Positions 1-41,512 of a stretch of 41,512 bases of DNA are shown piece after piece; within the stretch, counting starts at the first letter, position 1, and every line of letters begins with the position of its first letter. The DNA lies in the IMG/VR virus record IMGVR_UViG_3300037153_000256, positions 1 to 41,512 of that record. One strand, given 5' to 3'. The translations under genes and the position numbers were made by a program. Source of the stretch: a virus. The notes beneath the pieces were generated by a model, which saw only the letters and a list, made by a program, of their open reading frames with translations, did not search any database and was not told the origin of the DNA.

Positions 1-126
1 CGGCGACCGAGCCGAGATCGAGCGGCTGCGGGCATTTATCTCGCGCCTCGACGCCCTGAACGACAACCCCGCCTGCTTCAACTCCAATATTGATGCTGCA
101 ATCCGAGAGTTCCGCGCCCTGGAGGA
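1..126. repeat. Terminal repeat, left copy (matches 41379-41504)
   Basis: These 126 bases are identical to 41379-41504. After them the copies differ: the left copy reads GGAGGAAGAAGGCATG and the right copy GGAGGAGAAGGCAT. The repeat lies inside a coding gene and shows no packaging signal that I recognise. It is most simply the overlap of a circular or circularly permuted assembly; a true direct terminal repeat is the alternative. Confidence 0.9.
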
Positions 127-301
127 AGAAGGCATGAGCGACTGGATTAGATTGCCGTCAAAAGATCGGCGTATCGCACAGGGCGACGACTGGGCGGGCG
201 ACGCTTGGCAACACGTCCTTACGCTGGAGGTACACTGGACAGCAGTTAACAAGGGGCCGCCATTGACGACTAGATTTTATGAGGGGGAGGAGAAGGCATG
301 A
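2..301 (+). CDS. Small accessory protein, 5' partial (continues from 41230)
   Basis: This is the 3' part of the gene that starts at 41230 when the ends are joined; together they give about 149 residues. The visible part begins GDRAEIERLRAFISRLDALN, a helical and probably coiled-coil segment. After position 134 it carries a second domain-like segment starting MSDWIRLPSK. An internal ATG at 134 has a good ribosome-binding site (GGAGGAAG), so the second half could also be made alone. The TGA at 299-301 overlaps the next ATG at 298. The function is unknown. The single extra A at 127, relative to the right end of the window, decides whether the two halves are fused. Confidence 0.65.
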   Translation, partial: GDRAEIERLRAFISRLDALNDNPACFNSNIDAAIREFRALEEEGMSDWIRLPSKDRRIAQGDDWAGDAWQHVLTLEVHWTAVNKGPPLTTRFYEGEEKA

Positions 302-573
302 GCGACTTTAGGCATTTCGTAGGAAAGCCCCGCAAGGACGGAGAAGACGCCTTGTCCGCCGAGATCGAGCGGCTGCACACCCAGCTTGCTTTCCGCACTG
401 AGGTTTCCGACCGGCTCGCTGTGTGCAACGCCGAAGCCGCCGCCTTCCTCGACCGGATGGCGGATAGGATCGAGCACATGCCGATTTATGGCGAACAAGC
501 CGAACACTGGGCTAAAGCCGAAGCCGCCGCCGACTGCCGCGCGATGGCGAAGAAACTGAGAGGTGAGACATGA
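298..573 (+). CDS. Small accessory protein, tandem paralogue 1
   Basis: A protein of 91 residues whose ATG overlaps the preceding stop, preceded by GGAGGAGAAGG. The C-terminal half has the pattern AEAAAFLDRMADRIE followed by AAADCRAMAKKLR, which recurs in the next gene. At DNA level, exact repeats of 21 nt (433-453 and 690-710) and 27 nt (523-549 and 759-785) show recent duplication or recombination. The segment LSAEIERL also resembles the preceding gene, with an exact 19-nt repeat at 11-29 and 358-376. The function is unknown. Translational coupling puts it in the accessory operon that crosses the contig ends. Confidence 0.75.
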   Translation: MSDFRHFVGKPRKDGEDALSAEIERLHTQLAFRTEVSDRLAVCNAEAAAFLDRMADRIEHMPIYGEQAEHWAKAEAAADCRAMAKKLRGET

Positions 574-803
574 AACCGCCGTTCGAGCTTTACCGCGAAT
601 GTGATATTGCCGACGCCGATGGACATATCTGCACGGCAGAGAACAAGGAGATTGCCGCCGCGATCCTCGCTGTGCTCAACCACGCTGCGGAAGCCGCCGC
701 CTTCCTCGACGCGCTGGCGGATCGGCTAGTGCGCGATGACTTGTTGCAGATCGACCACGCCGCCGCCGACTGCCGCGCGATGGCGGCGAAGCTACGCAAA
801 TGA
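570..803 (+). CDS. Small accessory protein, tandem paralogue 2
   Basis: A protein of 77 residues with an ATGA overlap at both ends. Its C-terminus (AEAAAFLDALADRLV and AAADCRAMAAKLRK) is a paralogue of the previous gene, while its N-terminus (MKPPFELYRECDIADADGH) is different. A shared helical tail on unrelated heads suggests a modular, recombining small-gene family. I recognise no enzyme or DNA-binding motif. Confidence 0.75.
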   Translation: MKPPFELYRECDIADADGHICTAENKEIAAAILAVLNHAAEAAAFLDALADRLVRDDLLQIDHAAADCRAMAAKLRK

Positions 804-1006
804 TTGACGCCATGGAACAGTTCATCGCCGAGAACATCGAGCGTTGGCGCGACGAATTCCATTTCGCAATTCTGTGGGACCGTCAGCCGATCGATGTGCA
901 GAGCATCAAACACGACATGCCCGACGACAAAACCCTGGCCACCAGGCGAGAGTTCCAGCAGCGCATCCGCCACGAGCTCACATTCATCGCCTACGACTGC
1001 TCATAA
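800..1006 (+). CDS. Hypothetical protein
   Basis: A protein of 68 residues starting MIDAMEQFIAENIERWRDE. The ATG overlaps the preceding TGA, so it belongs to the same coupled run. It is charged, mostly helical, without Cys pairs or membrane segments. No family is recognised. Two other plus-strand frames are also open here, but only this one is coupled to its neighbours. Confidence 0.65.
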   Translation: MIDAMEQFIAENIERWRDEFHFAILWDRQPIDVQSIKHDMPDDKTLATRREFQQRIRHELTFIAYDCS

Positions 1007-1011
1007 AGCCC

Positions 1012-1161
1012 ATGATCAAGACCGTGCCGATCTGCGATGAGTGCTGGCGCAAGCAGGAAGGCGAGCGCGAGCCGGTGCGCATGCGCGAGCCCGAGGTCGA
1101 GACGTGCTACGTCTGTGATCATCCCACGAGCTCGGGCATCTACGTGCGGAGGTATGCATGA
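1012..1161 (+). CDS. Small zinc-ribbon protein
   Basis: A 49-residue protein starting MIKTVPICDECWRKQEGE. Two CxxC pairs (about residues 8/11 and 32/35; CDEC and CYVC) are spaced as in a minimal zinc ribbon, so a structural zinc site is likely. It starts five bases after the previous stop and its TGA overlaps the next ATG (1158). Its role is unknown; phage proteins of this size often bind nucleic acid or a host protein. Confidence 0.6.
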   Translation: MIKTVPICDECWRKQEGEREPVRMREPEVETCYVCDHPTSSGIYVRRYA

Positions 1162-1394
1162 AACGCCGCCGCTCAACAGCGCGCGATCTACGCAAAATAC
1201 TGCAGCACGTCGATACCCTGCTGGAAGGCTGCGACGACGGCTTTATCGATCAGGTCGTTGCCCTCAGCAACATGGACGTGCCCAGCGATTACACCGACCG
1301 ACTGCGCGTCGCCCTCACCAACATCCGCGCCATCGTCGAAGCCAAGTTGCGCCTGCATGAGGTCAACAAAAAACCCGGCTCACGGGCCGGGTGA
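1158..1394 (+). CDS. Hypothetical protein, last gene of accessory operon
   Basis: A 78-residue helical protein starting MKRRRSTARDLRKILQHVD, coupled by ATGA to the zinc-ribbon gene. The C-terminus (KKPGSRAG) is encoded by the hairpin that serves as terminator for the converging minus-strand operon. No family is recognised. It is the downstream end of the plus-strand run that starts near 39.5 kb. Confidence 0.65.
   Translation: MKRRRSTARDLRKILQHVDTLLEGCDDGFIDQVVALSNMDVPSDYTDRLRVALTNIRAIVEAKLRLHEVNKKPGSRAG
1367..1392 (-). terminator. Rho-independent terminator of the early (minus) operon
   Basis: Read on the minus strand, the arms ACCCGGC and GCCGGGT (1386-1392 and 1373-1379, loop of 6) are followed by a run of six Us from the A tract at 1368-1373. 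It overlaps the stop codon of the 1380-1868 gene and the 3' end of the converging 1158-1394 gene. On the plus strand no U tract follows. Confidence 0.8.
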
Positions 1395-1868
1395 ATATCT
1401 TTTGCGCCGTCCAGTGCGAGCGACGTAGCCATCCCTGGTCATGCCTGTAGATGATCTATAATTGCAATCGAATTTCTCGGGTGTCAAGTCGAACCGCTCA
1501 AGCCCCACGATCTCACTCTCGCTTCCCAGCCTTGCCTTGATCATCGCGATGGCCGTCTCGGCATCGAGGTAGTATTTCTCGCCACTCGCATGGAACGGCT
1601 TGCCTTTGAATTCGGCGTGAATGGCCTTTTCCAGTCGTCGCGCCTCCGTCTCCTCCATCCAGAAGCAACACACGAGCGCGGAATTCTCATGCAGCCGGTC
1701 GATCTGCATCGCACGGCTGCGCGTGCTCGCGGTCACCCCGATCTTCACCAAGCCGTCCGCAATCTCGATCACGTAAACGGCTGCCCGGCCGGGACACTTG
1801 TGCGTTGCGCCTCTTAGTTTCCCGCTTGCAAACCGGTGCCCGATCTTGCGCTTCCTGCCCGCCCGCAT
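1380..1868 (-). CDS. MUG113/T5orf172 (GIY-YIG-like) domain protein
   Basis: A protein of 162 residues. After a basic N-terminus with one Cys, residues 30-110 read AVYVIEIADGLVKIGVTAS, then R-rich and MEETEARRLEKAIHAEFKG segments. This is the pattern of the MUG113/T5orf172 group of the GIY-YIG nuclease superfamily. The first motif is YVI...VKIGVT rather than a strict GIY-YIG, so nuclease activity is uncertain. The start is the ATG after GGGAGGG. It overlaps the upstream gene by 55 nt and is the last gene of the minus early operon. Such genes are frequent in phages, with roles mostly unknown. Confidence 0.75.
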   Translation of the reverse strand: MRAGRKRKIGHRFASGKLRGATHKCPGRAAVYVIEIADGLVKIGVTASTRSRAMQIDRLHENSALVCCFWMEETEARRLEKAIHAEFKGKPFHASGEKYYLDAETAIAMIKARLGSESEIVGLERFDLTPEKFDCNYRSSTGMTRDGYVARTGRRKRYSPGP

Positions 1869-2410
1869 TTATCCCTCCCAATGAGTAGTCCGAAGTGCCG
1901 CGCCAGCGCATCGAGGCCGATGCGCAGCAGGTCGAGGTCGAGCGCCGGCAGGTCGTGCACCACCACGCAGGTCACCAGCACGCTGACCTGATGCCCGCAT
2001 TTCAGCAGCGCACGCTGCGCCTCCTCGTACACCTTGCGCCGGAACCAGCAGCGGCAGTGCTGCACCACCTCGCAGCCGTCACACGTGAAACCATGCCCGC
2101 CACCCTGCGCGAGCTCGGCAGGCCCAGCCAGCGTCCAGACATACCCACGCCACAGTGCCAGGTATGTTTCCCCCGCCAGTCCCTGATCAGCCGTTAGCGT
2201 ACCGCGTAGCACCAGCCGGCCGAGCTCCGTCTCGGCCCGCTGGTCCACGGCACGCTCGCCGAGCCCGCGCCGATGCGGCATTTGCGCGGCTATCTCACGG
2301 GTCGACACCGCCGGCAACCGCCGCCGTCCTCCCCGTGTCCGCGGGCCACTCTTGCGCGGTCGTCCTCGCCGCCTACGCACCGTCAGCGCCTCGCGTTTGG
2401 CAATGCCCAT
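1814..2410 (-). CDS. Conserved rhizobial-phage-type hypothetical protein
   Basis: A 198-residue protein. The N-terminus is an AT-hook-like basic stretch (RRRRGRPRK), followed by REIAAQMPHRRGLGERAVDQ, a helical segment (residues 55-95) and several Cys/His residues around 108-135 (CDGCEVVQHCRCW). GRPRK suggests minor-groove DNA binding. It overlaps the 2383-2940 gene by 28 nt and the 1380-1868 gene by 55 nt. The resemblance to hypothetical proteins of rhizobial prophages is from memory and gives no function. Confidence 0.7.
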   Translation of the reverse strand: MGIAKREALTVRRRRGRPRKSGPRTRGGRRRLPAVSTREIAAQMPHRRGLGERAVDQRAETELGRLVLRGTLTADQGLAGETYLALWRGYVWTLAGPAELAQGGGHGFTCDGCEVVQHCRCWFRRKVYEEAQRALLKCGHQVSVLVTCVVVHDLPALDLDLLRIGLDALARHFGLLIGRDKCGRAGSARSGTGLQAGN

Positions 2411-2940
2411 AACGCCGCATTCTCGGCCCGATGCTTCGCCGCCAGCAACGGCTCAACCGGAGGGCGCGGCCACATCCTCGGATAAACCACACGCCACGAC
2501 CTGCCCGCCTCAACCTCCCGGAGTGCCGCTAAGCATTTCCCAGAAGCGTCTTCCAACTCCCAATCGTCCAATGCTTTTGGAAACTCAACCCAGCGCCAGG
2601 CTCGGAGACACTTGGTCGCCAGTTCAAACCCACGTTTTTCGCGGCTTTCTTTGCTCGCCAGCGCGCTTTTGAGGGTCCGTGTAGCCCCAAAATGAAAAGG
2701 TCGATAAAATATGGGAAACTTTCGATAGTCCCGATCGCACTTGTTTCGCCCGCAAAGCCAGCGCTCACGCTCCCCCGACCGGTCGTATTCTCGCTCACAA
2801 ACCACACACCGCCGCCGGTGATATTGCTCAAAACACCCACGACAGCAAAACGCCGCGTGCGGGTTTTCCTGCGGTTCCCTCAAAGTCGTCCCACAACGCG
2901 GGTTCCGACACCGATGCCGCAGTCGTAATTCCTCACCCAT
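2383..2940 (-). CDS. Cys-rich zinc-binding hypothetical protein
   Basis: About 185 residues. The first 70 residues hold several Cys pairs (CRNPRCG, CCRGC, CVVC, CGRNKC) that could bind two or three zinc ions. The rest is basic, with aromatic WR and WP motifs. The chosen ATG at 2940 has GGAGG five bases upstream. A Met four codons further upstream (2952) would place that GGAGG inside the gene. It could be a nucleic-acid-binding or recombination-associated protein; no catalytic motif is visible. It lies between the presumed origin region and the operon end. Confidence 0.7.
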   Translation of the reverse strand: MGEELRLRHRCRNPRCGTTLREPQENPHAAFCCRGCFEQYHRRRCVVCEREYDRSGERERWLCGRNKCDRDYRKFPIFYRPFHFGATRTLKSALASKESREKRGFELATKCLRAWRWVEFPKALDDWELEDASGKCLAALREVEAGRSWRVVYPRMWPRPPVEPLLAAKHRAENAALWALPNARR

Positions 2941-3003
2941 GTCATCCTCCATCGGGCCACTAAATCTATCTCACATCCAGTGAAAAAACTCGCCATTCGC
3001 CTC

Positions 3004-3630
3004 CTAATCACTAAGAAACGGCGTGCTATTCACAGCCCTCGGGTCACCAATCCGTCTCCTAAGTGACTGGCCCGGTGTCAAGGGAAACGCCGTCCTTTCG
3101 CGAGTGGGCCAGGCGGTCCGCGCGGTAGCCCGGTAGCCGAATGGTCCGGTTGAGCCTGCCCATGTCCTATGCAAGGACATCGGCGGCTTGGATAACCCAT
3201 TGATATTGCTGTGCTTCTGCATGACGTCACGTCGAGTGGTGCGCGCCTGGTGCGCCTCGGCCTCGGTCGCCAGGGGCCCCGGCCGTCCTCGACCCCCCCC
3301 GGTATGCGAGCGGGTGGTCAGCAGTCCCGTTCCATCGAGGAGGTGGCGCGGGCCCCACACCCGTGCGTTAGTGTTCGGGGGCAAGCTGGCGGCCTTTCCG
3401 GCTCCATAGATGCCCTCTGGGGCCATAGATGCCCTACTCGGGGATTGGGCATCTATGGGGGGCGAGGGCATCAATGGGCCGCCGGCCTTCCTCCACCCTG
3501 ACAGTCCGACAAACGGATTATCGCCTGCTGTGAGATACCCCCCGGCTATTTTTGGTTGGGCTGGGGCCCCTTGTTGCGGGTCGGTTTGACCCCCCGGTTT
3601 TTGTAAAGGGGTTTGGCGAACTTTCTTCAT
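3004..3630 (-). CDS. Doubtful open frame over repeat-rich (origin-like) region
   Basis: An open frame of 208 codons following the replication gene, starting MKKVRQTPLQKPGGQTD. It is poor in predicted structure, rich in Pro/Gly/Thr, and has only a weak ribosome-binding site. It crosses four copies of a 12-nt motif in both orientations (3404-3477), so the motif encodes different peptides in each copy. This points to DNA-level function. The frame may be real only in its first 60 or so codons, or not at all. Confidence 0.35.
   Translation of the reverse strand: MKKVRQTPLQKPGGQTDPQQGAPAQPKIAGGYLTAGDNPFVGLSGWRKAGGPLMPSPPIDAQSPSRASMAPEGIYGAGKAASLPPNTNARVWGPRHLLDGTGLLTTRSHTGGGRGRPGPLATEAEAHQARTTRRDVMQKHSNINGLSKPPMSLHRTWAGSTGPFGYRATARTAWPTRERTAFPLTPGQSLRRRIGDPRAVNSTPFLSD
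3404..3477. repeat. Four copies of GGGCATCTATGG in both orientations (iteron-like)
   Basis: CCATAGATGCCC occurs at 3404-3415 and 3423-3434. Its reverse complement occurs at 3447-3458, and a one-mismatch copy (GGGCATCAATGG) at 3466-3477. The second and third copies form a perfect 12-bp inverted repeat. The spacing, the mixed orientation and the place just after a replication gene suggest initiator or regulator binding. Confidence 0.75.
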
Positions 3631-3651
3631 TGGACAGCTTCTTGCGGTGTT

Positions 3652-4245
3652 TCACGTGAACGGCTTTCGGGTACCTGCTGGTGACCATCCCATGCGCTGG
3701 TTGAGGTCGGCGAGGGTTTCAGGAGGGCGAGCGAGCGAGCCGTCGGCGAGCGGAGCTCGCGAGCCCTCCGGTGGGTTATCCACATGGGGGGTCTGCTGGC
3801 TCTCTCCGAGGGAAGAATAGTTCTCTCTAGGTGTTTTAGAGCTAGGCATATGCATTTGCATGGTTTCATCGGATGCATTTGCAGATGCATTTGCATTGTG
3901 CCCCCCGTTGTTTTCTCTATGGTTTTTCCATCTTTTGAATGCTGCATCTGCACGTACAGCGGACTTGCCTATTACTTTTGCTACGACGGACTTAGCCAGG
4001 AAGTTATGGACAAGTTCTCCGTCAATATAGAGCTTACCCTTTGCTAGAAGTTGTGCCCGCAGGCGCCGCGCGACCCTCGGATCGCATCCCCACACTTCAG
4101 CAAATAGTTTGATGTCGTCGGGGAACACGCCGTCGCGGGCGCCGTAGCTGGCAATCCAGTCGGCAAAGGCACCCCGCTCTTCAAGCGAGAGCCCGCGCGT
4201 GCCCGCAAGCCAGCGGTCGACGTAGAAGGGCACGACGCCGGCCAC
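3652..4245 (-). CDS. DUF1376-type replication protein (YdaU-like)
   Basis: A protein of 197 residues. The N-terminal 100 residues (VPFYVDRWLAGTRGLSLEER, then DGVFPDDIKLFAEVWGCDPR, then a beta hairpin around GKLYIDGELVHN) match the winged-helix-like DUF1376 domain of phage replication-initiation proteins. The rest is low-complexity, with the repeated peptide NANASANAS and a polar tail, as in lambda O-like initiators. The start is a GTG at 4245 sharing one base with the upstream TAG and preceded by GGGAGGG; an ATG further upstream has no such signal. Iterons and a DnaA box lie inside the gene, resembling the lambda ori arrangement. No helicase or primase gene was seen elsewhere. Confidence 0.8.
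   Translation of the reverse strand: MAGVVPFYVDRWLAGTRGLSLEERGAFADWIASYGARDGVFPDDIKLFAEVWGCDPRVARRLRAQLLAKGKLYIDGELVHNFLAKSVVAKVIGKSAVRADAAFKRWKNHRENNGGHNANASANASDETMQMHMPSSKTPRENYSSLGESQQTPHVDNPPEGSRAPLADGSLARPPETLADLNQRMGWSPAGTRKPFT
3776..3784 (+). other. DnaA box (perfect TTATCCACA)
   Basis: The 9-mer equals the consensus DnaA box. It lies inside the replication gene, between the two repeat clusters (3404-3477 and 3850-3952). A single 9-mer can arise by chance, so its weight comes from the context. Confidence 0.55.
3850..3952. repeat. Iteron-like repeats ATGCATTTGCA within replication gene
   Basis: Three exact copies of ATGCATTTGCA occur at 3850-3860, 3873-3883 and 3885-3895. A degenerate copy (CTGCATCTGCA) lies at 3942-3952. 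Next to them (3896-3985) is a locally AT-richer stretch. Repeats inside an initiator gene beside an AT-rich segment are the classic lambdoid origin design. The repeats encode the NANASANAS peptide, so a protein-level origin is the alternative. Confidence 0.6.
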
Positions 4246-4466
4246 TATGCGCCCTCCCGATGTTTCTCCTTCCACCAACCTGGGCGGGGCTTTGAGAACT
4301 CGGTGATCAGCCCGCGCTGGACCGCCTTCTTGTGCCAGTATCGCCGCCACTGCGCCGGGCTTACCCGCTCGGGATGGGGCAGGTTGTCGCCGTAGGACCA
4401 AAAATCGATCGGCAGATCGGTGTCGTTAGGGTCGATTGGCGGCCAAAAGCCAGGAATTTTGAGCAT
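4245..4466 (-). CDS. Hypothetical protein upstream of replication gene
   Basis: A 73-residue protein starting MLKIPGFWPPIDPNDTDLPI, with many Trp residues and a basic C-terminus. The ATG at 4466 has GGAGG five bases upstream. Its TAG overlaps the GTG of the replication gene by one base, so the two are translationally coupled and may act together. No family is recognised. Confidence 0.65.
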   Translation of the reverse strand: MLKIPGFWPPIDPNDTDLPIDFWSYGDNLPHPERVSPAQWRRYWHKKAVQRGLITEFSKPRPGWWKEKHREGA

Positions 4467-4634
4467 CGGGCCCTCCAGCGCAGGTTGCCGCGCGGTGAGC
4501 CCACGCTGGAGAATGGGCAACGGAGCGACCGCTGTCCCGGCGGCACGCCCATGGAGAACTGGTTCGCAATCGCGGTCAAAGGTTTTCGCACCGCGCGTGC
4601 GAAAAGTAAGTGGGAGGCTGTGGAAGGCTGTGGA
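4467..4634. other. Gene-free interval with palindrome
   Basis: No convincing gene is seen in these 168 bases. They hold a 23-bp palindrome (4583-4605) and the repeated element CCACAGCC (minus strand, about 4618-4634). This is the only sizeable break in the early operon and may contain a second promoter or operator for the replication genes. Confidence 0.5.
4583..4605. promoter_or_regulatory. Perfect palindrome, candidate operator
   Basis: The arms TTTTCGCAC and GTGCGAAAA flank CGCGC, giving a perfect 9-bp dyad. No U-rich tail follows on either strand beyond the arm itself, so an operator or replication-protein site fits better than a terminator. Confidence 0.55.
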
Positions 4635-4844
4635 CTACACCAGCAGCAATTGCTCGCGCTCGCGCTCGGCCACCTCGCGCAGCCGGCCCGCGATCGCCGC
4701 CATCATTTCGATCTGCCGGTCGGCCTCGCGCTGCGACATGCGCCCCGCCATCACCCGCCCAGGATAGACCCGCAGGCGGATTTTGAGCTCGCGCTCGGCG
4801 CAGGCCACGAGCTCGGCCAGGCTATATGCCGTCGCGGTGGCCAT
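4635..4844 (-). CDS. Small conserved phage protein (rhizobial type)
   Basis: A 69-residue protein starting MATATAYSLAELVACAEREL and ending in a helical acidic and basic tail. The sequence style (two helices, YPGRVMAGRMSQREADRQIE in the middle) is familiar from short proteins next to replication genes in rhizobial prophages; this is a recollection, not a search. The ATG lies inside the end of the HTH gene (4822-5106). The function is unknown. Confidence 0.65.
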   Translation of the reverse strand: MATATAYSLAELVACAERELKIRLRVYPGRVMAGRMSQREADRQIEMMAAIAGRLREVAEREREQLLLV

Positions 4845-5106
4845 TGATCGCCTCCGAGACGCGCCCGATGTTGGTGCCAAGATGGCGCGCAATCCGGTTG
4901 AGCGGCCAGCCGCGCCGGCGCAGCTCGATCGCCTCGGCCACGTCCGCACGCGTCATCGTCGGCAAGCTGCGCCGCGCCCGAAATGCCGGCCGTTCCCGCT
5001 CGAGCAGCGCCCGCGCACTATTCAATCCCTTGCGCACGAACGGGTCCATGTCGTGCAGGCGCAGCAGCGCATCGATGATCGCCTTGGCGCGCGGTACGTC
5101 ACTCAT
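4822..5106 (-). CDS. Helix-turn-helix protein
   Basis: A 94-residue protein. Residues 52-92 (ADVAEAIELRRRGWPLNRIA then RHLGTNIGRVSEAINGHR) form a clear homeodomain-like helix-turn-helix, as in resolvase or Sigma70-r4-like folds. The N-terminal half is helical. It probably binds DNA, perhaps to regulate the early operon or assist replication. Its start overlaps the stop of the gene before it. Confidence 0.65.
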   Translation of the reverse strand: MSDVPRAKAIIDALLRLHDMDPFVRKGLNSARALLERERPAFRARRSLPTMTRADVAEAIELRRRGWPLNRIARHLGTNIGRVSEAINGHRDGI

Positions 5107-5299
5107 GGCGAGTCTCCTCGTGATCGATCACGCGCACCGAGGTGTACTTGGCGGTGTAGTGCATGCGATTGCCGGCACTCACCCGCAGCATCTTCTCGGC
5201 CGCCGCCTTCGCCACCGCATGCGGGTCGCTTTCGACCTGACAGAGCTCGCTCTCACCGCGGGCGCCGTACTGCACCACCATGATGCTGTAGCGCTTCAT
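5099..5299 (-). CDS. Hypothetical protein
   Basis: A 66-residue protein starting MKRYSIMVVQYGARGESELC, with a beta-rich N-terminus. The ATG at 5299 overlaps the TGA of the upstream gene; a TTG codon just upstream is less likely. No family is recognised. It is part of the ATGA-coupled chain of tiny early genes. Confidence 0.65.
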   Translation of the reverse strand: MKRYSIMVVQYGARGESELCQVESDPHAVAKAAAEKMLRVSAGNRMHYTAKYTSVRVIDHEETRHE

Positions 5300-5628
5300 C
5301 AATGCAACTCCATCAGACGGTCATTGTCGGCCTCGCTGTCACGCATGGCCCAGCCGGTCAGATGAAAGTCCCTGACTTTCTTCCAGTGCTTGCGCGGACC
5401 CGCGCCGCAATGCTTGTTGATAATTTCCCGCACGATCTTCCAGCCATCGTCCAGCCGCGTCGATAGAATGATCGGCGGCCAACACCTGCCCCCGCGTTTC
5501 TCGGCCTCCTCGATCAGATGTTCGCCGACGCGCGAAAGCACACGCTCGTCGTTCGTCATCACATAGCCGTGCATGTAGCCACCACCCACCGGGACGCTGA
5601 CTAGGAAATGTTTGATCTTGCCCGTCAT
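5299..5628 (-). CDS. Hypothetical protein
   Basis: A 109-residue protein starting MTGKIKHFLVSVPVGGGYMH. It has an alternating hydrophobic N-terminus and conserved-looking aromatic residues, but no recognised motif. The start is the ATG that overlaps the upstream TGA; the long in-frame extension upstream is Arg/Asp-rich shadow sequence. It is coupled on both sides. Confidence 0.65.
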   Translation of the reverse strand: MTGKIKHFLVSVPVGGGYMHGYVMTNDERVLSRVGEHLIEEAEKRGGRCWPPIILSTRLDDGWKIVREIINKHCGAGPRKHWKKVRDFHLTGWAMRDSEADNDRLMELH

Positions 5629-5885
5629 TTTCCGAGCTCGCCCATCAGCCGGCGGGTGTGACCATGCCAGGCGGCCATCGTGCGCTCGATCGCATTGGCC
5701 ACGTCGGTGTTGTAGCGCGCCATGTCGCGCAGCATCTGCACCGTGTCGCGTCCGCGCATCATCGCGTCGTAGGTTTCCGTCGCGGCCTCGGCCTGCACCG
5801 GCGGCGGCGGCGCCTTCATCGGCTGTCCACTCAGCCACTGCTGCTCCAGCGCTTCGAGCTCCTGGCCGTTTCCACTGATCGCCAT
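5625..5885 (-). CDS. Hypothetical helical protein
   Basis: An 86-residue protein starting MAISGNGQELEALEQQWLSG, with a long amphipathic C-terminal helix (DTVQMLRDMARYNTDVANAI). A good ribosome-binding site (GGGAGAG) precedes the ATG at 5885, one base from the upstream stop. An ATG six codons earlier is possible. The function is unknown. Confidence 0.65.
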   Translation of the reverse strand: MAISGNGQELEALEQQWLSGQPMKAPPPPVQAEAATETYDAMMRGRDTVQMLRDMARYNTDVANAIERTMAAWHGHTRRLMGELGK

Positions 5886-5886
5886 G

Positions 5887-6081
5887 TCACTCTCCCTGGT
5901 CACGTTTCCGCTTCGCCAAAAATTCCTCCAGCAGGCGCAGCCCAGTGACGTCCTCGGCCTCGCGCTCGCCCGGCGTCCCCGGCAGGTACGGGTTCGTCTG
6001 GTTGAGTGCCTGCTGCTGCTCGGCCAGCGCGCGATACGCCCGCATCATGTATTCGCCGTTGTCGAGCCGTTGGTGACCCAT
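5887..6081 (-). CDS. Hypothetical protein
   Basis: A 64-residue protein starting MGHQRLDNGEYMMRAYRALA, a Gln-rich helix followed by a turn and a basic tail. The ATG overlaps the upstream TGA and follows AAGGAGG, the strongest Shine-Dalgarno in this operon. No family is recognised. Confidence 0.6.
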   Translation of the reverse strand: MGHQRLDNGEYMMRAYRALAEQQQALNQTNPYLPGTPGEREAEDVTGLRLLEEFLAKRKRDQGE

Positions 6082-6293
6082 CAGTGCGCCTCCTTGGACG
6101 CCGGCTGGATCACCTCGTTGCCGAGCTCCTGCAGGTGGTCCTTCAGCAGTTGGTTGATCCACATCGCCAGCCGGTGCGCCATCGCCTCGTCGTGGATGTT
6201 GCTGAACTCCACCGTGACGGAATTGTTGCCGTCGCTATCCACCAGGCGCGCGCACTCCACAAGGATCGCACCGAACGCCTTGCGACTGGTCAT
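6081..6293 (-). CDS. Hypothetical protein
   Basis: A 70-residue protein starting MTSRKAFGAILVECARLVDS, with a short beta segment (NSVTVEFSNI) and a C-terminal amphipathic helix. It is ATGA-coupled to the GcrA-like gene before it and to the 5887-6081 gene after it. The function is unknown. Confidence 0.65.
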   Translation of the reverse strand: MTSRKAFGAILVECARLVDSDGNNSVTVEFSNIHDEAMAHRLAMWINQLLKDHLQELGNEVIQPASKEAH

Positions 6294-6727
6294 TGCGAGC
6301 CCCGTGGTTTGGCAAACGCCCTGCCCATGTGGAACGGGCAGTACGGCACGCCGGCCACGCGATCGGCGGCACAGAAATAAAACGCATGCCCGTGCGGGTC
6401 GCCGATCGGCCAGCGGCAGTGGTGGTCGCGCAACTGCAGTAGTTGCAGCCGGCGCGGCTGCGCGCGCAGTGCCGGCAGCGGCGGTGGCGTCGGTATCAAC
6501 ATGCGGCGCCTCACTCGTTGCCGGCGCGGTCGCGGCGGACCAGGCCTGAATTCCGGCCCGCGATGTTTTGCCAGCCCGAGCCGATGCACCTTGCCAAGCA
6601 CACCCGAGCGGGTCACGCCGCCGAGCTCGGCGGCAATCTGCCCGGCCGAAAAACCTTCACCCCACAACTGCCGCAACACCTCGCACCGCTCGCTTGTCCA
6701 CGGCGTGTCGGTGTGCAGATTGGGCAT
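6290..6727 (-). CDS. GcrA-family regulator (phage-encoded)
   Basis: A 145-residue protein. The N-terminal HTH (TPWTSERCEVLRQLWGEGFS, then AGQIAAELGG..RSGVLGKVHRLGL) and the C-terminal Cys/His part (CRWPIGDP..FCA..YCPFHMGRAF) are the two halves of the GcrA cell-cycle-regulator family. In Caulobacter, GcrA binds CcrM-methylated promoters and sigma70. Here it may redirect host cell-cycle transcription or activate phage promoters near GANTC sites. The start is the ATG at 6727; the upstream in-frame extension is the neighbour's shadow. It is the strongest evidence for an alphaproteobacterial host. Confidence 0.85.
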   Translation of the reverse strand: MPNLHTDTPWTSERCEVLRQLWGEGFSAGQIAAELGGVTRSGVLGKVHRLGLAKHRGPEFRPGPPRPRRQRVRRRMLIPTPPPLPALRAQPRRLQLLQLRDHHCRWPIGDPHGHAFYFCAADRVAGVPYCPFHMGRAFAKPRGSQ

Positions 6728-6735
6728 TCGCACCC

Positions 6736-7011
6736 CTACGTCGGTCGGCCGTACTCCAGATCGCGATCCAACCTGATCAGGTCGCGCGCAACCTGCGCTT
6801 CGCTCTTGTTGAAGCCGTGCGCCAGCATGCGAACCGGCACCCGCTGCGACAACGCAATCACATCGCCCGCCAGCACCGCAGCCCGCGACTTGGGCCCGCG
6901 GGTCTTGAACTCGCGCAAGCAGTACAGCAGCATTTCTTCGTAGGGATGCAGTCCCGACTTGGACAGCATCATGGGCGTCTCCAGCGCCGCTACCTCCAGC
7001 AGATGCATCAT
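6736..7011 (-). CDS. Hypothetical early protein
   Basis: A 91-residue protein starting MMHLLEVAALETPMMLSKSG. It contains YEEMLLYCLREF and a C-terminal helix pair (FNKSEAQVARDLIRLDRDLE) that could be an HTH. The ATG at 7011 overlaps the TGA of the Cro-like gene. Second in the early operon, it may be a regulator, but this is inference. Confidence 0.65.
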   Translation of the reverse strand: MMHLLEVAALETPMMLSKSGLHPYEEMLLYCLREFKTRGPKSRAAVLAGDVIALSQRVPVRMLAHGFNKSEAQVARDLIRLDRDLEYGRPT

Positions 7012-7283
7012 TGCCGCCTGCCATTCCTGCGCCGCGCCTTGCGTGCCTTGCGCTTGAGCTTGAGTGGCGCCGCTACCGGCGCGCCGGTGTATTGCCGGAA
7101 CAGCGTCGGCGAAATTTCGCAGCCGGCCTTGCGCAGGCGGGGAGCGAGAATGGCGTACGTCTCGGCCGGGAAGCCGCGACGATACCAGTTGCTGACCGCG
7201 TTGCGCCCGACGCCGCACAACTTGGCGACGGCGACGACACCGCCGAGCGCGGTGATGGCCTCTCTGGTGCTCTGTGTCGGCAT
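7008..7283 (-). CDS. Cro-like HTH regulator, first gene of early operon
   Basis: A 91-residue protein starting MPTQSTREAITALGGVVAVA, with the HTH REAITALGGVVAVAKLCGVG then RNAVSNWYRRGFP, typical of YdaS/Cro-type repressors, and a very basic C-terminus. As first gene of the minus early operon, diverging from another HTH gene, it probably acts as the Cro-like side of the switch. The ATG at 7283 is chosen; a GTG at 7295 is possible, and no strong ribosome-binding site precedes either. The operator dyad at 7297-7336 lies directly upstream. Confidence 0.75.
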   Translation of the reverse strand: MPTQSTREAITALGGVVAVAKLCGVGRNAVSNWYRRGFPAETYAILAPRLRKAGCEISPTLFRQYTGAPVAAPLKLKRKARKARRRNGRRQ

Positions 7284-7296
7284 GCCGAGCAACACT

Positions 7297-7336
7297 TACA
7301 CACAGCGTGTCATTAGGTCAACTCACGCTGTGTGTA
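7297..7336. promoter_or_regulatory. Immunity operator: 13-bp inverted repeat
   Basis: TACACACAGCGTG (7297-7309) and its exact reverse complement CACGCTGTGTGTA (7324-7336) are separated by 14 nt in the intergenic region between divergent HTH genes. This is what a repressor operator overlapping the early promoter would look like. The half-site TACACACAG recurs at 8490-8498. Confidence 0.8.
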
Positions 7337-7338
7337 GC

Positions 7339-7360
7339 TTGACTTATCACATATTGTGAT
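7339..7360 (+). promoter_or_regulatory. TTGAC box plus TATCACA..TGTGAT dyad
   Basis: TTGACT (7339-7344) is followed by the 15-bp dyad ATCACATATTGTGAT (7346-7360). The same layout, a TTGAC box then a TTATCAC-type dyad, occurs at 10821 and 39472. It probably controls the plus-strand HTH gene at 7406. Confidence 0.6.
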
Positions 7361-7405
7361 GCAGGAACACTGGCCCATTCCGGGCTAGATATAGGGGGCC
7401 GCAAG

Positions 7406-7711
7406 GTGCCAGCCGCCAGACCCGGCAGAAACCTCGATCCGACCTCGCTGCACGCGATTGCCGAACGGCTTGCCATCACCCGTCAGGCACTGGGCCACAC
7501 CACCACCGAAATGTGCCGGCGCATGGGGTCAGTCTCGCACGGGTCAGCCTACACCAATTACGAAATGGCCCGCCGCCGCATCAGCATCGACCACGCGCTT
7601 GAACTCTGCCGCACCTGCAGCCTCACCATGGACTGGATTTATCGCGGCGATGCCAGCCTGCGTTTACGCGAAGAAATCCAACGTCTTCTGGTCAGAAAAC
7701 CTAGCAGCTGA
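7406..7711 (+). CDS. XRE-type HTH regulator (repressor candidate)
   Basis: A 101-residue protein. Residues 17-80 (IAERLAITRQALGHTTTEMC, then AYTNYEMARRRISIDHALEL, then TMDWIYRGD) form an XRE HTH with the usual five helices; the last motif is common in repressors of rhizobial prophages. The start is a GTG with AGGGGG eight bases upstream. It diverges from the Cro-like gene across two dyads, so it is one of two candidates for the immunity repressor; the other is 8234-8482. Its last 11 bases overlap the converging 7701-8078 gene. Confidence 0.75.
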   Translation: MPAARPGRNLDPTSLHAIAERLAITRQALGHTTTEMCRRMGSVSHGSAYTNYEMARRRISIDHALELCRTCSLTMDWIYRGDASLRLREEIQRLLVRKPSS

Positions 7712-8078
7712 CCACCCGCAACGTATGCTCGCGGTCGCCGCTGAATTCGCACTGCACCCCCTCCTGATACTGAAATTTGAGCTCGATGCGCAGCAGGCGC
7801 AATATCTCCAGCGCATGCTGCTTGTCGCTGCAATACGCCTGCAACTCGCTCAGACAACGGCAGATCAGCATCATTGCGCGCCACGACGCGGTCACCTGCC
7901 CGCACGCCTCTTCTGCCGCATAGAGGCATTCGATGCCCAAATGCAATTGCTCCAAGACCTTAAGCGCATCGGCCAGCACCGGAGACTGCGGGTAGATTAA
8001 TTGCTTGAGCTCGGTGGCGCGGAAACGGTCCCACTCGGCCTTGAGTTGGCCATCGCTCTTGTGCTGCTGGTCGTGCAT
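7701..8078 (-). CDS. Hypothetical helical protein in immunity region
   Basis: A 125-residue protein starting MHDQQHKSDGQLKAEWDRFR, almost all helical, with several Cys residues and a beta-like C-terminus. It has a strong GGGAGG site before the ATG at 8078. It is transcribed against its neighbours, alone on the minus strand, so it has its own promoter in the 8079-8233 interval. It could be an immunity, exclusion or anti-repressor function; nothing in the sequence decides. Confidence 0.65.
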   Translation of the reverse strand: MHDQQHKSDGQLKAEWDRFRATELKQLIYPQSPVLADALKVLEQLHLGIECLYAAEEACGQVTASWRAMMLICRCLSELQAYCSDKQHALEILRLLRIELKFQYQEGVQCEFSGDREHTLRVVSC

Positions 8079-8110
8079 TTGACTGCCTCCCTAGCGGTTT
8101 TTTGAGGGTG

Positions 8111-8135
8111 AATTGGTTGCCTGTGGCTACCAATT
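8111..8135. promoter_or_regulatory. Near-perfect dyad between divergent genes
   Basis: AATTGGT-T-GCC and GGC-T-ACCAATT flank TGT, a 25-bp dyad with one mismatched pair. It lies between the 7701-8078 gene (minus) and the HTH gene at 8234 (plus), where an autoregulatory operator would be expected. Confidence 0.6.
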
Positions 8136-8233
8136 GAGGGTTGATGTGTCCGGTAGATGACAACCAAAATTTAACGCCATCGTTATGTGTAAGTCACCCA
8201 TCTTTTTTGTTGTACGCGAGGGAACCATTTTCA

Positions 8234-8482
8234 ATGGCAAGCGTGAAGGTTCTTGGGACCAATCAGCATGCCGCCTTAGTGGCACTGATCAGGGCAAAAC
8301 GGCGCGCTGCCGGGCTGCGCCAGATCGATGTTGCCAACAAACTCGGCGAGCAGCAGCAGTGGGTTGCCATGATCGAACGCGGGCAACGCCGCATTGCTTA
8401 CGTGGAGTTTTTGGCGCTCGCTCAGGCCATCGGCTTCGACCCCGCCAAGGCCACCAGAAAAATTGCCAAAATCAAAAATTGA
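8234..8482 (+). CDS. XRE-type HTH regulator
   Basis: An 82-residue single-domain HTH protein: LIRAKRRAAGLRQIDVANKL, then GEQQQWVAMIERGQRRIAYV, then EFLALAQAIGFDPAKA. This is a canonical lambda-repressor-like fold with the QxxVAMIERGQRR recognition region. The ATG has GAGGGAA at 8218-8224; earlier in-frame ATGs lack this. It lies at the head of the recombination block and may bind the dyad at 8111-8135 or the site at 8489-8508. Confidence 0.8.
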   Translation: MASVKVLGTNQHAALVALIRAKRRAAGLRQIDVANKLGEQQQWVAMIERGQRRIAYVEFLALAQAIGFDPAKATRKIAKIKN

Positions 8483-8488
8483 TCCCCG

Positions 8489-8508
8489 CTACACACAGGC
8501 TGTGATAG
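8489..8508. promoter_or_regulatory. Operator-like site sharing half-site TACACACAG
   Basis: The segment CTACACACAGGCTGTGATAG repeats the 9-mer TACACACAG of the immunity operator (7297-7305) and has partial dyad symmetry. It sits between the HTH gene and the recombination genes, so the same regulator may bind here. Confidence 0.4.
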
Positions 8509-8565
8509 TTGGGCTTGTTCTCGCACGCTACGTGTCATACGCTCGCGCATCCCAGGAGCAGAAGT

Positions 8566-8847
8566 ATGCGCGTGCGCGTCAGGAACGACTACGTGGTCGG
8601 CACCGAAACGGTCGGCCGCATCGTCAGCGAATTCAGCGACGGCGAGGTGTTGGTGGAATGGGACGACACCGGCGAGCGCACGCGCGTCCGCCGCAGCGCG
8701 CTGGAGGAACTTGACGCCGAGCGCCCGGCCGAGCCGACCCTGCGCGAAAAACTGGTCGACCAAATTGCGCACCTGCGCGACATGCTCAACACCTCCTGCG
8801 ATCTCATCATCCGCGACATCGAGCGGGAAATGAAGAAGGGAGGCTGA
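8566..8847 (+). CDS. Hypothetical protein with SH3-like N-terminus
   Basis: A 93-residue protein starting MRVRVRNDYVVGTETVGRIV. The first 45 residues are beta strands with the DGEVLVEWDDTGERTRV pattern of small SH3-like or KOW-like barrels. The rest is a coiled-coil-like helix ending in KKGG. The ATG follows AGGAG. It precedes the ERF/exonuclease genes and may be part of the recombination operon. Confidence 0.65.
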   Translation: MRVRVRNDYVVGTETVGRIVSEFSDGEVLVEWDDTGERTRVRRSALEELDAERPAEPTLREKLVDQIAHLRDMLNTSCDLIIRDIEREMKKGG

Positions 8848-8849
8848 CC

Positions 8850-9005
8850 ATGGCCGAGGCTGCACTGAAGCTGCCCGCAAAGAGGCGGACTTTCTCGGGC
8901 GGCATCGTCTTCTGCCGCCCGAGAAACTTTGCGCCATTCCCACCAAACCGATCCAAAGGTGTCCGCAAGCTGGACTACACGCGCAGCGAAGAATGGGCTG
9001 CTTAA
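8850..9005 (+). CDS. Small basic protein (51 aa) containing a hairpin-coding segment
   Basis: A short gene starting MAEAALKLPAKRRTFSGGIV and ending LDYTRSEEWAA. The ATG is two bases after the preceding stop and AAGGGAGG precedes it. It is basic and rich in Pro and Phe in the middle. A perfect 14-bp inverted repeat (8892-8927) lies within it. The function is unknown. It fills the gap between two well-supported genes in the same direction. Confidence 0.55.
   Translation: MAEAALKLPAKRRTFSGGIVFCRPRNFAPFPPNRSKGVRKLDYTRSEEWAA
8892..8927. repeat. Perfect 14-bp inverted repeat, 8-nt loop
   Basis: TTTCTCGGGCGGCA (8892-8905) and TGCCGCCCGAGAAA (8914-8927) can form a very stable hairpin. It is not followed by a U tract, so it is not a standard terminator. 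Its position ahead of the ERF gene suggests mRNA stability control or a protein-binding site. Confidence 0.75.
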
Positions 9006-9042
9006 AGCCGCGCGAACGTTCGCGACCAGCAGAGGTTGTAAC

Positions 9043-9774
9043 ATGACCGACGAACCGCACGCCAATCTGCCGACGCTGCCGGCCACGCCGATGGAAATGA
9101 TCGCGCGCGCGGTCGCCAACGGTGCCGACCCGATGACCCTGGAGCGGCTGCTCAACATGCAGGAACGCTGGGAGCGCAATGAGGCGCGCAAGGCGTTCAA
9201 TCAGGCCATCGCCAAGGCGCGCGCCGAGATCGGCCCCATCTTCAAGTCCAGCGAGGTGCGGATGGGCCAGGGCCGGCCCGCCTACCGCTACGAAACCCTG
9301 GACGACATCGAGCGCCAGGTGGTGCCGGCCCTCTCCAAGCACGGACTGTCCTATCGCTGGGGCACCAAGGTGCCCGACGCTCGCCCCGACGTGATCATCG
9401 TCACCTGCCGGGTCGAGCACCGCGATGGATATTTCGAGGAGAACAGCCTCGCCGGCCCGGCCGACACCAGCGGCGCCAAAAATCCCATCCAGGCGATCGG
9501 CTCCGCGCTGACCTATCTCTGCCGCTACACGCTGAAGGCCGCGCTCGGGCTCTCGGCCACCACCGACACCGACGGCGGCGAGCCGGAAGAGGTGATCACC
9601 GCCGAGGAGCTCAAGTATCTGCGTGAGCGCATCGAACAGGCCGGACAAACCGAGAAACGGGTGTGTGAGGAGCCAGCGATCGATATCGCCAAGCTGGAGG
9701 ACTTGCCGCGCTCGAAATATCAGCCTGTGATGAACCGGCTTGCGCTCAACATCAAACAACAGCGCGGCCTATGA
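9043..9774 (+). CDS. ERF-family single-strand annealing protein
   Basis: A 243-residue protein. After a short acidic leader, residues 15-175 match the ERF recombinase core: MEMIARAVANGADPMTLERL, then KAFNQAIAKARAEI, YRYETLDDI, LSKHGLSYRW and a C-terminal YLCRYTLKAALGL. ERF proteins anneal single strands in phage recombination and help circularise incoming DNA. The gene is ATGA-coupled to a YqaJ-type exonuclease, the usual exonuclease/annealase pair. The start is the ATG at 9043, 37 bases after the previous stop. Confidence 0.9.
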   Translation: MTDEPHANLPTLPATPMEMIARAVANGADPMTLERLLNMQERWERNEARKAFNQAIAKARAEIGPIFKSSEVRMGQGRPAYRYETLDDIERQVVPALSKHGLSYRWGTKVPDARPDVIIVTCRVEHRDGYFEENSLAGPADTSGAKNPIQAIGSALTYLCRYTLKAALGLSATTDTDGGEPEEVITAEELKYLRERIEQAGQTEKRVCEEPAIDIAKLEDLPRSKYQPVMNRLALNIKQQRGL

Positions 9775-10481
9775 AACAACACACGCCGGAATGGCACGCC
9801 GCGCGCCTCGGCCGTGCCACCGCCTCACGCGCCAGCGACTGGATGGCTGTGTTGCGCACCGGCGGCGTGCCGGCCGTGCGCAAGCAGTATCTCGCGGAGC
9901 TCGTGCTGGAACGAATGACTGGCGTGCCGTTCCCGTCCTATCAGTCCGCCGCCATGCTCGCCGGCAGCGAGCTCGAGCCCGACGCCCGCGCGGCCTATGC
10001 GTTCTTCCGCAACGTCGATGTCATCGAGGTGGGCTTCATCGAGCACCCGAGCATCGCGATGTCGGGCGCATCGCCTGACGGATTTGTCGGCGACGACGGC
10101 CTCCTTGAGATCAAATGCCCGACGCCGGCGACGCACATGGAGACGCTGCTGCGGCCGGAAAAGGTCGAGGGTCAATACCTCGATCAGATGATGTTCCAGA
10201 TGGCATGCACCGGCCGCGCCTGGTGTGATTTTGTTTCCTACAATCCGCACTACCCCGACCCGATGCGGCTGTCGGTGGTGCGCGTCATGCGCCACGATCA
10301 GGTGATCGATGCTATCGAAAAACAGTGCATGAGGTTTCTCGCCGAAGTCGACGCCACCGAGGCGGCGCTGCGCGAGAAGTACGAATGGCCGAAGCGTGCT
10401 TCCCCGGTGGAGATCGATGAAACCTCTGAGCGGCCGGGCCCGCGAAACGACGCGGGGGCCATGCTGCTGCTGCAAGGATGA
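9771..10481 (+). CDS. YqaJ/lambda-type recombination exonuclease
   Basis: A 236-residue protein. Visible motifs: HTPEWHAARLGRATASRASD at the N-terminus, GSELEPDARAAY (helix with E67/E69), GASPDGFVG (D103), LLEIKCP (E113, K115) and a C-terminal YxDQMMFQMACTGR. These are the YqaJ/lambda Exo (PD-(D/E)xK) signature. It would digest 5' ends to give 3' overhangs for the ERF partner. The ATG overlaps the ERF stop. Confidence 0.9.
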   Translation: MKQHTPEWHAARLGRATASRASDWMAVLRTGGVPAVRKQYLAELVLERMTGVPFPSYQSAAMLAGSELEPDARAAYAFFRNVDVIEVGFIEHPSIAMSGASPDGFVGDDGLLEIKCPTPATHMETLLRPEKVEGQYLDQMMFQMACTGRAWCDFVSYNPHYPDPMRLSVVRVMRHDQVIDAIEKQCMRFLAEVDATEAALREKYEWPKRASPVEIDETSERPGPRNDAGAMLLLQG

Positions 10482-10619
10482 AAAGAGATAAGATGACAGC
10501 CGCCCGGCCGCCTTTTATCGGCCAGCGTGGGGGTCGAGAACAGAAAGCCAGCCTGCGGGGCCGGGCAGATCACTAAGCCGTTCAAGGCTGGCGACCCACG
10601 CAACGCTGACGGAGCTCAG

Positions 10620-10799
10620 ATGAAAATAGACTGGCTCGACGAAAAAGAGGTTCTGCGCCTCGTCATGCGCGAACTCAAACTGAATGCCGACCAGGCCGGC
10701 GCCTGGCTGGAGGACGCCGTGCATCGGGGATTTCTCACCCCCAAAGACCTCACCGAGGCCGAGCGCCCGCACTGGAAATGCTGGAGAAATCTGAACTAG
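10620..10799 (+). CDS. Small acidic hypothetical protein
   Basis: A 59-residue protein starting MKIDWLDEKEVLRLVMRELK. It is helical, with WLEDAVHRGFLTPKDLTEAE, resembling small HTH-like or facilitator proteins, though no DNA-contact residues are clear. The ATG has GGAG upstream. The preceding 138 bases carry no gene that I can support. Confidence 0.55.
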   Translation: MKIDWLDEKEVLRLVMRELKLNADQAGAWLEDAVHRGFLTPKDLTEAERPHWKCWRNLN

Positions 10800-10820
10800 C
10801 CTGGTGCAGAAAAAAGGACA

Positions 10821-10847
10821 TTGACGCTTATCACATAGCGTGATAAG
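10821..10847 (+). promoter_or_regulatory. Promoter/operator ahead of xis-int
   Basis: TTGACG (10821-10826) is followed by the perfect dyad CTTATCAC-ATAGC-GTGATAAG (10827-10847). GATAAG at the end of the dyad can act as -10 with a 15-bp spacer. The dyad almost matches the one at 39479-39497, so one regulator probably controls integration and the accessory operon. Confidence 0.7.
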
Positions 10848-10862
10848 GCCGGGGAATGACCA

Positions 10863-11216
10863 ATGACCGCTCCCATCGAAGTCTGGACCTTGAAGGAAGC
10901 GGCGGCGGCGTTGCGGATGCACGAGCGCACGGTGCGCCAGCATCTGAAGCGCCTCGGCTGGCCCAAGGCGGGCGGTCGTTGGCTGTTCACCAGCGCTGAA
11001 ACCAGCGCGCTTTACGAGGCGATCAAATGCCCTTCGAACTGCAAAAAAGGCCACGCCGCAAGGACTGGTACATCATGGGAACCGAGTTTGGCGAGAACGT
11101 CCGCCGCAGTACGGGAACTGCTGACCGCAAGGAAGCGGAAGCAATCCTCGCCAAGTGCCGCAAGGAAATCTTCGAACGTCATACTTATGGCGCGCAAGCC
11201 ACCGCCAAGTTCATAG
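10863..11216 (+). CDS. xis: Excisionase-like HTH protein overlapping integrase
   Basis: A 117-residue frame starting MTAPIEVWTLKEAAAALRMH. Residues 7-56 (TLKEAAAALRMHERTVRQHL, then KRLGWPKAGGRWLFTSAE) form a MerR/excisionase-type winged HTH. The last 60 residues overlap the integrase in another frame and look unstructured, so the functional part is probably the first 57. Excisionases bend attP DNA and direct excision; the place just upstream of int supports this, but a repressor role cannot be ruled out. Confidence 0.65.
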   Translation: MTAPIEVWTLKEAAAALRMHERTVRQHLKRLGWPKAGGRWLFTSAETSALYEAIKCPSNCKKGHAARTGTSWEPSLARTSAAVRELLTARKRKQSSPSAARKSSNVILMARKPPPSS

Positions 11217-12154
11217 ACGCCGCGCGCAGTTATCTGGAGGCCGGCAAGGGTGGCAAGGATTTGCGCTTTCTGCGGCGGCTGCTCTACAAGGATTACAAGG
11301 CCGAGCAGCCGCAGGAGCTCACCGAGCTTGCGCAGAAGGTGCTGCGCGACATCGATCAGAACTGCCTGGATAAACTGGCGAGGCAATATCCTAACGCCAA
11401 GCCTGCCACGCTGATCGCCAATATCTACACGCCGATCACCGCGGTGATGCGGCATGCCGCCAAGCGCGGGCTCTGCGTGGTCCCGAACTTTGATCGGCCG
11501 CAAGTCGGCGGTGGACGCACGCGCTGGCTGCGGCCGGATGAGGCGGAAAAGTTTGTCGCCGCCTGTAGCGAGCATTTTGCCCCGTTTGCGACCTTTCTGA
11601 TCGGCACCGGCTGTCGGCTGTCGGAGGCACTCTATCTCGACTGGAACGAGGTCGATCTCGACGGCGGCTACGCCATCATCATGGGCCCGACCGACGACGA
11701 TGACGACGACTACCAGACTAAGAATGGCCGAGCGCGCACCATCCCGTTGTCACTGCGCGTATTGGCGGCGCTGCGCAAGCTTCCGCACCGAACCGGGGCG
11801 GTGTTTCGCAAGGCCGATGGCGAGCCTTATGCGCGCTGGGACGCCGAGGGCGTCGGCGGCCGGCACGTGCACAATTCGTTTGTGTGGGCGTGCAAGCGCG
11901 CTGGCCTCAAGCACGTGCATCCGCACATGTGCCGGCACACCTTCGCCACCTGGCACTCACAGATGGGCACCCACCAGTTCAAGCTGATGCTGCTGGGCGG
12001 CTGGTCGTCGGTGTCGATGGTGAAGCGCTACAGCCACATGGACGGCATGGTGTCGCCGGCCGACGCCCGCATCATCGCCGGCTGGGTCGGTGGGCTGGAA
12101 CCGCACCTGGTTGGCACGCAGCGTGCGCCTGCGCTCAAGGTGGTGGGGGAGTGA
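11027..12154 (+). CDS. int: Tyrosine-family site-specific integrase
   Basis: A 375-residue protein. The N-terminal arm-binding part (FELQKRPRRKDWYIMGTEFG) is followed by a SAM-like core-binding region (60-150) and a C-terminal catalytic domain. Catalytic residues seen: R197 (GTGCRLSEALYLDW), K232 (TKNGRART), H300 and R303 (HPHMCRHTFA), W326 (GGWSS) and Y335 (MVKRYSHM). The set is complete, so it should be active. It would integrate the phage at a host attB. Candidate attP lies downstream (12384-12609). Its start overlaps the xis-like frame. Confidence 0.93.
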   Translation: MPFELQKRPRRKDWYIMGTEFGENVRRSTGTADRKEAEAILAKCRKEIFERHTYGAQATAKFIDAARSYLEAGKGGKDLRFLRRLLYKDYKAEQPQELTELAQKVLRDIDQNCLDKLARQYPNAKPATLIANIYTPITAVMRHAAKRGLCVVPNFDRPQVGGGRTRWLRPDEAEKFVAACSEHFAPFATFLIGTGCRLSEALYLDWNEVDLDGGYAIIMGPTDDDDDDYQTKNGRARTIPLSLRVLAALRKLPHRTGAVFRKADGEPYARWDAEGVGGRHVHNSFVWACKRAGLKHVHPHMCRHTFATWHSQMGTHQFKLMLLGGWSSVSMVKRYSHMDGMVSPADARIIAGWVGGLEPHLVGTQRAPALKVVGE

Positions 12155-12155
12155 C

Positions 12156-12362
12156 ATGGACGCGTTCGAGCGTTTCAGCCAGGCGGTCAAGATGGGGCCG
12201 CTCGCGCTCATCCGCCTGCGCGCCGAGGTGCTGCTGGCGCGCGGTGACGCCTTCACCGACCCTTTGATCAGGGAGCACCGCGAGGAGTTGGAGCGGATCG
12301 CGTCGGTGCCGAAGTTGGTCGACCGCGAATTCCTCGCCCAGTTTGATCGGGATGACGACTAG
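12156..12362 (+). CDS. Hypothetical protein after integrase
   Basis: A 68-residue acidic protein starting MDAFERFSQAVKMGPLALIR, entirely helical. The ATG is two bases after the integrase stop, with GGGGGAG before it, so it is co-translated. It could be a recombination cofactor, but no motif shows this. Confidence 0.6.
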   Translation: MDAFERFSQAVKMGPLALIRLRAEVLLARGDAFTDPLIREHREELERIASVPKLVDREFLAQFDRDDD

Positions 12363-12383
12363 AAAAAAATTCTTTTGGGCCAC

Positions 12384-12587
12384 TCGCACCAAATTTGCAC
12401 CACTCGCTGCGGCACTCTCACAAAACCCAATAAAATAGGCACTTCTCGACCTGACCGATGTCCTTGAGCAGAATATCGGCAAAATCAGAAACCCCCGTAA
12501 AACGGGGGTTTTTGTATGTCGGAACGGACCAAAACGGGTCAAAAAGGAAACAAAAAAACACCGCGGTCGCACCAAACGCGCACCACT
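12384..12587. repeat. Candidate attP arm repeats
   Basis: TCGCACCAAA, three variable bases, then GCACCACT occurs at 12384-12404 and again at 12567-12587, 18 of 21 identical. Both copies lie in the gene-free interval downstream of int. The second copy is followed by an inverted repeat, GCACCACT (12580-12587) and AGTGGTGC (12602-12609). Integrase arm and core sites are usually of this kind, but the att core itself cannot be defined without the host sequence. Confidence 0.5.
12490..12513 (+). terminator. Rho-independent terminator after integration block
   Basis: The stem AACCCCCGT/ACGGGGGTT with a 3-nt loop is followed directly by a T-tract (12509-12513). It would end transcripts of the recombination and integration genes and isolate the HNH gene downstream. 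Confidence 0.9.
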
Positions 12588-12638
12588 TTGCGAAAGCGCG
12601 GAGTGGTGCTATTTTGGTGTCCCACGACGAGGGATGTG

Positions 12639-13331
12639 ATGGCGCTCGAACTCCAGAAAAGACCCAAGCGTGATATGTGGTACATCATGGGCACTGAATT
12701 CGGCGAATGCGTTCGCCGCAGCACAGGTACCGCCGACCGCAAACAGGCCGAGGCAATCCTCGCAAAAGTTCTCGCTGAAATCCTCCAGCGCCATCCCGTT
12801 GAAGCACAGGCCATGGCACTCGCAGAGGCAACAGCCCTTGCCGCTGGTGAAATTTGGAAGCCGATCCCCGGCTGGGAAGACTGCTATGAAGTCTCCTCAC
12901 TGCTCCGAGTTCGACGCAAGCGCCATCTGCGGCCACTCAAGCTGATCCGCGACAGCCACGGCTATTTGAAGGTCAACCTTGCCGGAGGCGGCAAACAGGA
13001 GAGCCGACAGATTGGTCACTTCTATCTGTCGGCCTTCGTTGGGCCTCGGCCTGGTGGAATGCGCTGCTGTCACCGCGATGATAACAAGACCAATAACGAT
13101 CCGGCCAATCTCTACTGGGGAACCCAACTGCAAAACATGCAAGATAAGGTTCGCAACGGGAACCAGGCGAGGGGTGAGAAAAGTGGCAAGGCCAAATTAA
13201 CCGAAGCCGCTGTGCGGGAACTCCGCGCGGCTCGGCACGACCAAATCGGTGAAATGGCGACCAAGTTTGGGATCAGCCAGCGAAACGCTCGCGATATACG
13301 GGCGAGAAAAACGTGGAAGCACGTGAAATGA
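12639..13331 (+). CDS. NUMOD4-HNH endonuclease fused to integrase N-terminus
   Basis: A 230-residue protein. Residues 1-58 match the N-terminus of the phage integrase at 43 of 58 positions (ELQKRP, YIMGTEFGE, VRRSTGTADRK, AEAILAK). From about residue 72 come the NUMOD4 motif (GEIWKPIPGWEDCYEVSS), an HNH core (CCHRDDNKTNNDPANLYWGT) and a C-terminal HTH-like part (GKAKLTEAAVRELRAAR). HNH/NUMOD proteins are homing endonucleases. The start is the ATG after GAGGG at 12639. It may be an endonuclease that inserted into a second integrase copy, or a deliberate fusion using an arm-binding domain. It converges on the endolysin gene, with the stop codons abutting. Confidence 0.85.
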   Translation: MALELQKRPKRDMWYIMGTEFGECVRRSTGTADRKQAEAILAKVLAEILQRHPVEAQAMALAEATALAAGEIWKPIPGWEDCYEVSSLLRVRRKRHLRPLKLIRDSHGYLKVNLAGGGKQESRQIGHFYLSAFVGPRPGGMRCCHRDDNKTNNDPANLYWGTQLQNMQDKVRNGNQARGEKSGKAKLTEAAVRELRAARHDQIGEMATKFGISQRNARDIRARKTWKHVK

Positions 13332-14969
13332 TTAAAGGTCGCTGATGTCCGTCCCGTTGACAACGACGGTGACCGGCCCTGATGCGGTGATCTGGATGCT
13401 GACGGTGGCGACCTCCTCGGGCGGGTCGGGCGGGATGGGCGTCGGGTCGACGCCCTCCATGATCGATTGAACCTGCGTCAGGAGCTCGTCGCAAATTTCG
13501 ACGCCCTCCCAGTCGAGCTCGTCGCGGTTGATCGGGCCCCAGTGATTGCGCCGCTTGCGCAGGCCGACCGCCGTCACCAGCGCGGAGAACACCGGGCAGT
13601 ATTTCGACAGCCATTGCGACCTGGCGCCGGTACCGCTGCCGTAGTTCTCGATATTGCCGGCGTCGGTGTTGCCGTCCTCGTTCCATTGCTCAAGGAACGA
13701 CGACGGGTCGGCCCAGTACTCATCCATCAGATCGCCGATCGTGTCCGAGCTCGTGGCCAGGTTCCATGACCACTGCCAGGCGCCGGCCTCGCATGTGTCC
13801 GCGTCGGTGTTGTCCGCGCTCTGATCCCTGCCGCAGAAATGGTTACCGCTACTTTCCCTGGGCCCCAGCGCCCACAGAATGCACCACAGCGCCCGCATGG
13901 TGTCGATCGACGCCCGGCTGCAGTCCCAGTCGAGCTCGCGCAGATGGTCCTTGTAATAGGACAGCACATCGCTGTCGGGGTCGCCGCTCGCGCCCGCCGC
14001 CATCACGTCGGCCCAGTCCTCGCCGGCCGATAAGTCCGTCACCGCTATAGCCCAGGCCAGCGCCATGCCCTTGGCATAGCCCATCGGCGTGACGCCACGG
14101 CCCTCCCACGGATACTTGGCGATGGCCGAGCGCGCCGCGCGGTCGCTGATGTCGGTGATCAGGCTGGCACTGAGCCGTTCGCCCATGACCTTGTTCTGCA
14201 GTTCATCGAGTGCCGCCCAGGTCGCCGGCCCGACCTCGCCGTCAGGATCAAGCGCCCAGCCGCGCTGGAAGCCGCGCACCGCCGCCTCGGTGGTGGGTCC
14301 GTAGTCGCCGTCGCAGTCGGCAGGAGCCAGGCCGAGCCGCTGCTGCAGTTCCTCGACATCGCTGCCGCTGTCGCCCTCGGACAGGCTGCGCCTCGGCACG
14401 TCACCGTAGGCTTTCGGCCAGACAAGCGCGACGACCTGGCTGCGGCTGTAGTTCTGCACGTTGACGGCGTCCGACTGGTTGCCACCACGGCAACGGTATG
14501 TGCCGTCGCTGTTGACGCCCTCCAGACAGGTAACGTGGCCGCCGCCTTCACGCTCCATCACCACGACCGCTCCGAGCACCGGCTCATCGAGCGGCGCGTA
14601 GTCTTCGCTGTCCGCCCAGGCGAGCGCCCACATTCCACGGTCGGTGTCGGTCGGTCCCCACGGGCCGCTGATGCCATCGGGTGTCGCCGCCCCCATGCAG
14701 AACGCCATCGTCAGGCCGCACCAGGCCGTGCTGTCGTGTTGATACTGATCCCAATAGGATTTTTGCTCGCTGAATTTTTTACCGAGGTAGCGCGCCATGC
14801 CGATGATTTTCTCGTTGTCGGCCTCGCCCGGCGTCTCCGTCAGTCCGGTAATCGCGCGCATGACGTTGAGCCACGGCGGCGCGCCGTCGTCGCTCTTGAG
14901 ATCAAGCCCGCTCTGCGCCTTGTGCTGCCGTTTCATCCTTTGCCTCGCTAACATTGCATCGGTGTCCAT
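13332..14969 (-). CDS. Multidomain endolysin (cysteine peptidase, PG-binding, lysozyme-like)
   Basis: A 545-residue protein. Residues 75-186 have Cys84 (TAWCGLTMAFC), His145 (GGGHVTCLEG) and GGNQSDAVNV, typical of the TIGR02594 CHAP/NlpC-like peptidases. Residues 196-257 (LSEGDSGSDVEELQQRLGL, DGDYGPTTEAAVRGFQ) are a peptidoglycan-binding domain. Residues 345-470 contain GPRESSGNHFCG (Glu372) and a Trp-rich region, as in lysozyme-like enzymes. It would cleave peptide and sugar bonds of the cell wall for lysis. There is no signal peptide, so a holin is needed. Starts at 14969 and 14936 (with GAGG) are both possible. It ends the late operon. Confidence 0.85.
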   Translation of the reverse strand: MDTDAMLARQRMKRQHKAQSGLDLKSDDGAPPWLNVMRAITGLTETPGEADNEKIIGMARYLGKKFSEQKSYWDQYQHDSTAWCGLTMAFCMGAATPDGISGPWGPTDTDRGMWALAWADSEDYAPLDEPVLGAVVVMEREGGGHVTCLEGVNSDGTYRCRGGNQSDAVNVQNYSRSQVVALVWPKAYGDVPRRSLSEGDSGSDVEELQQRLGLAPADCDGDYGPTTEAAVRGFQRGWALDPDGEVGPATWAALDELQNKVMGERLSASLITDISDRAARSAIAKYPWEGRGVTPMGYAKGMALAWAIAVTDLSAGEDWADVMAAGASGDPDSDVLSYYKDHLRELDWDCSRASIDTMRALWCILWALGPRESSGNHFCGRDQSADNTDADTCEAGAWQWSWNLATSSDTIGDLMDEYWADPSSFLEQWNEDGNTDAGNIENYGSGTGARSQWLSKYCPVFSALVTAVGLRKRRNHWGPINRDELDWEGVEICDELLTQVQSIMEGVDPTPIPPDPPEEVATVSIQITASGPVTVVVNGTDISDL

Positions 14970-15319
14970 TTCAGCGCACCCTTGCGTGCTTGCAGGTAGG
15001 CGTTGATGCCGTTGCGCACGCCGCTACGCGCGCGATGAACTTGCTCGGCGTCGTAATAGACCCGCATCCATGTCTCGAACATTTTCTCGACGTGATCCTT
15101 GAAGCTCTGATCGAGCGCTTCCAGAAGGAGTTTGCGTATCCTCTCGCGCGTGTCAGCGTCCATGCACAGCGCGGCAACCGTTTCCGACGATTGCAGGAAA
15201 TATTCCTCGGTCATCGCGTCGTCGGCGGGCTCTTGCGAATGCGGCTGCGGACAGGTGCTGAGAATGATCAGCAGGATTACTGTTGCTGCGGTAAGCACGA
15301 GCGCACGATCTGGGCCCAT
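14948..15319 (-). CDS. Membrane-anchored or secreted lysis protein (spanin candidate)
   Basis: A 123-residue protein. The N-terminus ALVLTAATVILLIILSTCPQ is a membrane or signal segment ending in a lipobox-like STC, followed by a soluble helical domain with FKDHVEKMFETWMRVYY. A lone lipobox with Thr before Cys is atypical, so anchoring by the hydrophobic helix is as likely. It overlaps the membrane gene upstream and the endolysin downstream, the usual layout of spanin genes. Confidence 0.6.
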   Translation of the reverse strand: MGPDRALVLTAATVILLIILSTCPQPHSQEPADDAMTEEYFLQSSETVAALCMDADTRERIRKLLLEALDQSFKDHVEKMFETWMRVYYDAEQVHRARSGVRNGINAYLQARKGALKWTPMQC

Positions 15320-15489
15320 CGCTCGACCTCGCCGTCCCAGCGCTTGCTGCTCGTCAGACTGATATATCCCATCATCAACATGAAGATGACGTTGAACACG
15401 ACGAGCGCCAGCACGACGGGTGTGCTGGCGAGTGCGGTGGTGACCGACTGCGCAACCTTGCCGGCTTCCTCGACCGGACCAGGGCTCAT
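15277..15489 (-). CDS. Small membrane protein (holin candidate)
   Basis: A 70-residue protein with one clear transmembrane helix (TPVVLALVVFNVIFMLMMGY, residues 23-42), a short N-terminal part and a charged C-terminus. Size, single helix and place two genes before the endolysin fit a class II or III holin, or a small holin partner. Its stop overlaps the spanin candidate by 43 nt. Sequence alone does not prove pore formation. Confidence 0.6.
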   Translation of the reverse strand: MSPGPVEEAGKVAQSVTTALASTPVVLALVVFNVIFMLMMGYISLTSSKRWDGEVERWAQIVRSCLPQQQ

Positions 15490-17096
15490 GGTCCGCCTCC
15501 TTGGTAGGCTGGGATGAGGGACAACAGGCTGGACCGCGGCATGTTGACCGGCGGCCCCGGTGCGCGGAAACCCATCTGCTGCGCCAGCGGCGAACGCGCC
15601 GCGATCATGCGGTTGAGGTAGTCGGCGCGTGACCGCATCATGGCGTTGGAGGCTAGGCGCGCACCTAGGCCAGCAGCAGGCGTGGCAACAGCCGCAACGG
15701 GGCCGCCAAGAAGATAGCCTATGCCGCCGGCACCCGCTGATGCGCCAATGCCCCCACCCCCGCCAAACGCATTGGCACCATAGCGCATGATGTTTGGCAG
15801 CGCGGTGCCCCGGCTGGCGCGCTGGATTTCAGCGATTTCAGATGGACTGAAACCTTCCTGCTGCGCGATCGAGGCGCCCTTGCCGCGCAGCGGCGGCTTG
15901 GTCAGCGCGTTCAATTGCTGACGGTAGGCGTTCTCGAAATTCAGGCCGGAATGCGCGCCACCGGCTTGCCCCGCCGCGCGCTCCTTCGCAGCCTCGATCA
16001 CCCGCATGCGGAATTCCGCCGCCGCATTGCCGCGCGCCTCGCTCGCCGTCTGCGCCAGCAGGTTGGCATCGCCTTTGAGCACTGCGCCCGGCGTCTTGCC
16101 GGCGGCCTCCAAGAGATCATCGATCTTGGTCTGCGCAATTCTGGCCGCCGCCCGCTCGGTCGGCTTGGTGAAATCCGCGGCGAGCTCGCCGAGGTCGCGC
16201 CGCAGCGCATCCAGCCTGGTGAAATCCACCGCCGGCTTGGCGGCCGGTGCCGTCGGGGTCACCTTGGTAAGCGCCGCCATCGCTCCCGGTTTTGGCGCCG
16301 CCGCTGGTGCCAACGCCGAGGCCTCGTCGGTCAACAGCGCGAGTGTGCCTTGGATGTTCCGGGGCGAGCGCGCATCCGGCCCACTGATCAGACTGCGGGT
16401 GATGTCGTTCAGCCCCTGCGAGACATAGGTGGGGTTGAGGTCGACGCCGGCCGTGCGCAAGGCCGTATAGCCCTTGTCCACCGCCGGGCCGACCTCCGCG
16501 AGCGTCGGCGCGCCGCGATAACCACGGGCAGTGCGGCTAATGTCGGCTGCGGTCGAGGCAAGCCCGCCTCCCAGTACGGCACCAGCCATGCGGGCGGGTG
16601 TTTCATAGCCGGACCCCTTGAGTAGTTGGCCGGCCGTCTCGCTGGCGACCGCAGGGGCGACCACGCCTCGCACTAGGCCGCCACCGCCGAATGCGACGTT
16701 GGGAGCAAATTGGCCAATCGTCCGGGCGTACTCCTCGGCGGTGTTCTGCGGGGTGTAGTCCTGGCCGCCGAAGTCCTTGCGGATGGTGCCGAGCGCGCCC
16801 TCGTAGGTCGGGAGCTCGACCATGCCCTTCTGCTTGTCGAGGTCGCGCGTGTCCTCGGGCAGGCCGAGCTTGCGCGCTACATAGTTGCTCGCCGCCTGGA
16901 TGCTCTGTGCGCCCAAGGTGCCGATCGTGCGCGGTAGCGAGGCGAGGCCGGCGACGCCCTCCTGCAGACCCACATCGGCGGCCTTGTAAAGCCCGGATGC
17001 CGTGACGGGCGCGTCCTGCTTGATGCGAAAATCCGCCCATGGATCGCCGCCCGCATCGGAGCTTCCGACCCGGAATTCAGCCCATTCATCAGCCAT
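15486..17096 (-). CDS. Internal virion / DNA-ejection protein candidate
   Basis: A 536-residue protein. The N-terminus has two WAxFR repeats (DEWAEFRVG and DPWADFRIK). Alternating Ala/Gly helices and the stretch GGGGGIGASAGAGGIGYLLG (about 445-465) follow, which could insert in membranes. It is coupled by a TAATG overlap to the 17096-18370 gene. Two large Ala/Gln/Gly-rich proteins after the tail genes are typical of podovirus ejection proteins (as in P22 gp7, gp16 and gp20), but no specific similarity is claimed. Confidence 0.6.
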   Translation of the reverse strand: MADEWAEFRVGSSDAGGDPWADFRIKQDAPVTASGLYKAADVGLQEGVAGLASLPRTIGTLGAQSIQAASNYVARKLGLPEDTRDLDKQKGMVELPTYEGALGTIRKDFGGQDYTPQNTAEEYARTIGQFAPNVAFGGGGLVRGVVAPAVASETAGQLLKGSGYETPARMAGAVLGGGLASTAADISRTARGYRGAPTLAEVGPAVDKGYTALRTAGVDLNPTYVSQGLNDITRSLISGPDARSPRNIQGTLALLTDEASALAPAAAPKPGAMAALTKVTPTAPAAKPAVDFTRLDALRRDLGELAADFTKPTERAAARIAQTKIDDLLEAAGKTPGAVLKGDANLLAQTASEARGNAAAEFRMRVIEAAKERAAGQAGGAHSGLNFENAYRQQLNALTKPPLRGKGASIAQQEGFSPSEIAEIQRASRGTALPNIMRYGANAFGGGGGIGASAGAGGIGYLLGGPVAAVATPAAGLGARLASNAMMRSRADYLNRMIAARSPLAQQMGFRAPGPPVNMPRSSLLSLIPAYQGGGP

Positions 17097-18370
17097 TAGG
17101 GCACCCGTCCTTCACTGCCGTCCGGTAGGATGATGCGCGTGCCGCTCGGCAGTTGCCGCGCCTCTGCCGGCGTCCGAACGCGCACAGGTTCCCCGGTTGC
17201 GCCTGCGCCACTCGTGGCGGGGGATGGAGTAACGGCATTGGTGGGAGGCGCTGCGGCTGGAGCCCCCGGCACGACGTAGCCGCGCTGTGCCGCCGTCGCG
17301 ATGATGGTTCGCACATTGCGCAGCATCGCCTGCGCCTCGTCCGGGCTTCGCGCGCCGGCAATGTCGCCAAGGATTTGCGAAATTTGCGCCCGCTCGTTCT
17401 CGGTCACCGAGCCTTGCCCGGAAAGATAGGCGCGCTGTAGTTCGCTGTTGATGGCCTGCGCGTCCTGCTTGACCAAGCGCAGCATCATCTGTGCCTTGGG
17501 GTCTTGGCCACGCTCGTACATCTGCCGCCAGAGCGTGTTGGGGTCTTGATTGCTCGCCCACGCCCTGTTGGGGCCGGTCGCTTGAGCAAACAGCGGATCG
17601 CGGGTTTTCTCCTCCAGGCCGTCTACGATCTTGAGGACGTTGCCCGCCACCCGCTCACGCTCCTTTTGCTGTGCCGCCAGATCGGCGCGCTTCTTGCTGA
17701 GTTCTTCGACATACTTGTTAGGATTGACATCAGGAGGAATGGGCGCGCGATCGGGCTGTCCCGCTTGGGCGTAAGTGGCGGCTGGCGGGATCGCGCTTTC
17801 GTCAGCCGCTGTGTCCGCCGATGGCGCGCCCTGCGCAGTCGTGAACGGAACGGCGCCAGAGCTTGTCGGCAGCGCTGACTGCCGTGCCGTGTTTGGGTCG
17901 ATCCTCTGAATTTTGACGCCGTTGGGCGAACTTGCGTCGGGCGTTATGAGCCATGGCGTCGTCGTTGATGCGCCATATGGATCAGTCTGCGTTTCCCAAT
18001 GGATTGATGGCGAAATCGTCTGCTTGGGAAACAATAGTGCGCGGCCCTCCGCGCTGGATGGATCAACTCCCGTAGCGCGCAGAATTCGCAACTGCTCCGG
18101 CTCGCGGTTCGCCTGGCTCTGCGCCAATGCCAGTCGCTGCCGCTCCATCGCCAACTGTTGCTGCTGCGCGCGGGTGCGCTGGTCGAGCGCGGCACCAGCT
18201 TGGTAGCCCTGCAGGGCATTCGTCCAGGCGTTGGTGCCGGCCCACGGGTTGTATGGTTGCAGCAGCCCCATGCCGAGGCCGATCATCGAATTGGACATGC
18301 CGCCGAGGCCGCCGCCCTGGCCGTAGCTGTCCTGCTGACCGCCGCCGAGCATGTCGAATAGACCGGGCAT
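17096..18370 (-). CDS. Internal virion / DNA-ejection protein candidate
   Basis: A 424-residue protein starting MPGLFDMLGGGQQDSYGQGG. It contains a long Gln/Ala helical stretch (RTRAQQQQLAMERQRLALAQ) and a C-terminal segment VRVRTPAEARQLPSGTRIIL that recurs in phage tail or ejection proteins. The ATG has AAGGGAG upstream. The context between tail fibres and lysis genes supports a virion-internal role. Confidence 0.6.
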   Translation of the reverse strand: MPGLFDMLGGGQQDSYGQGGGLGGMSNSMIGLGMGLLQPYNPWAGTNAWTNALQGYQAGAALDQRTRAQQQQLAMERQRLALAQSQANREPEQLRILRATGVDPSSAEGRALLFPKQTISPSIHWETQTDPYGASTTTPWLITPDASSPNGVKIQRIDPNTARQSALPTSSGAVPFTTAQGAPSADTAADESAIPPAATYAQAGQPDRAPIPPDVNPNKYVEELSKKRADLAAQQKERERVAGNVLKIVDGLEEKTRDPLFAQATGPNRAWASNQDPNTLWRQMYERGQDPKAQMMLRLVKQDAQAINSELQRAYLSGQGSVTENERAQISQILGDIAGARSPDEAQAMLRNVRTIIATAAQRGYVVPGAPAAAPPTNAVTPSPATSGAGATGEPVRVRTPAEARQLPSGTRIILPDGSEGRVP

Positions 18371-18403
18371 CGCTCCACTCCCTTGTCCTCGCGAAAGCGG
18401 GGA

Positions 18404-19336
18404 TCACATCATCCCGAGCAGGCCGCCGCCGAGCGCGCCGATGCCGGTGCCGACGCCAGGAAAGATCGCCGAACCCAGCCCCGCGCCGGCGAGTGCCCCG
18501 CCGAGAATGCGCTGCGTGCTCGATGGCTGCGTGGCGCCCGGTGAGCTCGTGATCTGCGTGCCGCCCAGGCCGCCGGCCCCCTGCGCCAGCGCGGCGTAGC
18601 GCTGCAGGCTTTCCCACGGCAGCGCCTGCTGCGCGTTCCAAATTTTCAGTTGCTGATCGAGCAGCGCCTGGTCGTAGCTGCGCTGCTGCTGACCGAGGTC
18701 CATCAGATGCGCGGCGCTGCCGTAGCGCGCCTCGTCCAAGGTCGGGATCAGTTGTGACGCCTGGCCGGCGCGCTGCAGTCCCTGCGAGTAGATGTCGCCC
18801 ATCGCGCCGGTGGCCTGCATCTGCAGTTGCTGACGTTGCGCGTAATCCTGCGCCAGGGTCGGCGCGATGGCGGCGGCGATTGCGGCGTCGTGCGAACCCG
18901 AGCCGTAGCGGCCCGACCCCGACATCGCCGAATTCACCTTGTTCATCTGCTGATCGATGACGCCCTGCAGGTAGGGGTTCTCGTTGCCGAGCGCGTTCTG
19001 GTAGATATTGCTGAACTGCCCCGCCGCCTGCGTGAGCCCCGCGTTCATGCCCTGATTGCTGACGAGGTCGCCCATGAGCGCGCGCGCCCCCTGCAGATTG
19101 GTGCTGCCGTAGGGCTCACTGCTGGCGAGGCTGGAAATGTCGTTGACGCCGGGCTGGCTGTAGGCGTTGAGCCACGGCGCCGTGGTGTTGCCCATGTACG
19201 GCTGATAGCCGGTGCCGGCGCCGTACATCGTCGCTGCCTGGTTCATGATGCCAGACAGATGCGGCTGCGCTGCGCTCCACGGGTCCTTGGTCTGCGTGGT
19301 TTGCTGCGTGACCGGTTGCTGACTGCTGCCGCCCAT
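18404..19336 (-). CDS. Virion-associated protein (ejection-like)
   Basis: A 310-residue protein starting MGGSSQQPVTQQTTQTKDPW. It is Gln/Ala/Ser/Gly-rich with few charged residues. A long central helical part (QQMNKVNSAMSGSGRYGSGS, then YAQRQQLQMQATGA) is followed by a C-terminal Gly-rich hydrophobic segment (GGALAGAGLGSAIFPGVGTG) that looks membrane-active. This is typical of podovirus ejection proteins. The ATG at 19336 overlaps the TGA of the GNAT-like gene; the longer frame upstream is neighbour shadow. Confidence 0.65.
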   Translation of the reverse strand: MGGSSQQPVTQQTTQTKDPWSAAQPHLSGIMNQAATMYGAGTGYQPYMGNTTAPWLNAYSQPGVNDISSLASSEPYGSTNLQGARALMGDLVSNQGMNAGLTQAAGQFSNIYQNALGNENPYLQGVIDQQMNKVNSAMSGSGRYGSGSHDAAIAAAIAPTLAQDYAQRQQLQMQATGAMGDIYSQGLQRAGQASQLIPTLDEARYGSAAHLMDLGQQQRSYDQALLDQQLKIWNAQQALPWESLQRYAALAQGAGGLGGTQITSSPGATQPSSTQRILGGALAGAGLGSAIFPGVGTGIGALGGGLLGMM

Positions 19337-19767
19337 CAGAGCACCTTTTCCATGGCGATGTGTCCGTCCGCATCGGTGCGGATCAGCGTGTAGCCGTTGG
19401 CTTCGAGGAAACGCTTCCAGCCCGGCCGGCAGATCGGCCGGCATTTCACGCAACGCACATGCTCACGCAGATAGCTTTCGAGCTCGGCCAGCAGATGCTG
19501 CCACTCATGCCGGCGCTTGCCGGTCAGCCACACGAGCTCGGCGTCGAGCGTGCCGGCCTCGCCGTCGACAATGCTGACACCGAGCAGCGCCACCGGGGTC
19601 TTGCCATCGACCACGAGTACCGGCTGCACCTCATAGCGCGAAAGCTTACCGAGGAGCTCCTCGATCGACCACGGCGAGCGAGCCGCAATGCGCGGCAGGA
19701 ATGGTGACCAGAGATTGAATGTTGCGTTGAGATATTCAGACCGCGTTGGGATTGGCACGAGTTGCAA
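19336..19767 (-). CDS. GNAT-like protein
   Basis: A 143-residue protein. The middle (PVLVVDGKTPVALLGVSIVD) and the end (GWKRFLEANGYTLIRTDADG) suggest an acetyltransferase-like fold as seen in short phage GNAT proteins; a clear acetyl-CoA loop is not visible. The start is a TTG after GGAGGC; a GTG three codons on is possible. It lies between the fibre and ejection genes. The sequence 38325-38747 has a related look. Confidence 0.55.
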   Translation of the reverse strand: MQLVPIPTRSEYLNATFNLWSPFLPRIAARSPWSIEELLGKLSRYEVQPVLVVDGKTPVALLGVSIVDGEAGTLDAELVWLTGKRRHEWQHLLAELESYLREHVRCVKCRPICRPGWKRFLEANGYTLIRTDADGHIAMEKVL

Positions 19768-21154
19768 GTTGTGCCTCCAACGCTGCGACGCGCGCGCTGA
19801 GTTGCTGCACCGCTCCGACCAGCGTCGCCATCATATTGTTGGCTTGAATGTTCCAAGGCTGAAATTGATTGTCGGCATTGAACGGTGCTGTCGTATTGTT
19901 GCCCTGCGCGACGGCATATGGTGTGGTTTCTAGTAGCCGCTGCGCCACGAAGCCGACTGGCACCAATGGCCCGGTGGCTTGCTCGAATACGCCCGGCGCG
20001 GTCTGCTCTTTCCAGCGATATTCGTACAACTGAATTTTTGCGATCTCGGCAAGACAGTCCAATGTCGATGGCGCAATGTCTTGTTTCATGCGCTCGTCGG
20101 AGGTGGCATTGGCAATCGGCCATATTACCGAACTGTCTATGACCGCGCTCGGCGTACCTGCCACATCCACGTTGTAGCGAAAACCGATGAAATTGGCGCC
20201 GCTGATGCCCTGATAACGAATGCCGCTGCCCACCAGCAGGCTCGGGCCGTAACCTTGGACAACTTCTACCATCCCGACGCCGCCGGTGATGTCGGCAATC
20301 AGGTACGTTCCCGATGTCGTGGTTCCGGCCGACCAAGTGCGACCCGCTGGAACGGCAGTGTAAATCTGGCAGTTGTTGCCGGCCGCCGACGTTAGCCGCA
20401 ATGGATCAGCACTATTGCCCGTCACATTGATGGTGCCCGCTGCCGTCCAGATATTGGCGCGCGTGATGTTCAGCACCGTGCTTAGGAACGAGCCGGCGTT
20501 ATCAAAGTTTATCAGATCAAAATTTGAACCGAGAACGCCGCTGCCTTCCGCCGTGGCGTCGCCAAGTTGAATTTGCCAGCGCGACAATCCATTGAGCGTG
20601 CCCGTGATCGTTGCGGGTTGGCCACTCGCGGTCTTGTTGAGACTGATGGTTGGCGATGCTTTCGAGATATTTATATCGCCGGTTACCGTGCCGCCGGTTC
20701 CCGGCAAGAATTGGCCACCTCCGGTGGAGGGTGCATTGTTGATGAGCCATACCGCGCCGTTGTAGAGAAATTCGAAATACAGATTTTGCAGCAATTCGCC
20801 GCCGACGAGCGCCGCACCACTTGCGCTCACAACCGATTTTGCTCCAGTGCCATCCATGTTGAGCGTGGTCGCACCAGTGTTGCTCAAGCCGGCACCGATC
20901 TGCAACGTGACCCGCAAGCCGGTGGGAATGGTGGTGTAGCCTTTGCCCGAGGTGAATGCTTGCACGTTGGGTGCGCCGGTGGTGACGATCGAGCCATTCC
21001 ACAGATTGCGTTCTTTCGCGTGCGCCGCCATCATCGAGCGCGCGCTGTCGTTGACCGAGGCGCGCGGCATGCCTTCCGCCCAATTGATCAGCGTGTCAGC
21101 GGTGCCATTGCTGGCTGCCGTGACCGACCAATCTTGAATGTTCTCACCGGGCAT
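19736..21154 (-). CDS. Tail fibre/spike with peptidase S74 chaperone
   Basis: A 472-residue protein. The N-terminus (GENIQDWSVTAASNGTADTL) resembles virion-attachment parts of phage fibres. The middle is beta-rich, with repeats such as GTGAKSVVSASGAAL. Near residue 353 the motif TSDERMKQDIAP marks a peptidase S74 intramolecular chaperone, which trimerises the fibre and then cuts itself off at the Ser. The remaining 115 residues end in a coiled coil (VQQLSARVAALEAQLA). A receptor-binding role is likely. A GAGGG site precedes the ATG. Confidence 0.85.
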   Translation of the reverse strand: MPGENIQDWSVTAASNGTADTLINWAEGMPRASVNDSARSMMAAHAKERNLWNGSIVTTGAPNVQAFTSGKGYTTIPTGLRVTLQIGAGLSNTGATTLNMDGTGAKSVVSASGAALVGGELLQNLYFEFLYNGAVWLINNAPSTGGGQFLPGTGGTVTGDINISKASPTISLNKTASGQPATITGTLNGLSRWQIQLGDATAEGSGVLGSNFDLINFDNAGSFLSTVLNITRANIWTAAGTINVTGNSADPLRLTSAAGNNCQIYTAVPAGRTWSAGTTTSGTYLIADITGGVGMVEVVQGYGPSLLVGSGIRYQGISGANFIGFRYNVDVAGTPSAVIDSSVIWPIANATSDERMKQDIAPSTLDCLAEIAKIQLYEYRWKEQTAPGVFEQATGPLVPVGFVAQRLLETTPYAVAQGNNTTAPFNADNQFQPWNIQANNMMATLVGAVQQLSARVAALEAQLATRANPNAV

Positions 21155-21164
21155 CGTGTGACCC

Positions 21165-21458
21165 TCAGATGAATAGATTGACCGATGTTTCTACTGCGCT
21201 CTGCAAATCATTGTCGGTGATGGCGCTGCCGGCCGCCTGTACTTTGTCATCCATCACCAGCACCGGCATGATCTGCGTGACCGATGCCATGGGGTTTCTG
21301 ACTGTTTCCTGTGCCCAGCGCGAGCGCGTGGCATGTGCCGGCGTTGCCGCGTCCTCCCCGCTGATGTAGCTGGCATAGCGCAGACAGGCGACCTGGCTGC
21401 GGCCACGGAATTCCGGGTCGTTCATCAGATTTGCCGTGTCGGCGTATGAGATCGTCAT
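21165..21458 (-). CDS. Small protein between two fibre genes
   Basis: A 97-residue protein starting MTISYADTANLMNDPEFRGR. N-terminal helices with RSQVACLRYASYISGED and a C-terminal hydrophobic stretch. It sits between the two fibre genes and could be a fibre-adaptor or assembly protein; no similarity is known to me. Confidence 0.65.
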   Translation of the reverse strand: MTISYADTANLMNDPEFRGRSQVACLRYASYISGEDAATPAHATRSRWAQETVRNPMASVTQIMPVLVMDDKVQAAGSAITDNDLQSAVETSVNLFI

Positions 21459-21469
21459 TGGTATCCTCG

Positions 21470-22951
21470 TCAGATTTGCGATCCGTCGAAGTAGGTCAAA
21501 GACCCGGCATTGAGCGTCCCGCCGCCGGCACCCACGTTGACGGCACCGAGGTAACAGTAGACTTGATAATAGTCGGTGCCGCTGGCGTTATCGATGAAGC
21601 TGATATTCATGCCGAGGACGGTGGTGTTGGTGTAAAACTTGCCTTGCCGGAATATCGCCCCGTTCTTGTAGATGGCGATATAGCTGTCGGCATTGCCGGT
21701 CAGATTGGTGAAATACAGCCCGGCATTGATCAGCACCTTGCCGGCCGGCGGCGTCCACATCCCGTTGCTGGCGGTGCTGAAATTGCTGCCGACATTGAAA
21801 TTTGCGGTATTGAAGACGCATTGCGTATAGGTTGTTGCAGTGAAGCCAACTTGGTTGGCTGACGATACTGCCTGGAAGCATGAGCGCGCGGCCAGCAGGC
21901 TTTTGACAAAGGCGGTGGTGGCAACGCTGGTATCGTTCGATGTCGTGGCCGGCGTCTGGGTTTTGACGTTGCCGCCACTGCCCATCCACATGTTGTACGC
22001 GGCGACCGTACCATTGCCGCCGCCAAGATATAAAATATCCGAGACAGTGTTTATGGACGAAATATAGACTTGTGCGGTCGTAAACCCGTTCGTGTAAAAA
22101 GCATGCTGGCCTGTGCCCTTTGCCGCGAAGAACACATCGACATTCGCGCCAGAGCCGGCGCCGATAATGCGGCCTTGCGTTCCTGCCGCGTCGATCTGCA
22201 AGCCACTGGCACTGCCGGGCGTGACGGTTAGCGACCCCGTCATGGTATCGCCGGCCTTGAGCACCCACGGCGTCGAGGCCGTGCTCACGCCCTGAATGCT
22301 GGTCGCGCCAGTCCACTGTGCCCATTGTCCGTTGCTGGGAGTGCCAACTGCGGTGACATTGCCGCCACCGGCCGGCGCTGCCCAGGTGCCATCCGCGCGC
22401 AGGAAATTGCTGGTGCCGCCACCGCTCGCGGGCACCTCGCCCTTGGCCGAGGTCGAGAAAATAGGTGCGTCGAGCGTGCCCGCCGTGAAGGTGAGGCCGG
22501 TCCCGATGGTCACCGGCGACCAGGTGTCAATGGCCGAGCGATAGTAGATTGTGCTCGTGCCGGTGAGCGCCGCCAGTGCCGTCAAGTCGCCGTCCAACGG
22601 CTGATAGCTGAGCGCCAGATCGACCCAGGCGGCATTCTTGCGGCCATAGGTCTTGCTATCGGTCGGCGCCTCGGGAATGCCGCCACCGCCGCCTGCGGCG
22701 GAGTTGAGCACGCCGCCGGCGAACGTCATGTTGGCGCCCATGGTCACGGGCGACCAGGTGTCGGTGCCACTCCTATAGTAGATCGTGTTGGTGCCGGTGA
22801 GCGCCGCAAGCGCAGTCAGGTCGCCGTCGAGCGGCTGAAACGGGCCGCCGCCGGCGGCCGTGATCCCGAGCGCATTGCGCGCGGCGTAAGGGTTGCTGGC
22901 GCTGTCGAATGCTCGTCTGAACGGCGGGACCGGAACGAGCTCGTCAGCCAT
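21470..22951 (-). CDS. Tail fibre with tandem repeats and C1q-like head
   Basis: A 493-residue protein. Two copies of a roughly 45-residue unit (38-82 and 116-160; QPLDGDLTALAALTGT, YYRS, DTWSPVT, TF) form the shaft, followed by a fibre motif (AGDTMTGSLTVTP) and ATTSNDTSVATTAFVKS. The last 130 residues (GMWTPPAGKVLINAGLYFTN, then SYIAIYKNGA) have the pattern of a C1q/TNF-like jelly-roll head. Such heads often bind receptors. A TAA-ATG junction joins it to the nozzle gene. Confidence 0.8.
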   Translation of the reverse strand: MADELVPVPPFRRAFDSASNPYAARNALGITAAGGGPFQPLDGDLTALAALTGTNTIYYRSGTDTWSPVTMGANMTFAGGVLNSAAGGGGGIPEAPTDSKTYGRKNAAWVDLALSYQPLDGDLTALAALTGTSTIYYRSAIDTWSPVTIGTGLTFTAGTLDAPIFSTSAKGEVPASGGGTSNFLRADGTWAAPAGGGNVTAVGTPSNGQWAQWTGATSIQGVSTASTPWVLKAGDTMTGSLTVTPGSASGLQIDAAGTQGRIIGAGSGANVDVFFAAKGTGQHAFYTNGFTTAQVYISSINTVSDILYLGGGNGTVAAYNMWMGSGGNVKTQTPATTSNDTSVATTAFVKSLLAARSCFQAVSSANQVGFTATTYTQCVFNTANFNVGSNFSTASNGMWTPPAGKVLINAGLYFTNLTGNADSYIAIYKNGAIFRQGKFYTNTTVLGMNISFIDNASGTDYYQVYCYLGAVNVGAGGGTLNAGSLTYFDGSQI

Positions 22952-24442
22952 TTATGCTACCGTGCCATCCGCTTGTGCGTCGGCGATCACAGCCTGCCCA
23001 TGCGTCCAAATATCGCCCGCGCTGGTCAGCAATCGAAAGCGATGTAGCCGCGCCGAGGTCAACATGGTGGCCGATCCGGTAATCTCCAATGCAATGGGCT
23101 GTTGCCATACCACGGGGTCTTGCAGCCGCTCGCGGGTGCCGGCGGCCACCATGCAACTGGGCGCATCGATCACTGGGTAGGCTTGCCAGCAATAGGCGCG
23201 CGAGCCCGGCACCAGATGCGCCTCGGCGGTTTCCATGGTGGCTGGCAGGTTGGGGCCATTGAGCTCACACAGAAATCCCTGGTCATCGATGGCACAGACT
23301 TTCGGGCGCCCACCCATATAAGCGAAGCTGTCGAGCGGCTTGGGCTCATTCGGCGGCAAGGGCGCGGGCGGGCTATCGAGATATTGGTCGCCAGTCTCCG
23401 GGCCATCAGTATCGAGATCGAGGTCGACCGAGCCCAGCGTGCCCCACACGCTGGCGCGGATGCTGCCACGGCTCCAGTGCTGGTTTGCCCAATTGTAGAT
23501 GATGACCTTGTCGTAGGTCGGCGCCGCCGACGAGGAATGATACGCCCACATCACATAGGGCCGGTTACTGACGATGCATTGCACGAGGTTGCGGCGGGTG
23601 ACGTCGCTGTTGGCGAGAAACCATTCATTGACCGCATCCTGGCCAATCGGGTTCACTTGGTTGCCCGCAACCTGATAGAAGCCATCCTCGGCCAGAAAGT
23701 AGAGCACATTGCCGACGCTGGCGAAGCCGAATTCACTCACCGAACCTTTATCGACCAGCACGCGCGTGAAGCTGAAAATGAACGTCGTGTCGCCGGGCAA
23801 GAACTGCGCTGTACGGATGGCGCGGTCTTGCACCACATAGCCGATCTCCGATCCCGCCATGCCCTGGATCGGGCCGCCGTCCGGGAATTCTTGCTCGTCA
23901 CAGGCGTTGACCCCCGGTACCCAGCCGGTCGGGTCATTGATGGAGCACCAAATAAGCTTTCTGCGATTATTGGGGTATCCGGTCAGGAATAGAAAGTCGC
24001 CGAGTTGAGTGACCTTGTGCGCAAGCGGAGGCGAACCAGTCACGCCCGTAAAATTGGTACCACTATCGACATCTGCCGCTTGCAAGGGATCGTTGATGTT
24101 CTGCGCATATATTTTGTTGCCGAACTGGGCAAACGACCACAATTCTTCCGCTGGTACGGTGAAGGTCTGGCCGCCACTGCGGTCGACCCAGCCTGCGAGC
24201 GTCCACGAGTAGAGCTTGGTTTTTGTGCCGGCATAGACTTTCCATGTCCCAGTATTGCCGCGCGCCTGGGTTAGTCCGACAACGGGTGGTGTGAGCGCAG
24301 TCGAAGAAAACCGTATCAGGCTCGGCATCGGCTTGTAGGAATTGATGCCGGCGAAGACGTTCTCGACGTCGGCGGCGAACTTATTATCGAGCAGCGCGAT
24401 GTCGGGACGCCATTCGGCGAGTTGTACCGGAACTTTGGGCAT
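22952..24442 (-). CDS. Beta-propeller tail hub/nozzle protein
   Basis: A 496-residue beta-rich protein starting MPKVPVQLAEWRPDIALLDN. Repeated blades such as WSFAQFGNKIYAQN, LGDFLFLTGYP and VGNVLYFLAEDGFYQVAG suggest a propeller. Size, order after the adaptor gene and motif style fit podovirus nozzle or gp10-like hub proteins that close the tail tube. It is ATGA-coupled to the small gene before it. Confidence 0.7.
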   Translation of the reverse strand: MPKVPVQLAEWRPDIALLDNKFAADVENVFAGINSYKPMPSLIRFSSTALTPPVVGLTQARGNTGTWKVYAGTKTKLYSWTLAGWVDRSGGQTFTVPAEELWSFAQFGNKIYAQNINDPLQAADVDSGTNFTGVTGSPPLAHKVTQLGDFLFLTGYPNNRRKLIWCSINDPTGWVPGVNACDEQEFPDGGPIQGMAGSEIGYVVQDRAIRTAQFLPGDTTFIFSFTRVLVDKGSVSEFGFASVGNVLYFLAEDGFYQVAGNQVNPIGQDAVNEWFLANSDVTRRNLVQCIVSNRPYVMWAYHSSSAAPTYDKVIIYNWANQHWSRGSIRASVWGTLGSVDLDLDTDGPETGDQYLDSPPAPLPPNEPKPLDSFAYMGGRPKVCAIDDQGFLCELNGPNLPATMETAEAHLVPGSRAYCWQAYPVIDAPSCMVAAGTRERLQDPVVWQQPIALEITGSATMLTSARLHRFRLLTSAGDIWTHGQAVIADAQADGTVA

Positions 24443-24702
24443 CAGGTTTCTCGCGCGCGTTTAGTGTCAAGCATGAGGGCTGCAAACTGCCGCACTGTGT
24501 CCGAGTCATCTGCGGTGATCCGCGAGGCGGTCTTGCGCAAGGTGAACGAGCCATTGCGCTCGCCTAGCAAGCCACGCAGCAATTGCGGCGTGTGGTAGCG
24601 TACGGTGATGGCACTATCCCTATCCAACAACGCAAGCTGCTGCTCGGATAGCTCCATCGACGCCAACACGTTGCCATCCTGATCGTAGATATCCGAGGCC
24701 AT
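24442..24702 (-). CDS. Small head-tail junction protein candidate
   Basis: An 86-residue protein starting MASDIYDQDGNVLASMELSE. It is coupled by ATGA to both the adaptor gene and the nozzle gene, so it is probably part of the connector. No family is recognised. Confidence 0.6.
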   Translation of the reverse strand: MASDIYDQDGNVLASMELSEQQLALLDRDSAITVRYHTPQLLRGLLGERNGSFTLRKTASRITADDSDTVRQFAALMLDTKRARET

Positions 24703-25391
24703 CAGAAATATTCTCCGCCGCTGCCGAGCGCCGCGCCCTCGCCGCGCACCAAGGAAGAAGTTGCACCGGTGGTGAGCGCCGAAAGTTGGATGAGCTCAGC
24801 TAGTTTTTCGTCGCGCAGCGCCTTGTGTGCCGTTGCCGCCTCGCCGTTGCGCTCCAGCAGGAAAAGCTCGAACAGCGCGCCCTCGAGATAAAGATCGGGA
24901 TGATCGCTCAATAGCCAGTTGGTGGCGTTATCGCCGGCGCCAGGCTGGTTCAGGAGCGAAGCAATCTTCTGATAATAATGCAATTCGTAGGCGAAGGGAC
25001 TTTCGTCCTGTGGGCGAGCGCGAAATTTGCCATCCTCGATGCTGAAGATTTTCGGGTCGCCACTGTCCTGCTCGATCCACGTCGATTGCAGATAGGTCGG
25101 ATGCACATAGTCGATCTCGACGTAGGGCGTGCGGCCGCGCCAGAGCACGCTGCGCCAGAGCAAGTAATCGTCGGGAACATCGGCATAGTTTGGATATTCG
25201 GCATCGCCGGGGACGGTATCGCCGATGTCAGTGGTCAGCAGCGTGCGGAATTCCTGCTTGCGCGTGCGCAGTCGGCGATTGGCCAAGCTCTCGAAATTCT
25301 GGATCGCGGTATCGTAGTCGGGCGTAAAGCGCGAGTGAAAGAGATAGCGGCCGAGCTCGCTCTTGAGCGTTCCGAGGCTGGTGATCAGCAT
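24702..25391 (-). CDS. Head-tail adaptor protein
   Basis: A 229-residue protein starting MLITSLGTLKSELGRYLFHS. The helical N-terminus (DTAIQNFESLANRRLRTRKQ) and a conserved-looking centre (YADVPDDYLLWRSVLW, EIDYVHPTYL) match the adaptor class found after podovirus capsid genes (SU10 adaptor-like). It would bind under the portal. A GGAGGA site precedes the ATG. Confidence 0.7.
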   Translation of the reverse strand: MLITSLGTLKSELGRYLFHSRFTPDYDTAIQNFESLANRRLRTRKQEFRTLLTTDIGDTVPGDAEYPNYADVPDDYLLWRSVLWRGRTPYVEIDYVHPTYLQSTWIEQDSGDPKIFSIEDGKFRARPQDESPFAYELHYYQKIASLLNQPGAGDNATNWLLSDHPDLYLEGALFELFLLERNGEAATAHKALRDEKLAELIQLSALTTGATSSLVRGEGAALGSGGEYF

Positions 25392-25408
25392 GCAGTGATC
25401 CTCCGCAA

Positions 25409-25437
25409 GAGAGGGGGCGGGTTTCCCCGCCCCCAGT
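25409..25437 (-). other. GC-rich hairpin between head and adaptor genes
   Basis: GGGGGCGGG and CCCGCCCCC form a strong stem with a short loop between 25444 and 25391. It is not followed by a U tract, so it might only slow transcription or protect the mRNA end. Confidence 0.5.
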
Positions 25438-25443
25438 CAGGCG

Positions 25444-25857
25444 TTAACGCGGTACGACGAAACGCACGACGACGATGGCGGCGCCGGCATTCTGGCCGCC
25501 GCCGGTCGGGACGTAGGTCGCGGTGATGCTGGTCGGCCGCGACAGCGGCACGTTGGTGGAGAGCGCAGCGACGGGCGTTGCGATCGTGCCAACGGGACCG
25601 ATTGCCAGCAGCGCCGCGTAGGCATTGGCGACGGTGCCGGTGGGATCGGTTTGTCCGATGTTGAGGTTGTTGGTGGTGGCGGCGTTGAACGCCGTCGAGG
25701 TCGCCACCACGGCACCGAGCACCACTGCACCGGCGGGGATGGCGCCGATGATCTTGGCGGTCGTATCGGCGAAGGTGAGGGTGCCGATGATGGTCTGCTC
25801 GACCGACAGGAAGGCAACGTCCTGTGCGGGGATCGTGGTTTGGAGGTTCGCAACCAT
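25444..25857 (-). CDS. Head-associated protein (decoration candidate)
   Basis: A 137-residue protein starting MVANLQTTIPAQDVAFLSVE. It is Ala/Thr/Val-rich and beta-like, with low charge and a C-terminal VVVRFVVPR strand. The gene lies directly after the major capsid gene, where head-stabilising or decoration proteins often sit. An AAGGAA site precedes the ATG at 25857, which is better than longer in-frame starts. Role inferred from position only. Confidence 0.6.
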   Translation of the reverse strand: MVANLQTTIPAQDVAFLSVEQTIIGTLTFADTTAKIIGAIPAGAVVLGAVVATSTAFNAATTNNLNIGQTDPTGTVANAYAALLAIGPVGTIATPVAALSTNVPLSRPTSITATYVPTGGGQNAGAAIVVVRFVVPR

Positions 25858-25889
25858 GTTGCTGTTCCTTTCTCGCGTTGCGTCTGGTG

Positions 25890-27038
25890 TTAGTCGGAAG
25901 CGCTGGAGAAGAAGCCAGTCGCAACGCCCCACTGCTTGAGCGCGGTGCCCGCCTTGGGATGCTTCTTGAACATCTTGGCGATGCCGAAGGCGGCCTCGAT
26001 GCCGACGCCCTTGACGAAGCCGTAGTCGTCCTCGCTGCGGAACGTGGGCTTCGCCATCTGCCCGTAGGCGATAGCCATGCTCTGCTGGCCGCAGAGGAAG
26101 AACGGCTCGACCCGCGAGCTCGTCGCGCCGGCGGTCTTCAGCGTGGTCCAGACGTTGTCCACGAACTTGCTGATCTCGGGCACGAGCCGCACGATCACGC
26201 CGTCGTAGATTTGGTCGCCGTCTTGGAACAGCGGGTTGTCGGGTGCGCCGTTGACCTGGCGACCCTCACGCGGACGGGCGTCCTTGTTGACGGTGCCGAG
26301 ATCGATCTTGAGATCGCGGAAGTTCGACAGCCCGGTGAACCCGACGTAGTACTCGTAGCCGTCCGAGGTCTTATACGGACGGATGCGCGGGCTCGCGTTC
26401 ATCGCCACCCGCTTGAGCAGCGAGACGTTGGCGGCGGTGCATTTGCCGGCGGTGGTGGTGACCGCCAGCAGTGAGTTGACGTGGTTGCCGGCGACTTGGT
26501 TGCTGAGTTTCTCGCCGAACAGCACGCGGTCGCTGTTGTTGGTTTGCCAGGTGTCGCGGTTTCCGCTGGTCGCCAGGTCGTACTGGATGCCGTTGACGCG
26601 GACGCCGGCCGCCGGCTGACTCTCCGATGGCAGCGCCATGTAGGCCGCGATGATCTCGTCGCGGGTGACCTCGTTCATCCAGTCCGACAGCAGCGGCTTG
26701 GCCTCGCCGAAGGTGTCGGCACTGTCCTTCTGCTGCTCGCTCTTCTTGGTGACGACGGCATTGCGGGCCCACTCGATCCACACCCGCATGCCATAGTCGT
26801 CGATCTCGTCTTCGAAGCCGACCAGGGGGCCGGTGGAGACGCCCTGTCCGGTGAGCCGCGTCACGAGCGGAATGTTCATCTGCTCGCCGCCGCTCTTGAG
26901 CTCCATCCGTCGCCGGATGATGCTGGTCACGTCCTCGCCCATGTACGGGCTGAACATGTTCTCGCGCACCCACTCACGATTGATCTGCTGGGTGAAGCGG
27001 ATCAGTTTGTTGTTGGTTTGGATGGTGGAAACGGCCAT
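25890..27038 (-). CDS. Major capsid protein (N4 gp56/DUF4043-like)
   Basis: A 382-residue protein. The N-terminus (TIQTNNKLIRFTQQINREWV, SPYMGEDVTSIIRRRMELKS) and NIPLVTRLTGQGV, LVGFEDEIDDYGMRVWIEWA are characteristic of the N4-gp56/DUF4043 group of HK97-fold capsid proteins. It would form the icosahedral shell with the scaffold and portal. The ATG (27038-27036) begins the 3' arm of a perfect inverted repeat, and the ribosome-binding site (AAAGGA) is in the loop; a terminator lies just upstream. Both suggest special expression control. Confidence 0.85.
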   Translation of the reverse strand: MAVSTIQTNNKLIRFTQQINREWVRENMFSPYMGEDVTSIIRRRMELKSGGEQMNIPLVTRLTGQGVSTGPLVGFEDEIDDYGMRVWIEWARNAVVTKKSEQQKDSADTFGEAKPLLSDWMNEVTRDEIIAAYMALPSESQPAAGVRVNGIQYDLATSGNRDTWQTNNSDRVLFGEKLSNQVAGNHVNSLLAVTTTAGKCTAANVSLLKRVAMNASPRIRPYKTSDGYEYYVGFTGLSNFRDLKIDLGTVNKDARPREGRQVNGAPDNPLFQDGDQIYDGVIVRLVPEISKFVDNVWTTLKTAGATSSRVEPFFLCGQQSMAIAYGQMAKPTFRSEDDYGFVKGVGIEAAFGIAKMFKKHPKAGTALKQWGVATGFFSSASD

Positions 27039-27072
27039 GGCCGTTGGTCCTTTCTGCTATGGCCGTTTCCAC
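27025..27072 (-). promoter_or_regulatory. Perfect 14-bp hairpin at capsid start codon
   Basis: GTGGAAACGGCCAT (27072-27059 on the minus strand) and ATGGCCGTTTCCAC (27038-27025) pair perfectly with a 20-nt loop. The capsid ATG begins the 3' arm and the Shine-Dalgarno sequence is in the loop. In mRNA this would hide the start codon, as in autoregulated or switch-like leaders. Confidence 0.75.
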
Positions 27073-27076
27073 AAAT

Positions 27077-27100
27077 GAAAAACCCGCCTCGCGGCGGGTC
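27077..27100 (-). terminator. Rho-independent terminator upstream of capsid gene
   Basis: On the minus strand ACCCGCC/GGCGGGT with a 4-nt loop is followed by UUUUU (27082-27078). It lies between scaffold and capsid genes in the same direction. Either the capsid gene has its own promoter in this interval or the terminator lets only part of the transcripts through. Confidence 0.8.
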
Positions 27101-27124
27101 GGTCATTTCGGAAGTGCGGCCGGT

Positions 27125-28102
27125 TTATCGGATGGCGAAATTGAACAGCGATTGGTCGCTCAGATCGCCGACTGCGTCTTGTCGTCCCGACGATGACGGC
27201 AGCGACGACAGCGAAGGCGGCAACTGAACATTCGGACCACCGGGACCACGTTGCTGACTGCCGCGTTGCTGTTGCTGTCGCGCGTAGTAGCGCCTGGCCG
27301 CCTCCGCTTGCATCTGCTCGTCATCGAGCCATGCATTGCGTTGCTTCTGCACCCAGGCATTCGGGTCTGGGCCGATCGCCCGCTGTGCTTGCGCTTGGCG
27401 GAACCAGTTGACGAGTGCGCCGTAGGGATGCCCCGAGCTCATGATCTGGCGGAACAAGTGGTCGCCGTCCGGCGTGTAGCGGAACGACGCCAGCGCTTGC
27501 AGGGCGCCATCGACGTTCTGCGCTCCGAACTGCGCGTTTGCCATTTCACGCGACAGCCCGTCCTTGATCTGCAGCATCGCCATGTGGCCCTCCTGTCGGA
27601 GCGGCGCCACGACGTTGTGGTGCAGGTACATGTCGGGGTTGTCGTAGATGGTCTGCGGCATCGCCTGTTGCTGGGCGGCGAAAGCGGCCTGCTGCTGCTG
27701 TTGCTGCAACTGGTCCCAGGCGCGCCGCATCTGGTCGTGCTCGGCCTGAATGCGGTACCTGCGCTCGCGTTCGTCCAGCAGTTCACGCAACGGCACATGG
27801 TGCGGCGCCTGCTGCGGCTGCGGCTGCTGCTGACCGTTGCCTTGCGGCGGTTGCGGTTGCTGCGGCGGTCGCGGCTGCTGGCTGGCGAAGCGTCCCTGTG
27901 CATCGCGCGGCTGCGCGCCGGCTTGCTGCGGCTGTTGCGGCGGTTGCTGCGGCTGCGCCGCCGGCTCCGGTGACGGAGCGGACGGCTCAGACGGCGGCTC
28001 GGCCGGCGACGGCTGCGGTGCCGGATCGCTCAACGCACTCTCAAACAGTTGTTGATCGGTGACGACAATGTCGCCACCGGCGTCAGTAGGCTCGGTGCTC
28101 AT
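27125..28102 (-). CDS. Scaffolding protein
   Basis: A 325-residue protein. The acidic N-terminus (MSTEPTDAGGDIVVTDQQLF) is followed by a long Pro/Gln-rich linker (residues 28-100) and a helical core with RELLDERERRYRIQ and QQQQQQAAFAAQQQAM, then MANAQFGAQNVDGALQALAS. This build, at the place between portal and capsid genes, fits a podovirus scaffold that guides shell assembly and leaves. The ATG has GAGGACC before it. Confidence 0.75.
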   Translation of the reverse strand: MSTEPTDAGGDIVVTDQQLFESALSDPAPQPSPAEPPSEPSAPSPEPAAQPQQPPQQPQQAGAQPRDAQGRFASQQPRPPQQPQPPQGNGQQQPQPQQAPHHVPLRELLDERERRYRIQAEHDQMRRAWDQLQQQQQQAAFAAQQQAMPQTIYDNPDMYLHHNVVAPLRQEGHMAMLQIKDGLSREMANAQFGAQNVDGALQALASFRYTPDGDHLFRQIMSSGHPYGALVNWFRQAQAQRAIGPDPNAWVQKQRNAWLDDEQMQAEAARRYYARQQQQRGSQQRGPGGPNVQLPPSLSSLPSSSGRQDAVGDLSDQSLFNFAIR

Positions 28103-28225
28103 GGTTGGTCCTCGGCCGTGTCGTGGCCTGTACGAGAAGCGTCTGATGTCGCCCAGACGATGCGGGAACGCGCGGATAACCGCCGCGCGAGCGGCCGACT
28201 ATGTCGTCAGTCGGCAACGAGCTCG

Positions 28226-30277
28226 TTATCGGAACGGCAACTGCATCTGCGGGCCGGCCAGTGCCTGCTCGCGATCGATCTGCGCCTTCTGCGTCGCCTT
28301 GAAGCGCTCGATCAGCATCTGATTTGCCGCTTTCTCCTGCGCCAACTGCGCATCGAGCGCGGCCTTCTGCTGCTGCAGCACGGCCTGCTGCTGCGCCTTG
28401 CCCACCTCGATCTTCACGTCGGCCTGCTTGGCCTGGACGTCGGCCTGCGTCTTGGCGACCACCGCCTGCGTCTTGGGATCGGGCTGACCGCCTTGCTGCT
28501 GCGCCTGCTGGGCAGCAGCGCGGAAACGGTCCTTCACGTCGGCCGGCAGCGGCGACGCTTCGACCAGCACCTCAAGCATGGCCTGACTGCCGGCGGGGCC
28601 GAGCATCGGCGCGATCGCCGGCAACGCCTGAGACAGCGCGTCGTAGGTGTCCTGCATGATGGTGACGCTGTCGGGGCCCTCGTCCAAAATGATGTCGACA
28701 TCGAGCTCGCCGATCGGATTGATGATCTGCGGCATGCCCATCGCGTCGTTGCCGGGCACGTTGATGCCGACGAACTGCTGCTGGCCGTTCTTGTCGGTGA
28801 CCCTGATCCAGCGCTTTTGCGTCCAGTATTGCCGGGCGGCATTGAACAGCGCGGTGTAGAGCCTGATCTTCCACGAGCGCAGATTGGTCATGAACGGGCC
28901 GAGCTCGGCGATGCCCGCCTGCTGCAAAAGCTGGATGGCGCGGCCGGATCGCGCGCTGATGCCGGCGTCGCCGAGCACCGCCGGGTTGGGCCCGAAGTTT
29001 TCGATCTCGGATTTTGCTTCACGCAAAAACTCGAGGTGACCCATGATCGCGGTCTGCTTGGCCTGGTCGTCAAATTGGATTTCATCGATCGAGGTGTGCG
29101 ACAGCAGGATGCCGTCCGCCTTCGATGCCTCGCGCCGCAGCGCCTCGACGTTGTTGTCGGCGATCGCCGCCTTGGTGGCGCGGATGCGGCGGCTGTTGAG
29201 CTCGTGCAGCGCCTTGCTGCGCCGCTGGTTGATCTCGTCCTGCGCGGACTGGAGATTGCGGGGAAAGCCGTAGCGGTCGCCGTCGTGATCGACGGTCGCG
29301 CTGAACATCAGATACTTGCAGATCGTCTCGCCGTACTCGTCCATGAACGGCGACGGCCCCTCCATCAGTTTCTCGCCGCCCGTGAACAGGCACCACACCC
29401 AGCCGCGCCCCTGGCGGTACCAGATGTCGACCAGCCTGATCTGGTGGAAGTCGCCGTTGTCTTGGTACCAGCGCGCGTCCCTGTCGCTGTTGCTGGTGAG
29501 GTCGATGTCGCGCGTCGAGCCGTTCTCGATCACGTCCTTGAACTGCGGCATGAGCTCGGCGAGGAGCTCCTGGTCGACCCACTTGCCGACGCCCATGTAG
29601 CGTGCGTCGGAGAAATCATGCTTGAAGCTGCGCGGGTCGTAGAAGAAGCCGTCGTTGTCCACAACGTTGAAGGTCACGTCGAGGTCGGGCTGCTGCGGCT
29701 CCAGCGGCGGCCCGCCGTTGTGGCCGATGCCGGGCGACATCGATGTGCCGCCCATCATCTGCGCGCCGCGCGACGGCGCCCGCGTCAGCCCGAGCTCGAC
29801 GCCGGCTAGGCCGTCGATCGCGCCCTGCTCGGAAATGATCGGCGATTTCTCCTTCCACTTGTTCGCGTCCATCAGGTAGCGCAGCACGGCGGTGGCGAGG
29901 TCGGCGCCGGCCTGGTGCTGCGGCGTGCGCGGGTAGGCTTTCGGGTCCTGCCGCAGCCGCTCGGTCAATCCGACGATGCCGTCGATCTTGCGGCCGATGC
30001 GGTTGTAGGTGACCACCGGCTGCTTGCGATCGTTGAGCACCTTGATCTGGTCGGAGGTCCAGTGTGCGCCGTGGCGGTAGCGGCGCGCCTGCTGCTGCTC
30101 ATCGATCTCGGCACGCTTGCTGAACAGGTAGGTGGAGTAGGCCTGCCGCATGCGCTGCAGCGACCAGTAACCGGAGGCGTCGTCCTCGTCGGTCGGCAGG
30201 CTGCTCGCATAGGACGGGCCCGGCAGCACCCCGCCCGTGTTGTAGCCGGTGCTGCTGAAGCCGGTTGCGAGCGCCAT
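28226..30277 (-). CDS. Portal protein (P22-like)
   Basis: A 683-residue protein. Typical features: QRMRQAYSTYLFSKRAEIDE, RQPVVTYNRIGR-type region (DRKQPVVTYNRIGRKIDGIV), VDNDGFFYDPRSFKHDFSDA, and a long C-terminal helical Gln-rich barrel (QQAVLQQQKAALDAQLAQ). This is the P22-class portal family of large podovirus portals. It forms the dodecameric DNA channel bound by terminase, adaptor and scaffold. It overlaps the 30277-30465 stop by ATGA. Confidence 0.9.
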   Translation of the reverse strand: MALATGFSSTGYNTGGVLPGPSYASSLPTDEDDASGYWSLQRMRQAYSTYLFSKRAEIDEQQQARRYRHGAHWTSDQIKVLNDRKQPVVTYNRIGRKIDGIVGLTERLRQDPKAYPRTPQHQAGADLATAVLRYLMDANKWKEKSPIISEQGAIDGLAGVELGLTRAPSRGAQMMGGTSMSPGIGHNGGPPLEPQQPDLDVTFNVVDNDGFFYDPRSFKHDFSDARYMGVGKWVDQELLAELMPQFKDVIENGSTRDIDLTSNSDRDARWYQDNGDFHQIRLVDIWYRQGRGWVWCLFTGGEKLMEGPSPFMDEYGETICKYLMFSATVDHDGDRYGFPRNLQSAQDEINQRRSKALHELNSRRIRATKAAIADNNVEALRREASKADGILLSHTSIDEIQFDDQAKQTAIMGHLEFLREAKSEIENFGPNPAVLGDAGISARSGRAIQLLQQAGIAELGPFMTNLRSWKIRLYTALFNAARQYWTQKRWIRVTDKNGQQQFVGINVPGNDAMGMPQIINPIGELDVDIILDEGPDSVTIMQDTYDALSQALPAIAPMLGPAGSQAMLEVLVEASPLPADVKDRFRAAAQQAQQQGGQPDPKTQAVVAKTQADVQAKQADVKIEVGKAQQQAVLQQQKAALDAQLAQEKAANQMLIERFKATQKAQIDREQALAGPQMQLPFR

Positions 30278-30465
30278 CAGTCACTCCGGTATGTGCGATT
30301 GCCGATCTGCACCTTGGGTTTTTTCTTCTTGAGGATGCCGGTGCCCTTGTCGGCTTGGTTGAAGTCGCGGCCGACCGACTGCGGAATGCCGACCTTTTTG
30401 GCGAAGGCCGGATTGTGCGCGACGGCAGCCATCAGCCGCGCTTGGCTAGGACTGGTGGACGGCAC
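30277..30465 (-). CDS. Short conserved phage protein before portal
   Basis: A 62-residue protein starting MPSTSPSQARLMAAVAHNPA, then IPQSVGRDFNQADKG. The motif SPSQARLMAAVAH..IP..VGR.F..AD is shared by many short proteins of phages and prophages, usually near head genes. The start is a GTG. Function not known to me. It begins after the terminator at 30478. Confidence 0.7.
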   Translation of the reverse strand: MPSTSPSQARLMAAVAHNPAFAKKVGIPQSVGRDFNQADKGTGILKKKKPKVQIGNRTYRSD

Positions 30466-30477
30466 AGGAAGCCCCCA

Positions 30478-30503
30478 ATAAAAAACCCGCCACAGGGGCG
30501 GGT
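30478..30503 (-). terminator. Rho-independent terminator within late operon
   Basis: On the minus strand ACCCGCC/GGCGGGT with a 5-nt loop and six Us (30485-30480). It lies between the 30531-30992 gene and the portal segment, dividing the late operon. Confidence 0.8.
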
Positions 30504-30530
30504 CAGGTTCGTGTAAAGGGATTAAACGAA

Positions 30531-30992
30531 CTATCGGTGCTTGCGCCGTGGTTTTGCGGTTTTTCGCGGTATTTTGCGGCGGGCCGCCGGTGCCTTGGCG
30601 CCGCTGGAGCGGGCGGCGGCGGGCGGCGCGGTGTCGGCGGTCACCAGCACGACCAGAAAGGTGCGGTCCTCGGACTGCTCGACCGGCTGGTCATTGGTGC
30701 CGGCCCTGATCTTCAGATAACGGATGGTGCGGGCGATGTCGGTATCGATGACGATCGCGCCGCCGGGGATCACCTCGACCTCCACCTCCTCGCCGTTCAT
30801 CCGGTACAGGTTGAAGTAGTCGATATTGTCAGCCGATATTTGGATCGTTGCTCTGCTGGAGGTCCAGTCGTCGGGGAAGATGAGGCTGACGAGATCACCA
30901 TCGCAGTCAACTACGGTTGAGAGCGCCTCGCCCGCGTTGATCACGGCCGGCATGGTGGAAAATACGCCTGTCTGCTTCACCGCGGTTGCCAT
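30531..30992 (-). CDS. Structural or head-associated hypothetical protein
   Basis: A 153-residue protein. Residues 1-115 are beta-rich (SLIFPDDWTSSRATIQISAD, YFNLYRMNGEEVEVEVIPGG) like a jelly-roll or Ig-like virion protein. The last 30 residues are very basic (RRKIPRKTAKPRRKHR) and could bind nucleic acid. The ATG has AGGAG. It is the gene after the HNH insertion. Role inferred. Confidence 0.65.
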   Translation of the reverse strand: MATAVKQTGVFSTMPAVINAGEALSTVVDCDGDLVSLIFPDDWTSSRATIQISADNIDYFNLYRMNGEEVEVEVIPGGAIVIDTDIARTIRYLKIRAGTNDQPVEQSEDRTFLVVLVTADTAPPAAARSSGAKAPAARRKIPRKTAKPRRKHR

Positions 30993-31001
30993 GGTGATCT
31001 C

Positions 31002-31499
31002 CTATTCGAAGCGGGCGAACTCGCCGTTGAGTTCGCGCGCCGCCCAGCAGTATGCGATGTGTGCTAATTCGGCCGTATCGTGACAACCGAGCCAAATTTT
31101 TTGACCATCTTTCCAGATACATGCGGCCCATCGACCGCTTTTGTCCCGAGACACGCCTTTGTAACCGGAGGTGTTATTTTTGTTCCGCCCTCTATTCGCT
31201 TGGTTTTGACTACCAGTCGCCTCGCGTAAGTTATCGATGCAATTGTTTAGCGGGTTGCCATCGCGGTGATCTATCTGGGCCTTTGGCCATGTCCCATGAA
31301 TATAAAACCATGCCAGCCAGGATGTCTGATATTTCCTACCATCGATGCCGATCATAAGAAATTCACGGTGATCATTGCGTCCTAGGTAGCCGGCCATTGA
31401 TCCTGCGGGCGCTCTGCGGGCAAGTGTTTCTTTCCATGTAAAAATGCCGGTCGTTGGATCGTAATCCAAAACCTGTCGCAACCGTTCCGCTGTGAGCAT
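31002..31499 (-). CDS. HNH homing endonuclease with AP2 domain
   Basis: A 165-residue protein. The first part (LRQVLDYDPTTGIFTWKETL, QIDHRDGNPLNNCIDNLREA, TGSQNQANR) is the HNH motif of phage free-standing endonucleases. The second part (NNTSGYKGVSRDKSGRWAAC, LGCHDTAELAHIAYCWAA) is an AP2-like DNA-binding domain. It starts one base after the TerL stop. Such enzymes spread into sequences lacking them and are frequent beside terminase genes. They may also assist DNA packaging in some phages. Confidence 0.9.
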   Translation of the reverse strand: MLTAERLRQVLDYDPTTGIFTWKETLARRAPAGSMAGYLGRNDHREFLMIGIDGRKYQTSWLAWFYIHGTWPKAQIDHRDGNPLNNCIDNLREATGSQNQANRGRNKNNTSGYKGVSRDKSGRWAACIWKDGQKIWLGCHDTAELAHIAYCWAARELNGEFARFE

Positions 31500-31500
31500 T

Positions 31501-33063
31501 TCACCATGATAACCAATCCCCTGGCTTTGTCACGTCGCGAAATAAAGTGTATCCACAGCCGGTTTCTTTCTCGCTCCGCTCCAGTGTGGGCACAAATGGG
31601 CGGCTCATACACGCGTAGCGTGCGCTGTCCGCGGCATGATCTTCACTATCTGTGATTAAATCTTCGAGGCGTTCTGGGTCGTGCTGTAAAAATGGAATGG
31701 TGCGAATGCTATCGACGCACGTCGCAAAGTACACCATCATCGCTCGGCCTTCGGCGTCCCCAACTAGGCGAGCCCTCATCATGTCCCAACCACCGATCGC
31801 ACCCTTGCGAGTAACGCGCGTATTGTCGGCGCGACGGAACCAGACCGTTCCACCTGATCCACTGGCGAGCCGTTCTGCGATTGATGGTCCGCCGTCCGAT
31901 GCGAAAGCGCTCGGGTCAAGCACGCCATATGAAATATTGTCTCCATGTGTTTCTTCCGAGCACGCGATGTTGTTGCCGACGAGATTTGCCGTCATCTTCA
32001 GCCCGACGTTGGGCTGACCCTTACGCATTCCATACCACTCTCTGTAACAGACCATACATCCGCGTGGGAGAATGCGTGTGCCGTCCTCTTTGATCAGTGG
32101 ATAGTCGTCCTGCACGACCGCCCACCATTGAATGCTGAACGGTGACGCCGAGCCCCAATCCATTGAGCGAAACCGCATCCATTGGCCGGGGACCGGGAAC
32201 GGATCGATGACGTGCCGCTTGTCCTCCCAGCAGTCGAAGAACGCGCCGAGCGTGACCGACCAGTCGCCGTCGAGCCAGGCACGCACGAGCTCCGAGCTGC
32301 CCGAACCGCGCAGGCGTTGCTTGTAGGCCTCGATGTCGATGTGCTGGTTGTTGTCGACCCGCGACGGGATGAAGATGCGTTCCAGATGCGTCAGTGGGTC
32401 GATGATGATCTGGTTCCCACGGGGAGCAGGATCGATATAGCGCGCCTTGACCCAGTGATGACCGCAGCCACCCGGATTGCCGGTTGCTCGCATCCCAGGA
32501 GGAACGCCAGCGCCCGATCGGAGGGTGGCCATGAGCTTGAGTATAGGGGCAGGGCTTGGAAAGTTTCCGATCTCCTCCACATATAGCCGGGTGTAGCTGT
32601 GTCCTTGGTACATGTCGGCATCGGCGTCACGCTCCAGATAGGCGAAGCGCAGGCGCGCGCCTTCAGGGCCGCGCCACATGTGCTCGACCTCGTTATATTT
32701 CCAGCCGATCGGCGCATAGATTTGCTTTGAGCGCTCGATCGTTTCCACCAATTCAGTGCGACTACGCCGCACCATCAAGCCGATCGCGTTCTCGCCGTAG
32801 CGGTTGGCGTGCGACAGCCACTCACCCAGCACGCCATCGGTCTTGCCGCCGCCTCTAGCGCCGCCGAAGAAGATTTCGAACACGGGACATTCCAGCAGCG
32901 CCCACTGCGCGCGGTTGAGGCCGGGCGACCAGACTATTGAGGTTTGGTCGGAGGCAGCAGCGGTAGCATCGGCACGTCGACGTTGGGCTGCTGCAGTGGC
33001 TGCTGCGGCAGTTGCTGCGGCTTGCGCGGCGCGTGTTCGATCGTTTTGTACTTTTCGAGCCAT
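31501..33063 (-). CDS. terL: Terminase large subunit
   Basis: A 520-residue protein. After an Ala/Arg-rich leader comes Walker A GGARGGGKT (67-75), a likely Walker B with catalytic acid LYVEEIG (about 160-166), the coupling region TGNPGGCGHHW, and a C-terminal nuclease (FRSMDWGSASPFS, YGVLDPSAF, EDHAADSARYACMS). This is a motor ATPase and endonuclease that packages DNA through the portal. The only plausible start is the ATG at 33063, which overlaps terS by 130 nt; no other start codon precedes the conserved part. Confidence 0.93.
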   Translation of the reverse strand: MARKVQNDRTRAAQAAATAAAATAAAQRRRADATAAASDQTSIVWSPGLNRAQWALLECPVFEIFFGGARGGGKTDGVLGEWLSHANRYGENAIGLMVRRSRTELVETIERSKQIYAPIGWKYNEVEHMWRGPEGARLRFAYLERDADADMYQGHSYTRLYVEEIGNFPSPAPILKLMATLRSGAGVPPGMRATGNPGGCGHHWVKARYIDPAPRGNQIIIDPLTHLERIFIPSRVDNNQHIDIEAYKQRLRGSGSSELVRAWLDGDWSVTLGAFFDCWEDKRHVIDPFPVPGQWMRFRSMDWGSASPFSIQWWAVVQDDYPLIKEDGTRILPRGCMVCYREWYGMRKGQPNVGLKMTANLVGNNIACSEETHGDNISYGVLDPSAFASDGGPSIAERLASGSGGTVWFRRADNTRVTRKGAIGGWDMMRARLVGDAEGRAMMVYFATCVDSIRTIPFLQHDPERLEDLITDSEDHAADSARYACMSRPFVPTLERSEKETGCGYTLFRDVTKPGDWLSW

Positions 33064-33323
33064 TCGTTTTTCGTCAGTAGTGGCGGCACCTCGACCACGT
33101 AGTTGTGGGTGAGCTCGCCGGTGACGTTGGTCTGCGACAGGTCGGGAATGATCTTGCGCAGCAGGATGTCGATGGCGCGCACCTGCGCCATGGTGAGCAC
33201 GCGCTTGCCGTCGACGTGCTGCTGTAGTTGGCGCACGAGACGCTTGGCCTTGATGGTATCGCGCACTGCTTGGGGATTGACGCGGGCCTTGCCGTTGGGT
33301 CGGCCCTGCGACGCTCTTGGCAT
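32934..33323 (-). CDS. terS: Terminase small subunit candidate
   Basis: A 129-residue protein. The basic N-terminus (PRASQGRPNGKARVNPQAVR) with a helical core (KRLVRQLQQHVDGKRVLTMA, VRAIDILLRKIIPDLSQ) is the style of small phage terminases. The C-terminus is Pro/Gln-rich and overlaps the start of terL. TerS recognises the packaging site and regulates TerL. The assignment rests on position and fold style; no HTH pattern is certain. Confidence 0.75.
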   Translation of the reverse strand: MPRASQGRPNGKARVNPQAVRDTIKAKRLVRQLQQHVDGKRVLTMAQVRAIDILLRKIIPDLSQTNVTGELTHNYVVEVPPLLTKNEWLEKYKTIEHAPRKPQQLPQQPLQQPNVDVPMLPLLPPTKPQ

Positions 33324-33350
33324 TGTTACGCTCCGTTACAAAGCCGTGAT

Positions 33351-34202
33351 CTACCCGCCGAGGCCGGCGTCGGGCGTCGCGCCGGGGTCGTGCCACCACT
33401 GCGCTGCGCCTGGCCAGCCATACGTGACAGGCTGTCCGAGGCCCGCCTGCAATTTGTTGGGCACGCCATATCCCACGCCGGTGCCGAGGCCGGTGCCGAT
33501 CGCCGGCATGGACTGCTCGCCGCTATTGCCGCCGCTAGGCGTGTATCCGGCAGGACCGCCCCAGCGCACGCCGCTCGATCGCGTGTCGATCAGTTGCCCG
33601 TTGCGCATGATCCAGCCTGGCCCCATGCCGAGCAGCCGCCAGTTGTTGGTCGAGGGCATTTGCGCATTGAAGGTGGCGATCGACGGCAGGGCCACGCCGC
33701 CCAGGCGCTGCGTCACCGTGTTGGCAGATGGCCCGCCTGGTCGCTGTGGTCCCATGCCCGGCACCTGCGTCGGCGTGCCGCTCTGGTTGAACACGTCTTG
33801 AATGGTGAAGAAGCCACCCTTGTCGCTCGGGTAGCTGTAGCCCTGACCGGCGTACTCTCCCGCCTCCCTGCCGTAGCGTGGTAGCAGGCTGCTGGCCAAT
33901 TGCGACATGCTGATGCCGGCGTCGGCCGCGACCGTGCGCGGGTCGTCAATCTTGTAGCCGCCGTACTGGTCAAAATACCTTGCCATATCCGCTGGCGGGC
34001 TGAACACGCCGCCTTGTCCGCCACCACCGCCGCCGGGCGTGGCCATGCCGACGCCGCCGCCGGAATAGAGCGGCACCTGCGGCTGCATGTAGTAGGCGAG
34101 GTCTTGATCCCACGAACCGTACTGACGCGGCTGCTGCGGCGGCGCCTGCGGCTGCTGCATCATGTCCATCAGGCTGTTGATCTGAGCGCCGGGACCGGGC
34201 AT
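33351..34202 (-). CDS. Gly/Pro/Gln-rich virion-like protein
   Basis: A 283-residue protein starting MPGPGAQINSLMDMMQQPQA. Low-complexity segments (GGGVGMATPGGGGGGQGGV) alternate with short ordered parts (SWDQDLAYYMQP, ARYFDQYGGYKIDDPRTVAA). A GAGGAGG site precedes the ATG. It belongs to a group of disordered proteins at the head of the late operon, perhaps virion-internal. Function unknown. Confidence 0.6.
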   Translation of the reverse strand: MPGPGAQINSLMDMMQQPQAPPQQPRQYGSWDQDLAYYMQPQVPLYSGGGVGMATPGGGGGGQGGVFSPPADMARYFDQYGGYKIDDPRTVAADAGISMSQLASSLLPRYGREAGEYAGQGYSYPSDKGGFFTIQDVFNQSGTPTQVPGMGPQRPGGPSANTVTQRLGGVALPSIATFNAQMPSTNNWRLLGMGPGWIMRNGQLIDTRSSGVRWGGPAGYTPSGGNSGEQSMPAIGTGLGTGVGYGVPNKLQAGLGQPVTYGWPGAAQWWHDPGATPDAGLGG

Positions 34203-34212
34203 GCGCGCCTCC

Positions 34213-37200
34213 TCAGTAGGGCCAGGAACCTGGCGGCTGCATCGTCGGATCGTAGAGCCGCCGATCCTCGATGTGGGTGTAGGGCGGCTGCTCGCGCAGG
34301 AAGCGCTCCCACGCCGCCGGATTGATGCGCAGCGGTGCCGCGCGCATCAGGTCGAGCAGGCCGCCGGGGCCATACATTGGATCATCGCCGAGCTCGGTTT
34401 GCACTCGCATCCTGCGACCCAGGCTCTCCCAGCGGCCGGGATAGTCCTGGGACTGCAGTTGCGGCCAATTGGCTTTGCCGCGCTGTGGCAAGTAGAACTG
34501 CGCATTCGGCACGACGGTGCCGCTCTCGTTGGGTACGAAGAGCTCGGGGCCCTCCTCGCCGACGATGTAGGGTTTGCCCTTCTTGGCCTTGCCGCCCTCG
34601 GCTAGACCGGGTGGCGGCTCCGAGGGTTGCCTGGCGGCGACGGCCTCATCAGATGGCAAAAACCCAGCGGTATCGAAACTGGAGGCGCCGCGCGCAGCGT
34701 CAACTCTGTTGCCAGCAACAAACCGGCCAGCAGTTGTGTCGTTCCATCCATGGCTGAAATCTCCGACCGCAATATCGTACTGATTATTGTCGGGATTTCT
34801 ACCCCCTCTGAATTCGCCGCCGGTGTCATCAACGCGGCCCCAAACATCATTCAAGGTATAGGTTTTGCCATCAATCGGGCTTGTATAGGTAATATCCCCG
34901 ACGAATACCCTCTGACCAAATTGATTGGGAGTACCAGCAAGCGAGACAACTTTTGCGCCGTTTCGAACATCATCGAGGGTCGTCAACGCATTTCCTCTCG
35001 ACCCGATCATGGGGCCTTCCGTGCCCTTCAGTCCGCTCGCGCCGGGGCCGTAGAATGTGAATATCTTATTGCCGACGACACTGCGGCCGGGTTGTCCGCC
35101 GAGGCTGTTGCCCTGTCTGGCGAGTTGGATCGCGGCCTGTTCATCGCGCGATGGTCCTCGCGCGCCGCGCGCTTCTGCCGTGCTGATGGGATTGAACATC
35201 GAGAGCAGGTTGAGCAGCGAGCCGGTGAGGCTCGGTTGCTCTACCTGCGCCGTGCGTTCGTCCTGTAGTGCCGGTGCCTCGCTCCGTTGTCCCGGCGTCG
35301 GTTGCGCGCCCTGCTGCTGTTGAGCGGGCGGTGCGCCGCCTTGCTCGGCGTCACGCTGCGCTCGATCCTGCTGTTCTTGGTTGCGCGCGTAATTCGGATC
35401 GGGCTTGCCGTCCGATGTTTGATATTTCCCCGTCATCGGATCGAAGCCCTGACGGATTTTAGCTGCGAGCTCGCGGAAGTTTCCGGTCGGTTGAATATGC
35501 GGGGGATCGCGTTCGCCAAGAACACGACCAACGCCGAACTTTGAACCGTTCTTGTCGATGAAATTCCAGACCGATCGGTTATCGCTCCGGTCATTACGAC
35601 TACCTGTCACATCCACCGCTCGGCCTAATCCGTAAGTTGTTCCTCCCGAGGTGCCGAAAACGCCACCGCCTCGGCCCTCCTGGGGAATGCGGCCGGTGCC
35701 GCCATGCCACGAACCTGTCTCCGAGGCTTTGACCTTTCCTTCTGTGATCGATTGCCGATAATTGTCGCGATAGGCCGCGCTGATCGACCAGTTGATGCCG
35801 TCCTTGTCCATTGCTTTGCCAATGGCTTCGAGGACGGTCTTGAAGTCGCGGTCGAGGCCACCAATGGCATATTGTTTTGTGTCCATGCCGAAGCGTTGCG
35901 CAGCGGCTGCATCTTTCCACGTGAAATCGCCGCCGCTGTCTTTCTTCTGGGACGTGCGGTCATAGACATCCGACAGATAACGATCGCCGGTGGTTGCTCC
36001 CTGCCACGGCGGCGCGTCGTAGGTGCCTTTGATGCCTCCTCCCAACTGCGGCGGCAGCGACGGAATGTCATCCGGTCGAGCAGGCGGCGGCTCTGTTGCG
36101 GGCGACCGTGCCGTCACTGGCGGTTGTCCCGGCAGATTGAAATCCCATGCCGTTTCGTAGTTCTGGTTTCCCACTGACGGATAGAACCCTGGCGGTGTTC
36201 CTGGCGGCGCGGGCGCGACGGCTGGCGGGAATGTGCCGGGCGGCAGGGTGGCCGCTTGTCGGCCGGGAATGGTGATGCCGGTCGAGCCGGTCTGCTGCTG
36301 GTTTGGTGCTGTCCATGTCGGCGGCGCCACGCTGATCGGCGGTGCGCTGCCGGGGGAGAGCATGTCGAGCAACGACGGCAGCGAGCGCACATCGGCCACG
36401 CCGCGCGGCGGCATGCCAGGCTGTTGCGACACGTCGGGTTGTTCAAGCGGAGGCGCGGCTTGCGGCTGCTCTGTCGGTGGAGGGGCTTGTGGCTGCTCGC
36501 GTGCCGGCGGTGCTTGCTGTGCCTCTTGCGGTGGCGGTGCCGGCGGTGCCTCTTGTGGTGGCGGTGCCTGCTGCGCTTGCTGCGGCTGTTGCTGCTCCGT
36601 GGGTGGCGGTGCCGGCGGCGCCTCCACCTCGGGCGACCGTGCCGTCACTGGCGGTGCCTCGTCCGGCGTCTTCGCGCCCCACTCGCCGAAACGCGAAGCA
36701 AACGTGTCCTGCTGCGTTGGCTGGTTGAGCTCCTCGAAGCGCGCCGTGGGCATGTACGGCGGCTGCGGAGTTTCCACCTCGATGATCTGCGGCGGCGCTG
36801 GTGGCGGGCCCGCCTCGTACAGGTCCTGATACACCTGATTGCTGATTGGCGGGCCGGCATCGTAGAGATCGGAGAAGTCCCGGCTCGGTGGTGCCTGCCA
36901 GTCGCCGAAGCGCGAGGCGAAGGTGTCGGTGGGCACTAGCGAGTCCTGCCGCCCCGCCTCCTGAAATTGAAAAGCGTCGGGGTTGAGTTGCGTGGCGTAG
37001 GGCGCAGCCGGATTTACAGCCCAATTAGAAATGGTATTGGCGAGATTGGATGCCCAATCATACGCACTGGGTGCGTTGGCAAAAGCATTAGGATTTTGAT
37101 TAACGACGTTGGCCCAAAACTGGGAACCCGCGCTTGGTAAATCTGTGCCGAGTGGTTGCTCACCATATTGCTCAGAAAGGGTATCGACATTTTGATAGCT

Positions 37201-38328
37201 CGTCGGCATGTCGTAGCCGTAGTCACTGGTGCGCGAGCTTTGCTGCGCGTAGTCTACGCCGCGCGTTCCGGTATCGAACACGCTCTGCTGCTGCTGCTGC
37301 TGCTGCGTCGATGCAGGCGCCTCCCCGTCCGGGGGCGCGACTGATACCGGCGGCGCTTCGCTGCGCTGGCTTTCATCCTGGGTGAGGTTTTGCATCGCCG
37401 CAGCGAGCGGGGCGAGGCCTTCCGGCTTGCTCTCGGTTTGCGTCGGTTGCGAGGTTTCTGCTTGCGGCTTGCCGCCGCCCTCCGGCTCGCTCGGCTGGTC
37501 GCTGGATGGCTGATCGCCAGACGGTGGGCCCTCCGAGTATTCCGGGTCGCCGCCACCGCGCCCTGCGCTCGGTGGTGCCGACAGTTGGTCCGTCAAGTCC
37601 GGTTCGTTGACGCTGGAGACGACGTTGCTCTTGCCGATGATGTCGCCAGACTTGGAACTGAAGGAAGAAATATCGCTGCTGCGACTGCTGCTGCTGCTGC
37701 TGCTGCTGCGGCCGCCGCCACCACCGGAAAACACGCCGCCACCGCTGCGGCCGCCGCCGCCGCCACCGCCACCACCACCGCCGCCGCCGTAGTCGCTCTC
37801 GCTTTCGCTGTCGGGCTGGCCGAACAGCGAGCCGCCCTGGTTGCTGCCGCCGACAGTTCCGCCGTACAGACCGCTGCCGCTGCCGTAGAAGCCGCCACCT
37901 CCACTGCTGCTGCCGCCTTGGTAGCCGGCGCCCTGGCCGCTGCCTTGGTCGCCTGCGCTGTAGGTTCCGAACGAGCCCCAGTCGCCGCCGCCGGTGGTGG
38001 CGCCTTGGTAGGGCGTATCGAAGGCGCGGCCGAGGTCGGTGTTGATGTTGTTGGGGTCCTGCACATTGCCGCTGGCGGCGTTGTAGGCGCTGAAGCTTCC
38101 CCAGTCGCCGCCGCCGGTCATTGCCTGGCCGGTGGCATCGAAGCCGCCCGAGCCCCACGCGCCGGTGTTAAAATCGCCGCCCGCGTTGAAGCCCGATGCG
38201 TCGTAGGTGCCCGAGCTCCCCCAGTCGCCGCCGCCGGTGGTGGCGCCGCTGCCGCCACTGTCGCCCGACGTGCTGCCGCCCCAGCAGCATCGCAGTGGCA
38301 CCCAATCATCGCGGATGATCATCCTCAT
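34213..38328 (-). CDS. 1371-residue low-complexity protein with M15 and double-psi-like regions
   Basis: Residues 1-760 are disordered, rich in Gly, Ser, Gln and Pro, with repeats of TGGGDWGSF and poly-Gly/poly-Ser. Around 790-960 is a D-Ala-D-Ala carboxypeptidase/M15-like region: SAAYRDNY, SWHGG, GRAVDVTG, FGVGRVLGERDPPHIQ, with an insertion between H and GRAVD. Around 1110-1200 is VSLAGTPNQFGQRVFVGDIT, then WGRVDDTGGEF, and DIAVGDFS, like 3D/RlpA barrels. At about 1256 is GEEGPELFVPNESGTVVPN, seen in phage tape-measure and ejection proteins. The combination suggests a virion-associated cell-wall enzyme. ATGA-coupled to the next gene upstream. Confidence 0.75.
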   Translation of the reverse strand: MRMIIRDDWVPLRCCWGGSTSGDSGGSGATTGGGDWGSSGTYDASGFNAGGDFNTGAWGSGGFDATGQAMTGGGDWGSFSAYNAASGNVQDPNNINTDLGRAFDTPYQGATTGGGDWGSFGTYSAGDQGSGQGAGYQGGSSSGGGGFYGSGSGLYGGTVGGSNQGGSLFGQPDSESESDYGGGGGGGGGGGGGRSGGGVFSGGGGGRSSSSSSSSRSSDISSFSSKSGDIIGKSNVVSSVNEPDLTDQLSAPPSAGRGGGDPEYSEGPPSGDQPSSDQPSEPEGGGKPQAETSQPTQTESKPEGLAPLAAAMQNLTQDESQRSEAPPVSVAPPDGEAPASTQQQQQQQSVFDTGTRGVDYAQQSSRTSDYGYDMPTSYQNVDTLSEQYGEQPLGTDLPSAGSQFWANVVNQNPNAFANAPSAYDWASNLANTISNWAVNPAAPYATQLNPDAFQFQEAGRQDSLVPTDTFASRFGDWQAPPSRDFSDLYDAGPPISNQVYQDLYEAGPPPAPPQIIEVETPQPPYMPTARFEELNQPTQQDTFASRFGEWGAKTPDEAPPVTARSPEVEAPPAPPPTEQQQPQQAQQAPPPQEAPPAPPPQEAQQAPPAREQPQAPPPTEQPQAAPPLEQPDVSQQPGMPPRGVADVRSLPSLLDMLSPGSAPPISVAPPTWTAPNQQQTGSTGITIPGRQAATLPPGTFPPAVAPAPPGTPPGFYPSVGNQNYETAWDFNLPGQPPVTARSPATEPPPARPDDIPSLPPQLGGGIKGTYDAPPWQGATTGDRYLSDVYDRTSQKKDSGGDFTWKDAAAAQRFGMDTKQYAIGGLDRDFKTVLEAIGKAMDKDGINWSISAAYRDNYRQSITEGKVKASETGSWHGGTGRIPQEGRGGGVFGTSGGTTYGLGRAVDVTGSRNDRSDNRSVWNFIDKNGSKFGVGRVLGERDPPHIQPTGNFRELAAKIRQGFDPMTGKYQTSDGKPDPNYARNQEQQDRAQRDAEQGGAPPAQQQQGAQPTPGQRSEAPALQDERTAQVEQPSLTGSLLNLLSMFNPISTAEARGARGPSRDEQAAIQLARQGNSLGGQPGRSVVGNKIFTFYGPGASGLKGTEGPMIGSRGNALTTLDDVRNGAKVVSLAGTPNQFGQRVFVGDITYTSPIDGKTYTLNDVWGRVDDTGGEFRGGRNPDNNQYDIAVGDFSHGWNDTTAGRFVAGNRVDAARGASSFDTAGFLPSDEAVAARQPSEPPPGLAEGGKAKKGKPYIVGEEGPELFVPNESGTVVPNAQFYLPQRGKANWPQLQSQDYPGRWESLGRRMRVQTELGDDPMYGPGGLLDLMRAAPLRINPAAWERFLREQPPYTHIEDRRLYDPTMQPPGSWPY

Positions 38329-38747
38329 GGTGAGCCCCGTCGAACCATGGTTTCTCGCAGATGATCAGGAACGTCGGTGAGCCACTTGGCGCGCCGCGTG
38401 CCACAGGAGTGCCAGCCATCGAGCACACGCAGCCAGCCATCGCGGCCCCATGCGATCAGGCGCTGGCAGTCGTTGTCGCGCGCCCATGCTTCGAGCTCGG
38501 GATGCATGAGCTTGAGCTCCTCGAGCCCGCCGCCTTGAAGCCATACGTTGCAGCTCTTCAGTCCGATCGGATGCCGGATGCATTCCGAGAGGATGACGGC
38601 GTTGTCGCTCGGCCACAGCATGGCGTGGCCGTGATAGATGCGCTCCCACACCTGCGCCATCGTGTGGGTGCGGCCGAACGAGGCGAGCGAGGCATCGAGC
38701 CATGGCCACACGCGATCGAATTGCTTGCGCGTGTTGTGCGGCCTCAT
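38325..38747 (-). CDS. GNAT-like phage protein
   Basis: A 140-residue protein starting MRPHNTRKQFDRVWPWLDAS. The segments TMAQVWERIYHGHAMLWPSD, NVWLQGGGLEELKLMHPELE and IAWGRDGWLRVLDGW are the pattern of phage GNAT-fold proteins of 130-150 residues near head genes. The start is the ATG at 38747 that overlaps the previous TGA; the upstream in-frame extension is shadow. It may act as a structural or assembly protein; acetyltransferase activity is unproven. Confidence 0.65.
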   Translation of the reverse strand: MRPHNTRKQFDRVWPWLDASLASFGRTHTMAQVWERIYHGHAMLWPSDNAVILSECIRHPIGLKSCNVWLQGGGLEELKLMHPELEAWARDNDCQRLIAWGRDGWLRVLDGWHSCGTRRAKWLTDVPDHLRETMVRRGSP

Positions 38748-39136
38748 GCGTAGCGCCGATTGCCGATCTGCAGGCCGCCCTGCGCGGGGGCATCGGGTTG
38801 ATCGGTGGGCGCGGGGGTTTCGCTGGCTGCCTCGCCCTCGGCCCCGGCATCGAAGCCTTCCTGCGTGCCGGCGAGGAAGGGATTGTCCTGGCGCTGGTAG
38901 ATGTCGCAATAGCCGTAGGCGCTGATGTCGCCGTCGACGGTGGCGCACTGGAAGGCGTTGTCGCCGCTGCTGCCGGTGAAATTTCCGCACAGCCCGCACG
39001 AGCGCTGCGGGTTGCCCATGCGGTAGTTGACGGCCTGCTGCGGCTGCTTGCCCTGGCCCTGTTCCGATTGTTCTTCGTCGGGAGTATCGGCGGGGCCCTC
39101 GGCCTGCTCCATTTGGGCGTCATAGGTATTGGCCAT
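38744..39136 (-). CDS. HiPIP-like four-cysteine protein
   Basis: A 130-residue protein. The acidic, disordered ends flank residues 47-80: CGLCGNFTGSSGDNAFQC, then ATVDGDISAYGYCDIYQ. The C-x2-C-x13-C-x12-C spacing with aromatic GYCxxY resembles high-potential iron-sulfur proteins (CxxC...C...GWCxxW). A [4Fe-4S] cluster or a structural metal is therefore possible. Placed among virion-like genes, it may be a virion protein. AGGAG precedes the ATG at 39136. Confidence 0.65.
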   Translation of the reverse strand: MANTYDAQMEQAEGPADTPDEEQSEQGQGKQPQQAVNYRMGNPQRSCGLCGNFTGSSGDNAFQCATVDGDISAYGYCDIYQRQDNPFLAGTQEGFDAGAEGEAASETPAPTDQPDAPAQGGLQIGNRRYA

Positions 39137-39145
39137 GGCTATCTC

Positions 39146-39460
39146 CTAAATCCAGGGATAGGGCCCAGTGTGGGTGGGTTGGCGCGGCTGCAGCATCTGC
39201 AGGCCGGCTTGGCCCATCTGCATTGCCTGCTGCTGCTGCGTCTTGTCGTTCTTCTTGTCCGGGTCCTGCGCCTGGTCGGGCTTGTTCCAGAACATCTGCG
39301 CCCACCACGGCACCTGCTGCGGCGCGCGTTGCGGAAACATCTGCGACTGCTGCGGCTGCTGGCCATAGCCATAACCGGGCTGACCGGGCGTGCGGTACAG
39401 CATCGAGTACAGGCTCAACGGGCTTCCGTTGCCGCCGCCGCCATAACCATAGTCAGGCAC
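39146..39460 (-). CDS. Gly/Gln-rich protein, first gene of late operon
   Basis: A 104-residue protein starting MPDYGYGGGGNGSPLSLYSM, rich in Gly, Tyr, Gln and Pro; mostly disordered, with a WWAQMFWNK motif. The start is a GTG preceded by GGGAGG. It opens the late operon, and 75 bases upstream begins the divergent plus-strand accessory operon. Function unknown. Confidence 0.6.
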   Translation of the reverse strand: MPDYGYGGGGNGSPLSLYSMLYRTPGQPGYGYGQQPQQSQMFPQRAPQQVPWWAQMFWNKPDQAQDPDKKNDKTQQQQAMQMGQAGLQMLQPRQPTHTGPYPWI

Positions 39461-39471
39461 AGGCGCCTCCC

Positions 39472-39497
39472 TTGACGGTTATCACGCAGCGTGATAA
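39472..39497 (+). promoter_or_regulatory. Promoter/operator of accessory operon, facing late operon
   Basis: TTGACG (39472-39477) is followed by the dyad TTATCAC-GCAGC-GTGATAA (39479-39497). This matches the xis-int dyad (10827-10847) closely. GATAAA can serve as -10 with a 15-bp spacer. It lies between the divergent late operon and the plus-strand accessory genes, so it can control one or both. Confidence 0.7.
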
Positions 39498-39535
39498 ATC
39501 TGCAATTGTCGGGCAAACCAGAGGAGCAAAGTGTC

Positions 39536-39721
39536 GTGTTCATTTCCGACCTAATTCTAGGCCACTACTACATTGCCGAGCTCAACCGCAGGGGCGGTGA
39601 CATGCTGGCGTGGTCGCTGGTGCCAGCCGCCTATGATGGCCGTATCACCCGCGTGCCGTCGCGCGCCGTGCCGCGCAAGGTCTGGAAACAGGCCTACCGC
39701 ATGCTGATCGAGCAGCCATGA
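39536..39721 (+). CDS. Hypothetical protein, first gene of accessory operon
   Basis: About 61 residues starting (V/M)FISDLILGHYYIAELNRR. The GTG at 39536 is 9 bases after GAGGAG, better than the GTG at 39491 that lies inside the operator. A basic C-terminus (SRAVPRKVWKQAYRM). ATGA overlap with the next gene. Function unknown. Confidence 0.65.
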   Translation: MFISDLILGHYYIAELNRRGGDMLAWSLVPAAYDGRITRVPSRAVPRKVWKQAYRMLIEQP

Positions 39722-39927
39722 AGATGATCGCACAACACTACTGGGACATTCCCTGGCTGCACCTCGAGCTTGGCGACATCGTGCATCGCCAGGACGACCC
39801 GCGCCACCACGCCCGCATCGAGGCCATCCACAACAGCGCGCTCGCCCGCGTCACCTGGCTGGACACCGGCTGGCATTCGCTGGAGGTGCTATCCGAATTG
39901 CGCAAGACCGAGGTCGGCTATCCCTGA
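39718..39927 (+). CDS. Hypothetical protein
   Basis: A 69-residue protein starting MKMIAQHYWDIPWLHLELGD, with conserved-looking His, Trp and Asp residues. Coupled by ATGA to the gene before it. No family recognised. Confidence 0.65.
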   Translation: MKMIAQHYWDIPWLHLELGDIVHRQDDPRHHARIEAIHNSALARVTWLDTGWHSLEVLSELRKTEVGYP

Positions 39928-39953
39928 ACCACGGCATGTGATAGGATCGCCCG

Positions 39954-40178
39954 ATGACCGATGAACCTGACAATCTTGTCCTGCGCTACCTGCGCAACAT
40001 CGATAGCAAGCTTGATCGCTCGATAGAGCGCATCGAGGCATTGACCGATCGCGTGGGCCTCCTGGAAAAGCAGGCCGCGCTGCTGGTGACGGCACTCTCG
40101 CTGATCAGCACGCGCATGGACAACATGGACATGCGCATCAGCCGGATCGAAAAGCGGCTCAATCTCGCCGACGCCTGA
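39954..40178 (+). CDS. Coiled-coil protein (rhizobial type)
   Basis: A 74-residue protein: MTDEPDNLVLRYLRNIDSKL, followed by a long coiled coil (ERIEALTDRVGLLEKQAALL, SRMDNMDMRISRIEKRL-like end). Proteins of this kind are familiar from rhizobial genomes and prophages, without known function. The sequence GTGATAGGAT just upstream looks like a -10 region. Confidence 0.7.
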   Translation: MTDEPDNLVLRYLRNIDSKLDRSIERIEALTDRVGLLEKQAALLVTALSLISTRMDNMDMRISRIEKRLNLADA

Positions 40179-40235
40179 ACCGTGCTAGTCTCCCGTGCGT
40201 TGTTGCGTTGTCCCGACCAACCACCGGAGGCTCAC

Positions 40236-40481
40236 ATGAGCAAGCACAGCGTCCACAAGGCCACCGATACTGGCAACTTTGTCGTCGCCGACGACAAGGG
40301 CAACATCCTGCACACCTTCCCCACCGAGGGCGAAGCCAACCTGCAGGTGATTGCACTCGACAATGCCGAGAAGGAAGCCAAGCAGGCGGCGACCGGCGCC
40401 AGCAAGGCCGACGACGACCACGACGAGGACGAGGGCAAGTCGGCGCGGCCCCACGTCGGCGCCCAGGCTCGGCATCGCTAA
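40236..40481 (+). CDS. Small acidic phage protein
   Basis: An 81-residue protein starting MSKHSVHKATDTGNFVVADD. An N-terminal beta hairpin (VADDKGNILHTFPTEGEAN) is followed by an Ala/Lys helix and an Asp/His-rich tail. A good CGGAGG precedes the ATG at 40236. Function unknown. Confidence 0.65.
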   Translation: MSKHSVHKATDTGNFVVADDKGNILHTFPTEGEANLQVIALDNAEKEAKQAATGASKADDDHDEDEGKSARPHVGAQARHR

Positions 40482-40486
40482 GAGTG

Positions 40487-40539
40487 GCCGGCGGGGGTCG
40501 GGACGGTGCTTCAGGGAGAAGCTACGTTTCCCGCCGGCC
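40487..40539 (+). ncRNA. Structured intergenic element (possible leader or small RNA)
   Basis: GGCCGGCGGG (40487-40496) pairs with CCCGCCGGCC (40530-40539). Inside the loop GCTTC/GAAGC form a small second stem. It lies between two genes in the same direction. It could be an RNA leader, transcript end or protein-binding element; no U tract supports a simple terminator. Confidence 0.4.
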
Positions 40540-40605
40540 TCCAACCCCGGCAGGAGGACCCATCCGAGGCTAGTCACATGTCACGGCGCGTGTTAGCCTG
40601 CACCG

Positions 40606-40923
40606 ATGTGGCGGCGCTTCTGCACATTCTGGCTCGGTAACCGAGCAAACATCGCGATCAACGTCGCGCTCGCGATCATGCTGGGCGCGCTCGCACTCAT
40701 CTACGACAACTGGGTGCGTGACTCGTTGTGGTTCTGCGCCGGCATCCAGATTGGCTTCGCCATCATGTGGGCGATGGCCGAGTATCAGCAGGCGCTTGCC
40801 CGCGAGAAGATGAAGGCTGAAATGCACGCGATCGGCGCCGACTATGTGCGCCGCATGCGCGAAGAATTGAACGAGCAGCCGCTGGTGCCAAACCAACCGC
40901 GCGACGAGCCGAGGCTGCATTGA
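40606..40923 (+). CDS. Small membrane protein
   Basis: A 105-residue protein with two membrane helices (NIAINVALAIMLGALALIY, residues about 14-33, and SLWFCAGIQIGFAIMWAMAE, about 39-58) followed by a charged helical tail (AREKMKAEMHAI). It may act in superinfection exclusion or at the membrane during lysogeny; this is inference from location with accessory genes. The start has no strong ribosome-binding site. Confidence 0.6.
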   Translation: MWRRFCTFWLGNRANIAINVALAIMLGALALIYDNWVRDSLWFCAGIQIGFAIMWAMAEYQQALAREKMKAEMHAIGADYVRRMREELNEQPLVPNQPRDEPRLH

Positions 40924-41246
40924 AACAGCGCCACCTGTTCTACGTCCTCGTCGGCGACGATCGTCGCGTGGTCAAGGCCGACGTGCTCACTTGGGGCCGT
41001 TGGTTTGAGAATGCCGGCATCAATCGTTGGGTGGGCAAGGACAGCGTGGGCGACGTGGATATCAGCACGGTCTGCATTGGTGTCGAGCATCGCCTATTCG
41101 GCAAGGGTCCACCGCTGATTTTCGAAACCATGATCTTCGGCGGCGAGCTCGACGGCCACATGTGGCGCTACTCCACCTGGGACGATGCCGTCACCGGCCA
41201 CGCCATGGCGGTGAAGAAGGTGAAGCAGCATGCCGAACAGCATTGA
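40920..41246 (+). CDS. Hypothetical protein
   Basis: A 108-residue protein starting at a TTG that overlaps the previous TGA (M)KQRHLFYVLVGDDRRVVKA. Beta-rich with DISTVCIGVEHRLFGKGPPL, IFETMIFGGELDGHMWRYST. Familiar style in phages of this host type, but without function known to me. Its end overlaps the next gene. Confidence 0.65.
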   Translation: MKQRHLFYVLVGDDRRVVKADVLTWGRWFENAGINRWVGKDSVGDVDISTVCIGVEHRLFGKGPPLIFETMIFGGELDGHMWRYSTWDDAVTGHAMAVKKVKQHAEQH

Positions 41247-41512
41247 GCTCATCTGCAGCCAGGGCAAGGATTACGCCAAGCTGCTAGAGGATGCTGCCAA
41301 GCAAGTGGACAGTGACTTCGACGCCGGGCTGCTACGTGGCCTGGCCGATGTGATGCGCGAGCTTCCTGCTGCGCTTGACGGCGACCGAGCCGAGATCGAG
41401 CGGCTGCGGGCATTTATCTCGCGCCTCGACGCCCTGAACGACAACCCCGCCTGCTTCAACTCCAATATTGATGCTGCAATCCGAGAGTTCCGCGCCCTGG
41501 AGGAGAAGGCAT
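41230..41512 (+). CDS. Small accessory protein, 3' partial (continues at 2-301)
   Basis: Starts MPNSIELICSQGKDYAKLLE and runs off the window. Residues 1-49 are unique here, and the rest equals the terminal repeat. With the right-end sequence it would stop after LEEKA, at a TGA formed with the next base. With the left-end sequence it continues into the longer form ending at 301. Its ATG overlaps the preceding gene by 17 bases. Confidence 0.65.
   Translation, partial: MPNSIELICSQGKDYAKLLEDAAKQVDSDFDAGLLRGLADVMRELPAALDGDRAEIERLRAFISRLDALNDNPACFNSNIDAAIREFRALEEKA
41379..41504. repeat. Terminal repeat, right copy (matches 1-126)
   Basis: This is the exact counterpart of bases 1-126. The last eight bases of the window, just after it, do not continue like the left copy. 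They match the junction that would form if 165 bases between positions 121 and 286 were deleted, so the contig may end on a strain variant. Confidence 0.9.

Follow-up and report, generated by a model that had tools for sequence, protein, structure and literature searches.

A putative homing endonuclease carrying an integrase arm-binding domain is encoded beside the presumed attP of a phage genome

Results

A gene of a 41,512-bp virus record (IMGVR_UViG_3300037153_000256, positions 1 to 41,512; the window, in what follows, is this whole stretch) appears to encode a homing endonuclease with a swapped DNA-binding domain, in which the arm-binding domain of an integrase precedes a NUMOD4-HNH nuclease. 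It is the sole example that we found. The fusion gene, its likely source and a host-indicative gene are located as follows:

6290-7024: GcrA homologue (E 2e-34)
11027..12154, + strand: tyrosine integrase gene int (375 aa; Phage_integrase E 3e-25), of the family from which the domain was captured
12627..12632, + strand: ACGAGG ribosome-binding site, common to int (11014-11019)
12639..13331, + strand: fusion gene, 230 aa, with integrase arm-binding domain, NUMOD4, HNH_3 and C-terminal HTH-like part
12639..12812, + strand: fusion codons 1-58, homologous to the same codons of int (43/58 residues identical)
12849..12980, + strand: NUMOD4 motif, residues 71-114 (E 8e-9, above the Pfam cut-off)
13032..13142, + strand: HNH_3 nuclease motif containing H145, N157 and N166, residues 132-168 (E 3e-8, above the Pfam cut-off)
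13197..13328, + strand: C-terminal segment common to NUMOD4-HNH relatives by alignment, putatively HTH-like

Because the first 135 bases recur at the record end (1-135 and 41378-41512 overlap with 99.3% identity), the genome is very likely complete, circular-mapping and of ~41.4 kb. The GcrA homologue, the ERF and YqaJ recombination genes that lie immediately 5' of int and the kinship of the integrase, whose close relatives are found in Alphaproteobacteria and alphaproteobacterial phages, point to an alphaproteobacterial host. The gene order is an HTH/xis-like gene, int, a 68-codon ORF, the presumed attP, the fusion and an endolysin gene on the opposite strand that abuts the fusion stop codon. 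The HTH/xis-like ORF (10863-11216) shares the first 190 bases of int, read in a different frame, and a comparable xis-like/int overlap occurs in another locus (L071:4304-4696). Elsewhere, the ORF at 21470-22951 contains a ~100-bp internal repeat (22503-22604 and 22737-22838, 81%) with the motif QPLDGDLTALAALTGTxTIYYRS.

Evidence for an in-frame fusion

Comparison of the fusion protein with its own record by tblastn gave a second match at 11027-11209, in int (72%, E 5e-23), and at the DNA level the two genes aligned over 188 columns at 68.6% (12627-12813 versus 11014-11201, E 1e-23), with a homology that begins at the ACGAGG ribosome-binding site and stops near codon 58. An HMM of the integrase N-termini of relatives, built without the window's own integrase, found the fusion ORF at E 9e-15. 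The original prediction that 43 of the first 58 residues equal the integrase N-terminus was borne out by tblastn, alignment and DNA homology, and NUMOD4-HNH does follow, with both motifs above Pfam cut-offs. The ORF coordinates given there, 12639-13331, were correct too: an in-frame ATG also lies upstream at 12516, but the ribosome-binding site precedes the ATG at 12639, which lines up with the start of the integrase. Pfam searches found neither the PF00589 catalytic recombinase domain nor a core-binding domain in the fusion, which distinguishes it from the tyrosine integrases of alphaproteobacterial temperate phages (e.g. phiAX1), whose N-terminal domain is homologous to fusion residues 1-58. 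The fusion itself matched no Pfam arm-domain model, and Arm-DNA-bind_5 was found weakly in 7 of the 32 aligned members. A sigma-70 consensus scan showed no promoter near the fusion, the consensus saying little for this host group. In-frame fusion with an arm-binding domain of true integrase origin is supported.

The gene comes from one metagenomic record with no independent copy, as an assembly artefact would. It is not, however, a misassembled duplicate of int, because it differs from int at ~31% of bases, its frame is open and its synonymous sites are saturated; the contig ends also overlap as in a complete circle. We consider an artefact extremely improbable.

Distribution of the domain and of the fusion

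The N-domain could have been an unrelated common domain, a case that the original prediction had singled out as fatal to it. We rejected this case because elsewhere, in the collections searched, the domain was found only at integrase N-termini. When the fusion sequence and family consensus were used as queries, phage and plasmid matches to the N-domain were integrases wherever annotated; fusion residues 1-58 matched the N-terminal domain of the Acetobacter phage phiAX1 integrase at 46%, and a Caballeronia plasmid gave a single weak, unannotated match. Three phage matches, unannotated or called 'DNA-binding protein', proved on reading through to be ordinary integrases. In phiAX1 (locus L007, 2941-4101), a single 387-codon frame corresponds to the full integrase, which the deposited record annotates as two pieces.

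Among related loci, 80 with an integrase gene and 80 with an HNH gene, no second integrase-N/HNH fusion was present, and single-sequence scans of IMG/VR with the whole fusion protein and with its N-domain gave no matches. Two Synechococcus phage matches (H3 and H4) that covered 91% of the fusion protein were discarded, being devoid of the integrase-like N-domain. Searches of open-access literature, in which absence is not proof, agreed with the earlier statement that no described case of such a fusion is known, and the search for fusions elsewhere that it called for leaves this gene as the sole example among the collections searched.

The nuclease part and other homing-type genes

In profile comparisons, the nuclease portion of the protein could be aligned with I-HmuI (1u3e; E 5e-28) and matched PHROG 59 (E 4e-38). 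Residues H145, N157 and N166, invariant in the alignment of nuclease relatives, are presumably active-site positions, given the I-HmuI residues that we take to be catalytic; the HNH nuclease appears intact, with these positions preserved. NUMOD4, HNH_3 and the C-terminal DNA-binding part are shared with the I-HmuI-type NUMOD4-HNH homing endonucleases (1u3e; PF07463 + PF13392; PHROG 59/1492), from which the fusion differs by its extra N-terminal integrase arm-binding domain and by being an apparently free-standing gene beside the presumed attP. Because the nuclease relatives in IMG/VR usually begin at NUMOD4, the integrase domain is an addition to the nuclease. An empty-site search in structural relatives found no integrase region matching that of the window.

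Other homing-type genes of the window are:

1380-1868, - strand: T5orf172/MUG113 (GIY-YIG-like) ORF, 162 aa, third homing-type nuclease candidate
31002-31499, - strand: HNH_3 + AP2 gene, between the terminase gene and the next gene

The HNH-AP2 gene is absent from a close relative, where the terminase stop is directly followed by the next gene (L016:2600-2800), that is, an empty site. The terminase 3' end beside the HNH gene is unusually divergent, which is what co-conversion during homing would produce. HNH-AP2 homing endonucleases resemble the fusion in combining an HNH nuclease with a three-stranded-sheet DNA-binding domain; AP2 is, however, a C-terminal and general domain of homing endonuclease genes, whereas the fusion carries its domain at the N-terminus, and this domain derives specifically from an integrase.

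In another phage (L029:5046-5747), a NUMOD4-HNH gene overlaps the stop codon of a related integrase gene and, at the presumed att site, is followed by a sequence that resembles the 3' end of a tRNA. Its product carries a different N-terminal extension of ~75 aa that matches no Pfam family. HNH genes do reach the int-att interval, because this gene sits there, without an integrase domain.

Predicted structure of the N-domain

A model of the N-domain built with 32 aligned sequences predicted strand-strand-strand-helix for residues 1-70 (beta-beta-beta-alpha over 1-51), with pLDDT ~90 for residues 1-50. The single-protein AlphaFold model of the full-length fusion was poor, and alignments combining N-domain and HNH fragments were misaligned and left out of the results. 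The top two viral predicted-structure matches to the N-domain model were phage integrases (probability 1.00, rmsd ~1 A), and no solved structure (PDB) matched it significantly, AP2 tandem repeats being among the weak matches. The N-domain is predicted to be an arm-binding domain of beta-beta-beta-alpha fold. Because strands 14-20 and 23-28 carry a single difference between fusion and integrase, N24C, the two proteins are expected to have the same DNA preference. The model also matched a 192-aa phage protein named MUG113, a nuclease family (BFVD A0A6J7WXW5; probability 1.00, rmsd 3.9 A), which is possibly an analogous domain-nuclease fusion.

Doubled motifs around the presumed attP

The DNA upstream of the fusion gene holds these features:

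12386..12404, + strand: doubled motif 1, GCACCAAATTTGCACCACT, putative arm site
12405..12568, no strand: presumed attP core interval, placed by the flanking motifs
12569..12587, + strand: doubled motif 2, GCACCAAACGCGCACCACT, putative arm site
12602..12620, - strand: doubled motif 3, ACACCAAAATAGCACCACT, putative arm site

Three copies of [GA]CACCAAANNNGCACCACT occur within 12386-12620 (at 12386+, 12569+ and 12620-) and no other exact copies in the window; each is a tandem pair of GCACCA half-sites, 11 bp apart. Motifs 1 and 2 point the same way and bracket a 164-bp stretch with a terminator-like hairpin (12486-12514) inside it, while motif 3 is inverted, forms an inverted repeat with motif 2 and ends 18 bp 5' of the fusion start codon. 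None of 30 shuffles yielded three similar copies. Neither a crossover site within the presumed attP nor the host attB was located. By flanking it, the three motifs support the earlier proposal that the integrase-like copy sits just beyond an attP candidate. In another integrase clade, a tandem-doubled motif lies on both sides of the attP centre and binding by the arm domain has been suggested (PMC10111431). The doubled GCACCA motifs of the window are probably integrase arm sites.

A repeat scan downstream of the integrases of relatives revealed no doubled motif of comparable strength, perhaps a consequence of the many contigs with only half an att site. Two matches to the arm motif in a scan of the collection were dismissed as coincidences, one being a tandem repeat (L189) and the other lying inside a methyltransferase-like gene (L193); the remaining matches had no related integrase in the DNA examined.

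The location of motifs 2 and 3 directly upstream of the fusion start, and an arm domain that is intact by its conserved columns and predicted fold, would also suit a protein acting mainly as a competitor or modulator at the att arms, in control of integration and excision or in autoregulation, with nuclease activity secondary or absent. Such a regulator would have no need of NUMOD4 and HNH motifs above cut-offs or of the catalytic positions that have been kept, and we find this explanation unlikely.

History and constraint of the captured domain

Phylogenetic analysis joined the fusion and integrase copies as a sister pair (UFBoot 100) that arises from a long shared stem; their terminal branches measure 0.27 for the fusion and 0.23 for the window integrase. 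Residues E4, Q6, M17, E20, F21, H52 and Q57 are common to both copies and absent or nearly absent in 71 relatives. Because synonymous sites are saturated between the copies (pS 0.78) against a pN of 0.18, most of their divergence occurred under strong protein-level constraint. We then counted conserved columns, defined as those kept in at least 60% of relatives. Up to residue 52, one such column is lost from the fusion alone and two from the integrase alone; farther on, beginning with residue 53, five are lost from the fusion alone (G55, F62, A65, Y69 and L70) and none from the integrase. The homology itself (R51, H52, A56-Q57-A58) extends beyond the end of constraint. Since conserved columns are kept to residue 52 and lost after it, the arm-binding domain looks maintained, and the former integrase linker looks as if it no longer matters. 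A serious caveat is that the constraint may be partly older than the fusion if the donor was the integrase of a sister phage.

These results bear on the main rival to a steering function, namely passive capture: a partial int, consisting of the ribosome-binding site and codons 1-58 and derived from the same or a sister phage, would have been joined to an HNH gene by illegitimate recombination, the N-terminal part serving only as translation start and leader while the nuclease works through NUMOD4, HNH and HTH like its relatives. That the homology begins at the ribosome-binding site is expected if expression signals were captured, and both the usual lack of such an N-domain in nuclease relatives and the failure to find a second fusion agree with it. 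On the other hand, the copy stops near the domain boundary, integrase-conserved residues have been kept despite a divergence that saturates synonymous sites, and the fusion branch is not longer than the integrase branch predicts. We regard passive capture as a realistic possibility, clearly short of even; the sequence evidence favours maintenance of the domain, without proof.

One of the two origins first suggested for the gene was truncation of a second integrase gene by an endonuclease. A gene interrupted by an HNH gene, with its 3' part subsequently deleted, would explain an N-terminal part that starts with the same layout as int, ribosome-binding site included. Nevertheless, apart from int itself, the apparently complete genome showed no second copy or remnant of integrase residues 59-375, whether behind the nuclease or at any other place, and the relatives, thought of as possible carriers of an intact or interrupted second integrase, include no HNH-interrupted integrase in 80 integrase loci. 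Truncation is thus unsupported and very improbable, although deletion may have removed a remnant.

Discussion

The other of the two initial suggestions, that the fusion steers cutting to integrase arm sites, is plausible because the DNA-facing part of the domain is nearly unchanged, arm-like sites adjoin the gene and the nuclease Odn offers a precedent. The likeliest explanation overall, to which we give roughly an even chance, is a chimeric homing endonuclease that a captured integrase domain directs to the attP arms. A NUMOD4-HNH homing endonuclease would have captured the arm-binding domain of the lineage's integrase together with the ribosome-binding site, the reading frame being kept. The resulting protein would be bipartite: the N-domain would tether the nuclease to the doubled GCACCA sites of att arms, and NUMOD4/HNH/HTH would pick the cut. 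It would act on att regions in phages, prophages or satellites, where the HNH module would nick or cut nearby DNA in attP, attL or attR of elements that have the same arms and lack the gene. In repairing the broken molecule, the cell would then copy into it the fusion gene together with the att DNA linked to that gene, a step that the neighbouring ERF and YqaJ genes, by family, could serve; alternatively, the cut might merely cripple a competitor. A nuclease aimed at the arms of its own phage would need self-protection, and we speculate that the position of the gene directly behind motif 3 could protect its carrier by separating arm and cut site. Bound at motifs 2 and 3, the fusion may also restrain its own expression.

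The closest parallel to such a protein is Odn of ICP1, which cleaves the origin of the satellite and has a DNA-binding domain very similar to the one in the origin-binding proteins of satellites (PMC8263062); further domain swapping has been described among homing nucleases (PMC10448857). In both Odn and the fusion, a homing-type nuclease domain is joined to a domain like that of a site-binding protein of a mobile element. They differ in that the fusion has HNH and an integrase arm domain instead of the T5orf172 and RepA_N initiator domains of Odn, its predicted target is the att arms rather than a replication origin, and the donor of its domain is the phage's own integrase lineage. Cutting by Odn has been reported, and that by the fusion is predicted.

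Should the arm domain steer cutting, it would follow that homing endonucleases are able to retool through the DNA-binding module of a neighbouring integrase, and the principle of Odn would extend from replication origins to attachment sites. Such retooling would also provide a simple, testable cause for the divergence of temperate-phage integrases and att arms. We tentatively suggest that the captured domain might let the nuclease attack, or gain entry to, att sites in other temperate phages, in prophages and in satellites that rely on the same integrase arms; attachment-site specificity would then be something over which elements are in conflict.
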